From Ectothiorhodospiraceae bacterium (GTDB taxonomy: Bacteria > Pseudomonadota > Gammaproteobacteria > Nitrococcales > Aquisalimonadaceae): DNA of 59,927 nt. Below the pieces are notes generated by a model. The model made no database searches and was not told the DNA's origin. It saw only the letters and a program-made list of their open reading frames with translations. Positions within the stretch are counted from its first letter, which is position 1. Every line of letters starts with the position of its first letter. The translations under genes were made by a program, and so were the position numbers. Shown here one piece after another: positions 1 to 59,927 of the stretch. The DNA is taken from positions 1 through 59,927 of the forward strand of contig PXAT01000186.1 in NCBI GenBank assembly GCA_003565775.1, in the 5' to 3' direction.

Positions 1-88
1 GAATCACTACCGAACCGGCACCGCGCCTTGCCAGATGACCAAAACCGGACTCGGGCGCAGACGCGGGAATAAGTCAGCGTTTCCTTAA
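1..88 (+). repeat. Dispersed MITE-like element, right half (cut by window edge)
   Basis: Positions 1-88 match the right-hand part of the intact element at 40843-41119 nearly base for base. They share the GCGCCTTGCCAGATGACC block, the CTCGGGCGCAGACGCGGGAATA block and the terminal TCAGCGTTTCC. The copy ends in TTAA at 85-88, where the intact copy ends in CTAG. The left part lies outside the window. It sits directly upstream of xseB and may carry that operon's leader. Confidence 0.85.
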
Positions 89-116
89 CGGGCAGCAAGA
101 CAGGACGCAGGAAATC

Positions 117-371
117 ATGGCCGACAAAGCTGACACGACCGAGGACGCCATCGACTTCGAGAAGGCACTTGCCGAACTCGAGGCGCTGGTCGAGAAGATG
201 GAAGGCGGCGAGCTGTCCCTGGAGGACTCGCTGACCTCCTTCGAACGTGGCATCGCGCTGACACGGCAATGCCAGCAGGCTCTCTCGGCCGCGGAACAGA
301 AAGTGGAAATCCTGACCGGCAAGGATGGGGAAACCGGTGTCGAAGCATTCGAATCCGAAGAACGCGGCTGA
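117..371 (+). CDS. xseB: Exodeoxyribonuclease VII small subunit
   Basis: An 84-residue protein of the usual XseB size. It has the characteristic run of acidic helices, including [20 protein letters not shown] and [20 protein letters not shown]. XseB subunits coat the long helices of XseA in the nuclease that degrades single-stranded DNA to oligonucleotides. The ATG is preceded by a purine-rich AGGAAATC stretch. The gene overlaps the start of ispA, the conserved xseB-ispA order of many proteobacteria. XseA is not in the window. Confidence 0.95.
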
Positions 372-1260
372 AGCCCTGAACGCCTGGCTTCCGGCCTACC
401 GGGAGCGGATCGAGGCTGCTCTGGATGCGATTCTGCCGGACCCGGAGACGCTGCCGTTCGATCTGCATGCGGCCATGCGTTACGCGGTTCTCGGCGGCGG
501 CAAACGGCTGCGGCCGGTACTGGTCTATGCCACTGGCGCGGCCCTGAAACTCGACTACCGCCAGCTGGACGGTCCGGCGGTGGCGGTCGAACTGATCCAT
601 GCCTATTCGCTGGTACACGACGACCTCCCGGCGATGGACGATGACGACTTGCGACGCGGCCGGCCCACCTGCCACAAGGCCTTTGACGAGGCGACCGCAA
701 TCCTGGTCGGCGATGCGCTGCAGACGCTGGCGTTTCGTTCGCTTGCCGAAGGCGACGCCGCCAATGCCGACGCCGAGGCCCGGTTGCGGATGATAGCGAG
801 CCTGAGCCTGGCCTCGGGGTCGCGCGGCATGGTTGGCGGTCAGGCCATGGATCTGGCCTCGGAAGGTCGGGAGCTGACTCTGGCGGAACTGGAAGACCTG
901 CATATCCACAAGACCGGCGCGCTGATCCGCGCCAGTGTCATGCTCGGTGCCCTGTGCCGCCCTGACATCGACCGTGAACTGCTGGAGCGCCTCGACCGCT
1001 ACGCGAAGTGCATCGGCCTCGCCTTCCAGATCCACGGCGACATCCTCGATGTCGAAGGCAGCACCGAAGAACTGGGCAAGACCAGCGGTGCCGATGCCCG
1101 GCACGCCAAGGCAACCTATCCCGGACTGCTCGGTCTGGCGGAATCGCGGGAACATGCCGAACTGCTGGTCGAGCGGGCGCTCGACGCCCTGAGTCCGTTC
1201 GACGGCGATGCCGACTGCCTGCGCGCCCTGGCCCGCTACATCGTCGAACGGCGGCATTGA
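325..1260 (+). CDS. ispA: Polyprenyl (farnesyl/geranyl) diphosphate synthase
   Basis: A 311-residue trans-prenyltransferase that condenses isopentenyl diphosphate with allylic diphosphates for quinone and undecaprenyl lipid synthesis. The GGGKRLRP motif and the first aspartate-rich motif [14 protein letters not shown] (residues 99-112) are intact. The second aspartate motif, normally DDxxD, reads GDILD at residues 238-242, so its first Asp is Gly. The lysine/threonine features around GKTSGADA are retained. The ATG at 325 lies 47 bases inside xseB and has a very close purine run. A GTG at 337, spaced better behind GGGGA, is an alternative start. dxs, which often follows, is absent here. Confidence 0.93.
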
Positions 1261-1303
1261 TGGCGACGACTGCACGATCGACAAAGCCGGCACTGCGACG
1301 GCA

Positions 1304-2008
1304 ATGACCGAGTTGATCCTGATCCGGCACGGTCAGGCCTGTTTCGGGACCGATGACTACGACCGCCTGAGTCCGCTCGGTATACAGCAGGTCGAACGCC
1401 TGGCCGCGCATCTTGCACAGTCGCCGACGCCACCCACCACACTGGTCCACGGCAGTCTGCGGCGGCAACGACAGACCGCCGATCTGATCCTGCAGGGGCT
1501 TGAGGCCAATGGCCGGAGGCTGGCACTGACCCGGGATGATCGACTCGACGAGTACGACATTGCCGGCGTGTTCTGGGGCTATCTGGACGACATCCTGGCG
1601 CAGCAACCTGACCTCGCGCCCTACCGCGATCGACTGAACGAGCATCCGGCCGTGTTCGAGACCGTCTACCGCGCCATCATGCAGACCTGGATCGCAGACG
1701 CGACACCATCCCGCCGCGGCCTGCAGAGCTGGCCCGAATTCCAGCAGCAGGTCCGCGATGCGTTCGAGCATATCCGCGACCGAGCCGGAGACCGGGTGCT
1801 GGTGGTGACCTCCGGTGCCGTGATCGCTTCGCTGCTGGGCCAGGCGCTGAACCTCGATCCGGCCATGGTGCTGGGTCTGAACAGCGGCCTCTACAACAGC
1901 AGTCTGACCCGTTTTCTGGTCATTGATGGCAAACTGGTGCTGACCGAATTCAATACCGTGCCTCACCTGCAGGGCACCGGCGACAGGGATCTGCACAGCA
2001 AGCGATGA
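1304..2008 (+). CDS. Histidine phosphatase (phosphoglycerate mutase-like) family protein
   Basis: A 234-residue protein starting MTELILIRHGQA, which carries the RHG phosphohistidine motif of the branch-2-type phosphatase/mutase fold at residues 8-10. A second conserved segment, VLVVTSGAVIASL, near residue 170 is where the second catalytic His usually occurs (TSG replaces the common THG/SHG). The ATG at 1304 is chosen because upstream in-frame codons reach back into ispA and show no conservation. It overlaps the next gene by ATGA. The substrate cannot be assigned. Confidence 0.85.
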   Translation: MTELILIRHGQACFGTDDYDRLSPLGIQQVERLAAHLAQSPTPPTTLVHGSLRRQRQTADLILQGLEANGRRLALTRDDRLDEYDIAGVFWGYLDDILAQQPDLAPYRDRLNEHPAVFETVYRAIMQTWIADATPSRRGLQSWPEFQQQVRDAFEHIRDRAGDRVLVVTSGAVIASLLGQALNLDPAMVLGLNSGLYNSSLTRFLVIDGKLVLTEFNTVPHLQGTGDRDLHSKR

Positions 2009-2991
2009 CGACAGGCGAGCCAGCGACACGACACGAGCATGAGACGCCACGGATCCTGATCATCGGTGCCGGCGCCATCGGCTGCCTGTACGGCGCCATC
2101 CTCAGCCGTGCCGGACTGGTGGTATCGCTGGTCGCCCGTTCAGCCTGCGAGCAGATCCGGCAGCATGGCGTCCGTGTGCAGAGCGCCGAGCTCGGCTGCC
2201 TGGACTGGCAACCGGACCGGGTTTACGCCGACGCCACCGACGTGGTGTCACAGCCGGACATCCTGATCCTGACGGTCAAGGTGCTGGATGACCTGGATCG
2301 CGTCGCACTGATCCGCCCGGCAGTCGGTCCCGACACCACCGTCGTCCTGATCTCGAACGGTCTGGACATCGAGGCACCGATCGCCGAGGCACTGCCGGAC
2401 AACCCGCTGATCAGCTGTATCGCCTTTGTCGCCGCCAGCCGGACGGCGCCGGGCACGGTGGAGCACAAGGCGTACGGTCGGCTGGTGCTGGGCGATTACC
2501 CCTGCGGTGCCGGCGAGACGGCACGAACGCTGGCGGACTGGATCGAGGCCGGTGGCGTGACTGCGAAGGTCACGGATCAGGTGATCACCGAACGCTGGCG
2601 CAAGGCGGTCTGGAATGCCGCATTCAACACGGTCTCGGTGGCCGGTGGCGGCGTTACCACCAGTGAAATGCTGGCCGCACCCGGCGGGGAAACCATGATG
2701 GAAGTGCTGATGCGCGAGGTCTGTGCCGTCGCCGAAGCGGCCGGGCATCCGCTACCGGCAGAACTACCCGGGAAGAGCCTGCGCAGCACCCACAACATTC
2801 GCGACTACTACACCAGCATGGCGCTGGACTACCTGGCCGGCCGCCCCCTGGAACTGGAAGCGATTACCGGCAACGTGCTGCGCACCGCGCAGCGTCTCGG
2901 CGTAGCGACGCCGCACCTGCAGGACATGTATACCCTGGCAACGCTGCAGGTCACCCGGAAAAGCCGCAAAGAGCCCCCGACTTCAGGCTAA
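2005..2991 (+). CDS. 2-dehydropantoate 2-reductase family protein
   Basis: A 328-residue Rossmann-fold enzyme of the ApbA/PanE family. An N-terminal GAGAIGCLYG nucleotide loop (about residues 21-30) is followed by LVARSA and KVLDDL segments. The C-terminal helical domain contains the family's WRKAVWNAAFNT motif, in which Lys and Asn are catalytic or substrate-contacting. PanE reduces ketopantoate to pantoate with NADPH in coenzyme A synthesis. Paralogues with other substrates are common, and no panB or panC is nearby, so the symbol is withheld. The start overlaps the phosphatase stop (ATGA), implying translational coupling. Confidence 0.85.
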   Translation: MTTGEPATRHEHETPRILIIGAGAIGCLYGAILSRAGLVVSLVARSACEQIRQHGVRVQSAELGCLDWQPDRVYADATDVVSQPDILILTVKVLDDLDRVALIRPAVGPDTTVVLISNGLDIEAPIAEALPDNPLISCIAFVAASRTAPGTVEHKAYGRLVLGDYPCGAGETARTLADWIEAGGVTAKVTDQVITERWRKAVWNAAFNTVSVAGGGVTTSEMLAAPGGETMMEVLMREVCAVAEAAGHPLPAELPGKSLRSTHNIRDYYTSMALDYLAGRPLELEAITGNVLRTAQRLGVATPHLQDMYTLATLQVTRKSRKEPPTSG

Positions 2992-3004
2992 AGATCCTGC
3001 CCGT

Positions 3005-3460
3005 TCACTCGGCGGGCTCTCGCGGCATGGCCACCAGAATCGAGCACTCCAGTTCCTCCAGCAACGTGGTGCCGACCGAGCCGTGCCACCAGCGCGCCAG
3101 ACGCCCCCGCGGTCGGTGTCCTACCACCACCAGATCCACTGCGAGTTCCTGCGCCAGTCGGCTGATCTCGAGCACCGGCTCCCCGATGCGGCGATGCCCG
3201 TTGACGCTCAGACCCTGCTCGCGCAAGAGACGGACCCCCTCTTCGAGCACCCCGTCGATCCTGGCGGTCTCGTCGTCCAGCAGGTTTTCCGGATAACCGG
3301 CCTCGATGAATCCGTAGGTGGACGGTATCCGCACCACCGCCAGCAACTCGACCTGAGCCGCGTTCTGCAGCGCCACCTGTGCGCCCTGCCAGAGCGCCTG
3401 GCGGCCGGATTCGGAGCCGTCGAAAGCCATCAGAATACGTCCGTACAAGCGATTCATCAT
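3005..3460 (-). CDS. Universal stress protein (UspA family)
   Basis: A 151-residue cytoplasmic protein with the Usp fold. The N-terminal strand RILMAFDGSESGRQAL is typical. The C-terminal nucleotide-binding motif appears as VVGHRPRGRLARWWHGSVG, fitting the G-x2-G-x9-G-S/T spacing loosely. An AAGGAG ribosome site lies just before two consecutive ATGs. The gene converges on the ketopantoate reductase-like gene. Family members bind ATP or AMP and act in stress survival. The specific role is unknown. Confidence 0.9.
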   Translation of the reverse strand: MMNRLYGRILMAFDGSESGRQALWQGAQVALQNAAQVELLAVVRIPSTYGFIEAGYPENLLDDETARIDGVLEEGVRLLREQGLSVNGHRRIGEPVLEISRLAQELAVDLVVVGHRPRGRLARWWHGSVGTTLLEELECSILVAMPREPAE

Positions 3461-3627
3461 GCTCTCCTTGCGCCACCAGGCAGCCCTGATCCGGATATCT
3501 CGGACTCAGTATCAGAATACCAGTATGCTCCTGCCCCCCGGCAATCACTCCTGCCCCGCGTCGGAACCCCCAATTTTCTCGAGGCCAGGCGCGCAAACAG
3601 ATCCGTGTTTCCGTAAGCTCCACCGCC

Positions 3628-4395
3628 ATGATCACCGATCCACTCTTCTATTTGCTGGCCGTGCTGGCTGTTCTGATTACCGGCATCTCCAAGGGTGGCT
3701 TCGGCGGCGGGCTGACGGTCATGGCGGTGCCACTGATGGCTCTGGTGATTCCGCCATTCCAGGCCGCCGCCATCATGTTGCCGATCCTGTGTCTGATGGA
3801 CCTGACCGGGCTCGCCGCCTACTGGCGTCGCTGGGACCTGCGCAGCCTGCGTATCATGATCCCCGGGGCACTGGTCGGCATCCTGCTGGGCACCCTGACC
3901 GTTCGCTGGGTCAGCGAGGACATGCTGCGCATCCTGATCGGTCTGATCGCCGTCGGCTTCGCGGTGAACCACTGGCTGGGCGGCAAGGAACGCTACGCGG
4001 GTTACCGCCAGGGCGGCGTTGCTGCCGGTCGGTTCTGGGGTGCCGCCACCGGCTTCACCAGCTTCGCGGCGCATGCCGGGGGGCCGCCGGCGGCGATCTA
4101 TCTGCTGCCCCAGCGCATGGACAAGACCCTGTTCGTCGGCACCACGGTGGTGCTGTTCACGCTGGTCAATTACGTCAAGCTCATCCCCTATGCCTGGCTG
4201 GGTCAGTTCCATGCCGGCAACCTGATGACGGCGCTGGTGCTGCTGCCGCTGGCACCGCTCGGCATCCTGCTCGGGGTCTGGTTGCACCAGCGGATCAGCA
4301 CGCTCTGGTTCTACCGCATCTGCTACGTGCTGCTGTTCGTCACCGGCCTGCGGCTGCTGTGGCATGGCGGCGGCAACGCACTGGGGTTACGCTAA
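3628..4395 (+). CDS. Sulfite exporter TauE/SafE family permease
   Basis: A 255-residue inner-membrane protein with about eight hydrophobic segments and the glycine-rich loops of the TauE/SafE (DUF81) family, for example ISKGGFGGGLT at residues 20-30 and AHAGGPPAAIYLLP in the second half. Family members move organosulfur or sulfite-type anions. The substrate here is inferred only from the family and from the sulfur-redox genes 3-6 kb away. The gene is followed after 27 bases by a periplasmic heme-binding-type protein. Confidence 0.88.
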   Translation: MITDPLFYLLAVLAVLITGISKGGFGGGLTVMAVPLMALVIPPFQAAAIMLPILCLMDLTGLAAYWRRWDLRSLRIMIPGALVGILLGTLTVRWVSEDMLRILIGLIAVGFAVNHWLGGKERYAGYRQGGVAAGRFWGAATGFTSFAAHAGGPPAAIYLLPQRMDKTLFVGTTVVLFTLVNYVKLIPYAWLGQFHAGNLMTALVLLPLAPLGILLGVWLHQRISTLWFYRICYVLLFVTGLRLLWHGGGNALGLR

Positions 4396-4422
4396 CCCGG
4401 CCACTCTTCAACCGGGAGTCCC

Positions 4423-5796
4423 GTGCCGACACCACGCGCCATCACCCTGCTGTTGCTTGTCGGGTTGTTGACCGCATGGCTCGGTCAATCCCTGATCGGC
4501 CCGCCACGGCCCGACGGCAGCCCGGATCGACTGCTGCTGCCCTTGCAGGTGCAGGCGGCGCATGACGATGAACGCATTCTGATCCGCCTGCGCTGGCCGA
4601 CCCCGGAGGCTCACCGCTACCACGACGTGCTGCGCTTCGACGGCGAACGCTGGGAAGTCCTTGGCGCCGGTGACGCGCCCGGCCTTGGCGAGGAACGGGT
4701 GTCGATGATGCTGGACGATGGCGGCGTGCCGGAGTTCGCCCGGTATGGCGGTTATCTGCTGATCGGTGACGGCACCCGGTTCATGCCCGGCGCCGCCGAC
4801 GAAGCCGATGTCGAAGCACATCCGATTCTCGGTCAGGAACTGGGGCTGTCCGATATCCGCAAGCATCTACCCGACAGTCGCCTGGGACGCTGGGACGAGG
4901 TGCCGTCGACCACCGCTCTCGAAGCCCAGCGCGCCGCCGGCTACTTTCTCGACCTGTGGCACTGGCGTGGCGATCGCGGTGGCCCGGTCAACGTGGTCGA
5001 CGACCTCCACGTGGCCGAACATCGGCACCCGGATCAGGGCCGGTCGTCCTACGGCACCAACTGGGACGACGAGCGCGGACAACCGCGATACATGTTCGAT
5101 CCGGAACGGGCCGGACAACGCGCCCTGCACGCGGGGCAGTTCGATACGGATGGCATGGCGCCGGCGGACACACGCTTTCTGACGCCGGACAATCGCCTTG
5201 ACTTCGATCCCGAGCATGACTGGCAGCCCGGCGATACGCTGCCGCGACGCTTCCTGCGGGAAGCGGACGGATCACGCGCCGATATCGAAGGCCATGGCGG
5301 CTGGGAGAATGGCTGGCGTGAGGTGGTTTTCAGTCGGGCGCTGGATACCGGTAACCCGCTGGAGGACAAGGTCATCCGGCCGGGTGGGCAGTATAGCGTG
5401 GCCTTCGCGGTCCACAGCGGCGGTGCCACAGGTCGCCATCATCATGTTTCCCTACCCCTCAGCCTGGGCCTGGATCGTCCGGCGGATATCCCGGTCCAGA
5501 GAATGCCCGGTGGACGACCGGACTGGAGCCGGGAAAGCCGGGAAGTCATGCTGTTCTATCCGGGGCAGGTCAACTGGCCGCGCATCACCGGCCCTCGCCA
5601 CGCCGGGGCCGAAGCCGTCGACCAAGGCATACCGGCCAGTGCGCGACATGACGCGTATCAACTGGCCCTTTACGGCGTCGAGGCCGAAGCCGAGGACGCG
5701 GTGGTCCGGCGCTGGCTGATCTCCGTGGGTCTGGGGCTGCTGTTCATCGTCGCCGTGGCTGCCGCAGGCCTGTCACTCGGACGGAGAGGCCCATGA
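4423..5796 (+). CDS. Membrane-anchored ethylbenzene-dehydrogenase-related heme-binding protein
   Basis: A 457-residue protein with an N-terminal membrane segment (residues 5-25) and a C-terminal one (about 428-448). The large domain between them is presumably periplasmic and resembles EB_dh (cytochrome b-type gamma subunit-like) domains. Supporting features are repeated Arg/His/Trp-rich strands such as ILIRLRWPTP, FLDLWHWRG and WREVVFSRAL, and late His clusters GRHHHVSLPLSLG. The GTG start follows CCGGGAG at ideal spacing. It overlaps the next membrane gene by ATGA, so the two likely form one redox unit. Heme ligands are not proven from sequence. Confidence 0.75.
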   Translation: MPTPRAITLLLLVGLLTAWLGQSLIGPPRPDGSPDRLLLPLQVQAAHDDERILIRLRWPTPEAHRYHDVLRFDGERWEVLGAGDAPGLGEERVSMMLDDGGVPEFARYGGYLLIGDGTRFMPGAADEADVEAHPILGQELGLSDIRKHLPDSRLGRWDEVPSTTALEAQRAAGYFLDLWHWRGDRGGPVNVVDDLHVAEHRHPDQGRSSYGTNWDDERGQPRYMFDPERAGQRALHAGQFDTDGMAPADTRFLTPDNRLDFDPEHDWQPGDTLPRRFLREADGSRADIEGHGGWENGWREVVFSRALDTGNPLEDKVIRPGGQYSVAFAVHSGGATGRHHHVSLPLSLGLDRPADIPVQRMPGGRPDWSRESREVMLFYPGQVNWPRITGPRHAGAEAVDQGIPASARHDAYQLALYGVEAEAEDAVVRRWLISVGLGLLFIVAVAAAGLSLGRRGP

Positions 5797-6335
5797 GCGG
5801 GCTGCATCACATGCTGGTGCATTTCCCCATCGTGCTCTGGCTGCTGGCAGGGTCGATCATGCTGCTGCGCCTGGTCCGGCACACCCCGGAGTGGCTGCAG
5901 ATGGCCGGGCTGCTGGCCCTGGCCCTGGGTGTGGTGACCGCACTCGCGGCCATGCTCAGCGGTCTGTTCGCCTGGGCGCCGGAGGCGGTTCTGGCCAGCC
6001 CGCTGGGCCGCAACAAGCTGGCCTTCGCGCTCTGGACCACGGCCTGGTGGAGCATGCTGCTGATCCTGCATTGGCGCCTGAGCGCCATACTGTTCGCGCC
6101 GGGGCATCGCCTGCTGACCGCCGTGCTGGTGCTGGTCGGCATCGTCCTCGTGACCATCACCGGCACGCTGGGGGGCCTGCTCGGCGGCGTTTCGGCCGGC
6201 ATTCCGGAACTGCTTCGTCAGGCCGGTTTCGAGGTCTACACGACGATCCGTCTGCCCTGGTGGGCGCTGCTGGTGCTGGTCGCCTCCGGACTCGGCCTGC
6301 TGCGCCTGGCCGGTGGCGAGCGGCGTCAGGCCTGA
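5793..6335 (+). CDS. DUF2231-type integral membrane protein
   Basis: A 180-residue protein with four to five hydrophobic segments that starts MSGLHHMLVHFPIVLW, the typical opening of DUF2231 proteins. Conserved membrane-face histidines (HHxxVHFP near residue 5, H at 34, H at 92) resemble heme b ligands. It is translationally coupled to the EB_dh-like protein upstream, which suggests a membrane cytochrome delivering or receiving electrons. No enzymatic function is known for the family. Assignment rests on hydropathy and the N-terminal motif. Confidence 0.75.
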   Translation: MSGLHHMLVHFPIVLWLLAGSIMLLRLVRHTPEWLQMAGLLALALGVVTALAAMLSGLFAWAPEAVLASPLGRNKLAFALWTTAWWSMLLILHWRLSAILFAPGHRLLTAVLVLVGIVLVTITGTLGGLLGGVSAGIPELLRQAGFEVYTTIRLPWWALLVLVASGLGLLRLAGGERRQA

Positions 6336-6386
6336 ACCGGCCGCCAACTCCCCGCCCGGGATCAGCCTCTCGCCTGGTCGCACCAG

Positions 6387-7484
6387 TCAGCCGCGGGCGA
6401 TCACGTCATGCAGCGGCCGCAGGGAATCGATGTGCCGCAGGGTGACCTGGATCACGGTCATCAGGGGCACGGCCATCAGCACGCCTATCGGACCCCAGAG
6501 CCAGCCCCAGAAGAAGATCGCGAGGAAGATCACCACCGGATTCACCGACAAGCGGTAGCCATGCACCCAGGGCTCGATGAAAAACCCGACCACGGTGTTG
6601 AGCAACAGATAACCGGCGGGCACGGCCAGCATCATCACCGGCGATTCCAGGCTGGCCGCCGAGACGACCACCAGCAGGGCAACCGTTGCCACCACGCCCA
6701 GATAAGGCACGAACCGCAACAGCGCCGCCAGCAGCCCCCAGACCGCCGGCGACGGCAGTCCGACCGCCCAGGCCATCAGCGCCGTGAGCACCCCGACCGA
6801 GCCGTTGCTGACCGTGATCACGACAAGATAACGCCCGATCTCCCGCTGGCAGTCGCGCACCATGCGCAGGGTGGTTCGACGCCGCTGGCGCGTGGACAGT
6901 TGCGCGCTGAAATTGAGCACCAGACTGTTGCCACTGACCAGCAGGAAGTAACTCAGGGCCAGAGCCAGGGCGACAGCGAGGCCGGTATCCCGGGCATTGA
7001 CCATCAGCTGGCCGCGCCAGGACTCCGATTCGAGCACCACCGTCACCGGCTCTTCTTCGGCCTGTTGCTCGTCGCGTATCTCCTCCACCGCCTCTTCCAC
7101 CTGGCGGGCGGAATCGGTCATCGAGTCCAGTGCGTCCCGCAGACCGCCTTCCTGCACCATCAGGCGCGTCAGTCCGTCCGGGGCCTGTTCGGCCCACTCC
7201 AGCATGGGCTGCACCGTCATCCAGGCGGTGCCGGCAAGCAGGGCGACCAGCATCGACAGGGTGACGAACGCGGCCATGGCCCGATTGATGCCACGGCGGG
7301 CCAGGGCCGTGACCGCCGGCGACAACAGCAGGCTGACCAGGATGGCCAGCGTGATGGGCAGAAAAACCTGATGCGCGAGGTACAGCGTGTAGAGCACGCC
7401 GAGCGCAAACAGACCGTGGATCGACACCCGCAGCGGATCACCGGCCGCGGGCAACATCCGCATCGGTCCCTTGAAACGCTGCAT
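6387..7484 (-). CDS. AI-2E family transporter (PerM-like permease)
   Basis: A 365-residue membrane protein of the PF01594 family. It has hydrophobic segments at the N-terminus, a charged soluble stretch around residues 100-150 that includes an acidic coiled region (VEEAVEEIRDEQQAEEEP), and the conserved C-terminal pore segments with RFVPYLGV and FFIEPWVHGYRLSVNPVV. Members export small molecules or sodium/protons. The historical autoinducer link does not specify the substrate. The gene is monocistronic or co-transcribed with the SoxYZ operon 30 bases upstream. Confidence 0.9.
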   Translation of the reverse strand: MQRFKGPMRMLPAAGDPLRVSIHGLFALGVLYTLYLAHQVFLPITLAILVSLLLSPAVTALARRGINRAMAAFVTLSMLVALLAGTAWMTVQPMLEWAEQAPDGLTRLMVQEGGLRDALDSMTDSARQVEEAVEEIRDEQQAEEEPVTVVLESESWRGQLMVNARDTGLAVALALALSYFLLVSGNSLVLNFSAQLSTRQRRRTTLRMVRDCQREIGRYLVVITVSNGSVGVLTALMAWAVGLPSPAVWGLLAALLRFVPYLGVVATVALLVVVSAASLESPVMMLAVPAGYLLLNTVVGFFIEPWVHGYRLSVNPVVIFLAIFFWGWLWGPIGVLMAVPLMTVIQVTLRHIDSLRPLHDVIARG

Positions 7485-7514
7485 GGTCTACCCCGTTACC
7501 GTCACGATCATGGC

Positions 7515-8315
7515 TTAATCGACGACCCGAACGGTACGCGTCGCGCTGCGTTCTTCGCCGGTTTCGTCCAGCCAGCGCAAAACGAGCTCGCCATCCTGCT
7601 CCGGCGCCAACCGGAAGGCCAGGTAGGGATTGGCGGACATGGCTGCATGGAAACGCGCCGCAAGCACGATTTCGCCATCCAGACTCACGCTGAAGTCCTC
7701 GATAATGCGGCGCGGCAGCGGCTCGCCGTCGGGCCCCTCGCGGAAGCCTGTTTCCATCGGGTGCAGGATCAGGCTGCGCACCTCACCGTGGCCCCGATCC
7801 GCCGGAAACGGATCCGGCACCGCCACTCGCGGCTCCCCCATCGGTGCATCGAATGCCTCTTCACTGCGTGCGAGACAGCCGCTGTTGGCGACGCGCACGG
7901 CCTGCTCGGCCGCGAACACACGACCGTCGCTGTGTCGCGCCAGCACCAGTACGGTCTGACTCTCATCCAGCCGGATACGGGTCTCGAAGACCGCCCGTCC
8001 GAGTCGCGGATCCAGCGTCAGATCGAGCACCTCGGGCTGCGGATTACCGGCCGCGAAGACGCGAATCGCGACAATACTGTCATCCGGCGTCATCGCCGAG
8101 GTGACATCAATGGCCAACGGGACCGACATGCCCTCCTCGGAGACCAGCGGCAAATCCAGATGAAGGTGTTCGAACTGCGGCTCGGCGCCATTGAGCCAGT
8201 CCCGCACCTCCGGCACGGCCTTCCAGACCGGTGGATCCGCCGGCGCGGCGCACGACCATCCGGCAAGGCCGCAGGCCAGGAACAGGCAGAGCCAGCCGCG
8301 CGCGCGAACCCTCAT
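7515..8315 (-). CDS. SoxYZ fusion sulfur-carrier protein
   Basis: A 266-residue protein with an N-terminal export signal. A SoxY-like domain is followed by a SoxZ-like domain from about residue 170 onward (RSLILHPMETGFREGPDGEPLP, IIEDFSVSLDGE). SoxYZ carries sulfur intermediates covalently on a SoxY cysteine in a flexible GGCGG arm. Here the only cysteine at the domain junction is in VANSGCLAR (about Cys147), so the arm is present but divergent. The ATG at 8315 lies one base after the fccB stop. A GTG at 8324 is an alternative. The gene is third in an fccA-fccB-soxYZ operon. Confidence 0.85.
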   Translation of the reverse strand: MRVRARGWLCLFLACGLAGWSCAAPADPPVWKAVPEVRDWLNGAEPQFEHLHLDLPLVSEEGMSVPLAIDVTSAMTPDDSIVAIRVFAAGNPQPEVLDLTLDPRLGRAVFETRIRLDESQTVLVLARHSDGRVFAAEQAVRVANSGCLARSEEAFDAPMGEPRVAVPDPFPADRGHGEVRSLILHPMETGFREGPDGEPLPRRIIEDFSVSLDGEIVLAARFHAAMSANPYLAFRLAPEQDGELVLRWLDETGEERSATRTVRVVD

Positions 8316-8316
8316 G

Positions 8317-9597
8317 TCAGGCACCCCAGATGGCAGTGGTCATGACGTGGTACCAGTCGCGGGCATGGTCCGCCTCCCGCTGACGGAGGCCCGGCCCGGC
8401 CTCGAGGGGACTGATGCCGCCTGTCACCTCGGCTATGGCATTGTCGCGCAGGCGATACTGACCACTGATCGAAATCCCGTAATCCGGCGCGATCAGGCTG
8501 TAACAGGTGTTCAGCCACACCGGCGACGGCGGTGGTCGATTCGCCAGCGAGGCCAGCACCGCTGCCGCGGTCACACCGGCCTGGGCATGCGCGCAGAAGG
8601 CCGACTTGGGCATCGGCGCGGCAACCGCGGCATCGCCGATCACATAAATCCCGGGAACCTGACGGCTTTCGAAGGTCTCCGGTTTGACCGGGACCCAGCC
8701 GGAGCTGTCGGTCACTCGGGCCTGCCGTGCAATGCGCCCTGCCTGCTGCGGCGGAATCACGTTCATCACCGCCGCCCGATGCCGTTCGCCGAAGGCGGTC
8801 TCGGCCAGCCTCTCGTCGGCGTCAACCCGCAACACCTGGCCGTCGGCGGAAAAGCCGACCCATTCGATCATGTCACCATAGACATCTCGCCAACCCTGTT
8901 CGAACAGCGCCTGCTTGGAAAACCCGTCCTTCGCGTCCAGCAGCAGAATCTTCGACTTCGGCTTATGCCGTTTGCAGTAATGCGCCACCATCGCGGCCCG
9001 CTCGTACGGACCCGGCGGGCACCGATACGGATTGTCCGGGATCACCATGACGAACAGACCACCGTCGTCCATGGCCCGCAGTTGCCTGTGCAACAGGCGG
9101 GTCTGTGCGCCCGCCTTCCAGGCATGCGGCAGACGCTGCGCCGCCGCCTCGTCATAGCCCTCCAGAGCATCCCAGCGCATGTCGATGCCGGGTGAGAGGA
9201 TCAGACGATCGTAAGGTACGCGGCCGCCATCATGCAGATGCACCCGCCGACGCTCGACGTCGACGTCGACGGCGGTGGCGCGGACGACCCGGATTCCGTG
9301 GGGTCCTTGCAGATAGCCGTAGTGGTGGCCGAGCGAGCCATAATCGCGCAGACCGCCGAGGTAGAGATTGGAGAACGGGCAGGTACGGAAGACCGCCGAC
9401 GGCTCGATCAGCGTGACGTCCAGACCCGGCGAGAGCTGGCGCAAGGCACGAGCAGCCGCGGCGCCGCCGAAGCCACCGCCGACAATGACGACCCGGCCAC
9501 CGGCTGCGGACAACTGAATCGGGAGCCCGGCCGCGGTCAGGCCGATGGAGGCACCAAGCGCGCCCAGCAGACGGCGACGAACCGGATCAGCGCTCAT
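8317..9597 (-). CDS. fccB: Flavocytochrome c sulfide dehydrogenase, flavoprotein subunit
   Basis: A 426-residue FAD protein. The N-terminus has a twin-arginine-like signal (VRRRLLGALGAS), followed by the dinucleotide motif VVIVGGGFGGAAAARAL and the family's FRTCPFSNLYLGGL segment. Two further cysteines, in YRCPPGPYER and NTCYSLIAPDYG, correspond to the redox-active pair that attacks sulfide in FccB. The enzyme oxidises sulfide to sulfur or polysulfide in the periplasm and passes electrons to FccA heme. It overlaps the cytochrome gene by ATGA, confirming the two-subunit operon. Confidence 0.92.
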   Translation of the reverse strand: MSADPVRRRLLGALGASIGLTAAGLPIQLSAAGGRVVIVGGGFGGAAAARALRQLSPGLDVTLIEPSAVFRTCPFSNLYLGGLRDYGSLGHHYGYLQGPHGIRVVRATAVDVDVERRRVHLHDGGRVPYDRLILSPGIDMRWDALEGYDEAAAQRLPHAWKAGAQTRLLHRQLRAMDDGGLFVMVIPDNPYRCPPGPYERAAMVAHYCKRHKPKSKILLLDAKDGFSKQALFEQGWRDVYGDMIEWVGFSADGQVLRVDADERLAETAFGERHRAAVMNVIPPQQAGRIARQARVTDSSGWVPVKPETFESRQVPGIYVIGDAAVAAPMPKSAFCAHAQAGVTAAAVLASLANRPPPSPVWLNTCYSLIAPDYGISISGQYRLRDNAIAEVTGGISPLEAGPGLRQREADHARDWYHVMTTAIWGA

Positions 9598-9932
9598 GGT
9601 TCCTGCCCGGCGAAATGATCGGCAAGAGCCTGCAGTTCGACGTCGGAATAACCACCGATCACCCGATGCATGCTGGTGGATGCGGTGCCGCCCGGCGCCC
9701 GATACTCCTTCATTGCTGCCAACAGGTCATCGGCATCCCGTCCGGCGAGGGTCCGGATGCCGGACCCCTCGGCCGCAGGCGCGGCATGACAGCCCATGCA
9801 GCCATACGCCAGGGTCGTGACCGGCACCGGGTCGGCCGCGGCCACCGACATGACCGTCGACAGAAACGGTGTGGCGAGCACAGCCGCGAAAACGCGGCGC
9901 CGCCGGGACGGGAATGAAACCATCTTGCGCAT
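9594..9932 (-). CDS. Monoheme cytochrome c subunit (FccA-like)
   Basis: A 112-residue exported cytochrome. An Arg-rich signal peptide (residues 1-33) is followed by one heme motif, YGCMGCHAAP, near residue 44. A downstream Met in TSMHRVIGGYSD is a plausible sixth ligand, and the class I C-terminal helix ELQALADHFAG is typical. It is coupled by ATGA to fccB and so is the likely electron acceptor of sulfide oxidation. It is a single-heme form rather than the diheme FccA of some purple sulfur bacteria. Confidence 0.88.
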   Translation of the reverse strand: MRKMVSFPSRRRRVFAAVLATPFLSTVMSVAAADPVPVTTLAYGCMGCHAAPAAEGSGIRTLAGRDADDLLAAMKEYRAPGGTASTSMHRVIGGYSDVELQALADHFAGQEP

Positions 9933-9978
9933 GACGACAGGTTACCCCAGGCGATGCCGGCGGGGTAAGGAAGTGCCC

Positions 9979-10917
9979 CTACTGAATGCGGGCCGGAATA
10001 CTGCTCAGATCCAGATCGTCGGTCGTGCGAATCCCCTGGGTCAGCGCCTGACACTGGCGCAGGAATTCGCGCATGCCCGCGGTCTGGTATTTTTCCCGGT
10101 GCCAGATAAAGTGAAAGTTGCGTCGCAGGTCCAGCTGCGGCGTGATCAGCGGCACCAGACTGCCGCGCCGAAAGGCGTCGCGCAGCGCCAAGCGCGAAAT
10201 GCAGCCGATGCCGAGTCCGGATTCCACGGCACGCTTGATCGCCTCGGTATGCTCCAGTTCAAGGCGGATGTTGAGCCGGTCGGGGAAATCGCGCAGCGCA
10301 TGATCCAGCGTCTTGCGCGTGCCTGACCCCTCCTCGCGCAGGATCCAGGCCTCGTCGAACAACTGCTCGGCGCTGATCTGGCCGATCGTCGCCAGCGGAT
10401 GATCCGGCGCGCAGAACACGACCAGTTCATCCTCGATCCATGGCGTGACCTCGACATCCCGATGATGGCACTCACCCTCGATCAGGCCCAGATCCAGCAG
10501 ATAATTGGCCACCCGATCCACGACCGTGTCGGTATTCTGCACATGCAGGCGAATGCGGCTCTCCGGATGCCGCTGCATGAAGGCGCCGACCAGTAGCGCG
10601 GCCAGATAGTTGCCAACGGTCAGGGTCGCGCCCACCTGCAGCGCGCCGATGCCGGCCTGGCCGCGCAGGGTTTCTTCCAGCTCGACGGCTCGATCCAGCA
10701 GAGCCGCAGCACGTGGCAGCAGATGCTGGCCCAGTTCGTTCAGGCGCAGACGCTTGCCGAGTCGGTCGAACAACTGGCAGTCGAACTGCCGCTCGAACTC
10801 CCCCAGCGAAGTACTGGTGGCGGACTGGGACAGCGCCAGTTGTTTCGCGGCCCGGGACACGCTGCCGGCACGGGCAACAGCAACGAAGATCTCGAGCTGA
10901 CGAAGGGTATATCGCAT
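9979..10917 (-). CDS. finR: LysR-family regulator, FinR-like
   Basis: A 312-residue LysR protein. The N-terminal winged helix-turn-helix reads LRQLEIFVAVARAGSVSRAA and KQLALSQSATSTSLGEFE, and the effector domain includes VESGLGIGCISRLAL. It is divergent from a ferredoxin-NADP reductase gene, the arrangement of FinR with fpr in pseudomonads, where FinR activates fpr in response to superoxide. The symbol rests on this context and overall type. A strong T-N11-A palindrome lies in the shared promoter (10941-10973). Confidence 0.82.
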   Translation of the reverse strand: MRYTLRQLEIFVAVARAGSVSRAAKQLALSQSATSTSLGEFERQFDCQLFDRLGKRLRLNELGQHLLPRAAALLDRAVELEETLRGQAGIGALQVGATLTVGNYLAALLVGAFMQRHPESRIRLHVQNTDTVVDRVANYLLDLGLIEGECHHRDVEVTPWIEDELVVFCAPDHPLATIGQISAEQLFDEAWILREEGSGTRKTLDHALRDFPDRLNIRLELEHTEAIKRAVESGLGIGCISRLALRDAFRRGSLVPLITPQLDLRRNFHFIWHREKYQTAGMREFLRQCQALTQGIRTTDDLDLSSIPARIQ

Positions 10918-10940
10918 CGATGGCGTCCTTCTGTTCGTTT

Positions 10941-10973
10941 ATATGTCGAATCGATATACGTTATTCGAAATAT
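10941..10973. promoter_or_regulatory. LysR-type operator between finR and fpr
   Basis: Two 11-base arms, ATATGTCGAAT (10941-10951) and ATTCGAAATAT (10963-10973), form an inverted repeat with ten of eleven matches around an 11-base spacer. The TCGAAT-N11-ATTCGA core fits the T-N11-A rule of LysR operators. It lies 24 bases from the finR start and 76 bases from fpr, so it could serve both autorepression and activation. Binding by FinR is inferred. Confidence 0.75.
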
Positions 10974-11048
10974 CTGTTTAACAGATAAAGCGCCAGGCCT
11001 TAGACTGCGCAGCATCGGGAAAACAGCACTGAACGAGGAATCAAATCA

Positions 11049-11825
11049 ATGAGCTCTCTCGGCACCGAACGTGTTTTGAGCGTACACCACTGGAACGACT
11101 CGCTGTTCAGCTTCCGCACGACGCGAGACGAATCGCTGCGCTTCGAGAACGGTCAGTTCGTGATGCTCGGCCTCGAAGTCGAGGGGAAGCCACTGCTGCG
11201 CGCCTACAGCATTGCCAGCCCGAACTACGAAGAACATCTGGAGTTCTTCAGCATCAAGGTGCCGGATGGCGCTCTGACATCACGGCTGCAGCATATCGAG
11301 GAAGGCGACGAGGTCATCACTAGCCGCAAGCCCACCGGCACGCTGCTGCTGGATGACCTCAATCCGGGCAAGCATCTCTATCTGCTCAGCACCGGTACTG
11401 GTCTGGCGCCGTTCATCAGCCTGATTCAGGATCCGGATGCATACGAGCGGTTCGAGAAAGTGATCCTGGTGCACGGCGTTCGCACCATCAGCGAATTGGC
11501 CTACCAGGAGTTCATCAGCCGCCAGATCCAGGAAAACGAATACTTCGGCGACGAGATCCGCGAGAAGCTGATCTACTACCCGACCGTTACCCGCGAACCG
11601 TTCCGCAATCGCGGTCGCCTGACCGACCTCATCAACAGCGGCAAGCTGTTCGAAGACATCGGTCTGCCACCGCTGGATCCGGCCGTCGACCGCGCCATGA
11701 TCTGCGGCAGCCCGGCGATGCTGGAAGACACGCGCACCCTGCTGGACGAGCGTGGTTTCACGATCTCGCCGCGGATCGGCGAAAAGGGCGATTACGTCAT
11801 CGAGCGCGCCTTCGTCGAGAAGTAA
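11049..11825 (+). CDS. fpr: Ferredoxin--NADP reductase
   Basis: A 258-residue flavoenzyme of the bacterial FNR subclass. The FAD-binding motif RAYSIASPNYEEH is at about residues 58-70. The NADP-binding segment is LLSTGTGLAPFISLIQDP. The C-terminal extension ends YVIERAFVEK, as in subclass I FNRs. It exchanges electrons between NADPH and ferredoxin or flavodoxin, supporting Fe-S cluster repair and oxidative stress defence. The ATG follows a CGAGGA site. A terminator follows at 11849-11881. Confidence 0.95.
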   Translation: MSSLGTERVLSVHHWNDSLFSFRTTRDESLRFENGQFVMLGLEVEGKPLLRAYSIASPNYEEHLEFFSIKVPDGALTSRLQHIEEGDEVITSRKPTGTLLLDDLNPGKHLYLLSTGTGLAPFISLIQDPDAYERFEKVILVHGVRTISELAYQEFISRQIQENEYFGDEIREKLIYYPTVTREPFRNRGRLTDLINSGKLFEDIGLPPLDPAVDRAMICGSPAMLEDTRTLLDERGFTISPRIGEKGDYVIERAFVEK

Positions 11826-11848
11826 CCCCCGTCCCTGCCGGTCCAGCG

Positions 11849-11881
11849 AAGGCCGCGGCGGCTCTGCCCCGCGGCCTTTTT
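11849..11881 (+). terminator. Rho-independent terminator after fpr
   Basis: AAGGCCGCGG (11849-11858) pairs perfectly with CCGCGGCCTT (11869-11878) around a 10-base loop and runs into TTTTTCTT. This intrinsic terminator ends the fpr transcript and separates it from the ETF-quinone oxidoreductase gene 26 bases downstream. Confidence 0.9.
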
Positions 11882-11906
11882 CTTGAACGAAGAGGCCCCA
11901 GCCGAC

Positions 11907-13562
11907 ATGAGTGAACACGAGACCATCGAACGGGAAAGCATGGAATTCGACGTCCTGATCGTCGGTGCCGGCCCCGCCGGCCTGTCCGCCGCCATCCGAC
12001 TGCGGCAACTGGCACGGGCGGCGGGTCAGGACGACTTTTCCGTCTGCGTTATCGAGAAGGGCTCGGAAGTCGGCGCGCACATCCTGTCCGGTGCGGTCAT
12101 GGAGACCCGCGCACTCGACGAGCTGCTGCCGGACTGGCAGGAGCGCGGCGCGCCGCTCAACACGCCGGCCGGGGACGACCGGTTCATGCTGCTGACCGAG
12201 AAACGGGCACTACGTCTGCCCACACCCCCGCAGATGCACAACAGCGGCAATTATATCGTCAGCCTGGGGAACGTGTGTCGCTGGCTGGCGGAACAGGCCG
12301 AGGCGATCGGCGTCGACGTCTTCCCCGGGTTCGCCGCGGCGGAAGTCCTGTATCAGCCGGATGGCGCGGTAAAGGGTGTCGCAACCGGCGACATGGGCAT
12401 CGAAAAGGACGGCAGCCGCAGCGCCAATTACGTGCCGGGCGTCGAGCTACACGCCCGCCAGACCTTCTTTGGCGAGGGCTGTCACGGCTCGCTGAGCAAG
12501 CAGGTCATCCAGCGCTTTGACCTGCGCGCCGATGCCGATCCGCAGACCTACGGGCTGGGCATCAAGGAACTCTGGGAGATCGACCCGGCGAAGCATGAGG
12601 CCGGCCGGGTCATGCACAGCATCGGCTGGCCGCTGGACAGCGCCACCTACGGCGGCGCCTGGCTGTATCACCTGGAAGACAATCTGGTCTCCATCGGCTT
12701 CGTCGTCGGGCTCGATTACCGGAATCCCTACCTGTCGCCGTTTCAGGAAATGCAGCGGTTCAAGACCCACCCGACAATCCGACCGCTGCTCGAGGGTGGC
12801 CGCCGGATATCCTACGGCGCCCGCGCCCTGGTCGAGGGCGGCCTGCAGTCACTGCCGCGCACGCATTTCCCCGGAGGCGTCCTGATCGGCGACTCGGCCG
12901 GCTTCCTCAATGTGCCCAAGATCAAGGGCACGCATGCGGCGATGAAATCCGGCATGGTCGCCGCCGAAGCCGTGTTCGATGCCCTGCAGGCCGATGACAG
13001 CGAGCACCTGAATGTCGCCAGTTACGGTGAACGCCTGCGCGACTCCTGGCTCTGGGACGAGTTGCATCGGGTACGCAATATCCGGCCCGGCTTCGCCCGC
13101 TTCGGTCTCTGGGGCGGTCTGCTGCATGCGGCGGTGGACAGTTATGTCTTCCGCGGCAAGGCACCCTGGACACTCGCCAATCACGCGGACCACGAGCAAC
13201 TGGACGAAAAGACCCGTCACAAGCCGATCGACTATCCGAAGCCGGATGGCAAGCTGACCTTCGACCGGCTGTCCTCGGTCCAGCTATCGAATACGAACCA
13301 CGAAGAGAATCAGCCGAGTCATCTGCAGTTGAAGGACGATACCGTTCCGGTCCAGATCAACCTGGCGCGCTACGACAGCCCCGAACAACGGTACTGCCCG
13401 GCCGGCGTCTACGAGATCGTGGAACAGAACGGCGTGCCGGCCTTGCAGATCAACGCGCAGAACTGCGTCCACTGCAAAACCTGCGACATCAAGGACCCGA
13501 CCCAGAACATCAACTGGGTCACACCGCAGGGCGGGGACGGGCCGAATTACCCGAACATGTAA
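11907..13562 (+). CDS. Electron transfer flavoprotein-ubiquinone oxidoreductase
   Basis: A 551-residue protein that passes electrons from ETF to the quinone pool at the membrane. The FAD motif VLIVGAGPAGLSAAIRL is near the N-terminus. The family segment GEGCHGSLSKQ and the quinone/membrane region YGGAWLYHLEDN lie in the middle. The C-terminal 4Fe-4S ligands are NCVHCKTCDIKDP, with cysteines at about 520, 523 and 526, plus the cysteine in RYCPAGVYE. The ATG at 11907 is preferred. A TTG at 11883 would add eight residues inside the terminator-proximal leader. It is the functional partner of etfBA 1.3 kb away. Confidence 0.95.
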   Translation: MSEHETIERESMEFDVLIVGAGPAGLSAAIRLRQLARAAGQDDFSVCVIEKGSEVGAHILSGAVMETRALDELLPDWQERGAPLNTPAGDDRFMLLTEKRALRLPTPPQMHNSGNYIVSLGNVCRWLAEQAEAIGVDVFPGFAAAEVLYQPDGAVKGVATGDMGIEKDGSRSANYVPGVELHARQTFFGEGCHGSLSKQVIQRFDLRADADPQTYGLGIKELWEIDPAKHEAGRVMHSIGWPLDSATYGGAWLYHLEDNLVSIGFVVGLDYRNPYLSPFQEMQRFKTHPTIRPLLEGGRRISYGARALVEGGLQSLPRTHFPGGVLIGDSAGFLNVPKIKGTHAAMKSGMVAAEAVFDALQADDSEHLNVASYGERLRDSWLWDELHRVRNIRPGFARFGLWGGLLHAAVDSYVFRGKAPWTLANHADHEQLDEKTRHKPIDYPKPDGKLTFDRLSSVQLSNTNHEENQPSHLQLKDDTVPVQINLARYDSPEQRYCPAGVYEIVEQNGVPALQINAQNCVHCKTCDIKDPTQNINWVTPQGGDGPNYPNM

Positions 13563-13642
13563 GGCGGCGCATGACGCCGTGGGTTTCCGCAGCCGACGGG
13601 TTGCCGCAAGACGGCAGACAGAGCGACGCTGGAGTCGACGAT

Positions 13643-13882
13643 ATGGCATCCGGGAAAGAACACCAGAAAGACCGTGGTCGGGACCAGCGCCCCGGCATTC
13701 TGGCGGTGATGCAGAGCACGCTGGCGGCGGCCTTCGGCGTGCAGTCCGAGGAGGCGCGGCAACGCGACTTCCAGCACGGACGGCCGCTGCCATACATCAT
13801 TGCCGGCACCATTTTCACGGTGCTGTTCATCCTGGTGCTGGTGCTGATCGTGCGCGTGGTGCTCCGTAGCGCCGGCGTCTGA
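13643..13882 (+). CDS. DUF2970-type small membrane protein
   Basis: A 79-residue protein with a polar N-terminal half containing ILAVMQSTLAAAFGVQSEEARQ-type sequence and one C-terminal transmembrane helix (about residues 51-74). This is the organisation of DUF2970 proteins. The ATG at 13643 has a GGAG site nine bases upstream. A longer in-frame start at 13571 lies only nine bases after the ETF-QO stop. No function is established. It probably shares the ETF-QO transcript. Confidence 0.7.
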   Translation: MASGKEHQKDRGRDQRPGILAVMQSTLAAAFGVQSEEARQRDFQHGRPLPYIIAGTIFTVLFILVLVLIVRVVLRSAGV

Positions 13883-13915
13883 CAGACAACGAGCCCCGAA
13901 GACGGGAAACGGGGC

Positions 13916-14782
13916 CTATCCGTGAAGCCAGACCGGGTCGCCGACCCGCACCTGACTGTCGCCCGACGCCTGGCCGTAGATGCCGAGATTCTGATCCGCT
14001 CTCTGTACCACGGTGCGCAGGACGCCCTTGTCCTCGCCGAAATCCCTTTGCGCACGCGCCGTCGCGCCGCAACGCGGCGTGGTGTCAGTGCAGTCGAGAA
14101 CGATGTCGCCCAGCGCGAGCTGCCTGCCCACCCAGGCCTGCTCGGCAAACCCCTCGTATTCCGGCAGGGTTTCAATCACCAGATTGGGCCGGAAACGCCG
14201 CAGGTCCCAGTCGGAATCGGGATCGATCTGCTTGAAGCAGGTCATGGTCGCGGTGGTGATGATATGAATCGGTGCCACCAGAAAAAACGTCCCGGGCATG
14301 GAGACGTAATCCCTTGCATTCTGGGGCATGTCGCTGAAATCCGGCAGCGGCTCGCCCTCCTCCCGCTCGAAGGTCGCCTTGAGCTCTTCCAGCCAGGCGT
14401 GACCATTCGCCTTGTAGCGGCGAAACCGGGCCAGATCCATGTCGGGAAGCAGAGGCTCCAGCCGCGAGGGATGCCTGGTCAGCGCGGTTAACGAGGCATG
14501 TACCGTGGGATCATCGCTGCCCTGAACGGTGCCGTCCGGAAACAGGATATCCACCGGATCTTCCGGCGAAACCCGCGCCCCGTTGCGCCAGCTGGCAGTG
14601 CAACGCAGCAGATCGGGGCGAAACTTGCAGCTCTGGATTTCATCCCGCTGCTCGTCCCGGATCGCCCAGATGCGATCACCGGCGAGTCCGGATTCCCCCA
14701 GCAGACAGGACTGCACGCTCTCGCCGGCCATGCCCTTGACCGGATAACGCCAGATTTCACGGATCGTACCGACTTGGCGCAT
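13916..14782 (-). CDS. MOSC domain protein with beta-barrel N-terminal domain
   Basis: A 288-residue protein. The N-terminal MOSC_N barrel (REIWRYPVKGMAGESV at residues 7-22) is followed by a MOSC domain whose conserved cysteine sits in LDCTDTTPRCGATARA. MOSC proteins such as YcbX, YiiM and mARC bind a molybdenum cofactor or carry sulfur and often reduce N-hydroxylated compounds with a ferredoxin-type partner. No ferredoxin domain is fused here. The ATG at 14782 fits the family start. An ATG 36 bases upstream behind no clear ribosome site is possible. Confidence 0.85.
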   Translation of the reverse strand: MRQVGTIREIWRYPVKGMAGESVQSCLLGESGLAGDRIWAIRDEQRDEIQSCKFRPDLLRCTASWRNGARVSPEDPVDILFPDGTVQGSDDPTVHASLTALTRHPSRLEPLLPDMDLARFRRYKANGHAWLEELKATFEREEGEPLPDFSDMPQNARDYVSMPGTFFLVAPIHIITTATMTCFKQIDPDSDWDLRRFRPNLVIETLPEYEGFAEQAWVGRQLALGDIVLDCTDTTPRCGATARAQRDFGEDKGVLRTVVQRADQNLGIYGQASGDSQVRVGDPVWLHG

Positions 14783-14884
14783 GGTTCGAGGGCACTCCTT
14801 CATCAATGCCGGAAACACCGCAACCCGGAACTTTTAACATCGGCCTTTCGGGACCTCTGGGCCTGGACCCTTGAACCTTGAACT

Positions 14885-15814
14885 TCAGAGCTTTTTCGTC
14901 AACTCCGGCACCACATCGAACAGATCCGCCACCAGCCCGTAATCCGCGACCTGGAAGATCGGGGCATCCTCGTCCTTATTGATGGCGACGATGACCTTGG
15001 AGCCGGACATACCGGCCCAGTGCTGGATTGCGCCTGAGATGCCGACGGCGATATAGAGCTCGGGTGCGACCACCTTGCCGGTCTGACCGACCTGATAGTC
15101 ATTCGGCACATAGCCGGCATCGACGGCCGCGCGGGAGGCGCCCAGCGCAGCGCCGAGCCGGTCGGCCAAAGCCTCCAGAATGCGGAAATTCTCGCTGCTA
15201 CCGAGACCGCGGCCGCCGGATACGACGACCCGGGCGGCGGTCAGCTCCGGCCGATCCGACTCGGTCAGCTCACGCGAGACGAACCGGGACAGGCCGGTAT
15301 CGGCGACCGGCGTCAGTTCGTCGATGTCCGCCACCCCGCCCGTGGCCGGCGCCTTGTCGAAGGCGGTACCGCGAACGGTGATCACCTTCACCGCGTCGCT
15401 GGACTGCACCGTGGCCAGCGCATTGCCGGCGTAGATCGGACGCACGAAGGTGTCCGGGGACTGGACCGCCATGATGTCGGAAACCTGAGCCACATCCAGC
15501 AGTGCCGCAAGCCGCGGCAGGATATTCTTGCCGACCGTGGTGGCAGTCGCCAGCACATGACTGTACTCGGCCGCGATACTCTGCATCAGCGCCGCGATGT
15601 TTTCGGCCAGCGGCTCTGCGTAGTGCTCTGCTTCGCTCAGGCGCACACGGCTCACGCCCTCGATCCGCGCGGCCTGCTCGGCCACCTCGCGGCAGGCATG
15701 GCCTGCGACCAGCACGTGCACCTCGTCGCCGATGGCACGGGCGGCGGTGACTGCCACGCGGGTGGCATCGCCCAGCATGTGATTATCGTGTTCGGCAAGT
15801 ACCAGGCTGGACAT
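14885..15814 (-). CDS. etfA: Electron transfer flavoprotein subunit alpha
   Basis: A 309-residue protein. The C-terminal FAD domain shows [14 protein letters not shown], the [22 protein letters not shown] region and the [22 protein letters not shown] signature of ETF-alpha. It forms a heterodimer with EtfB, collects electrons from acyl-CoA and related dehydrogenases and hands them to ETF-QO encoded at 11907-13562. Its start is two bases after the etfB stop, so the pair is co-translated. Confidence 0.97.
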
Positions 15815-15816
15815 GA

Positions 15817-16566
15817 TCAGATCACCTTCGCGTCGTTTTTCAGCTTTTCCACGAGCTCGTCCACGCTCTGCACGCGGATACCGCCCTCGCGTTCAGGGGG
15901 CTCGGCCACCTGCAGAACCTTCAGTCGCTGCTCGATGGCCACCCCGAGCTCGTCGGGCGTCAGCGTTTCCAGCGGCTTTTTCTTCGCCTTCATGATTGCC
16001 GGCAACTTGGCAAAGCGCGGCTCGTTCAGACGGAGATCCGCGGTCACTACCGCCGGCAGGGTCAGGGCCAGCGTTTCCAGGCCACCGTCGATCTCGCGAG
16101 TCACTTTCAGGCCGCCGTTGGCCAGCGCCACTTCGGATGCGAATGTGCCTTGCGACCAGCCCAGCAGGGCCGCCAGCATCTGCCCGGTCTGGCTGGCGTC
16201 ATCATCGATCGCCTGCTTGCCGAGAACCACAAGACCCGGCTCTTCCCGCGCCACCAGGGCCTGCAACAGCTTGGCTACCGCAAGGGGCTCGAGCGCGGCG
16301 TCCGTCTCGATCAGCAGGCCGCGATCGGCACCCATGGCCAGCGCCGTCCGCAGGACGTCCTGACACTGCGGCACGCCGATCGACACCGCGATCACCTCGT
16401 CCGCGTCACCTGCCTCCTTCAAGCGCACCGCCTCTTCCACGGCGATTTCGTCAAAGGGATTCATGGACATCTTGACGTTGGCGGTTTCGACATCGCTGCC
16501 GTCAGCCTTGACCCGAATCTTGACGTTGTAGTCCACCACCCGTTTGACGGGGACGAGAATTTTCAT
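15817..16566 (-). CDS. etfB: Electron transfer flavoprotein subunit beta
   Basis: A 249-residue protein starting [20 protein letters not shown], with the [16 protein letters not shown] and [13 protein letters not shown] segments typical of ETF-beta, which binds AMP structurally. It is first in the etfBA operon. The 225-base spacer to zur holds its promoter, but no clear regulator site is seen on this side. Confidence 0.97.
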
Positions 16567-16753
16567 GCTGACTCCATTCGACGTGGCCGGGCGATGGCCC
16601 GGACATAACGGCCGCGGTCCCGGAACGGCGAGCCGTGGAAACGCCGCGAGGGGCGCGGGTGCGGTCTGAAAAACAAGCGCTTGCGATGGCCGCGAAGCTT
16701 ATGGCGCGACCCGAAGAGTGTCAACGCGACGGCGAGGCCGACAGCCGCCACAC

Positions 16754-16766
16754 ATGTTATTCTATT
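16754..16766 (+). promoter_or_regulatory. Zur-like site before zur
   Basis: ATGTTATTCTATT matches the left half and spacing of the proteobacterial Zur palindrome (ATGTTATNNTATAAC), and matches the site before the TonB receptor at 20904-20916 in 11 of 13 bases. It overlaps a plausible -10 region 26 bases before the zur ATG, suggesting autorepression. The right half is poorly conserved. Confidence 0.5.
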
Positions 16767-16791
16767 GCAGTACTCGCGTCGGGAATCACGC

Positions 16792-17313
16792 ATGTCGGAT
16801 CCGATCGTCACACCCTTCCGCAGCAACACGCATAATCACCGTCGCTGCGTCGACACGGCCATGGCCCGGGCCGAAGAACGTTGCTCGCGCCGCGGCGTGC
16901 GCCTGACCCCGATCCGGCGTCGGGTGCTGGAGCTGATCTGGCGTCGACACGAGCCGGTCAAGGCTTATGATCTGCTCGATCAGCTCCGCGAGGAACATAG
17001 GGCAGCCGCACCGCCGACCATTTACCGGGCGCTGGATTTCCTGCTCGGCGAAGGGCTGGTGCATCGCATCGAGAGCCTTAATGCCTATGTCGGCTGCGGC
17101 GACCCGAACCATCCGCACCTCGGCCAGTTCCTGATCTGCGAGCGCTGTAACGCGGTGGCCGAGATGGACGACGACGACATCCAGCAACTGCTGGCGCGCA
17201 AGGCCGCGACCCAGGGATTCCAGGTGAATTGGCAGACCATCGAGATCAATGGCGTCTGCCCGGCCTGCGTTGCCGAGGGCATCAACGGGAAACGCGAACG
17301 CAAAACCGAGTAA
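16792..17313 (+). CDS. zur: Zinc uptake regulator (Fur family)
   Basis: A 173-residue Fur-family repressor. The DNA-binding part is GVRLTPIRRRVLELIWRRHEPVKAYDLLDQL, followed by PPTIYRALDFLLGEGLVHRIES. Metal ligands include CGDPNHPHLGQFLICERCNAVAE and the C-terminal CPACV. The Zur-like N-terminal half and the downstream zinc-type TonB receptor favour Zur over Fur. The ATG at 16792 is chosen because upstream codons run through the promoter and Zur-like site. Confidence 0.88.
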   Translation: MSDPIVTPFRSNTHNHRRCVDTAMARAEERCSRRGVRLTPIRRRVLELIWRRHEPVKAYDLLDQLREEHRAAAPPTIYRALDFLLGEGLVHRIESLNAYVGCGDPNHPHLGQFLICERCNAVAEMDDDDIQQLLARKAATQGFQVNWQTIEINGVCPACVAEGINGKRERKTE

Positions 17314-17462
17314 CAGGCGCATTCCGGTTGCCGGTAGCGTTGCCGCTGACCGCTAATCCGCCTATCGTTCTCTGATGCCTCTGACAGGGCGCCGGGAGCC
17401 GTCTGATCCGGCTACGCCGCCAGACCTGCCACGCGCTCATCGAAAGAACGGACTTGCATGCT

Positions 17463-18935
17463 ATGACGTCATCCCGATCCGGCCGCCTGCTTGCCCTCGG
17501 CGTACTTCTGGCGAGCTTCGCCGCAGCGCCGTTGCAGGCCGAGCCGCTGGACCTCATGGAAACCTTCCGTCTGGCCGAAAACCAGGATCCGCGCCTGCGT
17601 GCCGCAGAAGATCGCTTCCGCGGCAGCGAGGAAGCCCTTAACCAGGCGCGGGCGCTGTTTCTGCCGGAAGTCAATCTGGAGGCTGAATCAGCCTACAACT
17701 GGGAAAACACCCGCTTCGGCGGCCTGCCGCGGCGCTCTACCGATTACGAAAGCTGGAATGCCGGCGTGGTCGCCCGCCAGCCCCTGTTCCGCATGGAAAA
17801 CTTCGCCGCCCGTCGCCAGGCCGATATCTTTATCGATACGGCAACGCTCGATCTGGCCCGCGTGCGGGAGGAACTGGTGCTGCGGACCAGCGAAGTCTAT
17901 TTCGACATCCTGCTGGCGCAGGACCAGCTGGGCACCGTGGACGCCGAGCTGGTCGCCATCGAGCGGGAGCTGCAGCGCGCGAAACGGGCGCTGGAGGTCG
18001 GCACAGGGACGGTGACCGACGTGAACGACGCGCAGGCCCGCTTCGATCTGGTCCAGGCGGACCGATTGCGTGCAGAAAACAATCTCTCCATCGCCCGGGA
18101 AAATCTCCGGCGGCTGATCGACCGGCCGGTGGGTGAATTGATGGGCCTGCAGGAGGACTTCCGCGCCGAGCCGCCGGAACCCGCAGACTCTGCCGCCTGG
18201 GCACGCCGCGCCGAAGCGCGCAACCTGCAGGTCCTGCTCACGGAACAGGGCTTCGAGCGCGCCCGCGAAGACGTGGAACTGGAGCGTGCCAATCGCTATC
18301 CACGGGTGGATGTGGTGGCCCGCTACGGCCGCAACTTCCAGGGCGAGGTCGGTGGCGGCGGTGCCGGCACGGCCGGTGCCGGCGCCCAGCCCATCGGCGG
18401 CAGCCTGCGCAGCGAGCAGGCGAGCATCGGCCTGCAACTCACCATGCCGCTTTACACCGGCGGCGCCACGAGCTCGCGCATCCGCGAACAGCAGGCGGAG
18501 CGCGATGCCACCTTCAGTGACACGCTGGACGCCAAGCGCACCGCGGCCATCGACGCCGAATCCACCTATCTGAACCTGGTAACCAATCTGCGTCAGATCG
18601 AGGCCCTGGAGCAGGCCCTGCGCTCGATCCGCAGCACCGAACAGTCGACCCAGCGGGGCCTCGAAGTGGGCCTGCGGACCACGCTGGATCTGCTGAACGT
18701 CCAGCGCGAGCGTTTCGAGACCGAACGGCAACTCTCCGAGGCCCGCTACAGCTACCTGCTGAACTACCTGCGCCTGCTGGCGGCTGCCGGCGCAGCCGTC
18801 GACGATACCGGCATTCAGGATGTCAATTTCTTCCTGACCCGCGACCCCGGACCACGCGAGGTACCCGATGTGGATGCGGTGGACGAGGCGGATCGCGCAG
18901 AGGAACTGGACATCGGCGACGGCGTCGACCGGTGA
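17463..18935 (+). CDS. TolC-family outer membrane channel protein
   Basis: A 490-residue protein with a signal peptide (through about residue 27, ending LQAEP) and two long alpha-helical repeats of the outer membrane efflux family. Markers are LAENQDPRLRAAEDRF, VEVGTGTVTDVNDAQARFDL-like sequence and LEVGLRTTLDLLNVQRERFE. TolC trimers connect inner-membrane exporters to the outside. No pump or adaptor gene is adjacent, so this is probably the general TolC. An acidic C-terminal tail (VDAVDEADRAEELD) follows the barrel. The ATG at 17463 is preferred over TTG at 17454. Confidence 0.92.
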   Translation: MTSSRSGRLLALGVLLASFAAAPLQAEPLDLMETFRLAENQDPRLRAAEDRFRGSEEALNQARALFLPEVNLEAESAYNWENTRFGGLPRRSTDYESWNAGVVARQPLFRMENFAARRQADIFIDTATLDLARVREELVLRTSEVYFDILLAQDQLGTVDAELVAIERELQRAKRALEVGTGTVTDVNDAQARFDLVQADRLRAENNLSIARENLRRLIDRPVGELMGLQEDFRAEPPEPADSAAWARRAEARNLQVLLTEQGFERAREDVELERANRYPRVDVVARYGRNFQGEVGGGGAGTAGAGAQPIGGSLRSEQASIGLQLTMPLYTGGATSSRIREQQAERDATFSDTLDAKRTAAIDAESTYLNLVTNLRQIEALEQALRSIRSTEQSTQRGLEVGLRTTLDLLNVQRERFETERQLSEARYSYLLNYLRLLAAAGAAVDDTGIQDVNFFLTRDPGPREVPDVDAVDEADRAEELDIGDGVDR

Positions 18936-19915
18936 TCGGCAGGATCCGGCAGCTTCGTCTCAGGCTCGCATGCCTGGTCGTTCTGGGCACAGCCATGCTC
19001 ACCGGCTGCGCCAGCCTGACCGGCATCAGTCAGGAGGACGCGTTCAGCAGTCCCCCACCATCGGTGGAACTGCGCGATGTCCCCTACCATCCGCAGGAAG
19101 CCTATCAATGCGGCCCGGCAGCCCTGGCCGAGGTGCTGGGCTGGACCGGTGTCGACGTCGAGCCGGAAGAGCTGGAACCATCGCTGTTCATCCCCGAGCG
19201 TCAGGGCACGCTGCAGGTCGAACTGATCAGTCAGACCCGGCAACGCGATCGGGTTCCCTACCTGCTGGACGGCAGCTTTGACGCTATCGTGGCCGAACTG
19301 GAAGCCGGCAATCCGGTGCTGGTTTTCCAGAATCTGAGTCTCGCCTGGTGGCCGATCTGGCATTACGCCGTGATTGTCGGCTACGACTCCGACGCGGAGG
19401 TCTTTATCCTCCGCTCGGGCGAACACAAGCGGATCGAAACGGAACTTGATCGCTTTCGTCGGACCTGGGATCGGGCCGACCGCTGGGCGCTGGTCGTGAC
19501 CCGTGCCGATGAACCGCCAGCCACCGCCGTGCCGGCCAAATGGTTTCAGGCCGGTGCCGATCTGGAGCAGACCGGACGCAGCGAGACCGCCCGGACCGTT
19601 TACGAAACCGGTCGCGACCGTTGGCCCGAGCAGGCCGGATTTCATCTCGGACTGTTCAATCTGCATCACGCCGCGGGCGAACTCGACGCCGCGGAACAGG
19701 CTGTCCGTCAGGGGCTGGAGCAGGCCCGCGGCAACCACGGTGTGCTCTGGAACAATCTGGCCGGACTGCTGATGCAACACGAACAATGGGACGAGGCGAC
19801 GACTGCTGCCGAGCAGGCGGTGGCCGCCGGCGGCCGCTTCAGCGAAACATTTGAACGGACCCTGCAACAGACCCACTGTCGCGGCGAGCAGGAATGCCTC
19901 GACCGCCTTGATTGA
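18932..19915 (+). CDS. C39-like cysteine peptidase lipoprotein with TPR tail (PA2778-type)
   Basis: A 327-residue protein. A lipoprotein signal with lipobox LTGC is at residues 26-29. A papain-like C39 domain follows with catalytic Cys in YQCGPAALAEVLG and His in WHYAVIVGYD. A C-terminal TPR region (about residues 200-310) contains LEQTGRSETARTVYETGRD and two further repeats. The usual C39 Asp position reads ILRSGE, so the third catalytic residue differs. The GTG start overlaps the tolC-like stop (GTGA). Family members are uncharacterised. The coupling to TolC suggests an envelope or export-related role. Confidence 0.82.
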   Translation: MIGRIRQLRLRLACLVVLGTAMLTGCASLTGISQEDAFSSPPPSVELRDVPYHPQEAYQCGPAALAEVLGWTGVDVEPEELEPSLFIPERQGTLQVELISQTRQRDRVPYLLDGSFDAIVAELEAGNPVLVFQNLSLAWWPIWHYAVIVGYDSDAEVFILRSGEHKRIETELDRFRRTWDRADRWALVVTRADEPPATAVPAKWFQAGADLEQTGRSETARTVYETGRDRWPEQAGFHLGLFNLHHAAGELDAAEQAVRQGLEQARGNHGVLWNNLAGLLMQHEQWDEATTAAEQAVAAGGRFSETFERTLQQTHCRGEQECLDRLD

Positions 19916-19928
19916 CGGAGACGACACC

Positions 19929-20170
<242 letters not shown>

Positions 20171-20174
<4 letters not shown>

Positions 20175-20797
20175 CGCTGGTCTCCGCCGCCACGCTTGCC
20201 GAAACACTGGCGGCCAATCCCGGCTGGGTCGCCGTCCTGCTGTTTGTCATGGTGTTCGTCGAAGCACTGATCGTGGTCGGCTATCTGGTCCCGGCAGCCA
20301 CGGTTCTTTTTTCGGTCGGCGCGCTGGCCGCCAGCGGTATCGTCTCGTTTCCGCTGGCCTTGATCGGGACGGCGGGCGGAGCCGCGCTGGGCGGGACCTT
20401 CAATTACTGGCTCGGCAGCCGCCTGCAACACCGTCTCGACGGACTGTGGCCCTTCCACCGCCATCCGGCACTGTTGCAGCGAAATCGCGAGTTCGTGATC
20501 CGCCACGGCGGCAAGAGCGTGTTTTTCGCACGCTTCAGCAAACCGTTCCGGCCCACCGTCTCGGCGGTCGCCGGGGCGCTCGGCATGGATGGCCGGCGCT
20601 TTGCCCTGTTCAATCTCTGGGGCGCCGTGCTCTGGTCCCTGTGCTATCTCGGCGCCGGCTATGCCCTCGGACTCTCGGTCGACTTCAGCCCCGGCCAGGC
20701 CGTCATGCTGTCCGTATTCTTGCTCGGATTCACCGCCAGCGCCATGGCGGTAATCGGCTTGCTTCGACACCTCCGGCTGCGTCGCATCAGCCACTGA
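20171..20797 (+). CDS. DedA family inner-membrane protein
   Basis: A 208-residue membrane protein with the SNARE-associated/DedA signature: the reentrant segment FVEALIVVGYLVPAATVLF near residue 30, and FARFSKPFRPTVSAVAGALGMDGRRF, which carries the conserved F-x-R-x3-R-like motif in variant form. DedA proteins translocate undecaprenyl phosphate or other lipids across the inner membrane. The ATG at 20171 overlaps the DUF1244 stop. A weak GC hairpin (20814-20831) follows. Confidence 0.85.
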
Positions 20798-20813
20798 TCA
20801 ACCTCCCGATCCA

Positions 20814-20831
20814 CCCCGGTAACGCCCGGGG
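20814..20831 (+). terminator. Weak hairpin after dedA
   Basis: CCCCGG (20814-20819) pairs with CCGGGG (20826-20831), with a 6-base loop and a T-rich but interrupted tail (CCCTTGTTGTTTTCC). It may attenuate readthrough into the TonB receptor promoter. The stem is short. Confidence 0.4.
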
Positions 20832-20887
20832 AACACCCTTGTTGTTTTCCTGCAACGGCACAATTGCGAAAAATACGCCTTCAGGCC

Positions 20888-20918
20888 TTGCATCCGTTTA
20901 GTAATGTTATATTATTTC
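20888..20918 (+). promoter_or_regulatory. Promoter with Zur box for the TonB receptor
   Basis: TTGCAT (20888-20893) and TATTAT (20910-20915), 16 bases apart, form a sigma-70-like promoter. The sequence AATGTTATATTATTTC (20903-20918) matches the left arm and core of the Zur consensus and covers the -10 element, the expected geometry for zinc-dependent repression. It resembles the site before zur at 16754. Confidence 0.65.
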
Positions 20919-20961
20919 GTTCTCTCATTGCGTGAACACAACAGTCTTGAAGGGCACTCTC

Positions 20962-23157
20962 ATGAACAGACAATTCCTCAACGCTCCGGCATTGGGGGCA
21001 GCGTTTTTCGCTGCCCTTGCCGCGTCCGCCTCTGCTCATGGCCAGGGCGATGAGCGCAGCAGCCGTCTCGTGCTGTCGCCGGTGACGGTCACTTCCGATC
21101 CGTTCGGCGACCGATCCGTCGATGACCTGGTCTCCTCCACCACCGTAATCAGTGGCGACGACCTGGAACGCCGACGGCGGGGCACCATCGGTGATGTGCT
21201 GGAAGGTATTCCGGGGGTTGCCAACTCCGACTTCGGTCCGGGCGTCGGTCGCCCGGTGATCCGCGGCCTTCAGGGCTCGCGCGTGCTGGTCCTCGAGGAC
21301 GGCATGCGCACCACCGACGTGTCCGCCGAAGGCGCCGATCACGCGGTGGGCGTCGATCCGCTGCGCGCCGAGCAGGTGGAAGTGATCCGTGGCCCGGCGG
21401 CGCTGATCTACGGTTCGGGTGCTGCCGGCGGCGTGGTCAACGTGGTCACCGACCGCTTCAATCCGGTGATTCCGGAAAACATCCGCGGTCGCCTCGGTGG
21501 CAGCTATGGCGACAACGGCAACGACCGCCAGGGGCATGTCTCGCTGGACATTCCGGTGGGCACCAATTTCGCGATCCGCGGCGACCTCAATGCCCGTCGC
21601 ACCTCGGATTTCGACATCCGGGGCTATCAGACCGCCGACAGCCGCACCCGCAAGCGCGACAAGTTGATCAACAGCGACATCGAGAACGACAGCTATTCCA
21701 TCACCGGCATGTTCTCCGGCGAGTGGGGCTATGTCGGCCTCGGCTACAGCTACTGGGAAACCGACTACGGCATCCCGGAGAACTTCTTCCCGATTCCCCG
21801 CGACCAGGGTGGCTTCTCGGACGATTTCGAGCGCGTCTTCGCCGAGTCGGACACCTTCGACCTGCGCAGCGAAATCTACAATCCGTTTGCCGGCTTCTCG
21901 GCAGCGCGGCTGAAGGTCTCCTATTCCGAGTTCGAACAGGAAGAGGTGGAGTTCGAGTTCGACCGGAGCACCCGCCGCCTGGACGAGCGGATTGTCGAAG
22001 CGGAGTTCGAAAAGGACGAGCTGGACGTGCGGCTGGAACTGCTGCATGACCCGATCGCCGGCATGAACGGCGTGATCGGTTTCGAGTTCGTCGATACCGA
22101 TTTCGAAGCCGACGACCCGCGCGGCGACGAACGCGGCTTTTACGTCCGTCCGAACGAGACTCGATCCATGGCGCTGTTCAGCGTCCAGGAGCTGCCCACC
22201 GAGTTCGGCAAGCTGGAATTCGGCGCGCGCATCGGTCGGGAGCGATCCAGCTCTGACGACGTGATCGGTTCCAGGATCGAAGGCACAGTGGACGCCGACG
22301 GTAATTTCGTGCCGCTGCAGGAGAGCATCGGCTCACGCAGCTTCACCCTGCTGAGCTTTTCGGTCGGCGCGCTGGTGGATGTCGGCGACGACCACCATTT
22401 CCGGACCTCGCTGACCGCCACCGAGCGAGCACCGTCATCGGAACAGATCTATGCCTTTGGCCGCCACGCTGCCGCCGGCACGTTCGAGGTGGGCGACCCG
22501 GATCTGGAAAAGGAAACCTATCTGAACTTCGAAGTCGGCTTTGATCGCCACAGCGGTCCGTTCCGCTATGACGCCACGGCCTTCTACAACCGGGTGGACG
22601 ATTTCACCTACCTGGAGTCGGTGGACGACGGCACCGGCAACCCGGTCTTCGTCAACGATGTCGGCGAACGCGAGGGCAATCAGCGCAACCAGCTGGTGTT
22701 CAACGAACAGGACGATGCCGAGTTCTACGGTGTTGAGTTCGGCTCCTCGCTGGAACTGATCCAGCCCGGCCCGAACACCCTGCCGCTTAACATGCGCGTC
22801 AGCGGTGACTACGTCCGCGGTCGCCTGCGCAGCGGCGGCAACCTGCCGCGCATCACGCCGCCCCGTGTCGGTGTCGGCTTCGACACCAGCTGGCAGGACT
22901 TCGACTTCGGCGTCGACTACCAGCGCGTGATGCCGCAGACCCGCACCGGCACCGCCGAGAGCAGGACGTCGGGTTACCACCTGTACGGTTTCGACGTGGG
23001 CTACCACCCGTCCAACGTCGACGGCCTGCGGGTCTACCTGGCCGGCCGCAACCTCGGCAACGAAAGCGGCCGCCGCCACCAGAGCTTCTTCAAGGACGAA
23101 GCGCCGATCATCGGGCGGGCCTTCTACGCCGGTTTCCGTTATGACTTCGGCGGCTGA
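20962..23157 (+). CDS. znuD: TonB-dependent receptor, zinc-type (ZnuD-like)
   Basis: A 731-residue outer-membrane receptor. It has a signal peptide (residues 1-26), the TonB box-like VLSPVTVTSDPF, and a plug domain with TIGDVLEGIPGVANSDFG, GRPVIRGLQGSRVLVLEDGM and VEVIRGPAALIYGSGAAGGVVN. The beta barrel ends FYAGFRYDFGG with a C-terminal aromatic-Gly closure. ZnuD-type receptors import zinc (some also heme) with TonB energy. The preceding Zur-like box and zur 3.6 kb upstream support zinc. The ATG at 20962 replaces a GTG 30 bases upstream. A perfect terminator follows. Confidence 0.85.
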   Translation: MNRQFLNAPALGAAFFAALAASASAHGQGDERSSRLVLSPVTVTSDPFGDRSVDDLVSSTTVISGDDLERRRRGTIGDVLEGIPGVANSDFGPGVGRPVIRGLQGSRVLVLEDGMRTTDVSAEGADHAVGVDPLRAEQVEVIRGPAALIYGSGAAGGVVNVVTDRFNPVIPENIRGRLGGSYGDNGNDRQGHVSLDIPVGTNFAIRGDLNARRTSDFDIRGYQTADSRTRKRDKLINSDIENDSYSITGMFSGEWGYVGLGYSYWETDYGIPENFFPIPRDQGGFSDDFERVFAESDTFDLRSEIYNPFAGFSAARLKVSYSEFEQEEVEFEFDRSTRRLDERIVEAEFEKDELDVRLELLHDPIAGMNGVIGFEFVDTDFEADDPRGDERGFYVRPNETRSMALFSVQELPTEFGKLEFGARIGRERSSSDDVIGSRIEGTVDADGNFVPLQESIGSRSFTLLSFSVGALVDVGDDHHFRTSLTATERAPSSEQIYAFGRHAAAGTFEVGDPDLEKETYLNFEVGFDRHSGPFRYDATAFYNRVDDFTYLESVDDGTGNPVFVNDVGEREGNQRNQLVFNEQDDAEFYGVEFGSSLELIQPGPNTLPLNMRVSGDYVRGRLRSGGNLPRITPPRVGVGFDTSWQDFDFGVDYQRVMPQTRTGTAESRTSGYHLYGFDVGYHPSNVDGLRVYLAGRNLGNESGRRHQSFFKDEAPIIGRAFYAGFRYDFGG

Positions 23158-23220
23158 CAAGGGCCTGAATCAGGGCCAGGCAAGAGCCATGGACTGACCA
23201 GCCACAGGGACCGTGGTCCA

Positions 23221-23255
23221 AGCCCGCGACACGAGAGTGTTGCGGGCTTTTTTAT
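23221..23255 (+). terminator. Rho-independent terminator after the TonB receptor
   Basis: AAGCCCGCGACAC (23221-23233) pairs with GTGTTGCGGGCTT (23238-23250) with one G-T wobble around GAGA, followed by TTTTTT. It is a strong intrinsic terminator. The remaining 190 bases up to ttcA (23256-23446) show no ORF or repeat that I can support. Confidence 0.93.
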
Positions 23256-23446
23256 GAGCCGCCTGGTATCAGGAAATCGTCGGTGGACGGCGGAGGAACG
23301 TCGGCCACAGGGCCGCGGCCGTCGAGCGTCCACGGACGGACTTGCAGCGTTCCCGGAGGGCGACCGGCCGCCCCGGCCACGACGCTGAGTTTCGTCGCCA
23401 GGCAAACCGCAATCGGGGAAAGTCGTGCGACAAGATCAGGGCTTGC

Positions 23447-24283
23447 CTATGGGGAACGCAGCGCGGCAAAGGCGTCGGTTTCGTCGGTGACGGGGTCCGG
23501 CATGTCGGCAGCCGCCTCGCCCACCAGCCCGGAGAAATCGAACAAGGCGTCGTCTGCCAGATGCGACGGCTTCACGTTCTGCAGACTGCGCAGAATAATG
23601 TTGAGCCGCTTCGGTTCGTCACGCTCCCACTGCTGCAGCATGCGCCGGATTTCGGCCCGCTTGAGGTTTTCCTGCGAACCGCAGAGGTCGCAGGGGATGA
23701 TCGGGAACTCACGCAATTCGGCATAGCGCTCCAGATAGCGCTCCGGCACATAAGCCAGCGGCCGGATCACCACATGCTCGCCACTGTTGCTGCGCAGCTT
23801 TGGCGGCATGGTTGCCAGCTTGCCGCCGTAAAACATGTTAAGGAACAGTGTCGCGATCAGATCGTCCCGGTGATGACCCAGCGCGATCTTGGTCATTCCC
23901 ATTTCGGCCGCTGCGGCATAGAGTGCACCGCGACGGAGCCGGGAGCACAGCGAACACATGGTCTTGCCGTCAGGGATCACGCGCTTGACCACGCTGTAGG
24001 TGTCCTGCTCGAGAATGCGATACGTAACACCCAGGCGTTCCAGATAGTCCGGCAGAATGTGCTCGGGCCAGCCCGGCTGCTTCTGATCCAGATTGACCGC
24101 AGTGATTTCGAAGCGGATCGGTGCCCGATCACGCAGCAGAAGCAGCATGTCCAGCAGCGCGTAAGAATCCTTGCCGCCGGACAGACAGACCATGACCCGG
24201 TCACCATCCTCTATCATGCGGTAGTCGCTGACCGCATTGCCGGTCAGATAGGTGAGGCGTTTTTCAAGATTTTTCAGGTTCAT
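23447..24283 (-). CDS. ttcA: tRNA 2-thiocytidine(32) synthetase TtcA
   Basis: A 278-residue ATP-pyrophosphatase of the TtcA group. The PP-loop [11 protein letters not shown] is near residue 36. Two CxxC motifs occur, CSLC near residue 112 and CDLC near residue 202, which together ligate the 4Fe-4S cluster needed for tRNA C32 thiolation. The GHHRDD segment is also typical. The ATG at 24283 matches the family start [10 protein letters not shown]. Upstream in-frame codons lack a ribosome site. The acidic C-terminal tail is variable in the family. Confidence 0.95.
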
Positions 24284-24369
24284 GGCTTGTCCCGGGGCGA
24301 CAGGATACGGGTCGCCGGTTATAGCATCCGGGTCAGCTGCAGAACAACGCAACGAGCTGTTCGACCAAC

Positions 24370-24401
24370 GCGAACGTGCGAATAGATCAGCGTCTCCTTA
24401 A
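24370..24401 (+). repeat. Partial copy of the dispersed element (right end) before the kinase gene
   Basis: CGCGAACGTGCGAATAGATCAGCGTCTCCTTAA matches the terminal repeat of the intact element (CGCGGGAATACTTCAGCGCTTCC) and ends in TTAA at 24398-24401. Only about 32 bases are recognisable. Its outer end points toward the kinase gene 58 bases downstream, and an opposite-facing copy begins at that gene's stop codon. Confidence 0.75.
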
Positions 24402-24459
24402 GAAAGCGATGACTTGAGCAAACACCGATTGATTCGCACCACTGCTTTGGAGCCCCGGC

Positions 24460-26169
24460 ATGGCTGATCGAGACGGAGCCGAGTTTTCAGCCTGGAATCC
24501 GGGGCTGGAAGCCGACCTTCCCGAGCGTTACAAATCCCTGGAGACGATTCATCGACCGTCCAACGTCGATTCCCGTCTGTCCGAAATCCCGGAACTGATG
24601 GCCCTCACCGGCCTCCCGGAAGAGGAACTGGTGTTCTTCCGGGCGGAGCGCCTGATGCTGCACGAATTGATCGTCCAGGTCACGGGGGACATCGTGGTCC
24701 TGGAGGGTGAAGAAGAGGAACTGCTGGGACAGAACTTTCGCAGCATCGCTCTCAAGATCCTCAACGACTACCTTGCCCCCCGGATGCCGACGTTCCGGCA
24801 GGAGCACCAGCGCCTGCATGACGATATACACGGCCGCGTGGAGCAGATCCTGGCCACGGCATTCGCACCGGAACCCGCAGCCACCGATGCCGGGCCCCGC
24901 TCCTGGCTCAGCCGCTGGTTCGGCAGGCGCCGGCCACCCCGCCGTCAGCCTGACTCCCGATCCATCGAGGAACGCCATCTGGATCTGACCCGGGGCATCA
25001 AGGAAAAGGGCCTCGCGGCGCAGGACGAGCTGGAGCGGGCCATCTACAAGAGCAGTTACCGCGTCCTGAACGCCATCGGCGGCACCCAGGGCCATATCGG
25101 CGTGGACCGGGATCTGCTGGCCCGCCTGATCACGCGGCATGTGTGCAACGACTTCGGCAGCCGGCACCTCGGCCGGCAGATCGCCCCGCATGTCGAGCGC
25201 GCCATCGATGACGAGGGCTATGAACGGCTTCCGCTGGCCCGCGAGCCGATCCTGATCAGCCTCAAGGGCGCCTCGGCCGCGGGCAAGAGTTCCCTGCGTC
25301 CGTTCCTGCGAGACACCCTGCGGGATCTGGGCATCCAGCCGGACCATTACGGAACCCTCTCCCCGGACATCTGGCGCCGGCTGCTGCTCGACTATGAGGC
25401 CCTGGGCGAAGCCTACAAGTATGCCGGTCGACTGGCCGGCAAGGAACTCAGGCTGATCGACGCCAAGCTGGATCGCTACATCCGGGACAAGGCAGAACGC
25501 CACAATTCCATTCCGCACCTCCTGATCGACCGCTTCCGCTTCGACAGCTTCGCCATGGACAAGGTCCCGCAACTGCTCGATGCCACTTACGCGAAGCATG
25601 TCACCACCATGTACTTCTATTTCATCGTCACGCCTCCGGAGGCAACCGTGGAGCGCGGCTGGGAGCGGGGACTGACGCGGGGTCGCTACAAGGCGGTGGA
25701 GGACTTCCTGGGGCACTGCATCGAGGCCTATGACGGCATGCCCAGATTGCTGTTCAAGTGGCTGGACAGCCCGCGCCCGCATCTCGAATATCACTTCCTG
25801 GACAACAGCGTGCCCAAGCACACGCCGCCGACGACCATCGCCCATGGCAACCGTGATGTGCTGCACATCCTGGACCCCATGGGTCTGGTCAACATCGACC
25901 GCTACAGGAAGATCAACACCCTGGCGACCTGCCCGGAAGAGGTCTATCCCGACGACGAGAGTCTGACCATCGCCAGGAACTGCACCTTCATCAGGCAATG
26001 CATCGCCAGGGTGCCGGAAGTACGCTTCGTCGACGCGGCCACCGGCCAGGTCTACCTGCAGGCCTCGGCAGGCCGGTTCTCGGTGGTGGACGCCGGCACT
26101 CTTGAAGCCAGGCGGGAGGACCCGGAAACTGCGGAGTTGTTCGCCACGATCGGGGTGCCCGAGAGTTAA
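24460..26169 (+). CDS. P-loop kinase-like protein (zeta-toxin/AAA_33-like fold), uncharacterised
   Basis: A 569-residue soluble protein. The N-terminal half (residues 1-170) has no recognised domain and ends in a basic WLSRWFGRRRPPRRQ stretch. The second half has a Walker A motif GASAAGKSS at 270-278, then DHYGTLSPDIWRRLL and a second basic/arginine region RDKAERHNSIPHLLIDRF. This layout suits a phosphotransferase of the zeta-toxin/gluconate-kinase-like class. No antitoxin gene is adjacent. The TAA stop lies in the TTAA of the inverted repeat copy that follows, and another copy precedes the gene. Substrate and role are unknown. Confidence 0.6.
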   Translation: MADRDGAEFSAWNPGLEADLPERYKSLETIHRPSNVDSRLSEIPELMALTGLPEEELVFFRAERLMLHELIVQVTGDIVVLEGEEEELLGQNFRSIALKILNDYLAPRMPTFRQEHQRLHDDIHGRVEQILATAFAPEPAATDAGPRSWLSRWFGRRRPPRRQPDSRSIEERHLDLTRGIKEKGLAAQDELERAIYKSSYRVLNAIGGTQGHIGVDRDLLARLITRHVCNDFGSRHLGRQIAPHVERAIDDEGYERLPLAREPILISLKGASAAGKSSLRPFLRDTLRDLGIQPDHYGTLSPDIWRRLLLDYEALGEAYKYAGRLAGKELRLIDAKLDRYIRDKAERHNSIPHLLIDRFRFDSFAMDKVPQLLDATYAKHVTTMYFYFIVTPPEATVERGWERGLTRGRYKAVEDFLGHCIEAYDGMPRLLFKWLDSPRPHLEYHFLDNSVPKHTPPTTIAHGNRDVLHILDPMGLVNIDRYRKINTLATCPEEVYPDDESLTIARNCTFIRQCIARVPEVRFVDAATGQVYLQASAGRFSVVDAGTLEARREDPETAELFATIGVPES

Positions 26170-26240
26170 GGACGCGCTGATTTATTCCCACGTCTGCGCC
26201 CGATACCGGTTTCGGTCAGTTGGCAAGTCGCAGTGCGCAG
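26166..26240 (-). repeat. Partial copy of the dispersed element at the kinase stop codon
   Basis: Read on the minus strand this matches positions 10-88 of the first copy, including the GGGCGCAGACGTGGGAATA block. On the plus strand it starts TTAAGGACGCGCTGATTTATTCC. The TTAA (26166-26169) contains the kinase gene's TAA. The inner end fades at about 26240, just before the DUF4382-like gene stop at 26247. Confidence 0.85.
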
Positions 26241-26246
26241 CCTTGT

Positions 26247-27152
26247 TCAGAAGTTCAGGGTCGTCGCCTCGGAGGGTTGCCCGCGCCGGATGGTGACGGA
26301 CTGCAGATTGTCCCGCAGCTCGTCACGGATGGCGTTGTCGGCGGCTTCCGGGTCATCGCTCAGGGCGTTGCAGGTGAAAGACACCTGGTAGCTGCCGGAG
26401 CGCAGCGGCGGTGTCAGATAATCCCCGTCGACATTCGTGGAGACAACAACGACCGGATCGTTTTCGGAATTCGCCGGGCCGCGGATGTCCCGCGGGGTGG
26501 CATCGTCGCGAAACACGTAAACGGCGCGATCATCGGGATCGACACCCGGGCAGGCCGCGACATTGCCGTCCAGATAGCCGGCCTGATCGAGGCGAACCAT
26601 GTAACCGGCAGGCCGGAAGTCATAACCAACCACCCGATCGTTTTCTTCCACCGGCAACACCGCCGATGCGGTATTGATCACCAGCACGAAATCGTTACCA
26701 CCGGCCGTGCGGACGCTGTAACCCGATTCGAAGGTGGTGATCTCGATGTCCAGGGGCAGTCCGTCGATCTCGGAACCGGGCGGCTCGAAGCCGCTGAAGG
26801 CGCGGAGCACGAAGCCGCGGTAACTGCCGGATGGCAGATCAAAGCCGGTGTTGACCAGCACCCCGCCGGAGTCCGCTGCGGCAAAGATGCTGAAATCGTC
26901 CTCGGCGAAATCGAAGCGCGGGTTGGAGGCGCCGCTGCGCTGGAACTCCACGCCATCCAGAGTCAGCACGAAGGTGTTGTAGCCACTGGCCTGGGCGGCC
27001 AGAACGCTGATGGAAGCGGAGCCATCACCGTTGCCGCGGTTGTCCCCGTTACCGTCGCTGCTGCTACCGCCGAGATCCACGAATTCCAGGCGACAGCCGG
27101 TCAGTCCGAAACCGGCAAGGAAAAGCGCGGAAATCACGTAGCGGGCAATCAT
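26247..27152 (-). CDS. DUF4382-like lipoprotein (second copy)
   Basis: A 301-residue exported protein with a lipobox FGLTGC at residues 15-20 and a Gly/Ser/Asn/Asp linker, followed by a beta-rich region with SGYNTFVLTLDGVEFQRSG and ferredoxin-like strands (SGSYRGFVLRAF). It shares layout and several phrases (GYDFRPAGY/CPG..VYVF, TPPLRSGSYQVSFTCNA) with the next upstream gene and is probably an old tandem duplicate. It likely sits in the outer membrane or periplasm. Function unknown. Confidence 0.7.
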   Translation of the reverse strand: MIARYVISALFLAGFGLTGCRLEFVDLGGSSSDGNGDNRGNGDGSASISVLAAQASGYNTFVLTLDGVEFQRSGASNPRFDFAEDDFSIFAAADSGGVLVNTGFDLPSGSYRGFVLRAFSGFEPPGSEIDGLPLDIEITTFESGYSVRTAGGNDFVLVINTASAVLPVEENDRVVGYDFRPAGYMVRLDQAGYLDGNVAACPGVDPDDRAVYVFRDDATPRDIRGPANSENDPVVVVSTNVDGDYLTPPLRSGSYQVSFTCNALSDDPEAADNAIRDELRDNLQSVTIRRGQPSEATTLNF

Positions 27153-27235
27153 AAGAAAACCCTGAAGGGTCCGACACGACTTTTGAGCCTATCGAACCCG
27201 TCAGGGCATGTCACTGAACGGCAAACGCTTGAAGC

Positions 27236-28369
27236 TTAGTCGTCGTTGCCATCCTCTTCGTCGTCTTCCTCGTCTTCATCCTCGCCGGCATCAACCGGTT
27301 CGGCATCATCCGGGAAATCGACACGGGTGCGTTCACCAGCCACAACCGGCACAGAGCCGTTAACAAAGGCGAAAGGTATTTCGTCGTCCTCGTTGGGATC
27401 ATCCTGATCGGCATCAAAGGTCAATGCGACGGTATAGGTGCCCGGAGCAAGGAAACCGGCGTTATAGCTATAGCGCCACTCTTCGTTGCCCTCCTCGTCC
27501 TCGGTAATCTGCAACCGCACATTCGACGTTGTTACGGGATTTCCGGGGGCCTCAATGTCATCGCCATCTTCGACCGCCTCTATGAACACGGGCAGGAGCG
27601 GCTGGTCTTCGCCATCGTAGACATAAACGGCCAGGCCCGGACACGCGAAATAGCCAGCCTCGTCCTCGTGGTGCATGCACTGTCCGTTATCAATCAGAGA
27701 CTCGTCGACCTCGCCAAAGATCACGCCCACATCTGCATTCTCGATGATTCGCAGACCCGTTCGGCGCATGCGGTGAAAACCATCGAACCGGGGACCGGTT
27801 CCTTCGGTAATCAGCTTTCTGAGATCGAAGTCGACCGTCAAGCCTACAAAACCGTCAGCCGGTATCGTAAAACCACCTTGTGTCTGGACACCGGCCTGAG
27901 CACCGCCCGGGATAACAAGCTGTTCCCGCAACGGCTCGCCGCTGCCCCGGGTATCGGGACGGAATTCGATGAATGACGTCGTTACCAGCCGGCTTTGTCC
28001 CGGACTGGCCGACGGGTCTGCCTCCACCTTGAAGCGAATCCATTGATAATCCCCGGCTGGAATCTCCTCGTCCTCAAACAGCAAGAAACTGTCCTCGCCC
28101 TGCAAGGCGAGCAGATCGATTTCCTGGATCTCATCAAAGGTGATAACCACGTCGTCGCCGCCACTGCGGCTCAATTCCACCTCTGTGAACTTGAGTACAA
28201 CCTTGCTCGCGTCATTCACCGGCGCATCGGTCACAGCCAGACTCATCTGCCCGGTGTCACCGCCGCCGCTACTGCTACTCCCACCACTGCTACCGCTGTT
28301 GCAGGCCAAAAGGCCTGCGGTTGCCGCCACCAGACCAAGCTGCCAGATTCGTTTTCCGGTAATCGTCAT
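27236..28369 (-). CDS. DUF4382 domain lipoprotein with acidic tail
   Basis: A 377-residue protein with lipobox LLAC at about residues 20-23 and a Ser/Gly linker. The DUF4382 core runs SLAVTDAPVNDASKVVLKFTEVELSRSGGDD through DLLALQGEDSFLLFEDEEIPAGDYQWIRF. It ends in an extreme acidic run of Asp/Glu (last 20 residues). DUF4382 proteins are surface or periplasmic and uncharacterised. The acidic tail could bind calcium or other cations. The ATG at 28369 is used instead of TTG at 28375. It is followed after 83 bases by its paralogue. Confidence 0.8.
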   Translation of the reverse strand: MTITGKRIWQLGLVAATAGLLACNSGSSGGSSSSGGGDTGQMSLAVTDAPVNDASKVVLKFTEVELSRSGGDDVVITFDEIQEIDLLALQGEDSFLLFEDEEIPAGDYQWIRFKVEADPSASPGQSRLVTTSFIEFRPDTRGSGEPLREQLVIPGGAQAGVQTQGGFTIPADGFVGLTVDFDLRKLITEGTGPRFDGFHRMRRTGLRIIENADVGVIFGEVDESLIDNGQCMHHEDEAGYFACPGLAVYVYDGEDQPLLPVFIEAVEDGDDIEAPGNPVTTSNVRLQITEDEEGNEEWRYSYNAGFLAPGTYTVALTFDADQDDPNEDDEIPFAFVNGSVPVVAGERTRVDFPDDAEPVDAGEDEDEEDDEEDGNDD

Positions 28370-28555
28370 GGTCAATGCCCCACTTGTTTTTTAAGACGCA
28401 GCAGAACCCTGTTGCCACGTTCGCAACCCGAGTCTAAACCAGCCCCTTGCACGGTATGGAGTCTGAATGTGACGACAGTGACGCCACATGGTGACGCGGA
28501 CGACAGGCGCTGTGCCATCCGACAATTTTTCGACGAAACGCCTTGCGAATAACCG

Positions 28556-29839
28556 TCAGGACGCCGCAGTCAGCGCCTGATCGATGTCCCAGAGAATGTC
28601 TTCCAGGGTTTCAATACCGATGGACAGGCGGACCATGTCCGGGCTGACGCCGGCGGCCTGCTGCTGCTTGTCATTGAGCTGGCGGTGGGTGGTGCTGGCG
28701 GGATGAATGACCAGACTGCGCGCATCGCCGACATTGGCCAGGTGGCTCAGGAACTGGCAGTTCTCGATGAAGCGCACGCCGGCCTCGTGGCCGCCGTGGA
28801 TGCCGAAGGTGAACACCGAACCGGCGCCGCGCGGCAGATACTTCCTCGCCAGCGCATGATAGGGGCTGTCCGGCAGATCGGCGTAATTCACCCAGGAGAC
28901 TTTCGGATGGGATTCGAGGAAGCGGGCGACGCCCAGGGCATTCTCGCAATGGCGCTCCATGCGCAGCGGCAGCGTCTCGATACCCTGCAGCAGCAGCCAG
29001 GCATTCATCGGCGACAGGCTGGGGCCGAGGGTGCGCAGCGTCTCCACCCGCGCCTTGGTGATGAAGGCGAAGTCGCCGAAGGTCTCGTAGAAGCGGATGC
29101 CGTGATAGCCCTCCGACGGCTCCAGCATCTCCGGGAAGTTGCCGTTGTCCCAGGGAAATGTCCCGGATTCCACGATCACGCCACCCAGGGTGGTGCCATG
29201 GCCGCCGAGATACTTGGTCGCGGAATGCACGACGATATCGGCACCATGCTCGATCGGCCGGCACAGATGCGGGCTCGCCAGCGTGTTGTCGATGATCAGC
29301 GGCAGACCGGCCTCGTGCGCCACCTGGGCGATGGCCTCGATATCCGGCACATTGCCCAGCGGGTTGCCGATGGTCTCGGCATACAGGCAGCGGGTGTTCT
29401 CGGTAATCGCGGCGCGGAAGTTTTGCGGATCCTCCGGATCGACAAAGCGGGTCTCGATGCCCATGCGCCGGAAGGTCACGTTCATCTGGCTGTAGGTGCC
29501 GCCGTAGAGCGTGCGTGCAGCGACGATCTCGTCACCGTGACGGCATAAGGTCAGCAGCGCGGTCATCTGCGCCGCCATGCCGGATGCTACGGCCAGCCCG
29601 GCGCGGCCGCCCTCCAGCGCCGCGACGCGCTCTTCCAGCACCGCCGTGGTGGGGTTGGTCATGCGCCCGTAGATATTGCCGAAGGTCTGCAGATTGAACA
29701 GGCTCGCCGCGTGATCGGGGCTGTCGAACACGAACGAGGTGGTCTGGTAGATCGGCACGGCACGCGAACCGGTGGCTGCATCCGGGATCTGCCCGGCGTG
29801 CAGACAAAGGGTTTCGATGCCGAATTCGCGGTCAGCCAT
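28556..29839 (-). CDS. metY: O-acetylhomoserine aminocarboxypropyltransferase (MetY-like)
   Basis: A 427-residue PLP enzyme of the Cys/Met metabolism family. Family features are the N-terminal ETLCLHAGQIPDAATGSRAVPIYQTTSF, the PLP lysine in VHSATKYLGGHGTTLGG, and the C-terminal HPASTTHRQL and VRLSIGIETLEDI. It forms homocysteine or methionine precursors from O-acetylhomoserine and sulfide or methanethiol. It is last in a minus operon behind a CoA-binding protein and an aminotransferase. Confidence 0.93.
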   Translation of the reverse strand: MADREFGIETLCLHAGQIPDAATGSRAVPIYQTTSFVFDSPDHAASLFNLQTFGNIYGRMTNPTTAVLEERVAALEGGRAGLAVASGMAAQMTALLTLCRHGDEIVAARTLYGGTYSQMNVTFRRMGIETRFVDPEDPQNFRAAITENTRCLYAETIGNPLGNVPDIEAIAQVAHEAGLPLIIDNTLASPHLCRPIEHGADIVVHSATKYLGGHGTTLGGVIVESGTFPWDNGNFPEMLEPSEGYHGIRFYETFGDFAFITKARVETLRTLGPSLSPMNAWLLLQGIETLPLRMERHCENALGVARFLESHPKVSWVNYADLPDSPYHALARKYLPRGAGSVFTFGIHGGHEAGVRFIENCQFLSHLANVGDARSLVIHPASTTHRQLNDKQQQAAGVSPDMVRLSIGIETLEDILWDIDQALTAAS

Positions 29840-29869
29840 GAAGCGTCCAGTCCGTTTCTTGTCGGGGTG

Positions 29870-30361
29870 TCAGAGAGGGCGTCGCGCGGAAATCACGCCG
29901 GTGTTCACGCCCATCCAGTTGAGGCCGCCGAACAGCCGGGCGTGCTCGATCTTGACGCAGCGATCCATCACCACCTGCAGGCCTAGCACCTCGGCCCGGC
30001 GCGCTGCCGCGTCGTTCACCACACCGAGTTGCAGCCAGAAGGTCCGGGCGCCGATAGCGGCGGCCTGCTCCACCAGCGCCGGCGCCTCCTCCGCCCGGCG
30101 GAACACATCCACCATGTCCACCGGCTCGGGAATGCTGGCCAGATCCGGATAGCAGCGCTCGCCGAGCACCTCGTCGTAGCCCGGGTTCACCGGAATGATG
30201 CGGTAGCCGTGATCCTGCATGTACTTGGCGGCAAAGTAGCTGGGGCGGTACCAGTTGGCGGACAGCCCTACCACCGCGAGTGTGCGGGTCTGCTGCAGGA
30301 TGTGTCGCAGGGTGCTGATGTCGTCGCGCGCCACACCTAGAACCGCTGCTTCGCCATCCAC
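29870..30361 (-). CDS. CoA-binding protein (YccU-type)
   Basis: A 163-residue Rossmann-like protein with TLAVVGLSANWYRPSYFAAKYMQDHGYRIIPVNPG, the CoA-binding domain signature, and the C-terminal VMDRCVKIEHARLFGG motif. Such proteins are frequently encoded beside O-acetylhomoserine sulfhydrylase genes. A role in that pathway is inferred from context only. The start lies 25 bases inside the aminotransferase gene. Confidence 0.88.
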   Translation of the reverse strand: MDGEAAVLGVARDDISTLRHILQQTRTLAVVGLSANWYRPSYFAAKYMQDHGYRIIPVNPGYDEVLGERCYPDLASIPEPVDMVDVFRRAEEAPALVEQAAAIGARTFWLQLGVVNDAAARRAEVLGLQVVMDRCVKIEHARLFGGLNWMGVNTGVISARRPL

Positions 30362-31548
30362 GGGATGATGCGATCGAAGGCTTCCTCGATCTTGTCCATC
30401 GACGTGGAGTAACTGATGCGCAGGGAGTTGATGCAGGATTCGCCGAAGGCATCCCCCGGTACCGTGCAGACGCCGGTCTCGCGCAGCATGTTCAGTGCCA
30501 CGGTGTTCGCGTTCACGTGTTCCGGCAGCGACGGGAACATGTAGAACGCGCCCTGGGGCCAGTAGCCGGTCATGTGTGGCGTATCGGCGATCAGTTGCAC
30601 CAGGCGGTCACGCCGCGCGGCATAGTCCGAGACCATGTCGGTGATACACGTCCGGTCGCCCTTCAGCGCGGCCACACCCGCCCATTGCGCCGGTGTATTC
30701 GCCACCGTGGTGGTGAACATGTGATACCGGCGCAGCTTCTTGATCGCACCCTGGCTGGAGATGATCCAGCCGATGCGCAGGCCCGCCATGCTGAAGGTCT
30801 TGGAGAAACTGGACACCACCATGATGTTATCCAGATCCACGGCATGCCGGAGCACGCTCGGGTACTCCATGTCATCCAGGATCAGATGATCGTAGACTTC
30901 GTCACTGAAAACGTAGATCCCCCGGTAGGCACACTCCTCACAGATGGCCTCGATGGTTTCCCGCGGGTAGATCGTGCCGGTGGGGTTGCTCGGCGAGTTG
31001 AGCACCACGCCGTAGGTATTCGGACCCATGGCGTCGATGACTTCCTGCGGATCAAGCTGATGGCCGGCTTCGGCGCGGGTCGGGACGTACTTCACCTCGC
31101 CACCATTGAGCCGGATCAGCGGCGCATACAGCAGGAACGTCGGATCGGAGACGATGAATTCCCGCCCCGGCGCCGAGGTGGCAGTCAGAGCCAGATACAT
31201 GGCCTCGGTAGCGCCGGTGGTGACCAGAATATTGTCTTCGGTGATGGTCCGGCCGTTGCGTTCCGAATAATAGTCGGCGAGGGCCGTGAGCAGTTCCGGC
31301 AGCCCGGCATCCATGGTGTAGCCGGTGTGCCCGGCGCGCAGAGCATCGATATGCGCCTGCACGATGTGGTCGGGGGTCGGAAAGTTCGGCTGGCCGATGG
31401 ACAGATGAATGACATCTTCCATCTCCGCCGCCATGTTCACCATGCGCCGGATACCGGCAACCGGGATGGCGCGAAGCGACGGACTCCAGGTCGCGTCCTC
31501 GATATCCTCGACCTCCGCCAGATCGGTTTCGACCGGATTCACAACCAT
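30337..31548 (-). CDS. Pyridoxal-phosphate aminotransferase, class I/II
   Basis: A 403-residue enzyme with IHLSIGQPNFPTPDHI, the NSPSNPTGTIYPRETIEAI segment, the YVFSDEVYDHL strand and the PLP-binding Lys in VSSFSKTFSMAGLRIGW. The fold-type I core is clear but the amino donor cannot be fixed. The ATG at 31548 follows GGGAG at good spacing. Longer in-frame starts run into the divergent promoter. It is first gene of the metY operon. Confidence 0.9.
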   Translation of the reverse strand: MVVNPVETDLAEVEDIEDATWSPSLRAIPVAGIRRMVNMAAEMEDVIHLSIGQPNFPTPDHIVQAHIDALRAGHTGYTMDAGLPELLTALADYYSERNGRTITEDNILVTTGATEAMYLALTATSAPGREFIVSDPTFLLYAPLIRLNGGEVKYVPTRAEAGHQLDPQEVIDAMGPNTYGVVLNSPSNPTGTIYPRETIEAICEECAYRGIYVFSDEVYDHLILDDMEYPSVLRHAVDLDNIMVVSSFSKTFSMAGLRIGWIISSQGAIKKLRRYHMFTTTVANTPAQWAGVAALKGDRTCITDMVSDYAARRDRLVQLIADTPHMTGYWPQGAFYMFPSLPEHVNANTVALNMLRETGVCTVPGDAFGESCINSLRISYSTSMDKIEEAFDRIIPWMAKQRF

Positions 31549-31567
31549 TTCACAACTCCCGAAAACG

Positions 31568-31609
31568 ACGCCGCAGCAACAGACTTCCAGTCGACTATGT
31601 CTGCGGCGT
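31568..31609. promoter_or_regulatory. Inverted repeat in the divergent promoter
   Basis: ACGCCGCAG (31568-31576) and CTGCGGCGT (31601-31609) form perfect 9-base arms around 24 bases, 20 bases upstream of the aminotransferase ATG. It may be an operator or a leader hairpin. No regulator gene is nearby to match it. Confidence 0.4.
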
Positions 31610-31776
31610 GAGTAGCGGTCAAGCGGCACATGATGCCTGCATTTTCTCGCACCATGATGGGCCGTCCGGCAACGAAAACGCCCCGTCCCGGCACATCTTT
31701 CACCGCTTGTTGACGCTGCTCGCCGCGGCTCTGTAACTTCACCGGTCGGACAGCCGCGCAGGCATGGGGGAAGCGG

Positions 31777-32751
31777 ATGCAGGACCAACCGCAGATTGCG
31801 ATCGTCACGGCACAGGATGAAGGCTGGCCGCCGGGGCTGGAATCGCTTTCCGGATCCGCCGAATTGTTGCTGGCCAACGACCGCGCCAGCCTCACCGATG
31901 CGCTGGCCCGCGCCGACATCCTGATGGTCACCGATTTCCGCACCGACCTGCTTGCGGACTGCTGGCCCGCCGAGCACCGCATCCAGTGGATTCACGCCAC
32001 CAGCGCCGGCGTCGACGCGCTGATGATCCCGCCGATTCGCGACAGCGACATTCCGGTCACCAACGCCCGCGGCATCTTCGATCGACCCATCGCCGAGTTC
32101 GTGCTGGGGCTGATTCTCTGCTTTGCCAAGGACTTCCCGGGATCACTGCACTATCAGGCGCAACGGGAGTGGGTCCATCGCGAGACGGAGCGCATCGCCG
32201 GCAAGCGCGTGCTGATCGTCGGCGCCGGGTCGATCGGTCGGCAAATCGGTCGCCTGCTGGGCGCAGCCGGACTGGAGATCACCGCCCTCTCCCGCTCGGC
32301 CCGCGACAACGATCCGGACTTCGGCCGCGTGCATGCCGCGGGGGATCTGGCCGAGTTGCTGCCGACTGCGGACTACGTCGTGGTCGCGGCGCCGCTGACA
32401 CCGGACACCGAAGGCCTTTTCGATGCTGCGGCCTTCGCCCGCATGCAGCCGTCCGCTCGCTTCATCAATATCGGTCGCGGCCCGATCGTGCGCACCGGCG
32501 ATCTGGTGCAGGCCTTGCAGGAAGGCCGCATCGCCGGGGCCGGCCTGGACGTCTTCGAACAGGAGCCGCTGCCCGCCAATAACCCGCTATGGACCATGCC
32601 GAACGCCATCCTGTCGGCGCACATGGCCGGCGACGTGGTGGGGTGGAAAGATGCACTGAGTGAGCAGTTCATCGCCAATTTCCGGCGCTGGAAGGCCGGC
32701 GAAACGCTGCAGAATCTGGTGGACAAGGAGCGCGGATACGCCGCGCGCTGA
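31777..32751 (+). CDS. D-2-hydroxyacid dehydrogenase
   Basis: A 324-residue NAD-dependent dehydrogenase with GAGSIGRQIGRLLGAAG in the nucleotide domain, INIGRGPIVRTGDL carrying the catalytic Arg region, LDVFEQEPLP with the Glu, and SAHMAGDVV with the catalytic His. It reduces 2-ketoacids or oxidises D-2-hydroxyacids. The following amidase and semialdehyde dehydrogenase genes suggest a small catabolic operon, but the substrate is not evident. Confidence 0.9.
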   Translation: MQDQPQIAIVTAQDEGWPPGLESLSGSAELLLANDRASLTDALARADILMVTDFRTDLLADCWPAEHRIQWIHATSAGVDALMIPPIRDSDIPVTNARGIFDRPIAEFVLGLILCFAKDFPGSLHYQAQREWVHRETERIAGKRVLIVGAGSIGRQIGRLLGAAGLEITALSRSARDNDPDFGRVHAAGDLAELLPTADYVVVAAPLTPDTEGLFDAAAFARMQPSARFINIGRGPIVRTGDLVQALQEGRIAGAGLDVFEQEPLPANNPLWTMPNAILSAHMAGDVVGWKDALSEQFIANFRRWKAGETLQNLVDKERGYAAR

Positions 32752-32767
32752 CAGGAGAAGGAACGGG

Positions 32768-34192
32768 ATGAACGGGAAGACTCAGATTGCGGACATGACC
32801 GCCATGGAAATGCTGCGCGGCTTCCGCCGCAGGGACCTGTCGCCGGTGGAAGCCGCGAAGGCCTGCCTGGAGCGAATCGAACGTTACAACCCGGTGGTCA
32901 ACGCCTTCTGTCTGGTGGACCCGGATACGACACTGCAGGCGGCGCGGGAATCCGAGGCGCGCTGGCACAGGGGCGAGCCCCTGGGCCGGGTCGACGGCGT
33001 ACCGACCGCGATCAAGGACGTGTTCATGACCCGGGGCTGGTACAACCGCAAGGCGTCCCACGTGATCTCCGACGATCCGATGACCGAGGACGCGCCCGCG
33101 ATTGCCGCACTGCGTCGCGAGGGCTTCGTGCCCATGGGCAAGGTCACCACACCCGAGTTCGGCTGGAAAGGCATCACCGACAGCCCGCTCTGCGGCATCA
33201 CCCGCAACCCCTGGGATCCGGACAAGACGCCGGGCGGTTCCAGTGGCGGCAGTTCGGCCGCGGTCGCCCTGGGCATGGCACCGCTGTCGCTGGGCACCGA
33301 TGCCGGCGGCTCGATCCGTATTCCAGCCGGCTTTACCGGCATCTTCGGCCACAAGCCGACTCAGGGCCGCTGCCCGATCTGGCCACAGAGCCCGTTCGGT
33401 GCCCTGGCCCATCCCGGGCCGATGACCTGGACCGTGGAAGACAGCGCGCTGCTGCTGAACCTGATGGCGAGCCCGGATCCCCACGACACCACACTGCCGC
33501 CCACCGACGAGGATTTCCTGGTCGGCCTCAATCGGGGCGTGCGCGGGCTGCGTATCGCCTACAGCCCGGACTACGGCTATGCCCGGGTCGATCCGGAAGT
33601 TGCTGCCGCCGTGAAGGCCGCGGTGGAGGCCTTCGAGGAACTGGGCGCGATCGTCGAGGAAGTGGACCCGGGCTTCAGCGATCCGCTGGAGTCCTTCAAC
33701 ATCCTGTTCTACGGCGGCGCGGCCAATGCCATGCGCGACCTGGACGCGGAACAGCGCAAGCAGATGGATCCGGGCCTGGTGGAAGTCGCCACCTGGGCGG
33801 AGAAACTCAGTCTGCTGGACTATCTCGGCGCCCAGAATGAACGCGCCGCGCTGATCGAACGCATGAACCTGTTCCACAACCGGTATGACCTGCTACTGAA
33901 CCCGGCCCTGCCGATCCCGGCATTCAAGGCCGGCCAGGAAGTCCCGGAGGACTGGCACAACCCGCGCTGGCCCACCTGGACGCCGTTCACCTACCCGTTC
34001 AACATGACCGGGCAACCCAGCGCTTCGGTACCCTGCGGGTTCACCAGAGCGGGCTTGCCCATCGGTCTGCAGATCACCGGTGGCCGCCATCAGGACGCCC
34101 TGGTGCTGCGAGCATCCCACGCCTATCAGAGCGTGCGCCCGTTGACCGACCGGCGCCCCGCGCCCGCAACCGATGGCGCCAGCGCCCGGTGA
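32768..34192 (+). CDS. Amidase signature family hydrolase
   Basis: A 474-residue enzyme with the Ser-cisSer-Lys triad: Lys in PTAIKDVFMTRG (about residue 82), the glycine/serine loop TPGGSSGGSSAAVALGM, and the nucleophile Ser in GTDAGGSIRIPAGFTG. It hydrolyses an amide of unknown identity. The ATG at 32768 follows AGGAGAAGG. It lies between a D-2-hydroxyacid dehydrogenase and a semialdehyde dehydrogenase in one operon. Confidence 0.93.
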   Translation: MNGKTQIADMTAMEMLRGFRRRDLSPVEAAKACLERIERYNPVVNAFCLVDPDTTLQAARESEARWHRGEPLGRVDGVPTAIKDVFMTRGWYNRKASHVISDDPMTEDAPAIAALRREGFVPMGKVTTPEFGWKGITDSPLCGITRNPWDPDKTPGGSSGGSSAAVALGMAPLSLGTDAGGSIRIPAGFTGIFGHKPTQGRCPIWPQSPFGALAHPGPMTWTVEDSALLLNLMASPDPHDTTLPPTDEDFLVGLNRGVRGLRIAYSPDYGYARVDPEVAAAVKAAVEAFEELGAIVEEVDPGFSDPLESFNILFYGGAANAMRDLDAEQRKQMDPGLVEVATWAEKLSLLDYLGAQNERAALIERMNLFHNRYDLLLNPALPIPAFKAGQEVPEDWHNPRWPTWTPFTYPFNMTGQPSASVPCGFTRAGLPIGLQITGGRHQDALVLRASHAYQSVRPLTDRRPAPATDGASAR

Positions 34193-34232
34193 CACCCCTT
34201 ACTCCGTCACGCGATACCCGAGGACATGCCCG

Positions 34233-35684
34233 ATGATTGAATCCCCGCTCCTGCCGCAAATCCAGGGCTACATCAACGGTCGCTGGACCGGTGCCGACGG
34301 CGAACGCACGGTGTCGGTACACAATCCGGTCAATGGCGATGTCCTGGCCGAGATCCCCAACATGAGCGCGGACCAGACCGCCGAGGCGGTGTCCGCAGCG
34401 CGCGCGGCGCTGGCCGAACCGGCGAGCCTCGAGCAGCGTCGGCAGTGGCTGGAGGCCATCGCCAGGGCGCTGGTAGACAACAAGGAAGAGATGGGTCGCA
34501 TCCTGACCCTGGAACACGGCAAACCGTGGAAGGAAGGCCAGGGTGAAGTGGAGTATGCCGCCGGTTTCTTCAGTTTCGCGGCGAAGAACCTGGATGCGCT
34601 CAAATCCCATGCCCTGAGCGAACGGCCGCGCGGCTGCAGCTGGACCATCCATTACCGACCTGCCGGCGTGGTCGGCCTGGTCACACCGTGGAACTTCCCG
34701 GCCGGGATGATCGCGAAGAAGCTGTCGTCGGCCATCGCCGCCGACTGCCCCAGCGTGATCAAGCCCTCCAGCAAGACGCCGCTGACCATGATCGCGCTGT
34801 TCACGTTGCTGGACCAGTCGGTGGGCCTGCCGAAAGGTCTGGTCAATCTGGTCATGGGCTCTGCCGGCCCCATCGGTGACACCCTGCTGCACCATCCGGA
34901 CGTGCGCGTGGTCAGCTTTACCGGCTCCACCGAAGTGGGCAAGGATCTGATCCGTGGCTCCGCCGACCAGGTCAAGAAGCTGTGCCTCGAGCTGGGCGGC
35001 AATGCACCCTTCATCGTGTTCGACGATGCCGACCTGGACACCGCCGCCGATCAGCTGATGGTCAACAAGTTCCGCGGCGGCGGCCAGACCTGTGTCTGTG
35101 CCAACCGCATCCTGGTTCATGACAGCGTGGCCGACGCGTTCGCCGGGAAGGTGGTCGAACGGGTCAGGCGGCTCAAGGTCGGCGACGGCATGCTGCCGGA
35201 CACCGATGTCGGCCCGCTGATCGATCGGGCCGGCTTCGAAAAGGTACGCCGCCATGTCACCGACGCTCTGGCCCAGGGTGCGGAACTGGTCGCCGGCGAG
35301 GTCCCCGAGCCACTGGAACACGACTGGGGCGGTTTCTATCCGCCGACCGTGCTCAAGGGCGCCACCAGCGACATGGCCTGCTGGAAAGAGGAGACCTTCG
35401 GGCCGCTGGTACCGCTGGTCAGCTTCCGCGACGAGCGCGAAGCCATCGAACTGGCCAATCAGACTGAATACGGTCTGGCCAGCTATCTGTTCACCCGTGA
35501 CGAAGAGCGCGCCGATCGCGTGATCCGGCGGCTGGAATTCGCCCATGTCGGCCACAATACCGGCACCGGCCCGGCGCCGGAGGCGCCGTTCGGCGGCATG
35601 AAGCAGTCCGGTTTCGGTCGCGAAGGCGGGATCGAGGGCCTGTTCGAATTCATCGAACCGCAGACCGTGCCGCGCGGCGACTGA
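34233..35684 (+). CDS. NAD(P)-dependent succinate-semialdehyde dehydrogenase-like
   Basis: A 483-residue aldehyde dehydrogenase. The GVVGLVTPWNFPAGMIAKK cofactor segment, LELGGNAPFIVFDDADLD with the catalytic Glu, and GGGQTCVCANRILVHD with the catalytic Cys are all present. The overall similarity is to GabD. The ATG at 34233 with GAGG nine bases upstream is used. It closes the operon. A class III aminotransferase of the GabT type lies 20 kb away and could supply its substrate. Confidence 0.9.
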   Translation: MIESPLLPQIQGYINGRWTGADGERTVSVHNPVNGDVLAEIPNMSADQTAEAVSAARAALAEPASLEQRRQWLEAIARALVDNKEEMGRILTLEHGKPWKEGQGEVEYAAGFFSFAAKNLDALKSHALSERPRGCSWTIHYRPAGVVGLVTPWNFPAGMIAKKLSSAIAADCPSVIKPSSKTPLTMIALFTLLDQSVGLPKGLVNLVMGSAGPIGDTLLHHPDVRVVSFTGSTEVGKDLIRGSADQVKKLCLELGGNAPFIVFDDADLDTAADQLMVNKFRGGGQTCVCANRILVHDSVADAFAGKVVERVRRLKVGDGMLPDTDVGPLIDRAGFEKVRRHVTDALAQGAELVAGEVPEPLEHDWGGFYPPTVLKGATSDMACWKEETFGPLVPLVSFRDEREAIELANQTEYGLASYLFTRDEERADRVIRRLEFAHVGHNTGTGPAPEAPFGGMKQSGFGREGGIEGLFEFIEPQTVPRGD

Positions 35685-35732
35685 CTGGACGAGCAGCTGT
35701 CCGGCCTGCAGGGTGCCAGGAAAGGTGCTCAC

Positions 35733-35775
35733 AGCCTTAACGCAAATGCGAATGACTTGCATTTGCGTTAAGGCT
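35733..35775. promoter_or_regulatory. Perfect 17-base inverted repeat containing a Fur-like box
   Basis: AGCCTTAACGCAAATGC (35733-35749) and its exact reverse complement (35759-35775) flank nine bases. The centre, GCAAATGCGAATGACTTGC, agrees with the 19-base Fur consensus at 11 positions and with the AAATGCGAATGA type common in gammaproteobacteria. There is no T-run, so it is unlikely to terminate the upstream operon. It lies 45 bases before the GTG of the next gene. Confidence 0.6.
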
Positions 35776-35820
35776 CATCTTATTCTCGACGACACGCCAG
35801 TCCAGTCGTCGAGGTCGCCC

Positions 35821-36348
35821 GTGCTCCCCGCAAGAACCGAATTCCAGTATCCGGAAACCACCATGCTGCAGCAGCTTGTGCCGGCAGAAATGCTGCTGGT
35901 GAAGTTGTTGCGGATCTGGCGGCTGGCCCGCACCGGTCGCGTACCGGAGGCGGCGTGGATCAGTGCGCTCCGCGCCTGGGACCTGCCGGACACGCTGAAT
36001 TACCATTTCGACATGCTCTGCCACGCCGTGGTCACCGGGAACCGGCGCCCGCTGGCCGTCTGCGGACTGGGGTGCTGTCAGATTGCCGAGGACGAAGGCC
36101 GCCTGCTGCGGGTCATGGCCATGTTGCAGCATCATCGCCAGGCGGAAGCCGCCACGGCGCTGGATGCCTGGCTTTTCCCGCCGGCCGCGCGGCGGGCGGA
36201 ATCACACATGCAGGCTCTGGCACTGGGCATGAGTCTTGCCGAACTGGTCATCCCGCTGATGCCCATGCAGCTGCTGACGCGGGAGGGATGGACGCCGACC
36301 CACGGCCAGACGCTGATCCGGCTCGCGGCCTCGCCGCTGCGGCATTAG
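35821..36348 (+). CDS. Uncharacterised protein behind a Fur-like box
   Basis: A 175-residue mainly helical protein without signal peptide or clear domain. A cysteine cluster occurs in AVCGLGCCQIAEDEG near residue 90, and single Cys in MLCHAVV. The C-terminal half (ALALGMSLAELVIPLMPMQLL) is hydrophobic but not clearly transmembrane. The GTG at 35821 has GAGG six bases upstream. An ATG at 35863 is possible. The upstream in-frame ATG at 35713 would place the inverted repeat inside the gene and is unlikely. The context suggests iron-responsive expression. I do not recognise the family. Confidence 0.6.
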   Translation: MLPARTEFQYPETTMLQQLVPAEMLLVKLLRIWRLARTGRVPEAAWISALRAWDLPDTLNYHFDMLCHAVVTGNRRPLAVCGLGCCQIAEDEGRLLRVMAMLQHHRQAEAATALDAWLFPPAARRAESHMQALALGMSLAELVIPLMPMQLLTREGWTPTHGQTLIRLAASPLRH

Positions 36349-36376
36349 GCGCGGTTGCCGCCGGGACGCGGACGCT

Positions 36377-37087
36377 CTACTGCGCGATGAACGCCTCCCG
36401 GCGCGCGGTGTAATCATCGACGAAATCCTGCAGGCGTTTTTCGTCCAGCGGCTGCAGGCCGCTCACCACGACACGTTTGGTGCCATCGCCGATCTGCCCG
36501 CCCCCGCCGTGAACCCCGAATCGCAGGTACTCTTCGCCGCGTTTACCCGTGACGTCCAGTGTCGCCTCGGTCAGGTCCATGGTGACGTCCGGGGACACTG
36601 CCGATGTGAGTTCGAATGCCATGCTGTCGTAGATCACCAGCGGACGGTCCGGATTGAACATCATGCCCCGCGCCTGCATCAGCGGCTCCAGGAATTCCGG
36701 AAAGTTGCGCCCGGAAAAGGCCGCGTAGCGACGGACGAAGGCCTCGATGACCGCCGGATCCCGGACCCCCTCGCCACCGCGCTCCACTTCCAGATAGACA
36801 CGACCACCGGCGTCAGCCAACGTCAGCGTATCGCCATCATCCGGCGGCATGATCAGTGGCAGATCGCCGGGCACCATACCGCGGAAGTAAAACGTCATGC
36901 GCGTGAACAGGCCGTAGTGACCGAGCATCAGGGCGAACAGGAGATCACCGGGCACGCAGTAGCGCCGGGCACCCGGATCGTGGATAGGGTTGAAGTCACC
37001 AGCGACCTCCTTGGCGAACAGGCTGCCCTGCTCCTCTGAGATACGAACGACGCCGTCCGCCAATTGATGATAGCGATCGAGAAACAT
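36377..37087 (-). CDS. DUF3581 family protein
   Basis: A 236-residue protein. The N-terminal SEEQGSLFAKEVAGDFNPIHD is the DUF3581 hallmark and resembles the hotdog-type FNPIH motif of MaoC-like hydratases. The start MFLDRYHQ at 37087 fits the family. Longer starts up to 37168 add residues without conservation. Function unknown. The HDP motif suggests a hydratase-like fold, which is inference. Confidence 0.82.
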   Translation of the reverse strand: MFLDRYHQLADGVVRISEEQGSLFAKEVAGDFNPIHDPGARRYCVPGDLLFALMLGHYGLFTRMTFYFRGMVPGDLPLIMPPDDGDTLTLADAGGRVYLEVERGGEGVRDPAVIEAFVRRYAAFSGRNFPEFLEPLMQARGMMFNPDRPLVIYDSMAFELTSAVSPDVTMDLTEATLDVTGKRGEEYLRFGVHGGGGQIGDGTKRVVVSGLQPLDEKRLQDFVDDYTARREAFIAQ

Positions 37088-37223
37088 GCCCCACGTCTTC
37101 CCTGTTGAATGATCGTCACCGGCGCCCGATGCGGGTTCGGCCACCATTTGTCGGTGCTTCATGGTCAACGATGTTGCGACGGGTTGGAAGCGATAAAGCG
37201 GTTCCGGAGCAATATTGAGGGGC

Positions 37224-37287
37224 GCCTTGCCAGGCTGCCAGAATCGACTCGAGCGCGAACGCGGGAATAAAGTCAGTGTCTCCTTAA
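37224..37287 (+). repeat. Partial copy of the dispersed element (right end)
   Basis: GCGCCTTGCCAGGCTGCCAGAA, then CTCGAGCGCGAACGCGGGAATA and TCAGTGTCTCCTTAA, follow the same order as the right half of the intact element. The TTAA (37284-37287) contains the TAA stop of the minus-strand gene that ends at 37284. It fills the 196-base spacer together with the DUF3581 leader. Confidence 0.85.
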
Positions 37288-37844
37288 GAGATCATGTCTT
37301 CCTTTTCCGCCAGCGGCCGTCGCATCAGATCGGCGTTGAGCATGGCCTGAACCTGATGCCTGGCCTGACGGTCATGCTCCGCCCCTCCCCGCCCTGTCAG
37401 TCGCCGCTCTAGCTCCTTGCAGACATCATGCGCCGTGAGGTCGTGCTGCTTTGCGGTCTCCCTGAGGGTGGCAACGTCCAGTACCGAGCTCAGCAACAAG
37501 CCGACCCGCATGCGCATGATCGCCAGATTACCGAACAGGGACTCGCGACCGGCCGACAGACGATCCGGTTCGATACCCAGATCCCGGATCAGGGCCTCGC
37601 GTGCCTCGTAGTGCAACTGGAGCCGCGACATGTGCTGCTGACTGCGTGCCTGCTGCCGCAGGGCGGACTGCAGGCGCTCGGACACCTCCGCTTCGCGGCG
37701 GACCGCGTCCCGGAAGGCGGTATCGTGTTCGGCAAGACGCCGTTCGAACGTGCGTTCACGGGCAACAAGCAGCAAACCGAGCAATGCCAGCCCCACTGCC
37801 AGCGACGCGCAGAGGGAAAGCAGGAAAAGACTGAGAGCATTCAT
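37284..37844 (-). CDS. Membrane-anchored coiled-coil protein, uncharacterised
   Basis: A 186-residue protein with one N-terminal transmembrane helix (residues 3-27) and a cytoplasmic helical region rich in Arg/Glu/Gln (about residues 30-85: RERTFERRLAEHD, VSERLQSALRQQARSQQH). A second helical part contains LIRDLGIEPDRLSAGRESLF. The ATG at 37844 has GGAG ten bases upstream. Its TAA stop lies in the TTAA end of a dispersed element copy. No known family recognised. Confidence 0.65.
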   Translation of the reverse strand: MNALSLFLLSLCASLAVGLALLGLLLVARERTFERRLAEHDTAFRDAVRREAEVSERLQSALRQQARSQQHMSRLQLHYEAREALIRDLGIEPDRLSAGRESLFGNLAIMRMRVGLLLSSVLDVATLRETAKQHDLTAHDVCKELERRLTGRGGAEHDRQARHQVQAMLNADLMRRPLAEKEDMIS

Positions 37845-38100
37845 GCTGCGGCAGCTCCGCTGCGGCCTGTTCACCGCATGGGGGATGCCCCACCGGCAAG
37901 GATTCCGGTCAGGCGATCCGGCTGATTCATGAAACCGGAGTCAAGCCCGGCGCACCCCGGTCATGATTCCGTTCTCGACGGATCGAGCCACGCTGAGGCG
38001 CGTCAGACGATCATCGCGCGCGGAATCAGCCGGCTTCTCTGTAGGAAACGGCCGCCACAGGGAAAACTTGAGCTTGTACCGGAATGTCAGCCCCGCCCTA

Positions 38101-40161
38101 TCAGTCGCGGCGATCCACTGTCTGGCGCAGAGGTTCGTCTTCGGCAGACCAGACGCCGCGGCCGATGGCAACATTCCCGGAGAAGACCAGCCAACTCTGA
38201 CGCACCTGACGTGGCAGCGAACGCATCAAGGGCCGCATGGCATCCTCGTTATCGGCAGCAATGGCCAGCACCGGCTGACCCTCGGCGGTAAGCTGGGTCC
38301 ACGCGCTGGCAGTGCCGCGACCGGCGATCTCGGGGGGCTGCGGATCCAGCCCCAACTCCTCCAGCAGCGAGGCCACCGCGTCGGTGGCACCGATGATGGT
38401 AAACGGTTCGTCAGCGGAAAACGCGTCGCCGCCGTTACTGATGCGTCCGTTGCCCTGGAACAGACGGTTCGCAAGTCGTCTGCCAACCTCTTCCAGGGCC
38501 TCGTTGTCGCCGCTTGCCAGGGTCACGCGCGGTTCCTCGGCCAGCGTCAGGTCACGCATGATCGGCGGTGTCTCGCTGCGCGTCAGCCGCCGGAACAGAT
38601 CATGATCCGGGTCCACCAGCACTTCGGCCGGCAGTTGGTCGACGTCCAGCGAAACGGCCTTGTCAAGATTGTCCAGCCGGACATGGAAGCGCTGGCGCTC
38701 ACCATTCTCGAACAACACCTCCAGGGGAACCCGCAGCGCATAGGCCGGGGCCTCCTGGGACAGCCTCAGGTCCAGGCGGTAGCCGCCGTTGTCACCAGGC
38801 GCGGCCTTCACGTCCCGCACCGTCAGCGAAGGGGCACCCGGCCGCTCCAGCCACTGCTCGAAAAACTGCTTCAGATCCCGGCCTGACTCGGCCTCGAAGG
38901 CGGTAATCAGTTCCGGCCAGCCGACAGCACTGAAGCGGTGCGCATCCCAGAAGGTCCGAAGGCTGTCGCGGAACATCTCGTCACCGAGCTCCTGCCGCAG
39001 CATGTGGAACAGATAGGCCGTCTTGCTGTAGCCGATGATCAGGCTGGGGTCACCGCCGCGCGAGCGAAAATCGGCGACCGCCAGGTCCCGACTGGCCGGC
39101 ATCGCCGCGTAGTCGCGCAGCCAGTCCCGACGCATCTCCCGACCGCCGTTCTCGCGATGGCGGTCGGCCATGGCGTGATCCGCGAGATACGTGGTCAGTC
39201 CTTCCGACCAGTTGCCGCCATTCTCGCCGAGCAGCACGGCGTTGCCCCACCAGTTATGCAGAATCTCGTGCGCCAGCGATTGCACCGGGAAAAACGGCAG
39301 CGGCAGGACGGTGCGTCCGACGTAGGTCAGACCCGGATAGCCGAGACCGACGCCGATCGGCGCCGAGACAATGGAGAAGCTGCTGAAGGGGTACTCACCG
39401 ATCTGTTCGGAGAATTCGTCAATGTACTGGGCCGACAGCGCCAGGTACTCGTCGCCCATTTCCCCCTGTTCCGGATCCAGGTAGGCGCGCAGCGTGAGGC
39501 CGTCGTGCTCCAGCTCGCGAATCTGCCACGGCCCGGCGAACAGGGATGGTGCCCGGTGCGCGCCCTCGGTGACGAAACGCGCGCTGTATGTGGCGTCAGC
39601 GGACTCCTCGGAGAGCAACTCCCCGGTCACGACGGCACGATAAGGCTCGGGCACCCGAACATGAACAAGACTCGGGCCTTCCTGATCGTCGAACTCCGGA
39701 AACCAGCCACTGCTGCCGGCGAGGAACGCCCCCTCCTCGTGGGCCAGAGGACGCCCGCCCATGGCGCTGCCGCGGGCCTCCCGAAAACTCGGCAGTTCGC
39801 CCCGCCATTCAATCCGCACCCAGTCCCCGGCGCCCGCATCCGCGATCTCCCAGCGGCCGCGATCTGTCCGGATCACATTCAGCCGTTCGCCGTCCTCTGC
39901 ATGGGCGGCCCGGATCGCCAGATCCGGACTCAGCTTGAGCGAGAATGGCGCATCGCCGGGGGGACGAAACCAGCCTTCTGCGGTGAACTCCTGTCGCGCC
40001 GGATCCAGCGACACCGACATGCCGCGCACCACATCGACATCCCGCACGCCGTCTAGCGTCAGGCCCCCTGCGGAGCCATGCTGCGGTAACGCGATCAGGG
40101 CCAGCAACAGGCCAGCCAGCAGCGGGCCGTAGCGGCCCAACCGGAATACAATCGGAGTCAC
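38101..40161 (-). CDS. M1-family zinc metallopeptidase, exported
   Basis: A 686-residue protein with a signal peptide (through about residue 32). An N-terminal beta domain is followed by a gluzincin catalytic domain. The zinc motif is HEILHNWWG, with the third ligand Glu in NWSEGLTTYLADH. SKTAYLFHMLRQELG is also typical. The classical GxMEN substrate motif is replaced by a GLGYPGLTYVG-type segment. The C-terminal region (about 470-686) is an extra domain. The GTG at 40161 behind CGAGG is preferred over GTG at 40188. It probably acts as a periplasmic aminopeptidase. Confidence 0.87.
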   Translation of the reverse strand: MTPIVFRLGRYGPLLAGLLLALIALPQHGSAGGLTLDGVRDVDVVRGMSVSLDPARQEFTAEGWFRPPGDAPFSLKLSPDLAIRAAHAEDGERLNVIRTDRGRWEIADAGAGDWVRIEWRGELPSFREARGSAMGGRPLAHEEGAFLAGSSGWFPEFDDQEGPSLVHVRVPEPYRAVVTGELLSEESADATYSARFVTEGAHRAPSLFAGPWQIRELEHDGLTLRAYLDPEQGEMGDEYLALSAQYIDEFSEQIGEYPFSSFSIVSAPIGVGLGYPGLTYVGRTVLPLPFFPVQSLAHEILHNWWGNAVLLGENGGNWSEGLTTYLADHAMADRHRENGGREMRRDWLRDYAAMPASRDLAVADFRSRGGDPSLIIGYSKTAYLFHMLRQELGDEMFRDSLRTFWDAHRFSAVGWPELITAFEAESGRDLKQFFEQWLERPGAPSLTVRDVKAAPGDNGGYRLDLRLSQEAPAYALRVPLEVLFENGERQRFHVRLDNLDKAVSLDVDQLPAEVLVDPDHDLFRRLTRSETPPIMRDLTLAEEPRVTLASGDNEALEEVGRRLANRLFQGNGRISNGGDAFSADEPFTIIGATDAVASLLEELGLDPQPPEIAGRGTASAWTQLTAEGQPVLAIAADNEDAMRPLMRSLPRQVRQSWLVFSGNVAIGRGVWSAEDEPLRQTVDRRD

Positions 40162-40332
40162 GCGCGAAACCTCGTTTTGGCGACACACAGTGTGACGACC
40201 ACAAGGCGATCGAAGTTCAAGGGTAAAGAACCGGCAAGCGATTCAGTCAGCGTTAAGGCTTGCACTCGCAGCATGGCGTCGTACACAGAGAAACCGTGAT
40301 GACGGTCGATCAATCAGGATGGAGTTGGAACA

Positions 40333-40857
40333 ATGAAAACACGAAACCTGCTTCTTGCTGTCGGCCTGCTCGGCGCCGCAATCAGCCTGCCGATGACGGC
40401 CGGCGCGTACGACTCCCGGGTGCATTACGCGGATGTCACCCAGGTGATTCCGATCCAGCAGACGCACCGCATCTCCTACCCATCGCAGGAGTGTCGAAAC
40501 GAGCAGATCGTGCACCGCGAGGGCGGCCGCAGCTACGGCGGTGCGCTGGCCGGCGGCGCGGTCGGTGGCATTGCCGGCAGCCGCTTCGGCGGCGGCCGCG
40601 GCCAGACCGCGGCGACAGTCGCCGGCGCACTGCTTGGTGCCGCCGTGGGTGATCAGTTGACCCATCGGCCGGAGCGCTCCTACACCACCACCGAACGTGT
40701 CTGCGAGACCGTGGATCGCTGGTACGACGAAGAGCGCACTGTCGGCTATCGGGTACAATATCGCTTCCGCGGTGATACCTACTGGACCGAGATGGACTAT
40801 CACCCGGGCGACACCATTCGGGTTCGCCATGACGTCACGCCCCTAGGGAAACGCTGA
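40333..40857 (+). CDS. Glycine zipper 2TM (17 kDa antigen-like) envelope protein
   Basis: A 174-residue exported protein. The signal peptide ends near AGAYDS (residue 25). The glycine zipper GGALAGGAVGGIAGSRFGGG and VAGALLGAAVGDQL spans about residues 68-105. A conserved C-terminal part follows with ERVCETVDRWYDEERTVGYRV. Such proteins associate with the outer membrane. The stop TGA lies 11 bases inside the left terminal repeat of the MITE-like element, so the last four residues (LGKR) are element-encoded. Confidence 0.88.
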   Translation: MKTRNLLLAVGLLGAAISLPMTAGAYDSRVHYADVTQVIPIQQTHRISYPSQECRNEQIVHREGGRSYGGALAGGAVGGIAGSRFGGGRGQTAATVAGALLGAAVGDQLTHRPERSYTTTERVCETVDRWYDEERTVGYRVQYRFRGDTYWTEMDYHPGDTIRVRHDVTPLGKR

Positions 40858-41119
40858 AGTATTCGCACGCCTGCGTTGGCGTCCGCATTTTTCCCGAGGC
40901 AAGGCGCGCTGCGCGGCGCCGCAGTCGTTCTGCGGTCAAGCAGCGCAACGCAGCCGTCGGGGAAAATGCGGCCCAACCCGAAGGGCCCGGCCGGTTTTGG
41001 CCCCTGGCGGCGTTGCGCCACCGGCCCGGTAGAATCACTACCGAACCGTCACCGCGCCTTGCCAGATGACCAAAACCGGTCTCGGGCGCAGACGCGGGAA
41101 TACTTCAGCGCTTCCCTAG
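40843..41119. mobile_element. Intact MITE-like element with terminal inverted repeats and CTAG duplication
   Basis: The element body is 269 bases (40847-41115). The left end CTAGGGAAACGCTGAAGTAT is mirrored by the right end, and the inverted repeats extend for about 35 bases with few mismatches (40843-40877 against 41086-41119). Both ends carry CTAG, the target size and type (YTAR) used by IS5-family transposases. The interior holds a second near-perfect inverted repeat (40883-40897 with 40957-40971) and many GC palindromes, with no ORF. It is non-autonomous. The transposase is not in this window. Confidence 0.82.
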
Positions 41120-41147
41120 GCTGACGCAAGGGACCCATCAGCAGGCG

Positions 41148-41477
41148 ATGCACATGCGGCGCGCACAGGACAAACGGCGATTGCGACGGCCCGGATGGCT
41201 GGCACTGGTGGCGGCGATTCTGATCGCAGCTCCCGTCGCCGGCCAGGCCTGGCCGGGCCATGCGCCACAACTGCAACCGCCGCAGGTATTGCCGGCGAGC
41301 GAGCGCATGAGCCTGAATCAGGCAACCCGCATGGTGCAGCGGGAAAGCGGTGGTCGGGTCCTGTCGGCCGAAGAGGTACAGCGCGGCAATCGTACGATCT
41401 ATCGAATCCGCGTGCTGGTCGCCGAGGGCCGGGTGCGGGTCGTGGAAGTTGACCCCGAAAGCGGAAGGATGCGCTGA
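41148..41477 (+). CDS. PepSY domain protein (system 1)
   Basis: A 109-residue exported protein with a basic N-terminus and signal-like hydrophobic segment (residues 17-33). A PepSY-like domain follows: SLNQATRMVQRESGGRVLSAEEVQRGNRTIYRIRVL. It starts 28 bases after the MITE, so the element may supply its promoter region. It is the first gene of a PepSY-regulator-kinase operon. PepSY proteins beside such kinases probably modulate periplasmic sensing. Confidence 0.8.
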   Translation: MHMRRAQDKRRLRRPGWLALVAAILIAAPVAGQAWPGHAPQLQPPQVLPASERMSLNQATRMVQRESGGRVLSAEEVQRGNRTIYRIRVLVAEGRVRVVEVDPESGRMR

Positions 41478-41480
41478 TCC

Positions 41481-42164
41481 ATGCGGTTGTTACTGGTCGA
41501 GGATGAACAGGAACTGGCCGCCCAGTTGATCCGGCGGCTGCAGGACGAGGGATTCGTTGTCGACCACGCCGATGACGGACCGGGCGGGCTGCACTTCGCC
41601 ACCGACTACCCGGTCGATCTCGCCATCGTCGACCTCGGCCTGCCCGGCTTTTCCGGTCTCGAACTGATCGAACGTCTCCGGGCCGGCGGCTCACGCTTGC
41701 CGGTCCTGATCCTCACGGCCCGTCAGGCCTGGCAGGATCGGGTGGCGGGCCTCGAGGCCGGTGCCGATGACTATCTGGGCAAGCCGTTTCGCATGGAAGA
41801 ACTGCTGGCGCGCGTCAATGCGTTACTGCGACGGGTCGGCGGCTGGGCCCATCCGGTGCTGGAAGCCGGCCCGCTGGCGCTGGACACGCGCAGCCAGAGC
41901 GCCAGCCTCCGCGGCCAGGCCCTGGATCTCACCGCCTACGAGTACCGGCTGCTGGCGTATCTGATGCACCACCCGCAGACCGTGGTCTCCAAATCCGAGC
42001 TCACCGAACACCTGTATCCCGACGACAGCGACCGCGACAGCAACGTGATCGAGGTCTTCATCCGGCGGCTACGCCAGAAACTGGACCCGGACGGCGATCT
42101 GCAACCGATCGAAACGCTCCGCGGTCGTGGCTACTGCTTCCGGCTGGGTGCCGACAGGGCATGA
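41481..42164 (+). CDS. OmpR-family response regulator (system 1)
   Basis: A 227-residue regulator. The receiver domain has acidic VEDEQE, phosphoacceptor Asp in LAIVDLGLPGFSG, conserved Thr in LILTARQ and Lys in YLGKPFRMEELLARV. The C-terminal winged helix ends VIEVFIRRLRQKLDPDG and IETLRGRGYCFRL. It is closest in type to PhoP/QseB. It is coupled by ATGA to the kinase downstream. Confidence 0.93.
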   Translation: MRLLLVEDEQELAAQLIRRLQDEGFVVDHADDGPGGLHFATDYPVDLAIVDLGLPGFSGLELIERLRAGGSRLPVLILTARQAWQDRVAGLEAGADDYLGKPFRMEELLARVNALLRRVGGWAHPVLEAGPLALDTRSQSASLRGQALDLTAYEYRLLAYLMHHPQTVVSKSELTEHLYPDDSDRDSNVIEVFIRRLRQKLDPDGDLQPIETLRGRGYCFRLGADRA

Positions 42165-43519
42165 CGCCGTCGCTGCAACGGCGGCTGCTGGTTGTTGCCA
42201 GCCTTGTCCTCATGGCGTTCCTCGGCGCGACCGGCATGGCTCTGGATCAGGCCTTCCGGACCAGTCTGATTCAGGCTCAGAAGGATCGCCTTCAGGGCTT
42301 CCTCTACACCCTAATGGCCGGCGCGGATGTCACGGACGGTGAGTTGCGGATTCCCGACGATCTGCCGGAGGGACGTTTCCATCAGATCGGCTCCGGGCTC
42401 TATGCCGTGGTGCTGGACGAACATGGCGAGACCACCTGGCGGTCGCGGTCCCTGATAGGACGCGAACTGACCGTCGACCGGGTGCTGCCGCCGGGCGAAC
42501 GGGACTTCTATCTGGCAGAACTCAATGACGACCGGCTGGTCGGGCTGGCCTACGGCCTGTCCTGGGAGGATCCGGAAGCCGGGCGTGGCGAATTCACGCT
42601 GCACGTCGCCGAAGCCATCGCCTTCCGCGTCCAGGAGCGGGCCGCCTATCGACGCAGCCTGTGGGGCTGGCTCGGCGGCGCCGCGATCGGTCTGTTGCTG
42701 GCACAGATTCTGGTCCTGCGCTGGGGTCTGCGACCGTTACGACGCGTGGCTCGCGACCTGAGCCTGATCGAACGGGGCGACAAGTCGGCGCTGGACGGCC
42801 GCTATCCCCGGGAAATCCAGGGCCTGACCGATCGCCTGAATCAGTTGATCCGGGGCGAGCGTGAACGCACCGAACGCTACCGCAACAGCCTGGCGGATCT
42901 GGCTCACAGCCTGAAGACCCCGCTCGCCGTGTTACGCACCAGCCTGGAAGCTGACAGTAGCCGTCCGCCTACGCCAGAGACCATGGATCAGATCGACCGC
43001 ATTCATGCCACCGTGGATTACCAGCTGGGCCGCGCGGCACTGGCCGGACCGCCACGCTTCGGCGAGAGCACCCGCATTCAGCCGCTGGCCCGCCGTATCG
43101 TGGACACGCTGCCGAAAACCCGGGCCGGAGGTCCGCCGGAAATCGAACTGGTGTGCCCCGACGAGATGCGTTTTCCGGGACCGGAAGGTGACCTGATGGA
43201 GATCCTCGGCAACCTGGTGGACAACGCCTGCAAGTGGTGTCACGGCCGCATCCTGCTGGCAGTCAGTAGTCGCCGCCACCGCTCCGGGCCGCAGACACTC
43301 CGGATCTGCATGGAGGATGACGGTCCCGGCGTGCCCGACTCGGAGCGTGAGCGTATCCTGCAGCGCGGCGAGCGGGTGGACGAAAGCCGGCCCGGGCATG
43401 GCATCGGCCTCGCCATGGTCGCTGATCTGGCACGCAATTATCGTGGCACCATCCGCATCGACCGGTCACCGGACCTGGGCGGTGCACGCTTCATGCTCGA
43501 GATTCCGATGCCGCATTAG
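42161..43519 (+). CDS. Sensor histidine kinase, PhoQ/QseC-like (system 1)
   Basis: A 452-residue kinase. It has an N-terminal helix, a periplasmic sensor domain (about residues 35-160) and a second helix (about 168-190). A HAMP region and phosphoacceptor LADLAHSLKTPLAVLRTS follow. The ATPase domain shows NLVDNACKWC, EDDGPGVPD and GHGIGLAMVADLARNY. The stimulus is unknown. The periplasmic domain is rich in Asp/Glu, which would suit cation or peptide sensing, but this is inference. Confidence 0.92.
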   Translation: MTPSLQRRLLVVASLVLMAFLGATGMALDQAFRTSLIQAQKDRLQGFLYTLMAGADVTDGELRIPDDLPEGRFHQIGSGLYAVVLDEHGETTWRSRSLIGRELTVDRVLPPGERDFYLAELNDDRLVGLAYGLSWEDPEAGRGEFTLHVAEAIAFRVQERAAYRRSLWGWLGGAAIGLLLAQILVLRWGLRPLRRVARDLSLIERGDKSALDGRYPREIQGLTDRLNQLIRGERERTERYRNSLADLAHSLKTPLAVLRTSLEADSSRPPTPETMDQIDRIHATVDYQLGRAALAGPPRFGESTRIQPLARRIVDTLPKTRAGGPPEIELVCPDEMRFPGPEGDLMEILGNLVDNACKWCHGRILLAVSSRRHRSGPQTLRICMEDDGPGVPDSERERILQRGERVDESRPGHGIGLAMVADLARNYRGTIRIDRSPDLGGARFMLEIPMPH

Positions 43520-43670
43520 CGACACGCCACCCGGCTAGCGGGCCTGACCTGGTCGTCGTAATTCTTCCGGAAGCAGGCGCGCTATCCCGAAAATCGCGGG
43601 GCAACCGTTCCATTTCGATGGCGCCGCGGGCACACTCTGCCTTCCAGTCGACACCCTGATCACGAGGTCC

Positions 43671-45293
43671 ATGCCCCGCACCGCGCACCAAACGCTGAAT
43701 GCCCTGTTACAGGATCTGGACACGGCGCAGTTGCATACCGGGCTGAAGGGGCTGGAAAAGGAAAGCCTGCGCGTGACCGGCGACGGCAGCATCGCCCAGA
43801 CGGACCATCCGGCGGTGTTCGGCTCGGCGCTGACCCACCCCTGGATCACCACCGACTACTCGGAAGCCCTGCTCGAGTTCATCACGCCGCCGGAGCCATC
43901 GGTGGTTTATGGCCTGGAGTCGCTGGACGCCATTCACCGACACGTCGCTGCGCACCTGAACAGACAGCAGGAAATGCTCTGGACCAGCAGCATGCCCTGC
44001 GTGCTGCGGGGCGGCGAGGACATACCGATTGCGCGCTACGGCAGTTCCAACGTCGGCCGCATGCGGCATATCTACCGCCGCGGGCTGGACTGGCGTTACG
44101 GCCGCGCAATGCAGGCCATTGCCGGCATACACTTCAATTATTCCTTCAGCCCGATCGTGATGCGTGCCCTGCAGGCCCAGCGCGGACATACCGGCTCCCT
44201 GCAGGACTTTTCGTCACGCGCCTACTTCGGACTGATTCGCAATTTTCAACGGCTGGGCTGGTTGATTCCGCTGATCCACGGGGCGTCGCCGGCACTGTGC
44301 CGCAGTTTTGCCGGTGACGAGGAACTGGGCTTCGAGGAATTCAGCGACGACACGTTGTATGAGCCCTACGGGACCTCGCTGCGCATGAGTGATGTCGGCT
44401 ACAAGAACAAGGCTCAGGCGGCGCTGAACATTTCCTACGACAGCCTGGACGCCTACGTCAGCAGCCTGACCCGCGCGATCACCACCAGCGACCCCGACTA
44501 CGAGCGGATCGGAGTTCGTGTCGACGGTGAGTACCGGCAGCTCAACACCAATGTGCTGCAGATCGAGAACGAGTACTACAGCTTCATCCGACCGAAGGCG
44601 GTTGCACGGTCCGGGGAAAAGCCCACGCTCGCCCTGCAACGCGCCGGCGTGGAATATGTCGAGGTCCGGGCCCTGGATCTGAATCCGTTCGAGGCCATCG
44701 GTACCAATTCCCGCACACTGCATTTCGTCGAGGTGCTGCTGTATCTGTGTCTGCTACGCGAAAGCCCGCCGATCAGCCCGCGCGAGCAGGGCGGCATCAA
44801 CCGCAATCAGGGGCTGGTGGCCCGCTACGGACGCGACCCGGATCTGATGCTGCAGCGTAATGGCGACGAACACCTGCCGCTGCGCGACTGGGCACGCTCA
44901 CTGATGGATGAACTGGCGGCCATCGCCGAGGTTCTGGACCGGAACACGGGCGGGGAGCCCTACACGACGGCCGTCGCCGAGGCACGTGCGGCGGTCGAGG
45001 ACACAAGCAGAACCCTGTCGGCCCAGGTCCTGCTGCAGATGCAGGATCGGGAGGAAGGCTTCATCGAGTTCGCGCTGGCGCAAGCCCGACTGCATGCCCG
45101 ACAACTGCTGTCCCGGCCGCTGCCCGAGGCTCAGGAAGCCGAGTTCCGCGCAGCCGCCGAGGCCTCGCTGGCCGAACAACAGGCCATCGAGGCCGGCGAC
45201 ACACTTGATTTCGAAAGTTATCTCGCCCGTTACATGGCCCAGCGCCCGGAACCCCGGGCGGAAGACATCAGGCACAACATCCAGCGCAGCTAG
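43671..45293 (+). CDS. gshA: Glutamate--cysteine ligase
   Basis: A 540-residue enzyme of the E. coli type. Family features are GLEKESLRVTGDGSIAQTDHP with the ATP/Mg-binding Glu, TDYSEALLEFITPP, the YGSSNVGRMRHIYRRGLDWRYG region, IHFNYSFS and YVEVRALDLNPF. It makes gamma-glutamylcysteine, the first step of glutathione synthesis. It sits between two convergent-facing sensory operons. Its TAG stop is part of the CTAG at the outer end of an element copy. Confidence 0.96.
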   Translation: MPRTAHQTLNALLQDLDTAQLHTGLKGLEKESLRVTGDGSIAQTDHPAVFGSALTHPWITTDYSEALLEFITPPEPSVVYGLESLDAIHRHVAAHLNRQQEMLWTSSMPCVLRGGEDIPIARYGSSNVGRMRHIYRRGLDWRYGRAMQAIAGIHFNYSFSPIVMRALQAQRGHTGSLQDFSSRAYFGLIRNFQRLGWLIPLIHGASPALCRSFAGDEELGFEEFSDDTLYEPYGTSLRMSDVGYKNKAQAALNISYDSLDAYVSSLTRAITTSDPDYERIGVRVDGEYRQLNTNVLQIENEYYSFIRPKAVARSGEKPTLALQRAGVEYVEVRALDLNPFEAIGTNSRTLHFVEVLLYLCLLRESPPISPREQGGINRNQGLVARYGRDPDLMLQRNGDEHLPLRDWARSLMDELAAIAEVLDRNTGGEPYTTAVAEARAAVEDTSRTLSAQVLLQMQDREEGFIEFALAQARLHARQLLSRPLPEAQEAEFRAAAEASLAEQQAIEAGDTLDFESYLARYMAQRPEPRAEDIRHNIQRS

Positions 45294-45491
45294 GGAAGAC
45301 CTGATTCGCCCAGGGAATGCGGCCCAGCCCTCCGGGCCCGCGTAGGGTGTGTTCGCGAAGCGAACGCACGCGGTGTCGACCATCAGAATCAATGCCGCGT
45401 GCGTTCGGCGTTGCCGAACACACCCTACATGGAGGCCTCAGGCGGCGTTGCGTCACCGGCCCGGCAGCCCAGCTACCGACCCGGTTCCGAA
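45290..45491. mobile_element. Degenerate copy of the MITE-like element between gshA and a kinase gene
   Basis: The left end CTAGGGAAGACCTGATTCGCC begins in the gshA stop codon. Interior blocks GCGGCCCA and GGCGGCGTTGCGTCACCGGCCCGG match the intact copy at 40968-40975 and 41007-41030. The right end decays in CCGAATCAGG, whose complement supplies the TGA stop of the minus-strand kinase. A separate hairpin repeat (45342-45428) interrupts the copy. Confidence 0.75.
45342..45428. repeat. Long imperfect hairpin repeat nested in the element
   Basis: The left arm starts GTAGGGTGTGTTCG and the right arm ends CGAACACACCCTAC. Each arm also contains a small internal palindrome (TTCGCGAAGCGAA and TTCGGCGTTGCCGAA) and the two GCACGCGG/CCGCGTGC blocks pair. 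The whole 87 bases folds as a cruciform-like hairpin. Repeats beginning GTAGGGTG are common in proteobacterial intergenic DNA. It appears inserted within the older element copy. Confidence 0.8.
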
Positions 45492-46829
45492 TCAGGCGGT
45501 GACCACCCGTAGGGTCAAGAACACCGCCAACCCGCCCTCCGGCGAGACGTCGAGGCGCAATTCGCCGTCGTACAGATCAACCAGCTCGCGCACGATGGAC
45601 AGGCCGAGGCCGGATTGGGAGCGCTCGCTGTCGACCAGCTTGCCGCGGTCCATCGCCGCGCGCCGCTGCGCCTCGGACATGCCCGGCCCGTCGTCCTCCA
45701 CACTGAGCTGCAGGCTGCCCGACTCGGCCTGCACTCGCAGTCGCACCAGACTGTGGGCCCAGCGCACGGCGTTCTCCACCAGGTTACCCGTCAACTCCTG
45801 CAGATCCTGCGGATCCGCCGAGACCCGCAAACGATCATCGATCCGACTGTCCAGGCGGATACCGCGACGCTCGGCCATCTTGCCAAGGCCGTCCAGCACC
45901 GGCGCCAGTGCCTTGGTCACCATCACCTGACCGGAAACGCCGGCGGAACCGGCAGCCGAGGCGCGCGCCAGATGGTGGCGCACGGCCTCATCCGCACGCT
46001 TGAGCTCATGCCCGAAGCGCTCGGCCTGCGGCTCCGGCAGCTGCGCCACCTGGGTCCGCATCACTGCCAGCGGTGTCTTGATCGCATGCGCGAGATTACC
46101 GGCGGCGTTGCGGCCCCGCTCGATCAGCCGCCGATCGCGTTCCAGGACACCGTTAATGGTTTCCGCGAGGCCGCGCAGTTCCGCCGGCAGCCTGGTATCC
46201 AGGGATTCGCGCTGTCCGGTCTGCACCGCGCGCAGATCGGCACGCATCTGTCGCAGGGGAGCCAGCCCCCAGCGCACCTGCACGGCGAGCAGGATCATCA
46301 GCAGGCCGCCGAGGCTGGCCAGCGCGATCAGCAGCAGACGCCGAAAACTCGCCACCTCGGCCTGCACCTCGTTAGTCGGCCCGGCGACGATCACCTGCAG
46401 GGGCCGCGGATAATCGGGCAGCCGCAACCGGCGCTGGACCTGACGCAACGGCTGATCGCGCGGACCCAGGGCGTCGCCGGCGAGGATTTCGGTATCGGCA
46501 CCTCCAGCCAGCAGCGACAGGCTCTCGTCCCAGAGGGAACGGGAGGACAGCAGCGGCCCCTCGTCGTCCGACACCTGCCAGTACCAGCCGGAAAAGACCT
46601 GTTCGAAGCGGGCATCACCCAGCGAGCGGGACAGATCAAGCCGCCCGTCGGCACTGGCACGAATCGCGCTGGAGGTGACATGCAGCATGGCCTTCAGGCG
46701 TTCATCGAAGGCCTGGTTGACCGCTGACTGGAAAGCGACCGACAGGGCAACGCCGGCCAGCGGCAGGATCACCACCACCAGCAGCCAGGACGCGACCAGG
46801 AGACGTGCCACCAGCGGCCACTGCTTCAT
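45492..46829 (-). CDS. Sensor histidine kinase (system 2)
   Basis: A 445-residue kinase with an N-terminal helix (about 8-33), a periplasmic domain (FSGWYWQVSDDEGPLL, the usual HK sensor segment) and a second helix (about 165-185). The phosphoacceptor is in GNLAHAIKTPLAVMRTQ. The ATPase motifs are NLVENAVRWAH, EDDGPGMS and GLGLSIVRELVDLY. It is last in a PepSY-regulator-kinase operon. Its TGA stop overlaps the decayed right end of the element at 45290-45491. Confidence 0.92.
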   Translation of the reverse strand: MKQWPLVARLLVASWLLVVVILPLAGVALSVAFQSAVNQAFDERLKAMLHVTSSAIRASADGRLDLSRSLGDARFEQVFSGWYWQVSDDEGPLLSSRSLWDESLSLLAGGADTEILAGDALGPRDQPLRQVQRRLRLPDYPRPLQVIVAGPTNEVQAEVASFRRLLLIALASLGGLLMILLAVQVRWGLAPLRQMRADLRAVQTGQRESLDTRLPAELRGLAETINGVLERDRRLIERGRNAAGNLAHAIKTPLAVMRTQVAQLPEPQAERFGHELKRADEAVRHHLARASAAGSAGVSGQVMVTKALAPVLDGLGKMAERRGIRLDSRIDDRLRVSADPQDLQELTGNLVENAVRWAHSLVRLRVQAESGSLQLSVEDDGPGMSEAQRRAAMDRGKLVDSERSQSGLGLSIVRELVDLYDGELRLDVSPEGGLAVFLTLRVVTA

Positions 46830-47503
46830 GCTGTCATTCCGTCATCCGGGCTGACGATGCGGTAACCGCGGCCACGCACGGTCTCGATCAGGCTTGCGCC
46901 GAGCTTGCGCCGCAGGCGACTGATCTGAACGTCGATGACATTGGAGTCCGGTTCCTGATCGCGGGCGTAGACATGTTCCGCGAGTTCCAGGCGACTGACC
47001 AGTCGCGGCATCGCGTGCAGCAGGTATTCCAGCAAGCGAAGTTCCTGCGCCGTCAGCGTGACCGGACGTCCGGCGTGGGTCAGCACGCCGGTGTGCGTAT
47101 CGAGAGCCAGATCACCCACACGCAGCACCGGATGCGCATGGCCGTGGGCGCGGCGCACCAGCGCACGCAGACGGAACAGCAGTTCTCCGGTCTCGAACGG
47201 CTTGGTCAGGTAATCATCGGCGCCTGCCGAGAAACCCGCGGCCTTGTCCGACCAGCGCCCCCGGGCAGTCAGCACCAGCACCGGCAGCTTGAGTCCCTGC
47301 TCCCGCCAGCGCCCGAGCCAATGGGTGCCGTCGCCGTCGGGAAGTCCGAGGTCCAGAACCACCACATCGTAACGCTCGGTCGCTACCAGGAAATCGGCCT
47401 CGGCACCGCTGGCCGTGTGATCCATCAGCACGCCGGCTTCACCCAATGCATCGCCCAGCGCATCTGCCAGCCTCAGATCATCCTCGACCAGTAACAGCTT
47501 CAT
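46826..47503 (-). CDS. OmpR-family response regulator (system 2)
   Basis: A 225-residue regulator starting MKLLLVEDDLRLAD. The phosphoacceptor Asp is in VVVLDLGLPDGDG, the Lys in YLTKPFETGELLFRL, and the winged helix ends VIDVQISRLRRKLG and IETVRGRGYRIV. It is of the QseB/PmrA type. The ATG at 47503 is preferred. An in-frame start at 47548 would translate part of the element-derived leader. It overlaps the kinase by ATGA. Confidence 0.93.
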   Translation of the reverse strand: MKLLLVEDDLRLADALGDALGEAGVLMDHTASGAEADFLVATERYDVVVLDLGLPDGDGTHWLGRWREQGLKLPVLVLTARGRWSDKAAGFSAGADDYLTKPFETGELLFRLRALVRRAHGHAHPVLRVGDLALDTHTGVLTHAGRPVTLTAQELRLLEYLLHAMPRLVSRLELAEHVYARDQEPDSNVIDVQISRLRRKLGASLIETVRGRGYRIVSPDDGMTA

Positions 47504-47548
47504 CCCTGACCACTCCGTCCGCCAGCATTCGCTCCGGTCCGCCGCCAT

Positions 47549-47582
47549 TCGCAGGCGTGCGAATAGATCAGAGCTTCCTCAA
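47549..47582 (-). repeat. Partial copy of the dispersed element between PepSY gene and regulator gene
   Basis: On the minus strand the sequence runs TTGAGGAAGCTCTGATCTAT then TCGCACGCCTGCGAAT, matching the left terminal repeat of the intact element (GGAAACGCTGAAGTATTCGCACGCCTGCG). The outer end (TCAA on plus, 47579-47582) contains the TGA stop of the PepSY gene. It forms most of the spacer before the response regulator. Confidence 0.8.
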
Positions 47583-47917
47583 GGCCCATCCCGCCGCCGC
47601 ATCTCGCCGACATTGACGCCGCGAACACCGCGCAGATCGCCGTTGCTTGCATCAAACAGAAACTCCACCCGCTGCCCGCTCGGCCCGAGCAGGTCGATCT
47701 CGTACACCAGCTCGCCGTCGCGGACTTCCAGCTCCACCTCGACCACCTGGCCACGATAGCGTGAGTCGAGCCAGTCGAGGATCGAGCTCAACGGCACAAT
47801 CCGCCCCTCCGCCACCGCCTCCCGCAATTCCGGTGGCTCGGCAGCGATGCCGGCGATCGGTCCGCCGGAGAGAAGGAACAGGCAGCCGATCAGAACGATA
47901 TGAATTCGATTTTTCAC
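47579..47917 (-). CDS. PepSY domain protein (system 2)
   Basis: A 112-residue exported protein with a signal peptide (residues 1-25, ending IAAEPP). A PepSY domain follows, with LREAVAEGRIVPLSSILDWLDSRYRGQVVEVELE and DLLGPSGQRVEFLFDASNGDL. It is first in the system 2 operon, the same order as system 1. Its stop codon lies in the end of an element copy. It is divergent from the OB-fold/PepSY protein at 48131. Confidence 0.85.
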   Translation of the reverse strand: MKNRIHIVLIGCLFLLSGGPIAGIAAEPPELREAVAEGRIVPLSSILDWLDSRYRGQVVEVELEVRDGELVYEIDLLGPSGQRVEFLFDASNGDLRGVRGVNVGEMRRRDGP

Positions 47918-47939
47918 GACATCAGCGTGTCAGGATTGA

Positions 47940-47967
47940 CATGAATCCGTCATGAACAGACTGTTCA
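47940..47967. promoter_or_regulatory. Direct repeat and palindrome before the PepSY operon
   Basis: CATGAA occurs at 47940 and 47951 (11-base period), the geometry of OmpR-family tandem sites. The second copy overlaps a perfect palindrome TGAACAG-A-CTGTTCA (47953-47967). It is 23 bases upstream of the PepSY ATG on the minus strand. Autoregulation by the system 2 regulator is inferred. Confidence 0.5.
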
Positions 47968-48088
47968 GTGAGCTGCAAGTCCGCTGCTGCTTTACTGCAC
48001 CTTCGACGGCCGGTTACCGGCAGAATCAAGTGCCGATGGCGCGTACGTCAACGGTCAATTCAGCTTCAACGAGTCAGGGAACGCCGAA

Positions 48089-48104
48089 CTGTTCAGGAGA
48101 ACAG
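48089..48104. promoter_or_regulatory. CTGTTC-N4-GAACAG palindrome before the OB/PepSY gene
   Basis: CTGTTC (48089-48094) and GAACAG (48099-48104) form a perfect palindrome 27 bases before the ATG at 48131 and reuse the half-site of the palindrome at 47953-47967. It also fits CTGT-N8-ACAG, the LexA format, but lacks the AT-rich core. Confidence 0.45.
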
Positions 48105-48130
48105 CTTGGTATTCCCCTCAGGAGGTTTTC

Positions 48131-48958
48131 ATGATCAGGCAGCTCCTCGTCACACTGGGCACCGGGTTGCTGCTCGGCAGCACCGCATGGGCGCAGACCG
48201 CCATCGACAGTATCCCGGGCAACGACACGGTCACGATCACGGGCGAGGTGACCGGCGTCTGGGGCAACAACTTCGTGCTGCAGGATGACAGCGCCGACAT
48301 TCTGGTGGAAGCCGGACCGACCTGGTATCACGACATCGGCATCGAGACCGGAGAGGTATTGCAGGTGACCGGGAAACTCAGCCGCGACCAGTTCGGCGCG
48401 TTCACCATCGAGCGCGAGAACGGCCAGGTGATTCGCGTCCGGCCCGAGGACGGGACACCACCCTGGGCCGGACGACGCGACACGGGGTCGCCTCCGGCCC
48501 GGGCGGAGGAGCGCGCGCCCCGGCAGGCCGAACCGAGAGATATACCCGAGCCGGTTCGGCACACCATGGGCATGAGCCGCGATGACGTGGAGCGCGTGCT
48601 CAGGATCGCCCTTGATTACGGTTTCGTCGCTTTCGATGAAGTCGAATACGAGGGGGACGGAATCATCGAGGTGGAAGGCTGGCTCGCGGACGGCTGGGAG
48701 GCCGAAATCGAGGTGGAGATTGCCAGCGGCGAGATCGTCAAGGAAAAACGGGAACGGGCCAGCGGCGGTCGCGGCCTGACCATTGAGCAGATCCTGCGGG
48801 CCATGGACGTGGCAGCCGCCGAAGGCATGGTCAGCTTCGACGAGATCGAACTGGATGGCGACGAAATCGAGGTCGAGGGCTGGGACGCCGCCGGCCGGGA
48901 AATGGAAATCGATCTGGATGAACGTGATTTCCGGATACTCAACATCGACATCGACTGA
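48131..48958 (+). CDS. Exported protein with OB-fold and tandem PepSY-like domains
   Basis: A 275-residue protein with a signal peptide (residues 1-21). The OB-fold/BOF-type domain (TITGEVTGVWGNNFVLQDDS through GQVIRVRPEDG, about 34-108) is followed by a proline-rich linker. Two homologous PepSY-like repeats (about 148-210 and 214-275) share the pattern FDEVEYEGDGIIEVEGW / FDEIELDGDEIEVEGW. It is very acidic. AGGAGG precedes the ATG. It is divergent from the system 2 sensory operon. YgiW-type OB proteins neighbour qseBC in enterics, which supports a shared pathway. Confidence 0.78.
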   Translation: MIRQLLVTLGTGLLLGSTAWAQTAIDSIPGNDTVTITGEVTGVWGNNFVLQDDSADILVEAGPTWYHDIGIETGEVLQVTGKLSRDQFGAFTIERENGQVIRVRPEDGTPPWAGRRDTGSPPARAEERAPRQAEPRDIPEPVRHTMGMSRDDVERVLRIALDYGFVAFDEVEYEGDGIIEVEGWLADGWEAEIEVEIASGEIVKEKRERASGGRGLTIEQILRAMDVAAAEGMVSFDEIELDGDEIEVEGWDAAGREMEIDLDERDFRILNIDID

Positions 48959-48975
48959 GTTGCGGAAGCAATGCG

Positions 48976-48999
48976 CCGGGCGCGGCGGACCGCGCCCGG
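48976..48999. terminator. Perfect GC hairpin between convergent genes
   Basis: CCGGGCGCGG (48976-48985) and CCGCGCCCGG (48990-48999) form a 10-base perfect stem with a CGGA tetraloop, between the ends of the OB/PepSY gene and minE. No T-run follows on either strand, so it may act as a 3-prime stabiliser or with Rho. Confidence 0.5.
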
Positions 49000-49018
49000 G
49001 CTTGAAGGAACACCTATT

Positions 49019-49273
49019 TCAGTGGCGATCCGGCAGGGTGATGTTCAGTTCCAGCACCTCGCAGTCACCCTCGCGGTCGAGCTGGATCTGGACCGCCTCC
49101 TGGTCGACTTCCACGTAGCGGCGGATCACCTTCAGGATTTCATCCTGCAGCTCCGGCAGATAGTCCGGGCCACCGCGGGTAGAGCGCTCACGCGCCACAA
49201 CGATCTGCAGCCGTTCCTTGGCCACGCTGGCGGTGGATTTTCGCTGAGAACGGAAATAGTCAAAGAAACTCAT
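49019..49273 (-). CDS. minE: Cell division topological specificity factor MinE
   Basis: An 84-residue protein. The N-terminal [30 protein letters not shown] contains the membrane-targeting and MinD-activating parts. The dimerisation domain ends [17 protein letters not shown]. It stimulates MinD ATPase and confines the MinCD inhibitor to the poles. The gene begins four bases after the minD stop. It is last in the minCDE operon. Confidence 0.97.
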
Positions 49274-49277
49274 CATC

Positions 49278-50087
49278 TCAGCCTCCGAACAAGCGGCCGA
49301 ACAGGCCCTTCTTCTCGATCTGCAGGAACCGGTGCGGGCGCTCCTCACCGAGGAATCGTGCCACGGCATCCTGATAGGCCTGCCCGGCATCGGATTCGTC
49401 TTCGAGAATCACCGGCACCCCGGCGTTGGACGCATTCAGAACCGCCTGGCTTTCCGGGATCACGCCCAGCAGGTCAATGGCGAGGATTTCCTTGACGTCC
49501 TCGACACTGAGCATTTCGCCCTTCAGCACGCGCTGCGGCGAGTAACGGGTCAGCAGCAGCTGTTCACGCACCGGCGGTTCACCATTGGCGGCACGCCGTG
49601 TCTTGCTGGCGAGAATGCCCAGCACGCGATCGGAATCCCGTACCGAGGACACTTCCGGGTTGGTCACGATGATCGCCTCGTCGGCAAAGTACATGGCCAG
49701 AAGCGCGCCACGCTCGATGCCAGCCGGCGAATCGCAGATGATGTAGTCGAAATCCTTGGACAACTCGGTCAGCACGCGCTCGACACCCTCATCGGTCAGC
49801 GCATCCTTGTCCCGGGTCTGGGAGGCAGCCAGGATGAACAGGTTGTCGACGCGCTTGTCGCGGATCAAGGCCTGATTCAGGCTCGCCTCACCATTGATGA
49901 CATTGATGAAATCGTAAACCACGCGACGCTCGCAGCCCATGATCAGGTCCAGGTTGCGCAGGCCTACATCAAAGTCGACCAGTACCGTGCGGTGACCGGC
50001 CTTGGCCAGTCCGGCACCCACCGCTGCACTGGTGGTGGTCTTGCCGACACCGCCCTTGCCGGAGGTGACTACAACAATCTTCGCCAC
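49278..50087 (-). CDS. minD: Septum site-determining ATPase MinD
   Basis: A 269-residue deviant Walker A ATPase with [19 protein letters not shown] at the N-terminus, [15 protein letters not shown] in the switch region and the C-terminal amphipathic membrane helix LFGRLFGG. It oscillates between poles with MinE and recruits MinC. A perfect family match in the middle of the minC-minD-minE order. Confidence 0.98.
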
Positions 50088-50137
50088 GTTTGTGCCCTCC
50101 AGATGAAAGTCTGACCGGTGGCCCGGTCGCTCTCGTC

Positions 50138-50863
50138 TTACAGTGCCCGGATATCCAGGCTGTCCCCATGAAGCGCGATCTGCACGGCCTTGCCGCGCAG
50201 CGCTTCCTCGATTTGTTCACTGACGCTGTAGGTGCCGTTGATCGAAACCAGTTCGGCACGAAATGCCTGACAGAAGATGCGTGCGCTGGTGTCGCCGCGC
50301 ACTCCGGCGAGGGCGCGGCCGCCGAGGCTGCCGTAGATGTGGATATGGCCATCGGCCAGGACTTCGGCGCCGGGGCTGACCGGGGCCATGATTACCAGAT
50401 CGCCGCCCCGGGCGTAGATCTGCTGGCCCGAACGCACCGGCTGCGTGACCACCATGCCCGCTTCATCGGCAATGGCCTTAGCCGCCGTGCCTTCGTCGGC
50501 GGTCTTGCGACGTTTGGTATCGCCGGCGGCGCTGTCCCGATCCATCGGGAACACGGCCAGACCGGCCGCGGCCGCCGCTTCCTGCCAGTTGGCACCACCA
50601 CCGCGGATACCCACCGGCACGAACTGACGGGCCTGGAGCAGGCCGGCCAGTCCGGCCAGATCCAGATACAGATCGCTGTTGGCGACCGCTTCCACGTCGA
50701 GAATGACCGGCAGAAAACGGAAGAAATCCGGTGCTTCCTGGACCCGGCGATCGAGCTCCCTCGCCAGCACTTCCACGGACGGATCGAGCAAGCGAAGGAC
50801 GGTCAGGGTCATCATGCGACCCTTGAGTTCAAGTACCGGTTGGACTGCCTGTGCGCCTGCCAT
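50138..50863 (-). CDS. minC: Septum site-determining protein MinC
   Basis: A 241-residue FtsZ assembly inhibitor. The N-terminal domain has LELKGRMMTLTVLRLLDPS and FFRFLPVILDVEAV. The C-terminal beta-helix has GQQIYARGGDLVIMAPVSPGAEVLADGHIHIYG and GRALAGVRGD. The ATG at 50863 is preceded by AGGGG. The longer start at 50899 runs into the adjacent kinase gene. Confidence 0.96.
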   Translation of the reverse strand: MAGAQAVQPVLELKGRMMTLTVLRLLDPSVEVLARELDRRVQEAPDFFRFLPVILDVEAVANSDLYLDLAGLAGLLQARQFVPVGIRGGGANWQEAAAAAGLAVFPMDRDSAAGDTKRRKTADEGTAAKAIADEAGMVVTQPVRSGQQIYARGGDLVIMAPVSPGAEVLADGHIHIYGSLGGRALAGVRGDTSARIFCQAFRAELVSINGTYSVSEQIEEALRGKAVQIALHGDSLDIRAL

Positions 50864-50895
50864 CGTACCCCTGTCTAGCTGGCCCGGTGACCCCC

Positions 50896-52281
50896 TCACC
50901 GGTCGAAGTGCGGGGATGATGACACAGTCGACGGGTCGCTGGATACGGCCCCCGAAACGGGTAGCCGAACGGCGACAGAAAGGCCGCCCTGGTCGCGATT
51001 GGTGGCAACGATGCTGCCACCGTGACTGAGCACCGCACGACGTGCGATCGCCAGCCCGAGACCGTGACCGCCGGAGGTGCGTTCCCGCGCGGCCGAGACC
51101 CGGACAAAGGGTTCGAAAATGGATTCCAGCTCATCCTCGGGCACACCGGGACCACTGTCTTCCACCTGAACCAGGACCGAATCATGCTCGCGTCGTGCCC
51201 GCACCTCGACCGCCGTCCGTGGCTCGGTGTAACGCACTGCATTGCGAATCACGTTGTCCAGTGCCGAGCGCAACAGGTCCGGATCGCCGCCATGCACCAG
51301 CAAACCCTGAGGCGTGTCCAGCAGCACGCGTCGCCCGCTCGCCTCGGCCTCGAAGGCGGCATCATTACAGATCCCCTGCAGCAGCATGCTCAGGTCCACG
51401 GTTTCGCGAGCGCCGGAGGGCAGCCCGGCATCCAGCCGTGCCATGGCCAGCACCTGGCCGATCAGCTGGTCGAGCTGCTCGATATCCTGCTCCAGTCGCT
51501 CCAGGTGGGTATCGTCGGCCCTGGCACCGCCGCGGCGCACCAATTCCAGGGCCACCTGCATACGCGCCAGAGGCGAACGCAATTCGTGCGAAATATCCCG
51601 CAGCAGGCGGGTCCGACTCTCCAGGGCCTGCTGCAAACGCGCGGCCATGCGATTGAAGTCGCGGGCCAGCGCATCCAGCTCATCGCCGCCGGATTCGCGT
51701 ACCGGGACCCGGGTCCGCAATTCACCATCCGCCAGCCGCCGACTCGCCTCGCGGACCCGGTGCAAGGGCCGGCTCAACTGTGCCGCAAACAGGGCGGATA
51801 CGCCGGCAGTGACGCTGAGCGCAATCAGCAGACGAATCCACAATGGCAGATCAAGCAGGCCGAGACGCGAGCGGATCGCCACCAGCCGGCCGGGTTCCCA
51901 GCCATCGAGTTCGACATCCAGAATCCGGTAAACGAAGCGGTCGGTGCTGCCGCCGCCGCTCTCGCCGGGACGCAGAGGATGATCGAGGGCCTGGCGCAGT
52001 TCCTCCGGCAGACGGCGACCGTCATCCGGGTTCTCCTCGTCGCGCAGCAGAGTCAGGCGCATGCGTTGCTCACGCGAGGCGGCACGCAGGAAGCCCACCA
52101 CCTCGCCTTCGCCTTCCTCGCGATAGAGTCGCTGGATCTCGTAGGCGAAATCCTGCAATTCCTGGTCGTCCGGCAGACCGGCATCGGCGATCCAGAAACG
52201 CTGAGTGATCATCAGCGCCGCGCCCATGGTGAGCAACGCCAGCCAGAACCACAGGAACAGCTTCTGGAACAGACTGCGCAT
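50896..52281 (-). CDS. cpxA: Sensor histidine kinase, CpxA-like
   Basis: A 461-residue kinase with an N-terminal helix (about 7-27), a periplasmic region, a second helix (about 148-168) and HAMP. The phosphoacceptor is in RDISHELRSPLARMQVALEL. The ATPase motifs are NVIRNAVRYTE, VEDSGPGVPEDEL and GHGLGLAIARRAV. It senses envelope stress in the Cpx model. The pairing with a CpxR-like regulator and a divergent CpxP/Spy protein supports the name. It starts by TGATG overlap with the regulator stop. Confidence 0.87.
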   Translation of the reverse strand: MRSLFQKLFLWFWLALLTMGAALMITQRFWIADAGLPDDQELQDFAYEIQRLYREEGEGEVVGFLRAASREQRMRLTLLRDEENPDDGRRLPEELRQALDHPLRPGESGGGSTDRFVYRILDVELDGWEPGRLVAIRSRLGLLDLPLWIRLLIALSVTAGVSALFAAQLSRPLHRVREASRRLADGELRTRVPVRESGGDELDALARDFNRMAARLQQALESRTRLLRDISHELRSPLARMQVALELVRRGGARADDTHLERLEQDIEQLDQLIGQVLAMARLDAGLPSGARETVDLSMLLQGICNDAAFEAEASGRRVLLDTPQGLLVHGGDPDLLRSALDNVIRNAVRYTEPRTAVEVRARREHDSVLVQVEDSGPGVPEDELESIFEPFVRVSAARERTSGGHGLGLAIARRAVLSHGGSIVATNRDQGGLSVAVRLPVSGAVSSDPSTVSSSPHFDR

Positions 52282-52994
52282 CAGGAGGACGAGACGTCGG
52301 CCGAGGACGCGGCGGTGATGTACTGATAACCGCCACCGCGCACCGTCTTGATACGCAAACTGCCGTCGGACAAGCCACCCAGCTTGCGCCGCAGATTACT
52401 GATATGCATGTCGATACTGCGATCGAATGGCTGCAGGGCGCGCCCCAGGGCCTCGCGACTGATACGGTCCTTGTCCACGAGCTGACCGGCCTGCGCGATG
52501 AGGCAATGCAGAACGTCGAATTCCGTGCCGGTGAGTTCCACCGGCACGCCGGCGACCTGTACGTGGCGACGCCCGGCATCGAGACTCAGATCACCGACCT
52601 CAAGCACGTCTCGCGAACCGCTCTCGCCCAGCGCCTGGCCGCGCCGCAGCAGTGCCCGCAACCGGGCGACCAGCACCCGCGGATTGCAGGGCTTGGGCAG
52701 GTAATCATCGGCGCCCAGTTCCAGGCCGACCACGGTATCCACATCATCGCCGCGCGCAGTCAGCATGAGGACCGGCAGGCCCTGGTTGCGCCGCAGTTCG
52801 CGCAACACGGCGAACCCGTCACGACCGGGCAGCATCACGTCCAGCACCAGCGCATCGTAGACACCGCTGCTGGCCTTCTCCAGACCGCTATCACCGTCGT
52901 AGGCGGAGTCCACCTCGAAACCGTCCCCGGTCAGGTACTCCGCCAGCATGGCATTCAGTTCACGGTCGTCATCGATCAGCAACAGACGCGCCAT
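52281..52994 (-). CDS. cpxR: OmpR-family response regulator, CpxR-like
   Basis: A 237-residue regulator starting MARLLLIDDDRELNAML. The phosphoacceptor Asp is in LVLDVMLPGRDGF and the Lys in YLPKPCNPRVLVARL. The winged helix ends SIDMHISNLRRKLG and IKTVRGGGYQYI. The PKPCNPRVLVAR phrase is typical of CpxR. The ATG at 52994 is chosen. Upstream codons span the shared promoter. Confidence 0.9.
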   Translation of the reverse strand: MARLLLIDDDRELNAMLAEYLTGDGFEVDSAYDGDSGLEKASSGVYDALVLDVMLPGRDGFAVLRELRRNQGLPVLMLTARGDDVDTVVGLELGADDYLPKPCNPRVLVARLRALLRRGQALGESGSRDVLEVGDLSLDAGRRHVQVAGVPVELTGTEFDVLHCLIAQAGQLVDKDRISREALGRALQPFDRSIDMHISNLRRKLGGLSDGSLRIKTVRGGGYQYITAASSADVSSS

Positions 52995-53098
52995 CAGATC
53001 GTCTCCATGCCCGAAGGCATTTGGAACACAAACAACAGGTTTCAATACTGCCACAGCCGACACCGTCATCGGACGCCTGCCGCCGGGCGCTGACGACG

Positions 53099-53149
53099 TT
53101 GACAGTTTCTTACCCAGCTTTGCCTGACGTTGACCGTACTTGACCGACT
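53099..53149. promoter_or_regulatory. Tandem TTGAC repeats between cpxR and cpxP
   Basis: TTGACCGTAC (53130-53139) is followed immediately by TTGACCGACT (53140-53149), a 10-base-period direct repeat. A third TTGAC starts at 53099 with CTTAC at 53109-53113. OmpR-family regulators bind such tandem half-sites on one DNA face. It lies 55 bases before cpxP and is the likely CpxR control region. The sequence does not match the enteric GTAAA-N5-GTAAA box. Confidence 0.5.
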
Positions 53150-53203
53150 GCGGGTGCAAACTTCAATCGTCGCAATCGAAAACTGACACAAGGGACATAC
53201 GCC

Positions 53204-53683
53204 ATGAAACGTACAATCCTGATCTCCGGTCTGGCCCTGGGACTCGCATTCGGGGGCACCGCACTGGCCGAACAGCCCGGCGAGCGCGGCTACAAGGACC
53301 GCGGTGAGCGCAGCGGCATGATGGAACGCTGGGCGCGTCATCTCGACCTGACCGAGACGCAGCAGGAGCAGCTCAAGGCCACCCGGGACTCGTACAACCC
53401 CGAACTGCGCAACCTGTACAGCGAGATCCGGGAGCAGCGTCATGCGCTGCGTGACAGCGCCAGCGACGGTTTCAACGAGGAAGCCGCGCGTGACAGCGCC
53501 GAGCGCCTCGGCCAATTGATGGCCGAGCATGCCTTCCTGCGGGCGCGTCTGCAGGCCGACATCGGCGAGATTCTGACCGACGAACAGCTGGCCGTGCTTG
53601 CCGAGCGCCGGCAGGCCAGAGCTGAACGGGGTGGCAACCGCTGGCGCGGCAAGGGTCGCCACGGCGAGCGTCACAACGGCTGA
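53204..53683 (+). CDS. cpxP: CpxP/Spy-family periplasmic protein
   Basis: A 159-residue exported protein with a signal peptide (residues 1-22, ending ALAEQP). Two LTxxQ motifs, LDLTETQQEQLK (about 47-58) and ILTDEQLAVL (about 125-134), define the Spy/CpxP fold. It ends in a basic Arg/Gly/His tail. These proteins act as periplasmic chaperones, and CpxP restrains CpxA. It is divergent from cpxRA, matching that feedback arrangement. Confidence 0.88.
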   Translation: MKRTILISGLALGLAFGGTALAEQPGERGYKDRGERSGMMERWARHLDLTETQQEQLKATRDSYNPELRNLYSEIREQRHALRDSASDGFNEEAARDSAERLGQLMAEHAFLRARLQADIGEILTDEQLAVLAERRQARAERGGNRWRGKGRHGERHNG

Positions 53684-53748
53684 ACCGCAGGGGTGCGACT
53701 CAACCGGCGCTGCCTTGTTGACCGCTTTCTTCCTCCGCTCTCCGCTTC

Positions 53749-53776
53749 GGCCCGCACCTTGCGGGCCGTCTTTTTA
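53749..53776. terminator. Terminator after cpxP, overlapping the queF stop
   Basis: GGCCCGC (53749-53755) pairs with GCGGGCC (53761-53767) around ACCTT, then GTCTTTTTA on the plus strand. The T-run includes the TTA complement of the queF stop at 53774, so the 3-prime ends of the two convergent transcripts are packed together. Confidence 0.85.
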
Positions 53777-54616
53777 CTGGCGGTACCAGCGTCCAGGCAC
53801 CGGGGCGGCATCGGCCCGGGAACTGCGGAACGGGTTGATATCCAGACCGCCGCGGCGCAGATAGCGTGCCTCGACCGTCAGTTGCTGCGGCGACAACGCC
53901 CGCCGGATATCGACAAACATCCGTTCGACGCAATGCTCGTGATAATCCTGGTGCTGGCGGAACGAGATGATGTAGGCCAGCAGGCCTCCGCGATCGACGG
54001 CCTGCCCGCGATACCGGATCATTACCGAGCCCCAGTCGGGCTGAGCGGTAACCGGACACAGGGAACGCAACAAGTGAGTGTGCAGGGTCTCCTCGACCTC
54101 ACCCCGCCTCGGGTCCGGTCGAAGCAGTGACGGTTCCGCCTGATAGTGGCGGATCGACACCGGCAGCGAATCCAGACACTCGCCCGGTATCGCGACCGAT
54201 GGCAGCTCACCGGCTTCCGGCAAGGCGATCTCGACACCGACGCGGGCACCTGCTGCAGCCGAAAGATCCCGTGTCACCACTGCAGCCACCTCGTCCGGAT
54301 GGCTGAACACGGTCTGGTTGAGACTGTTCAGATAGAGCTTCAGGGATTTCGACTCGACGATATTGGTTGAGGCAGCCGGCAGATGCAGCCGCGCGCGGGC
54401 GACAACCGGTTTGCCCCGGCCATCCAGCCAGGACAGCTCCCAGGCGTTCCAGACATCACAGCCGGTGAACGGTAGTGAGGAGGCGTCCAGCCCGAGCCCC
54501 GCCCGACTATCGTCGCGGGCAATCGGAAACAGCAGGCCGGGATCATAGTCGCTGTCATAGGCGACCTCACGGCCCAGGGGGGAAAGGCGATGGACGTCGC
54601 CGCTTTCGCGATGCAT
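53774..54616 (-). CDS. queF: NADPH-dependent 7-cyano-7-deazaguanine reductase
   Basis: A 280-residue protein of the long, two-domain (E. coli) QueF type. The N-terminal SPLGREVAYDSDYDPGLLFPI segment is typical. The catalytic C-terminal domain has the nucleophile Cys in LLRSLCPVTAQPDWGSV, the QueF motif ESKSLKLYLNSLNQT, and HEHCVERMFVDI. It reduces preQ0 to preQ1 in queuosine synthesis. Confidence 0.96.
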   Translation of the reverse strand: MHRESGDVHRLSPLGREVAYDSDYDPGLLFPIARDDSRAGLGLDASSLPFTGCDVWNAWELSWLDGRGKPVVARARLHLPAASTNIVESKSLKLYLNSLNQTVFSHPDEVAAVVTRDLSAAAGARVGVEIALPEAGELPSVAIPGECLDSLPVSIRHYQAEPSLLRPDPRRGEVEETLHTHLLRSLCPVTAQPDWGSVMIRYRGQAVDRGGLLAYIISFRQHQDYHEHCVERMFVDIRRALSPQQLTVEARYLRRGGLDINPFRSSRADAAPVPGRWYRQ

Positions 54617-54638
54617 GTGAACCTCGGATGCAGGCTGA

Positions 54639-55301
54639 CTACTTACCGAAGGCTACGCTTGCCTCCGCCTGCTCCTCGGACAACGGACCGTTGCAGTAGT
54701 GCACCAGTTTCCAGTAGCCGAAGATGTTGGCGTTGCGGACATCCAGGCGGCGGAAATCCTCCATTTCCGGCAGGCTGTCGAGATCCATGTCGGGACGGAA
54801 ACCGAGCATCCGCGAGAGCGGCCGCAGGCCTTTCTCGAGAGTGCGCAGGAACGGATTCCGCGAGGCGAAATGATTGATGATGACGATATCGCCGCCCGGC
54901 CGGCAGACCCGGCGCATCTCGTCCACCAGTCGGTCCGGATTGGGCACCACGGAGGCCACGTACATGGCGACCACGGCATCGAAGGAGTCGTCCTCGAAAG
55001 TCAGTGCCTCGGCATCCATTTCCAGCAAGGCCTCGACCTGACCCAACTCTTCCTGATCGACCCGCTCGCGCGCCTTGTCCAGCATTTCCGGCGAAACGTC
55101 GATACCGACGACCCGGGATTCGGCAGGATAAAACGGCAGTGACAGCCCGGTGCCGACACCGACTTCCAGTACCCGCTGGCCCGGAACGATGTCCAGCGCC
55201 TGCATGGCCAGGGTGCGACCGGGTGCGAAGACCGGACCGAAAATCCTGTCGTAATGCTTGGCGTAACGGCGGTAACTGCTGCGTATTGAATCTAGGTCCA
55301 T
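54639..55301 (-). CDS. Class I SAM-dependent methyltransferase (PmtA-like)
   Basis: A 220-residue methyltransferase with motif I VLEVGVGTGLSLPFYP, VVGIDVSPEMLDKARERV, FDAVVAMYVASVVPNPDRLVDEMRRVCRPGGDIVIINHF, and the C-terminal GYWKLVHYCNG. The pattern and size resemble phosphatidylethanolamine N-methyltransferases of the PmtA type. Lipid substrate is inference. It lies 22 bases upstream of queF on the same strand. Confidence 0.82.
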   Translation of the reverse strand: MDLDSIRSSYRRYAKHYDRIFGPVFAPGRTLAMQALDIVPGQRVLEVGVGTGLSLPFYPAESRVVGIDVSPEMLDKARERVDQEELGQVEALLEMDAEALTFEDDSFDAVVAMYVASVVPNPDRLVDEMRRVCRPGGDIVIINHFASRNPFLRTLEKGLRPLSRMLGFRPDMDLDSLPEMEDFRRLDVRNANIFGYWKLVHYCNGPLSEEQAEASVAFGK

Positions 55302-55475
55302 TAGGACTCCCGGTTTTTTTCATTTTGTCCGGGCCGGCGCAAAAACGCGGCCAGAGGGGCCGGCGGCAATGCCGTTGGCCCACTAATCTACCGGAGCCGG
55401 CGTCGCATGCAACGAGCCCGGGGCCGACGCCTGCCGTCTCGGGCGATCGGGACGCCCCCGGCCAGTGCCATCGAC

Positions 55476-56783
55476 TCAGTGACCGCGCGTCTCCTTCAGC
55501 GCTTCCTCGAACACGTCCATGGCGAAATCGATCTGTTCACGATTGATCACCAGTGGCGGCAACCAGCGCACAACCTGGCCGCCATAAGCGCCACAACGGA
55601 TCAGCAGCAGGCCGCGCTTCTCGGCCGCCTTGATGATGCGCAGGGCACGATCGCCGTCGGGTTTGCCGTCGGCATTGATCATCTCGGTACCCTGCATCAG
55701 GCCCTTGCCACGCACATCACCGATTTCGGGGAAGGATGCCTGGATCTGCTCCAGCCGCTGACGCAGGTGCGCACCCTGCTCGGCGGCGTTTTCCACCAGA
55801 CCTTCTTCGTCGATGACCTGCAGGGTCGCCACCGCCGCCGCACAGGCCACTGCATTGCCGCCGTAGGTACCGCCCTGGGAACCGGGCCAGCCGCGGCCCA
55901 TCAGTTCCTCAGTGGCGCCGATGGCGGACAGCGGGAACCCGCTGGCAAGCCCCTTGGCGGTGATGACCACATCCGGATGCACGTCGAAATACTCGTGGGC
56001 CCAGAAACGCCCGCTCCGGCCGTAACCGGACTGCACCTCATCCACGATCAGCAACAGCTTGTGCTGATCGCAGCGCTCGCGCAGGCCCTGCATGAATGCG
56101 GTGCTGGCAGGCACATAACCCGATTCGCCTTGGATCGGCTCGACCAGCATGGCAGCCGTCTCGCAGGGCGAACTGTAGGTGGCCAGAATGTTGTCGAGCT
56201 CGCGCAGGCAGAAATCGGTGGCGGTCTTTTCGTCCCAGCCGAGCCGGTAGGTGTTCGGGAACGGCGCCACCACGACTCCACCCATCATCGGCTGCAGGCC
56301 GGCGCGCAGGCCGACGCTGGAGGTCGTGACCGACAGTGCGCCCATCGTGCGGCCGTGAAAGCCACCCTGAAAGGTAATGATGTTCGGCCGGCCGGTGGCG
56401 TGCCGGGCCAGGCGCAGGGATGCCTCGACCGCCTCTGTACCGGCATTCGAAAAGAACAGCGAATCGATGTCGCCGGGCATGCGCCGGGACAGGCGATCGA
56501 CCAGTTCGAGCATCGGCTGATGCTTGACGATCGCGTACTGGCCGTGGACCAGCTTGCCGGCCTGTGCCTGCGCCGCGGCCACCACCTTCGGGTGGCAGTG
56601 CCCGGTGGCGGTAACGCCGATGCCGGAGGTGAAATCCAGATACCGCTTGCCGGCGGTATCATGAATATAGGCCCCCTCACCGTGAGACACGACCACATCA
56701 CTGGACTGTTTCAGCAGCGGCGAGAGATGCCCGGTCTTGCCGGCCAGCGGCTGCGCGTCTTGATGATTCGGGTTGTGGGCCAT
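55476..56783 (-). CDS. Class III aminotransferase (4-aminobutyrate type)
   Basis: A 435-residue PLP enzyme with GKRYLDFTSGIGVTATGHCHP, FHGRTMGALSVTTS, the IVDEVQSGYGRSGRFWAHEYF region and the PLP Lys in VVITAKGLASGFPLSA. It is of the GabT/acetylornithine class, transferring a terminal amino group to 2-oxoglutarate. A semialdehyde dehydrogenase at 34233-35684 could process the product, but the two are not linked. Substrate not fixed. Confidence 0.9.
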   Translation of the reverse strand: MAHNPNHQDAQPLAGKTGHLSPLLKQSSDVVVSHGEGAYIHDTAGKRYLDFTSGIGVTATGHCHPKVVAAAQAQAGKLVHGQYAIVKHQPMLELVDRLSRRMPGDIDSLFFSNAGTEAVEASLRLARHATGRPNIITFQGGFHGRTMGALSVTTSSVGLRAGLQPMMGGVVVAPFPNTYRLGWDEKTATDFCLRELDNILATYSSPCETAAMLVEPIQGESGYVPASTAFMQGLRERCDQHKLLLIVDEVQSGYGRSGRFWAHEYFDVHPDVVITAKGLASGFPLSAIGATEELMGRGWPGSQGGTYGGNAVACAAAVATLQVIDEEGLVENAAEQGAHLRQRLEQIQASFPEIGDVRGKGLMQGTEMINADGKPDGDRALRIIKAAEKRGLLLIRCGAYGGQVVRWLPPLVINREQIDFAMDVFEEALKETRGH

Positions 56784-56993
56784 TTCATACCTCCAGAGCG
56801 AGTCAGTACCGTATCGGCCGGACCGGCCACGGCGTCATCCGGTCATCGTAGTGACCGAATCGGGGGAAACACCGAGCTACCTCGCGCCTGCATGCAAAGG
56901 ATTTCCGTGCGCCCTCAAGCCTTCCAGTCTACACCTCGCCGTTTCGGCGCTTCAAACCGGATCAGCCCCGCCGCCAGCCTCGAAAAACACGTG

Positions 56994-58175
56994 TCAGGAG
57001 GCCGCCATGGCGTTGGCGAGGATCGCATCCGCAACCTCGGTGGTGCTGCGCACGCGGGCGCCATCGTCGCGCAAGTCCTGTTCCACAGCGTCTCGCAGCA
57101 CGGCAGCGCAGCGCGCTGCCGCCGGGTCTTCCTCGCCCATCCAGTCGAGCATCATCGCTGCGGTCAGAAGCATGGCGGCCGGTCCGGCCTTGTTCTGACC
57201 GGCAATGTCCGGGGCACTGCCATGGGTGGGCTCGAACATCGGTGGCCGGGTGCGATCGGCAGGGTTGAGATTGCAGGAGGGCGCGACGCCCATGCCGCCG
57301 CAGAGCACGGCTGCGAGGTCGGTGAGAATATCGCCCTGAAGATTGCTCGCCACCACCACATCAAACTGCCAGGGCGCCGTGACGAACTTCATGCAGGCGG
57401 CGTCCACCAGCTCGTGATGCACGGCGATGTCCGGATAATCCTGCGCCACCGCTGCGAAGGCTTCGGTGTACATGTCGCCCCAGTACTTGAGGGCATTGCG
57501 CTTGGTGATCAGACAGACCTGGGCAAGTGCCTCGCCGCCATCGGGCAGAACGAAGGCACGCATCGGACGTTCGCCCTGCCGACGCAGCGCGGCACGGGCG
57601 CGGGCCCGCTCGAAGGCGTGCCGGAAGATGCGATCGGCACCGACGCGCGTGAAAACCTCCATCTGCGTGGCCACCTCGGCGGCCGTGCCGGGACGCAACC
57701 GACCACCCTGGCCGACATACTCGCCCTCGCTGTTTTCCCGAATAACGAGCATGTCCACGTCGCGCGCCCGCGGATCACCGAGATACTGGGGTGCGCCGTC
57801 CAGCAGCCGTGCGGGCCGCTCACAGGCCCACTGATCGAAACCCTTGCGGATATCCAGCAGGGGCGCAAGCGAGTCACCATCCGACAGCAGATAACGCGTC
57901 GGATCGCTCGTCGGCCCGGGATCGCCCAGCGCGCCCAGCAACAGCGCATCATGGGCACCCAGCGTCTGTTTCCAGTCTGCCGGCATCATCTCGCCATGGG
58001 TCCGGTGCCAGGCATGGGAGGGCCAGTCGAATATGGAAAGACGCAATTTCAGGCCGGTCCGGTCAGCCAGCTGCTCGAGGATCCGGGTCGTGACCGCCAT
58101 CACCTCGGGACCAATGCCGTCACCCGGCAACACCGCCACCGTCCAGTCCCTGCGTTGCTGCTCCGAACCTGCCAT
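56994..58175 (-). CDS. Isocitrate/isopropylmalate dehydrogenase family protein (tartrate dehydrogenase-like)
   Basis: A 393-residue beta-decarboxylating dehydrogenase with VAVLPGDGIGPEVM, LVIRENSEGEYVGQGG, the catalytic Lys/Asp region VDAACMKFVTAPWQFDVVVASNLQGDILTDL, and FEPTHGSAPDIAGQNKAGPAAML for NAD. The inserted FDWPSHAWHRTHGEMMP segment favours tartrate or D-malate dehydrogenase-like members over LeuB. It is upstream of the aminotransferase on the same strand with a 210-base gap in which I see no gene. Confidence 0.85.
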   Translation of the reverse strand: MAGSEQQRRDWTVAVLPGDGIGPEVMAVTTRILEQLADRTGLKLRLSIFDWPSHAWHRTHGEMMPADWKQTLGAHDALLLGALGDPGPTSDPTRYLLSDGDSLAPLLDIRKGFDQWACERPARLLDGAPQYLGDPRARDVDMLVIRENSEGEYVGQGGRLRPGTAAEVATQMEVFTRVGADRIFRHAFERARARAALRRQGERPMRAFVLPDGGEALAQVCLITKRNALKYWGDMYTEAFAAVAQDYPDIAVHHELVDAACMKFVTAPWQFDVVVASNLQGDILTDLAAVLCGGMGVAPSCNLNPADRTRPPMFEPTHGSAPDIAGQNKAGPAAMLLTAAMMLDWMGEEDPAAARCAAVLRDAVEQDLRDDGARVRSTTEVADAILANAMAAS

Positions 58176-58345
58176 CGTCCACGTCCTCAGCGGTATAACG
58201 AGCCGTCACCATCGACGACCCGTCGACGGAATTCAAGAGCGGCGAGTTTTGGTACAATTCGCCCGACAACTGCGCGGCTCCCGGGCCGCCCAGGCAACAC
58301 GTTCATCAGGCGGATCCGCATCGGATAAGCGTATCGGAGGCATTC

Positions 58346-58897
58346 ATGTATCACCCGCGCGGCGAACCCGTGGTTTTCAGCCGTGATTGCGAAGCGGTGG
58401 TCATCCCCGCCGGCGACAGCGGCACCATTCCGGCCGGCGCCGAAGGCACGCTGACTCAGGCGCTCGGCGGCAGCTACACGGTATATCTCCAGGGCAGCCT
58501 GTTCCGGATCGCCGGCACGGACGGCGACGCCATCGGTCAGGAGGCGGCGAAGGCGCCGGAGCTGTCGGCTGACGCCACCGACCAGGATGTGGAGCAACTG
58601 GTCTGGGATCAGATGCACACCTGCTTCGACCCGGAGATCCCGATCGACATCGTCGAACTCGGGTTGGTCTACAGCTGCGTCATCCGCAAGGAGGATGACG
58701 GCGAGCGCGAGGTCGACATCGAGATGACCCTGACCGCGCCGGGCTGCGGCATGGGCGAGATCCTCGCCGGCGACGTACGCAGCAAGGTGGAAATGATCCC
58801 GACCATACGCAAGGCCAATGTCGAACTCGTGTTCGACCCGCCCTGGAGCTCGGAGATGATGTCCGAGGCGGCCCGCCTTCAGACCGGCATGTATTGA
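58346..58897 (+). CDS. sufT: Fe-S assembly protein SufT
   Basis: A 183-residue protein. The N-terminal extension holds the VIPAGDSGTIPAGAEGTLTQALGGSYTVYLQG region typical of the SufT long form. The DUF59/MIP18 domain follows with CFDPEIPIDIVELGLVYSC and MTLTAPGCGMGEILAGDVRSKVE. It matures Fe-S proteins. GGAGG precedes the ATG. Its TGA overlaps the next start (TGATG). Confidence 0.92.
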   Translation: MYHPRGEPVVFSRDCEAVVIPAGDSGTIPAGAEGTLTQALGGSYTVYLQGSLFRIAGTDGDAIGQEAAKAPELSADATDQDVEQLVWDQMHTCFDPEIPIDIVELGLVYSCVIRKEDDGEREVDIEMTLTAPGCGMGEILAGDVRSKVEMIPTIRKANVELVFDPPWSSEMMSEAARLQTGMY

Positions 58898-59898
58898 TGG
58901 CGGGCAGCTATCGCGTCTGGACCATCAGCGACCCCGGCAAGAACGGCACGTTGCAGCTGGAATCGCGGCAGTCCGTGGCACTCGGACCGGCGGATGTCCG
59001 CATCCGGGTTCATGCGGCAGGGCTCAACCGGGCCGACATCCTGCAGCGCAAGGGCCTGTATCCGGCGCCACCGGGTGCGCCGGCCGACATTCCGGGTCTG
59101 GAATATGCCGGCGTTGTCGAGGCAGTGGGTGAGCGAGTCACCCAGCGTCGCGTCGGCGACCGCGTCATGGGTCTGGTGGGCGGCGGCGCCTATGCCGAAC
59201 AGGTGGTGGTCAGCGAGCGCGAGACCATCCGCATCCCTGACAGCCTTTCGGATGTCGAGGCGGCCGCCACCGCCGAGGCCTTCCTCACCGCCTATCGGGC
59301 GATATTCCTGGTCGGTGGCCTGGAGCGCGGCCAGTGGTGTCTGATCCGCGCGGCGACCTCCGGCATCGGCCTGGCGGCCATGCAACTGTGCCGCCATTTC
59401 GGTTGCCACAGCATCGGCACGGGCCGCTCCCTGGAACGCCTGCAACAGGTCAGGGACTACGGACTGGATGTGCTTGCGGTTGACGGTGACGGAAGCTTGC
59501 CGGAACTGGTCCGGGAACACACCGGCGACGGCGCTCAGGTGGTTCTCGATCTGGTGGGCGGTGGCCACCTGCAGGACAATCTGGACAGCCTCCGTACCGA
59601 AGGCACCCACGTCCTTGTCGGGATCATGGCCGGCCCCAAAGACAGCATCAATCTGGCCCCGGTGCTGTTCCGCCGGCTGAACCTGCGCGCCATGACCATG
59701 CGCAGCCTCCCCCTGGAGCGCCGCATCGCCATGGCACGGTTGTTCGAGGAACGGCTGACCGAAGGCTTTGTCAGCGGCGCCCTTCGGCCGGTGGTGGACA
59801 GCACGCTACCGTTCGACAAGGCCCCTGAGGCGCAGGCACTGATGGAATCCGGCAAACATGCCGGCAAGATCGTGCTGGCCATGAACGAGACCGACTGA
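58897..59898 (+). CDS. NAD(P)H-quinone oxidoreductase (zinc-independent MDR, PIG3-like)
   Basis: A 333-residue medium-chain reductase. The N-terminal GroES-like domain has VHAAGLNRADILQRKGLYPAPPGAP and IPGLEYAGVVEAVG. The Rossmann domain shows LIRAATSGIGLAAMQLC in place of the usual GGxSGVG, and VVLDLVGGGHLQDNLDSL. No zinc-ligand cysteines are seen. Family members reduce quinones with NADPH. It is translationally coupled to sufT. It ends 29 bases before the window edge. Confidence 0.9.
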   Translation: MAGSYRVWTISDPGKNGTLQLESRQSVALGPADVRIRVHAAGLNRADILQRKGLYPAPPGAPADIPGLEYAGVVEAVGERVTQRRVGDRVMGLVGGGAYAEQVVVSERETIRIPDSLSDVEAAATAEAFLTAYRAIFLVGGLERGQWCLIRAATSGIGLAAMQLCRHFGCHSIGTGRSLERLQQVRDYGLDVLAVDGDGSLPELVREHTGDGAQVVLDLVGGGHLQDNLDSLRTEGTHVLVGIMAGPKDSINLAPVLFRRLNLRAMTMRSLPLERRIAMARLFEERLTEGFVSGALRPVVDSTLPFDKAPEAQALMESGKHAGKIVLAMNETD

Positions 59899-59927
59899 GC
59901 CCGGATCGCGGCGGACGGTTTGGATAA

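Follow-up and report, generated by a model that had tools for sequence, protein, structure and literature searches.

The element at positions 40843-41119 raises three questions: whether it is a mobile element, which transposase could have moved it, and why its two ends resemble each other so closely. The window is the whole stretch of 59,927 nucleotides that was analysed. Over 277 bp, the element is arranged as CTAG, an 18-bp end, the body, a second 18-bp end, and CTAG again. The first-pass annotation had given both ends a CTAG flank and the body 269 bp, and the sequence agrees with it, with CTAG at 40843-40846 and 41116-41119. The left flank, a 4-bp target duplication of the YTAR type, is also indicated by the aligned ends and flanks and by an orthologous empty site; the right flank is read from the sequence. 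The left terminal inverted repeat GGAAACGCTGAAGTATTC, or A end, occupies 40847-40864 on the plus strand, and the right terminal inverted repeat GGAAGCGCTGAAGTATTC occupies 41098-41115 on the minus strand. Both were delimited with aligned ends and an end-motif scan, and the left one was additionally compared with the left end of an insertion sequence (IS). Inverted repeats of about 35 bases had been annotated. The ends are indeed inverted, but the tight repeat is 18 bp long with 17 of 18 positions matched, and the figure of 35 falls within a looser inverted repeat (40842-40890 with 41072-41120; 49 nt, 78% complementarity).

The body is rich in hairpins. The inner inverted repeat annotated at 40883-40897 and 40957-40971 is present, with 15 nt at 93%. 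The consensus fold and the module frame delimit two inner hairpin modules on the plus strand, whose coordinates were converted by hand from alignment columns 42-131 and 156-249. Module A (40884-40970) has the tip stem CCGCAG/CTGCGG and a 5-base loop; module B (40992-41078) is inverted relative to A and has a related frame, with the tip stem CGGTAG/CTACCG as read from the B end. The similarity of the element to its own reverse complement is 68% over 277 bp. Its single-strand DNA folding (z = -9.68) was equalled by 0 of 200 shuffles, and thus the fold is not due to chance. As annotated, the body has no ORF: none of at least 30 aa lies wholly within the element, and the 7 overlapping ORFs all extend beyond it. 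Between 40700 and 41300, no sigma-70-like promoters were found, and there is one terminator-like site against 0.7 expected.

The element lies at the end of a gene for a glycine zipper 2TM protein (40333-40857, plus strand), whose stop codon comes from the left end of the element according to the orthologue comparison. The protein ends in VTPLGKR-stop with the element and in VTPLG-stop when the flanks are joined without it. In the same-genus genome G001, the orthologous gene ends in VTPLG-stop and the site has no element, while in G002, of the same genus, a different, shorter element with ends recognisable by eye lies at the stop codon, about 5 bp farther along. The insertion on the last codons only swapped PLG-stop for PLGKR-stop, and the gene illustrates how an insertion at a gene end can barely change the protein. 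In 6 of 35 copies, a gene has its stop codon exactly at the 4-bp flank of one side, as counted by eye from rough ORF calls made with no gene finder. Directly behind the element is a PepSY gene, followed by response regulator and histidine kinase genes at 41481-43519.

Six other partial copies had been annotated in the window, and default blastn recovered seven related stretches, six of them at E ≤ 1e-3 and the seventh at 0.004; the limits of some were set by laxer scoring of the same search. At 1-87 (plus strand) is the right-hand portion of a further copy, flanked by TTAA and truncated where the contig ends. End fragments flanked by TTAA are located at 24365-24400 (minus), at 26167-26235 (minus; from a relative), and at 37222-37286 (plus; its subterminal sequence resembles the GGAGACGCTGATTTATTC-type subfamily), and one flanked by TCAA at 47543-47578 (minus). 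Two inner fragments are on the plus strand: 45434-45483, from a longer degraded relative with a possible left end at 45290 (4 mismatches), and 3555-3594, a weak match (40 bp, 77.5%) after which comes a degenerate end with GTAA. By eye, a clear end is present in 5 of the 7 stretches, adjoining TTAA in four and TCAA in one. Palindromes of the form GTAGGGTG...CACCCTAC occur inside degraded or single-ended relatives (window 45342-45428; locus L081, 141-227), and they look like REPINs, although the home genome yielded no Y1 transposase.

Beyond the window, the copy search and end alignment proposed in the first-pass annotation yielded conserved end boundaries with YTAR flanks and the genome-wide family that it had predicted. 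In the home genome G000 (3.2 Mb, 215 contigs), the element gave 65 matches; owing to its similarity to its own reverse complement, some of them are a copy matched on the opposite strand. From the window and the fetched loci, 46 stretches were located and 40 near-full copies aligned, after omission of five with a short query span and of L031, which is the same locus as L021 on a second contig; 38 copies have both ends, L026 and L034 being without one. When as many as 3 mismatches are allowed, the home genome has 465 sites of the end pattern YTARGGAARCNCTGANNNATTC and 3 of its reversed form. With no more than 1 mismatch, the end pattern is found in 28 of 59 genomes (home and 58 relatives), with 230 sites in the home genome and 196, 189, and 22 in the three other genomes of the genus. 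A 23-base inner pattern matched at least 69 stretches of named genomes, those listed being from Methylonatrum kenyense, placed in Gammaproteobacteria incertae sedis in NCBI taxonomy, and the Ectothiorhodospiraceae MAG CSBr16_16. The host bacterium is presumably a soda-lake organism. No similar DNA was found in plasmid or phage collections at blastn E ≤ 1e-5. A 12-element library covers 6.3 kb in 38 islands, or 1.4% of the 448 kb sampled (window and 20 stretches), a slightly high value as six of the 12 were taken from that sample; with the library reversed, there were 0 hits. PMC9330008 mentions bacterial genomes in which MITEs make up as much as 2%, and thus the abundance here is high but not unheard of.

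The same ends also enclose other bodies of 56 to 550 bp. These were seen in a set of 17 candidate pairs, and at least two of the pairs, L061 and L077, appear by eye to be due to chance. Hairpin modules recur across bodies; their frame is common, and their tip stems are of three kinds (27, 20, and 2 distinct sequences). The two inner hairpins of the element and a third in L072 have a common frame and loop pattern with different complementary tip stems, and these differences are two-sided change on a longer time scale. At least one subfamily has its own end type and subterminal sequence, GGAGACGCTGATTTATTC with CACGTTCGCGTTGG or CACGCTCGCGTTGG (L046, L058, L069, and the second copy in L015).

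The 4-bp flanks were analysed in 51 two-ended elements of the home sample (31 from loci around known copies, 9 from loci around chosen end hits, 10 from unselected stretches, and the window copy) and in 31 elements from relatives' loci. YTAR, which is given as the IS5 target motif in the part of PMC10359306 consulted, is present on both sides in 18 of the 51 and 23 of the 31. Identical flanks were observed in 19 of the 51 (shuffled mean 7.9, maximum 15 in 2000), a count that is the same for the 50 elements left without the duplicate locus L031, and in 18 of the 31 (maximum 16 in 2000 shuffles). With non-identical flanks in the other 32 home elements, many copies have decayed or recombined flanks. 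Head-to-tail copies that share one 4-bp flank, or that abut the remnant of another end, occur in L009 (601-877, 874-1150), L015, L016, L010, L024, and L028. Insertion beside existing ends is frequent, with 23 junctions at a lax match, one locus being counted twice.

The first-pass annotation had expected a transposase elsewhere and suggested a search for an IS5-family element with the same terminal repeats. Such an IS was found in relatives, but none in the home genome itself. When 14 relatives were searched for DDE_Tnp_1, G004, a genome of the same family, proved to contain four IS copies of 1202 bp that are identical to one another (L091, L098, L104, and L108). Their ends GGAAACGCTGATTTATTC and GGAAGCGCTGATCTAATG fit the end pattern of the element, and GC directly follows the left repeat in both. 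The right (B) end of the element (41074-41119, minus strand) is 76% identical to the right end of this autonomous IS over 46 bp (E 2.5e-4). Flanks are CTAA/CTAA twice, TTAG/TTAG, and CTAA/CTAG in L098, and are thus identical in three of the four copies. The encoded protein is an IS5-family transposase with DDE_Tnp_1 and DUF772, scoring 339.5 bits against NF033581 (cut-off 140). The arms of this IS match at 14 of 18 positions, with mismatches at 5, 13, 16, and 18 in our own reading. A 95% homologue is present in G011, and 11 long hits at 49-54% identity in G036; the two G036 copies whose ends were read have related ends flanked by CTTA/CTTA and TTAA/TTAA, and their arms differ at positions 4-6.

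In the home genome, whose assembly is 96.8% complete, nothing matched NF033581 or the G004 transposase protein, and G001 retains one 47-aa remnant. The MITE family thus appears to be orphaned in its genus, although loss of an IS copy in the 215-piece assembly is possible. Two home DDE_Tnp_1 genes (L048 and L049) were considered as the driver, and neither has these ends. The L049 gene is a 496-aa open frame, presumably IS1182-like. The short contig with L048 (G000:C198) has a G+C of 48% against 65% in the window and also carries an rhs-like fragment; it may be contamination of the assembly. In G004, the resident IS has the end type GATTTATTC, while many other end motifs there are GAACAATTC or similar. 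Therefore, this IS need not be the actual driver, and the G004 MITEs may belong to another, lost IS.

Comparison of the copies revealed an unexpected feature that the first reading had missed: the terminal arms vary between copies yet match within a copy. In the 38 copies, agreement between the two arms is 17.53 of 20 positions and falls to 15.29 when arms are re-dealt among copies (maximum 16.08 in 10,000). The excess recurs in the 51 two-ended elements of the home sample (15.65 of 18 against 13.87 shuffled; maximum 14.43 in 5000), in the 50 without L031 (15.62 against 13.85; maximum 14.52), and in the 31 elements from relatives (16.35 of 18 against 15.32; maximum 16.0 in 5000). Matching is weaker in elements of other sizes, both in the home set (n = 18; 14.0 against 13.01, 10 of 5000 as high) and in the second set (n = 13; 16.0 against 15.08, 45 of 5000 as high). 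The rare end state GTAGTC is common to both facing arms in an element with a 162-bp body (L050, 2823-2992) and at a tandem junction in L016 (716-755).

A 37-row alignment was used for the consensus fold, the counts of two-sided changes, and the mirroring of rare states. It omits L040, whose left arm is damaged (13 of 20 matched), which slightly favours matching, while the 38-copy tests include this copy; the row L015:870-1140 stops before the 3' end, and L035 starts without a flank. Two-sided changes were found in 12 of the 18 end pairs and in 5 of the 55 inner hairpin pairs. At the ends they account for 65 of 663 cells (19.9 after shuffling, with 0 of 500 shuffles reaching the observed count), and inside for 8 of 2033 cells (3.9 after shuffling, with 11 of 500 reaching it). 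For end states present in up to two copies, the partner arm carries the mirror state in 17 of 47 cases (permuted mean 1.3, maximum 6 in 300); for inner states, the count is 12 of 96 (permuted mean 9.95, maximum 16). An event visible from both arms is counted twice.

The element is well supported as a non-autonomous MITE of the IS5 family, to which we assign a probability of about 0.88, in agreement with the first-pass annotation of an intact IS5-type MITE-like element. It is short, lacks a transposase gene, shares its ends with an autonomous IS, carries 4-bp YTAR duplications, belongs to a genome-wide set of copies, and occupies a site that is empty in G001; a partner transposase in the same genome, which is not a strict requirement for a MITE, was not found in G000. 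Mobilisation would have been in trans: an IS5_4-type transposase would bind the 18-bp ends, cut out or copy the element, and join it to YTAR sites, and its later loss from the genus would have left the copies immobile. It is very improbable that the host retains the element for a role as structured RNA or as a regulatory hairpin. The strong foldback (RNA z = -10.35) and the position of copies beside genes would suit such a role, but the conserved fold is not strand-specific: in 34 of 38 copies the more stable fold is that of the minus strand, G-U pair shares are similar, and end mismatches in the 37-row alignment comprise 17 G-T and 14 A-C cells, without a clear plus-strand wobble preference. 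With the minus strand folding at least as well, end matching looks like a feature of DNA and not of RNA. There is also no Rfam match in the window at gathering scores, the orthologous site exists without the element, and flanking gene orientations are roughly even (10, 9, 8, and 8 of 35 copies by rough ORF calls, of which the left calls of L026 and L034 are meaningless because the contig start cuts these flanks, and in tandem pairs the flank is another copy). Even less credible is a REPIN-like identity, in which a REP-associated Y1 transposase would move the element by way of single-stranded hairpins. The body is hairpin-rich and two-sided changes are also reported for REPIN hairpins in the part of PMC3116915 consulted, but the YTAR duplications and the DDE partner with the same ends contradict it, and the Y1 transposase domain PF01797 was detected in neither G000 nor G002, with one match each in G001 and G003.

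For the matched arms of this MITE, arm-to-arm copying coupled to transposition fits best and is favoured, at somewhat below even odds and as an unproven reading. On movement, one arm would be used to rewrite the other, probably while the ends are brought together, which would keep the arms matched despite sequence drift and leave the inner hairpins untouched. That IS5-type movement as such rewrites one terminal repeat from the other is more doubtful. A general correction acting on every stem is no easy answer and is unsupported, since one-sided changes persist in the inner stems of the same element. A weak candidate as well is copying between ends that are statically joined, since adjacent ends at the head-to-tail junctions agree only slightly above chance (12.70 against 12.04 of 18; 22 of 5000 permutations as high; 23 junctions, one locus being counted twice on two contigs). 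It is conceivable, if somewhat unlikely, that selection and not copying causes the co-variation, the transposase moving only elements with matched ends. The co-variation is confined to the 18-bp ends, the part that a transposase would bind, and well-conserved positions (GG, C6, CTGA, and ATT) frame the variable ones, as this explanation would have it. Strict selection by the enzyme is nevertheless no easy answer to the four identical G004 copies, which multiplied with 14 of 18 bases matched; because this recently copied IS has mismatched arms, the transposase does not seem to need matched ones. The differences at positions 4-6 in the two G036 copies point the same way, and about 10 copy-positions with states of one or two copies in both arms would each need two independent mutations (a few fewer if by descent). 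Descent from several symmetrical-ended founders, with gene conversion between copies shuffling the interiors and hiding the lineages, is a little less likely again. The subfamily with its own end type agrees with it, and interior distances correlate with 5'-arm distances (r 0.38, p 0.004), indicating some lineage signal, while the correlation with the 3' arm is not significant (r 0.14, p 0.12). The end type, however, is shared with the nearest interior relative at chance (8 of 38 against 8.5 expected), and the mirrored rare states argue against descent alone.

If arm rewriting is true, each round of transposition can fix new end sequence in both arms at once, and end specificity evolves without mismatched intermediates and independently of the body carried. 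Transposon ends that stay matched while changing are hard to study where the copies in one genome are nearly identical. In this MITE family, a genome has dozens of copies, one body occurs with many end types, and the inner hairpins of the same molecule serve as a control; the plausibly active transposase in a relative makes the question of end matching directly testable. It looks as if a burst of MITEs outlived its transposase.

Among the literature titles searched, in which subscription papers are little covered, no IS5-type MITE family of Ectothiorhodospiraceae or Methylonatrum is named. The passages of PMC9330008 and PMC8944449 consulted contain no statement on a circular intermediate for the IS5 family, and one in PMC9330008 describes an IS5-family cointegrate typical of replicative transposition. 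Among the closest known systems are the IS5 family NF033581 (transpos_IS5_4) elements, with which the element shares the ends, the YTAR flanks, and 46 bp of the right end. It differs in lacking a transposase gene, in its body of hairpin modules, and in its better matched arms (17 of 18, against 14 in the G004 IS). REPINs, according to the part of PMC3116915 consulted, are likewise small, high-copy, and hairpin-forming, with two-sided changes across the palindrome, but they use RAYT (Y1) transposases, whereas the MITE described here has a DDE IS5 partner and 4-bp duplications. The Correia, ERIC, Chunjie, and QMITE elements, as presented in the part of the MITE review PMC10969869 consulted, are similarly short, with terminal and direct repeats and many intact or truncated copies; the terms "covari" and "compensat" are absent from that review. 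The present family is distinguished from these elements by an IS5_4 partner in relatives, by many body sizes with one end type, and by ends that co-vary.
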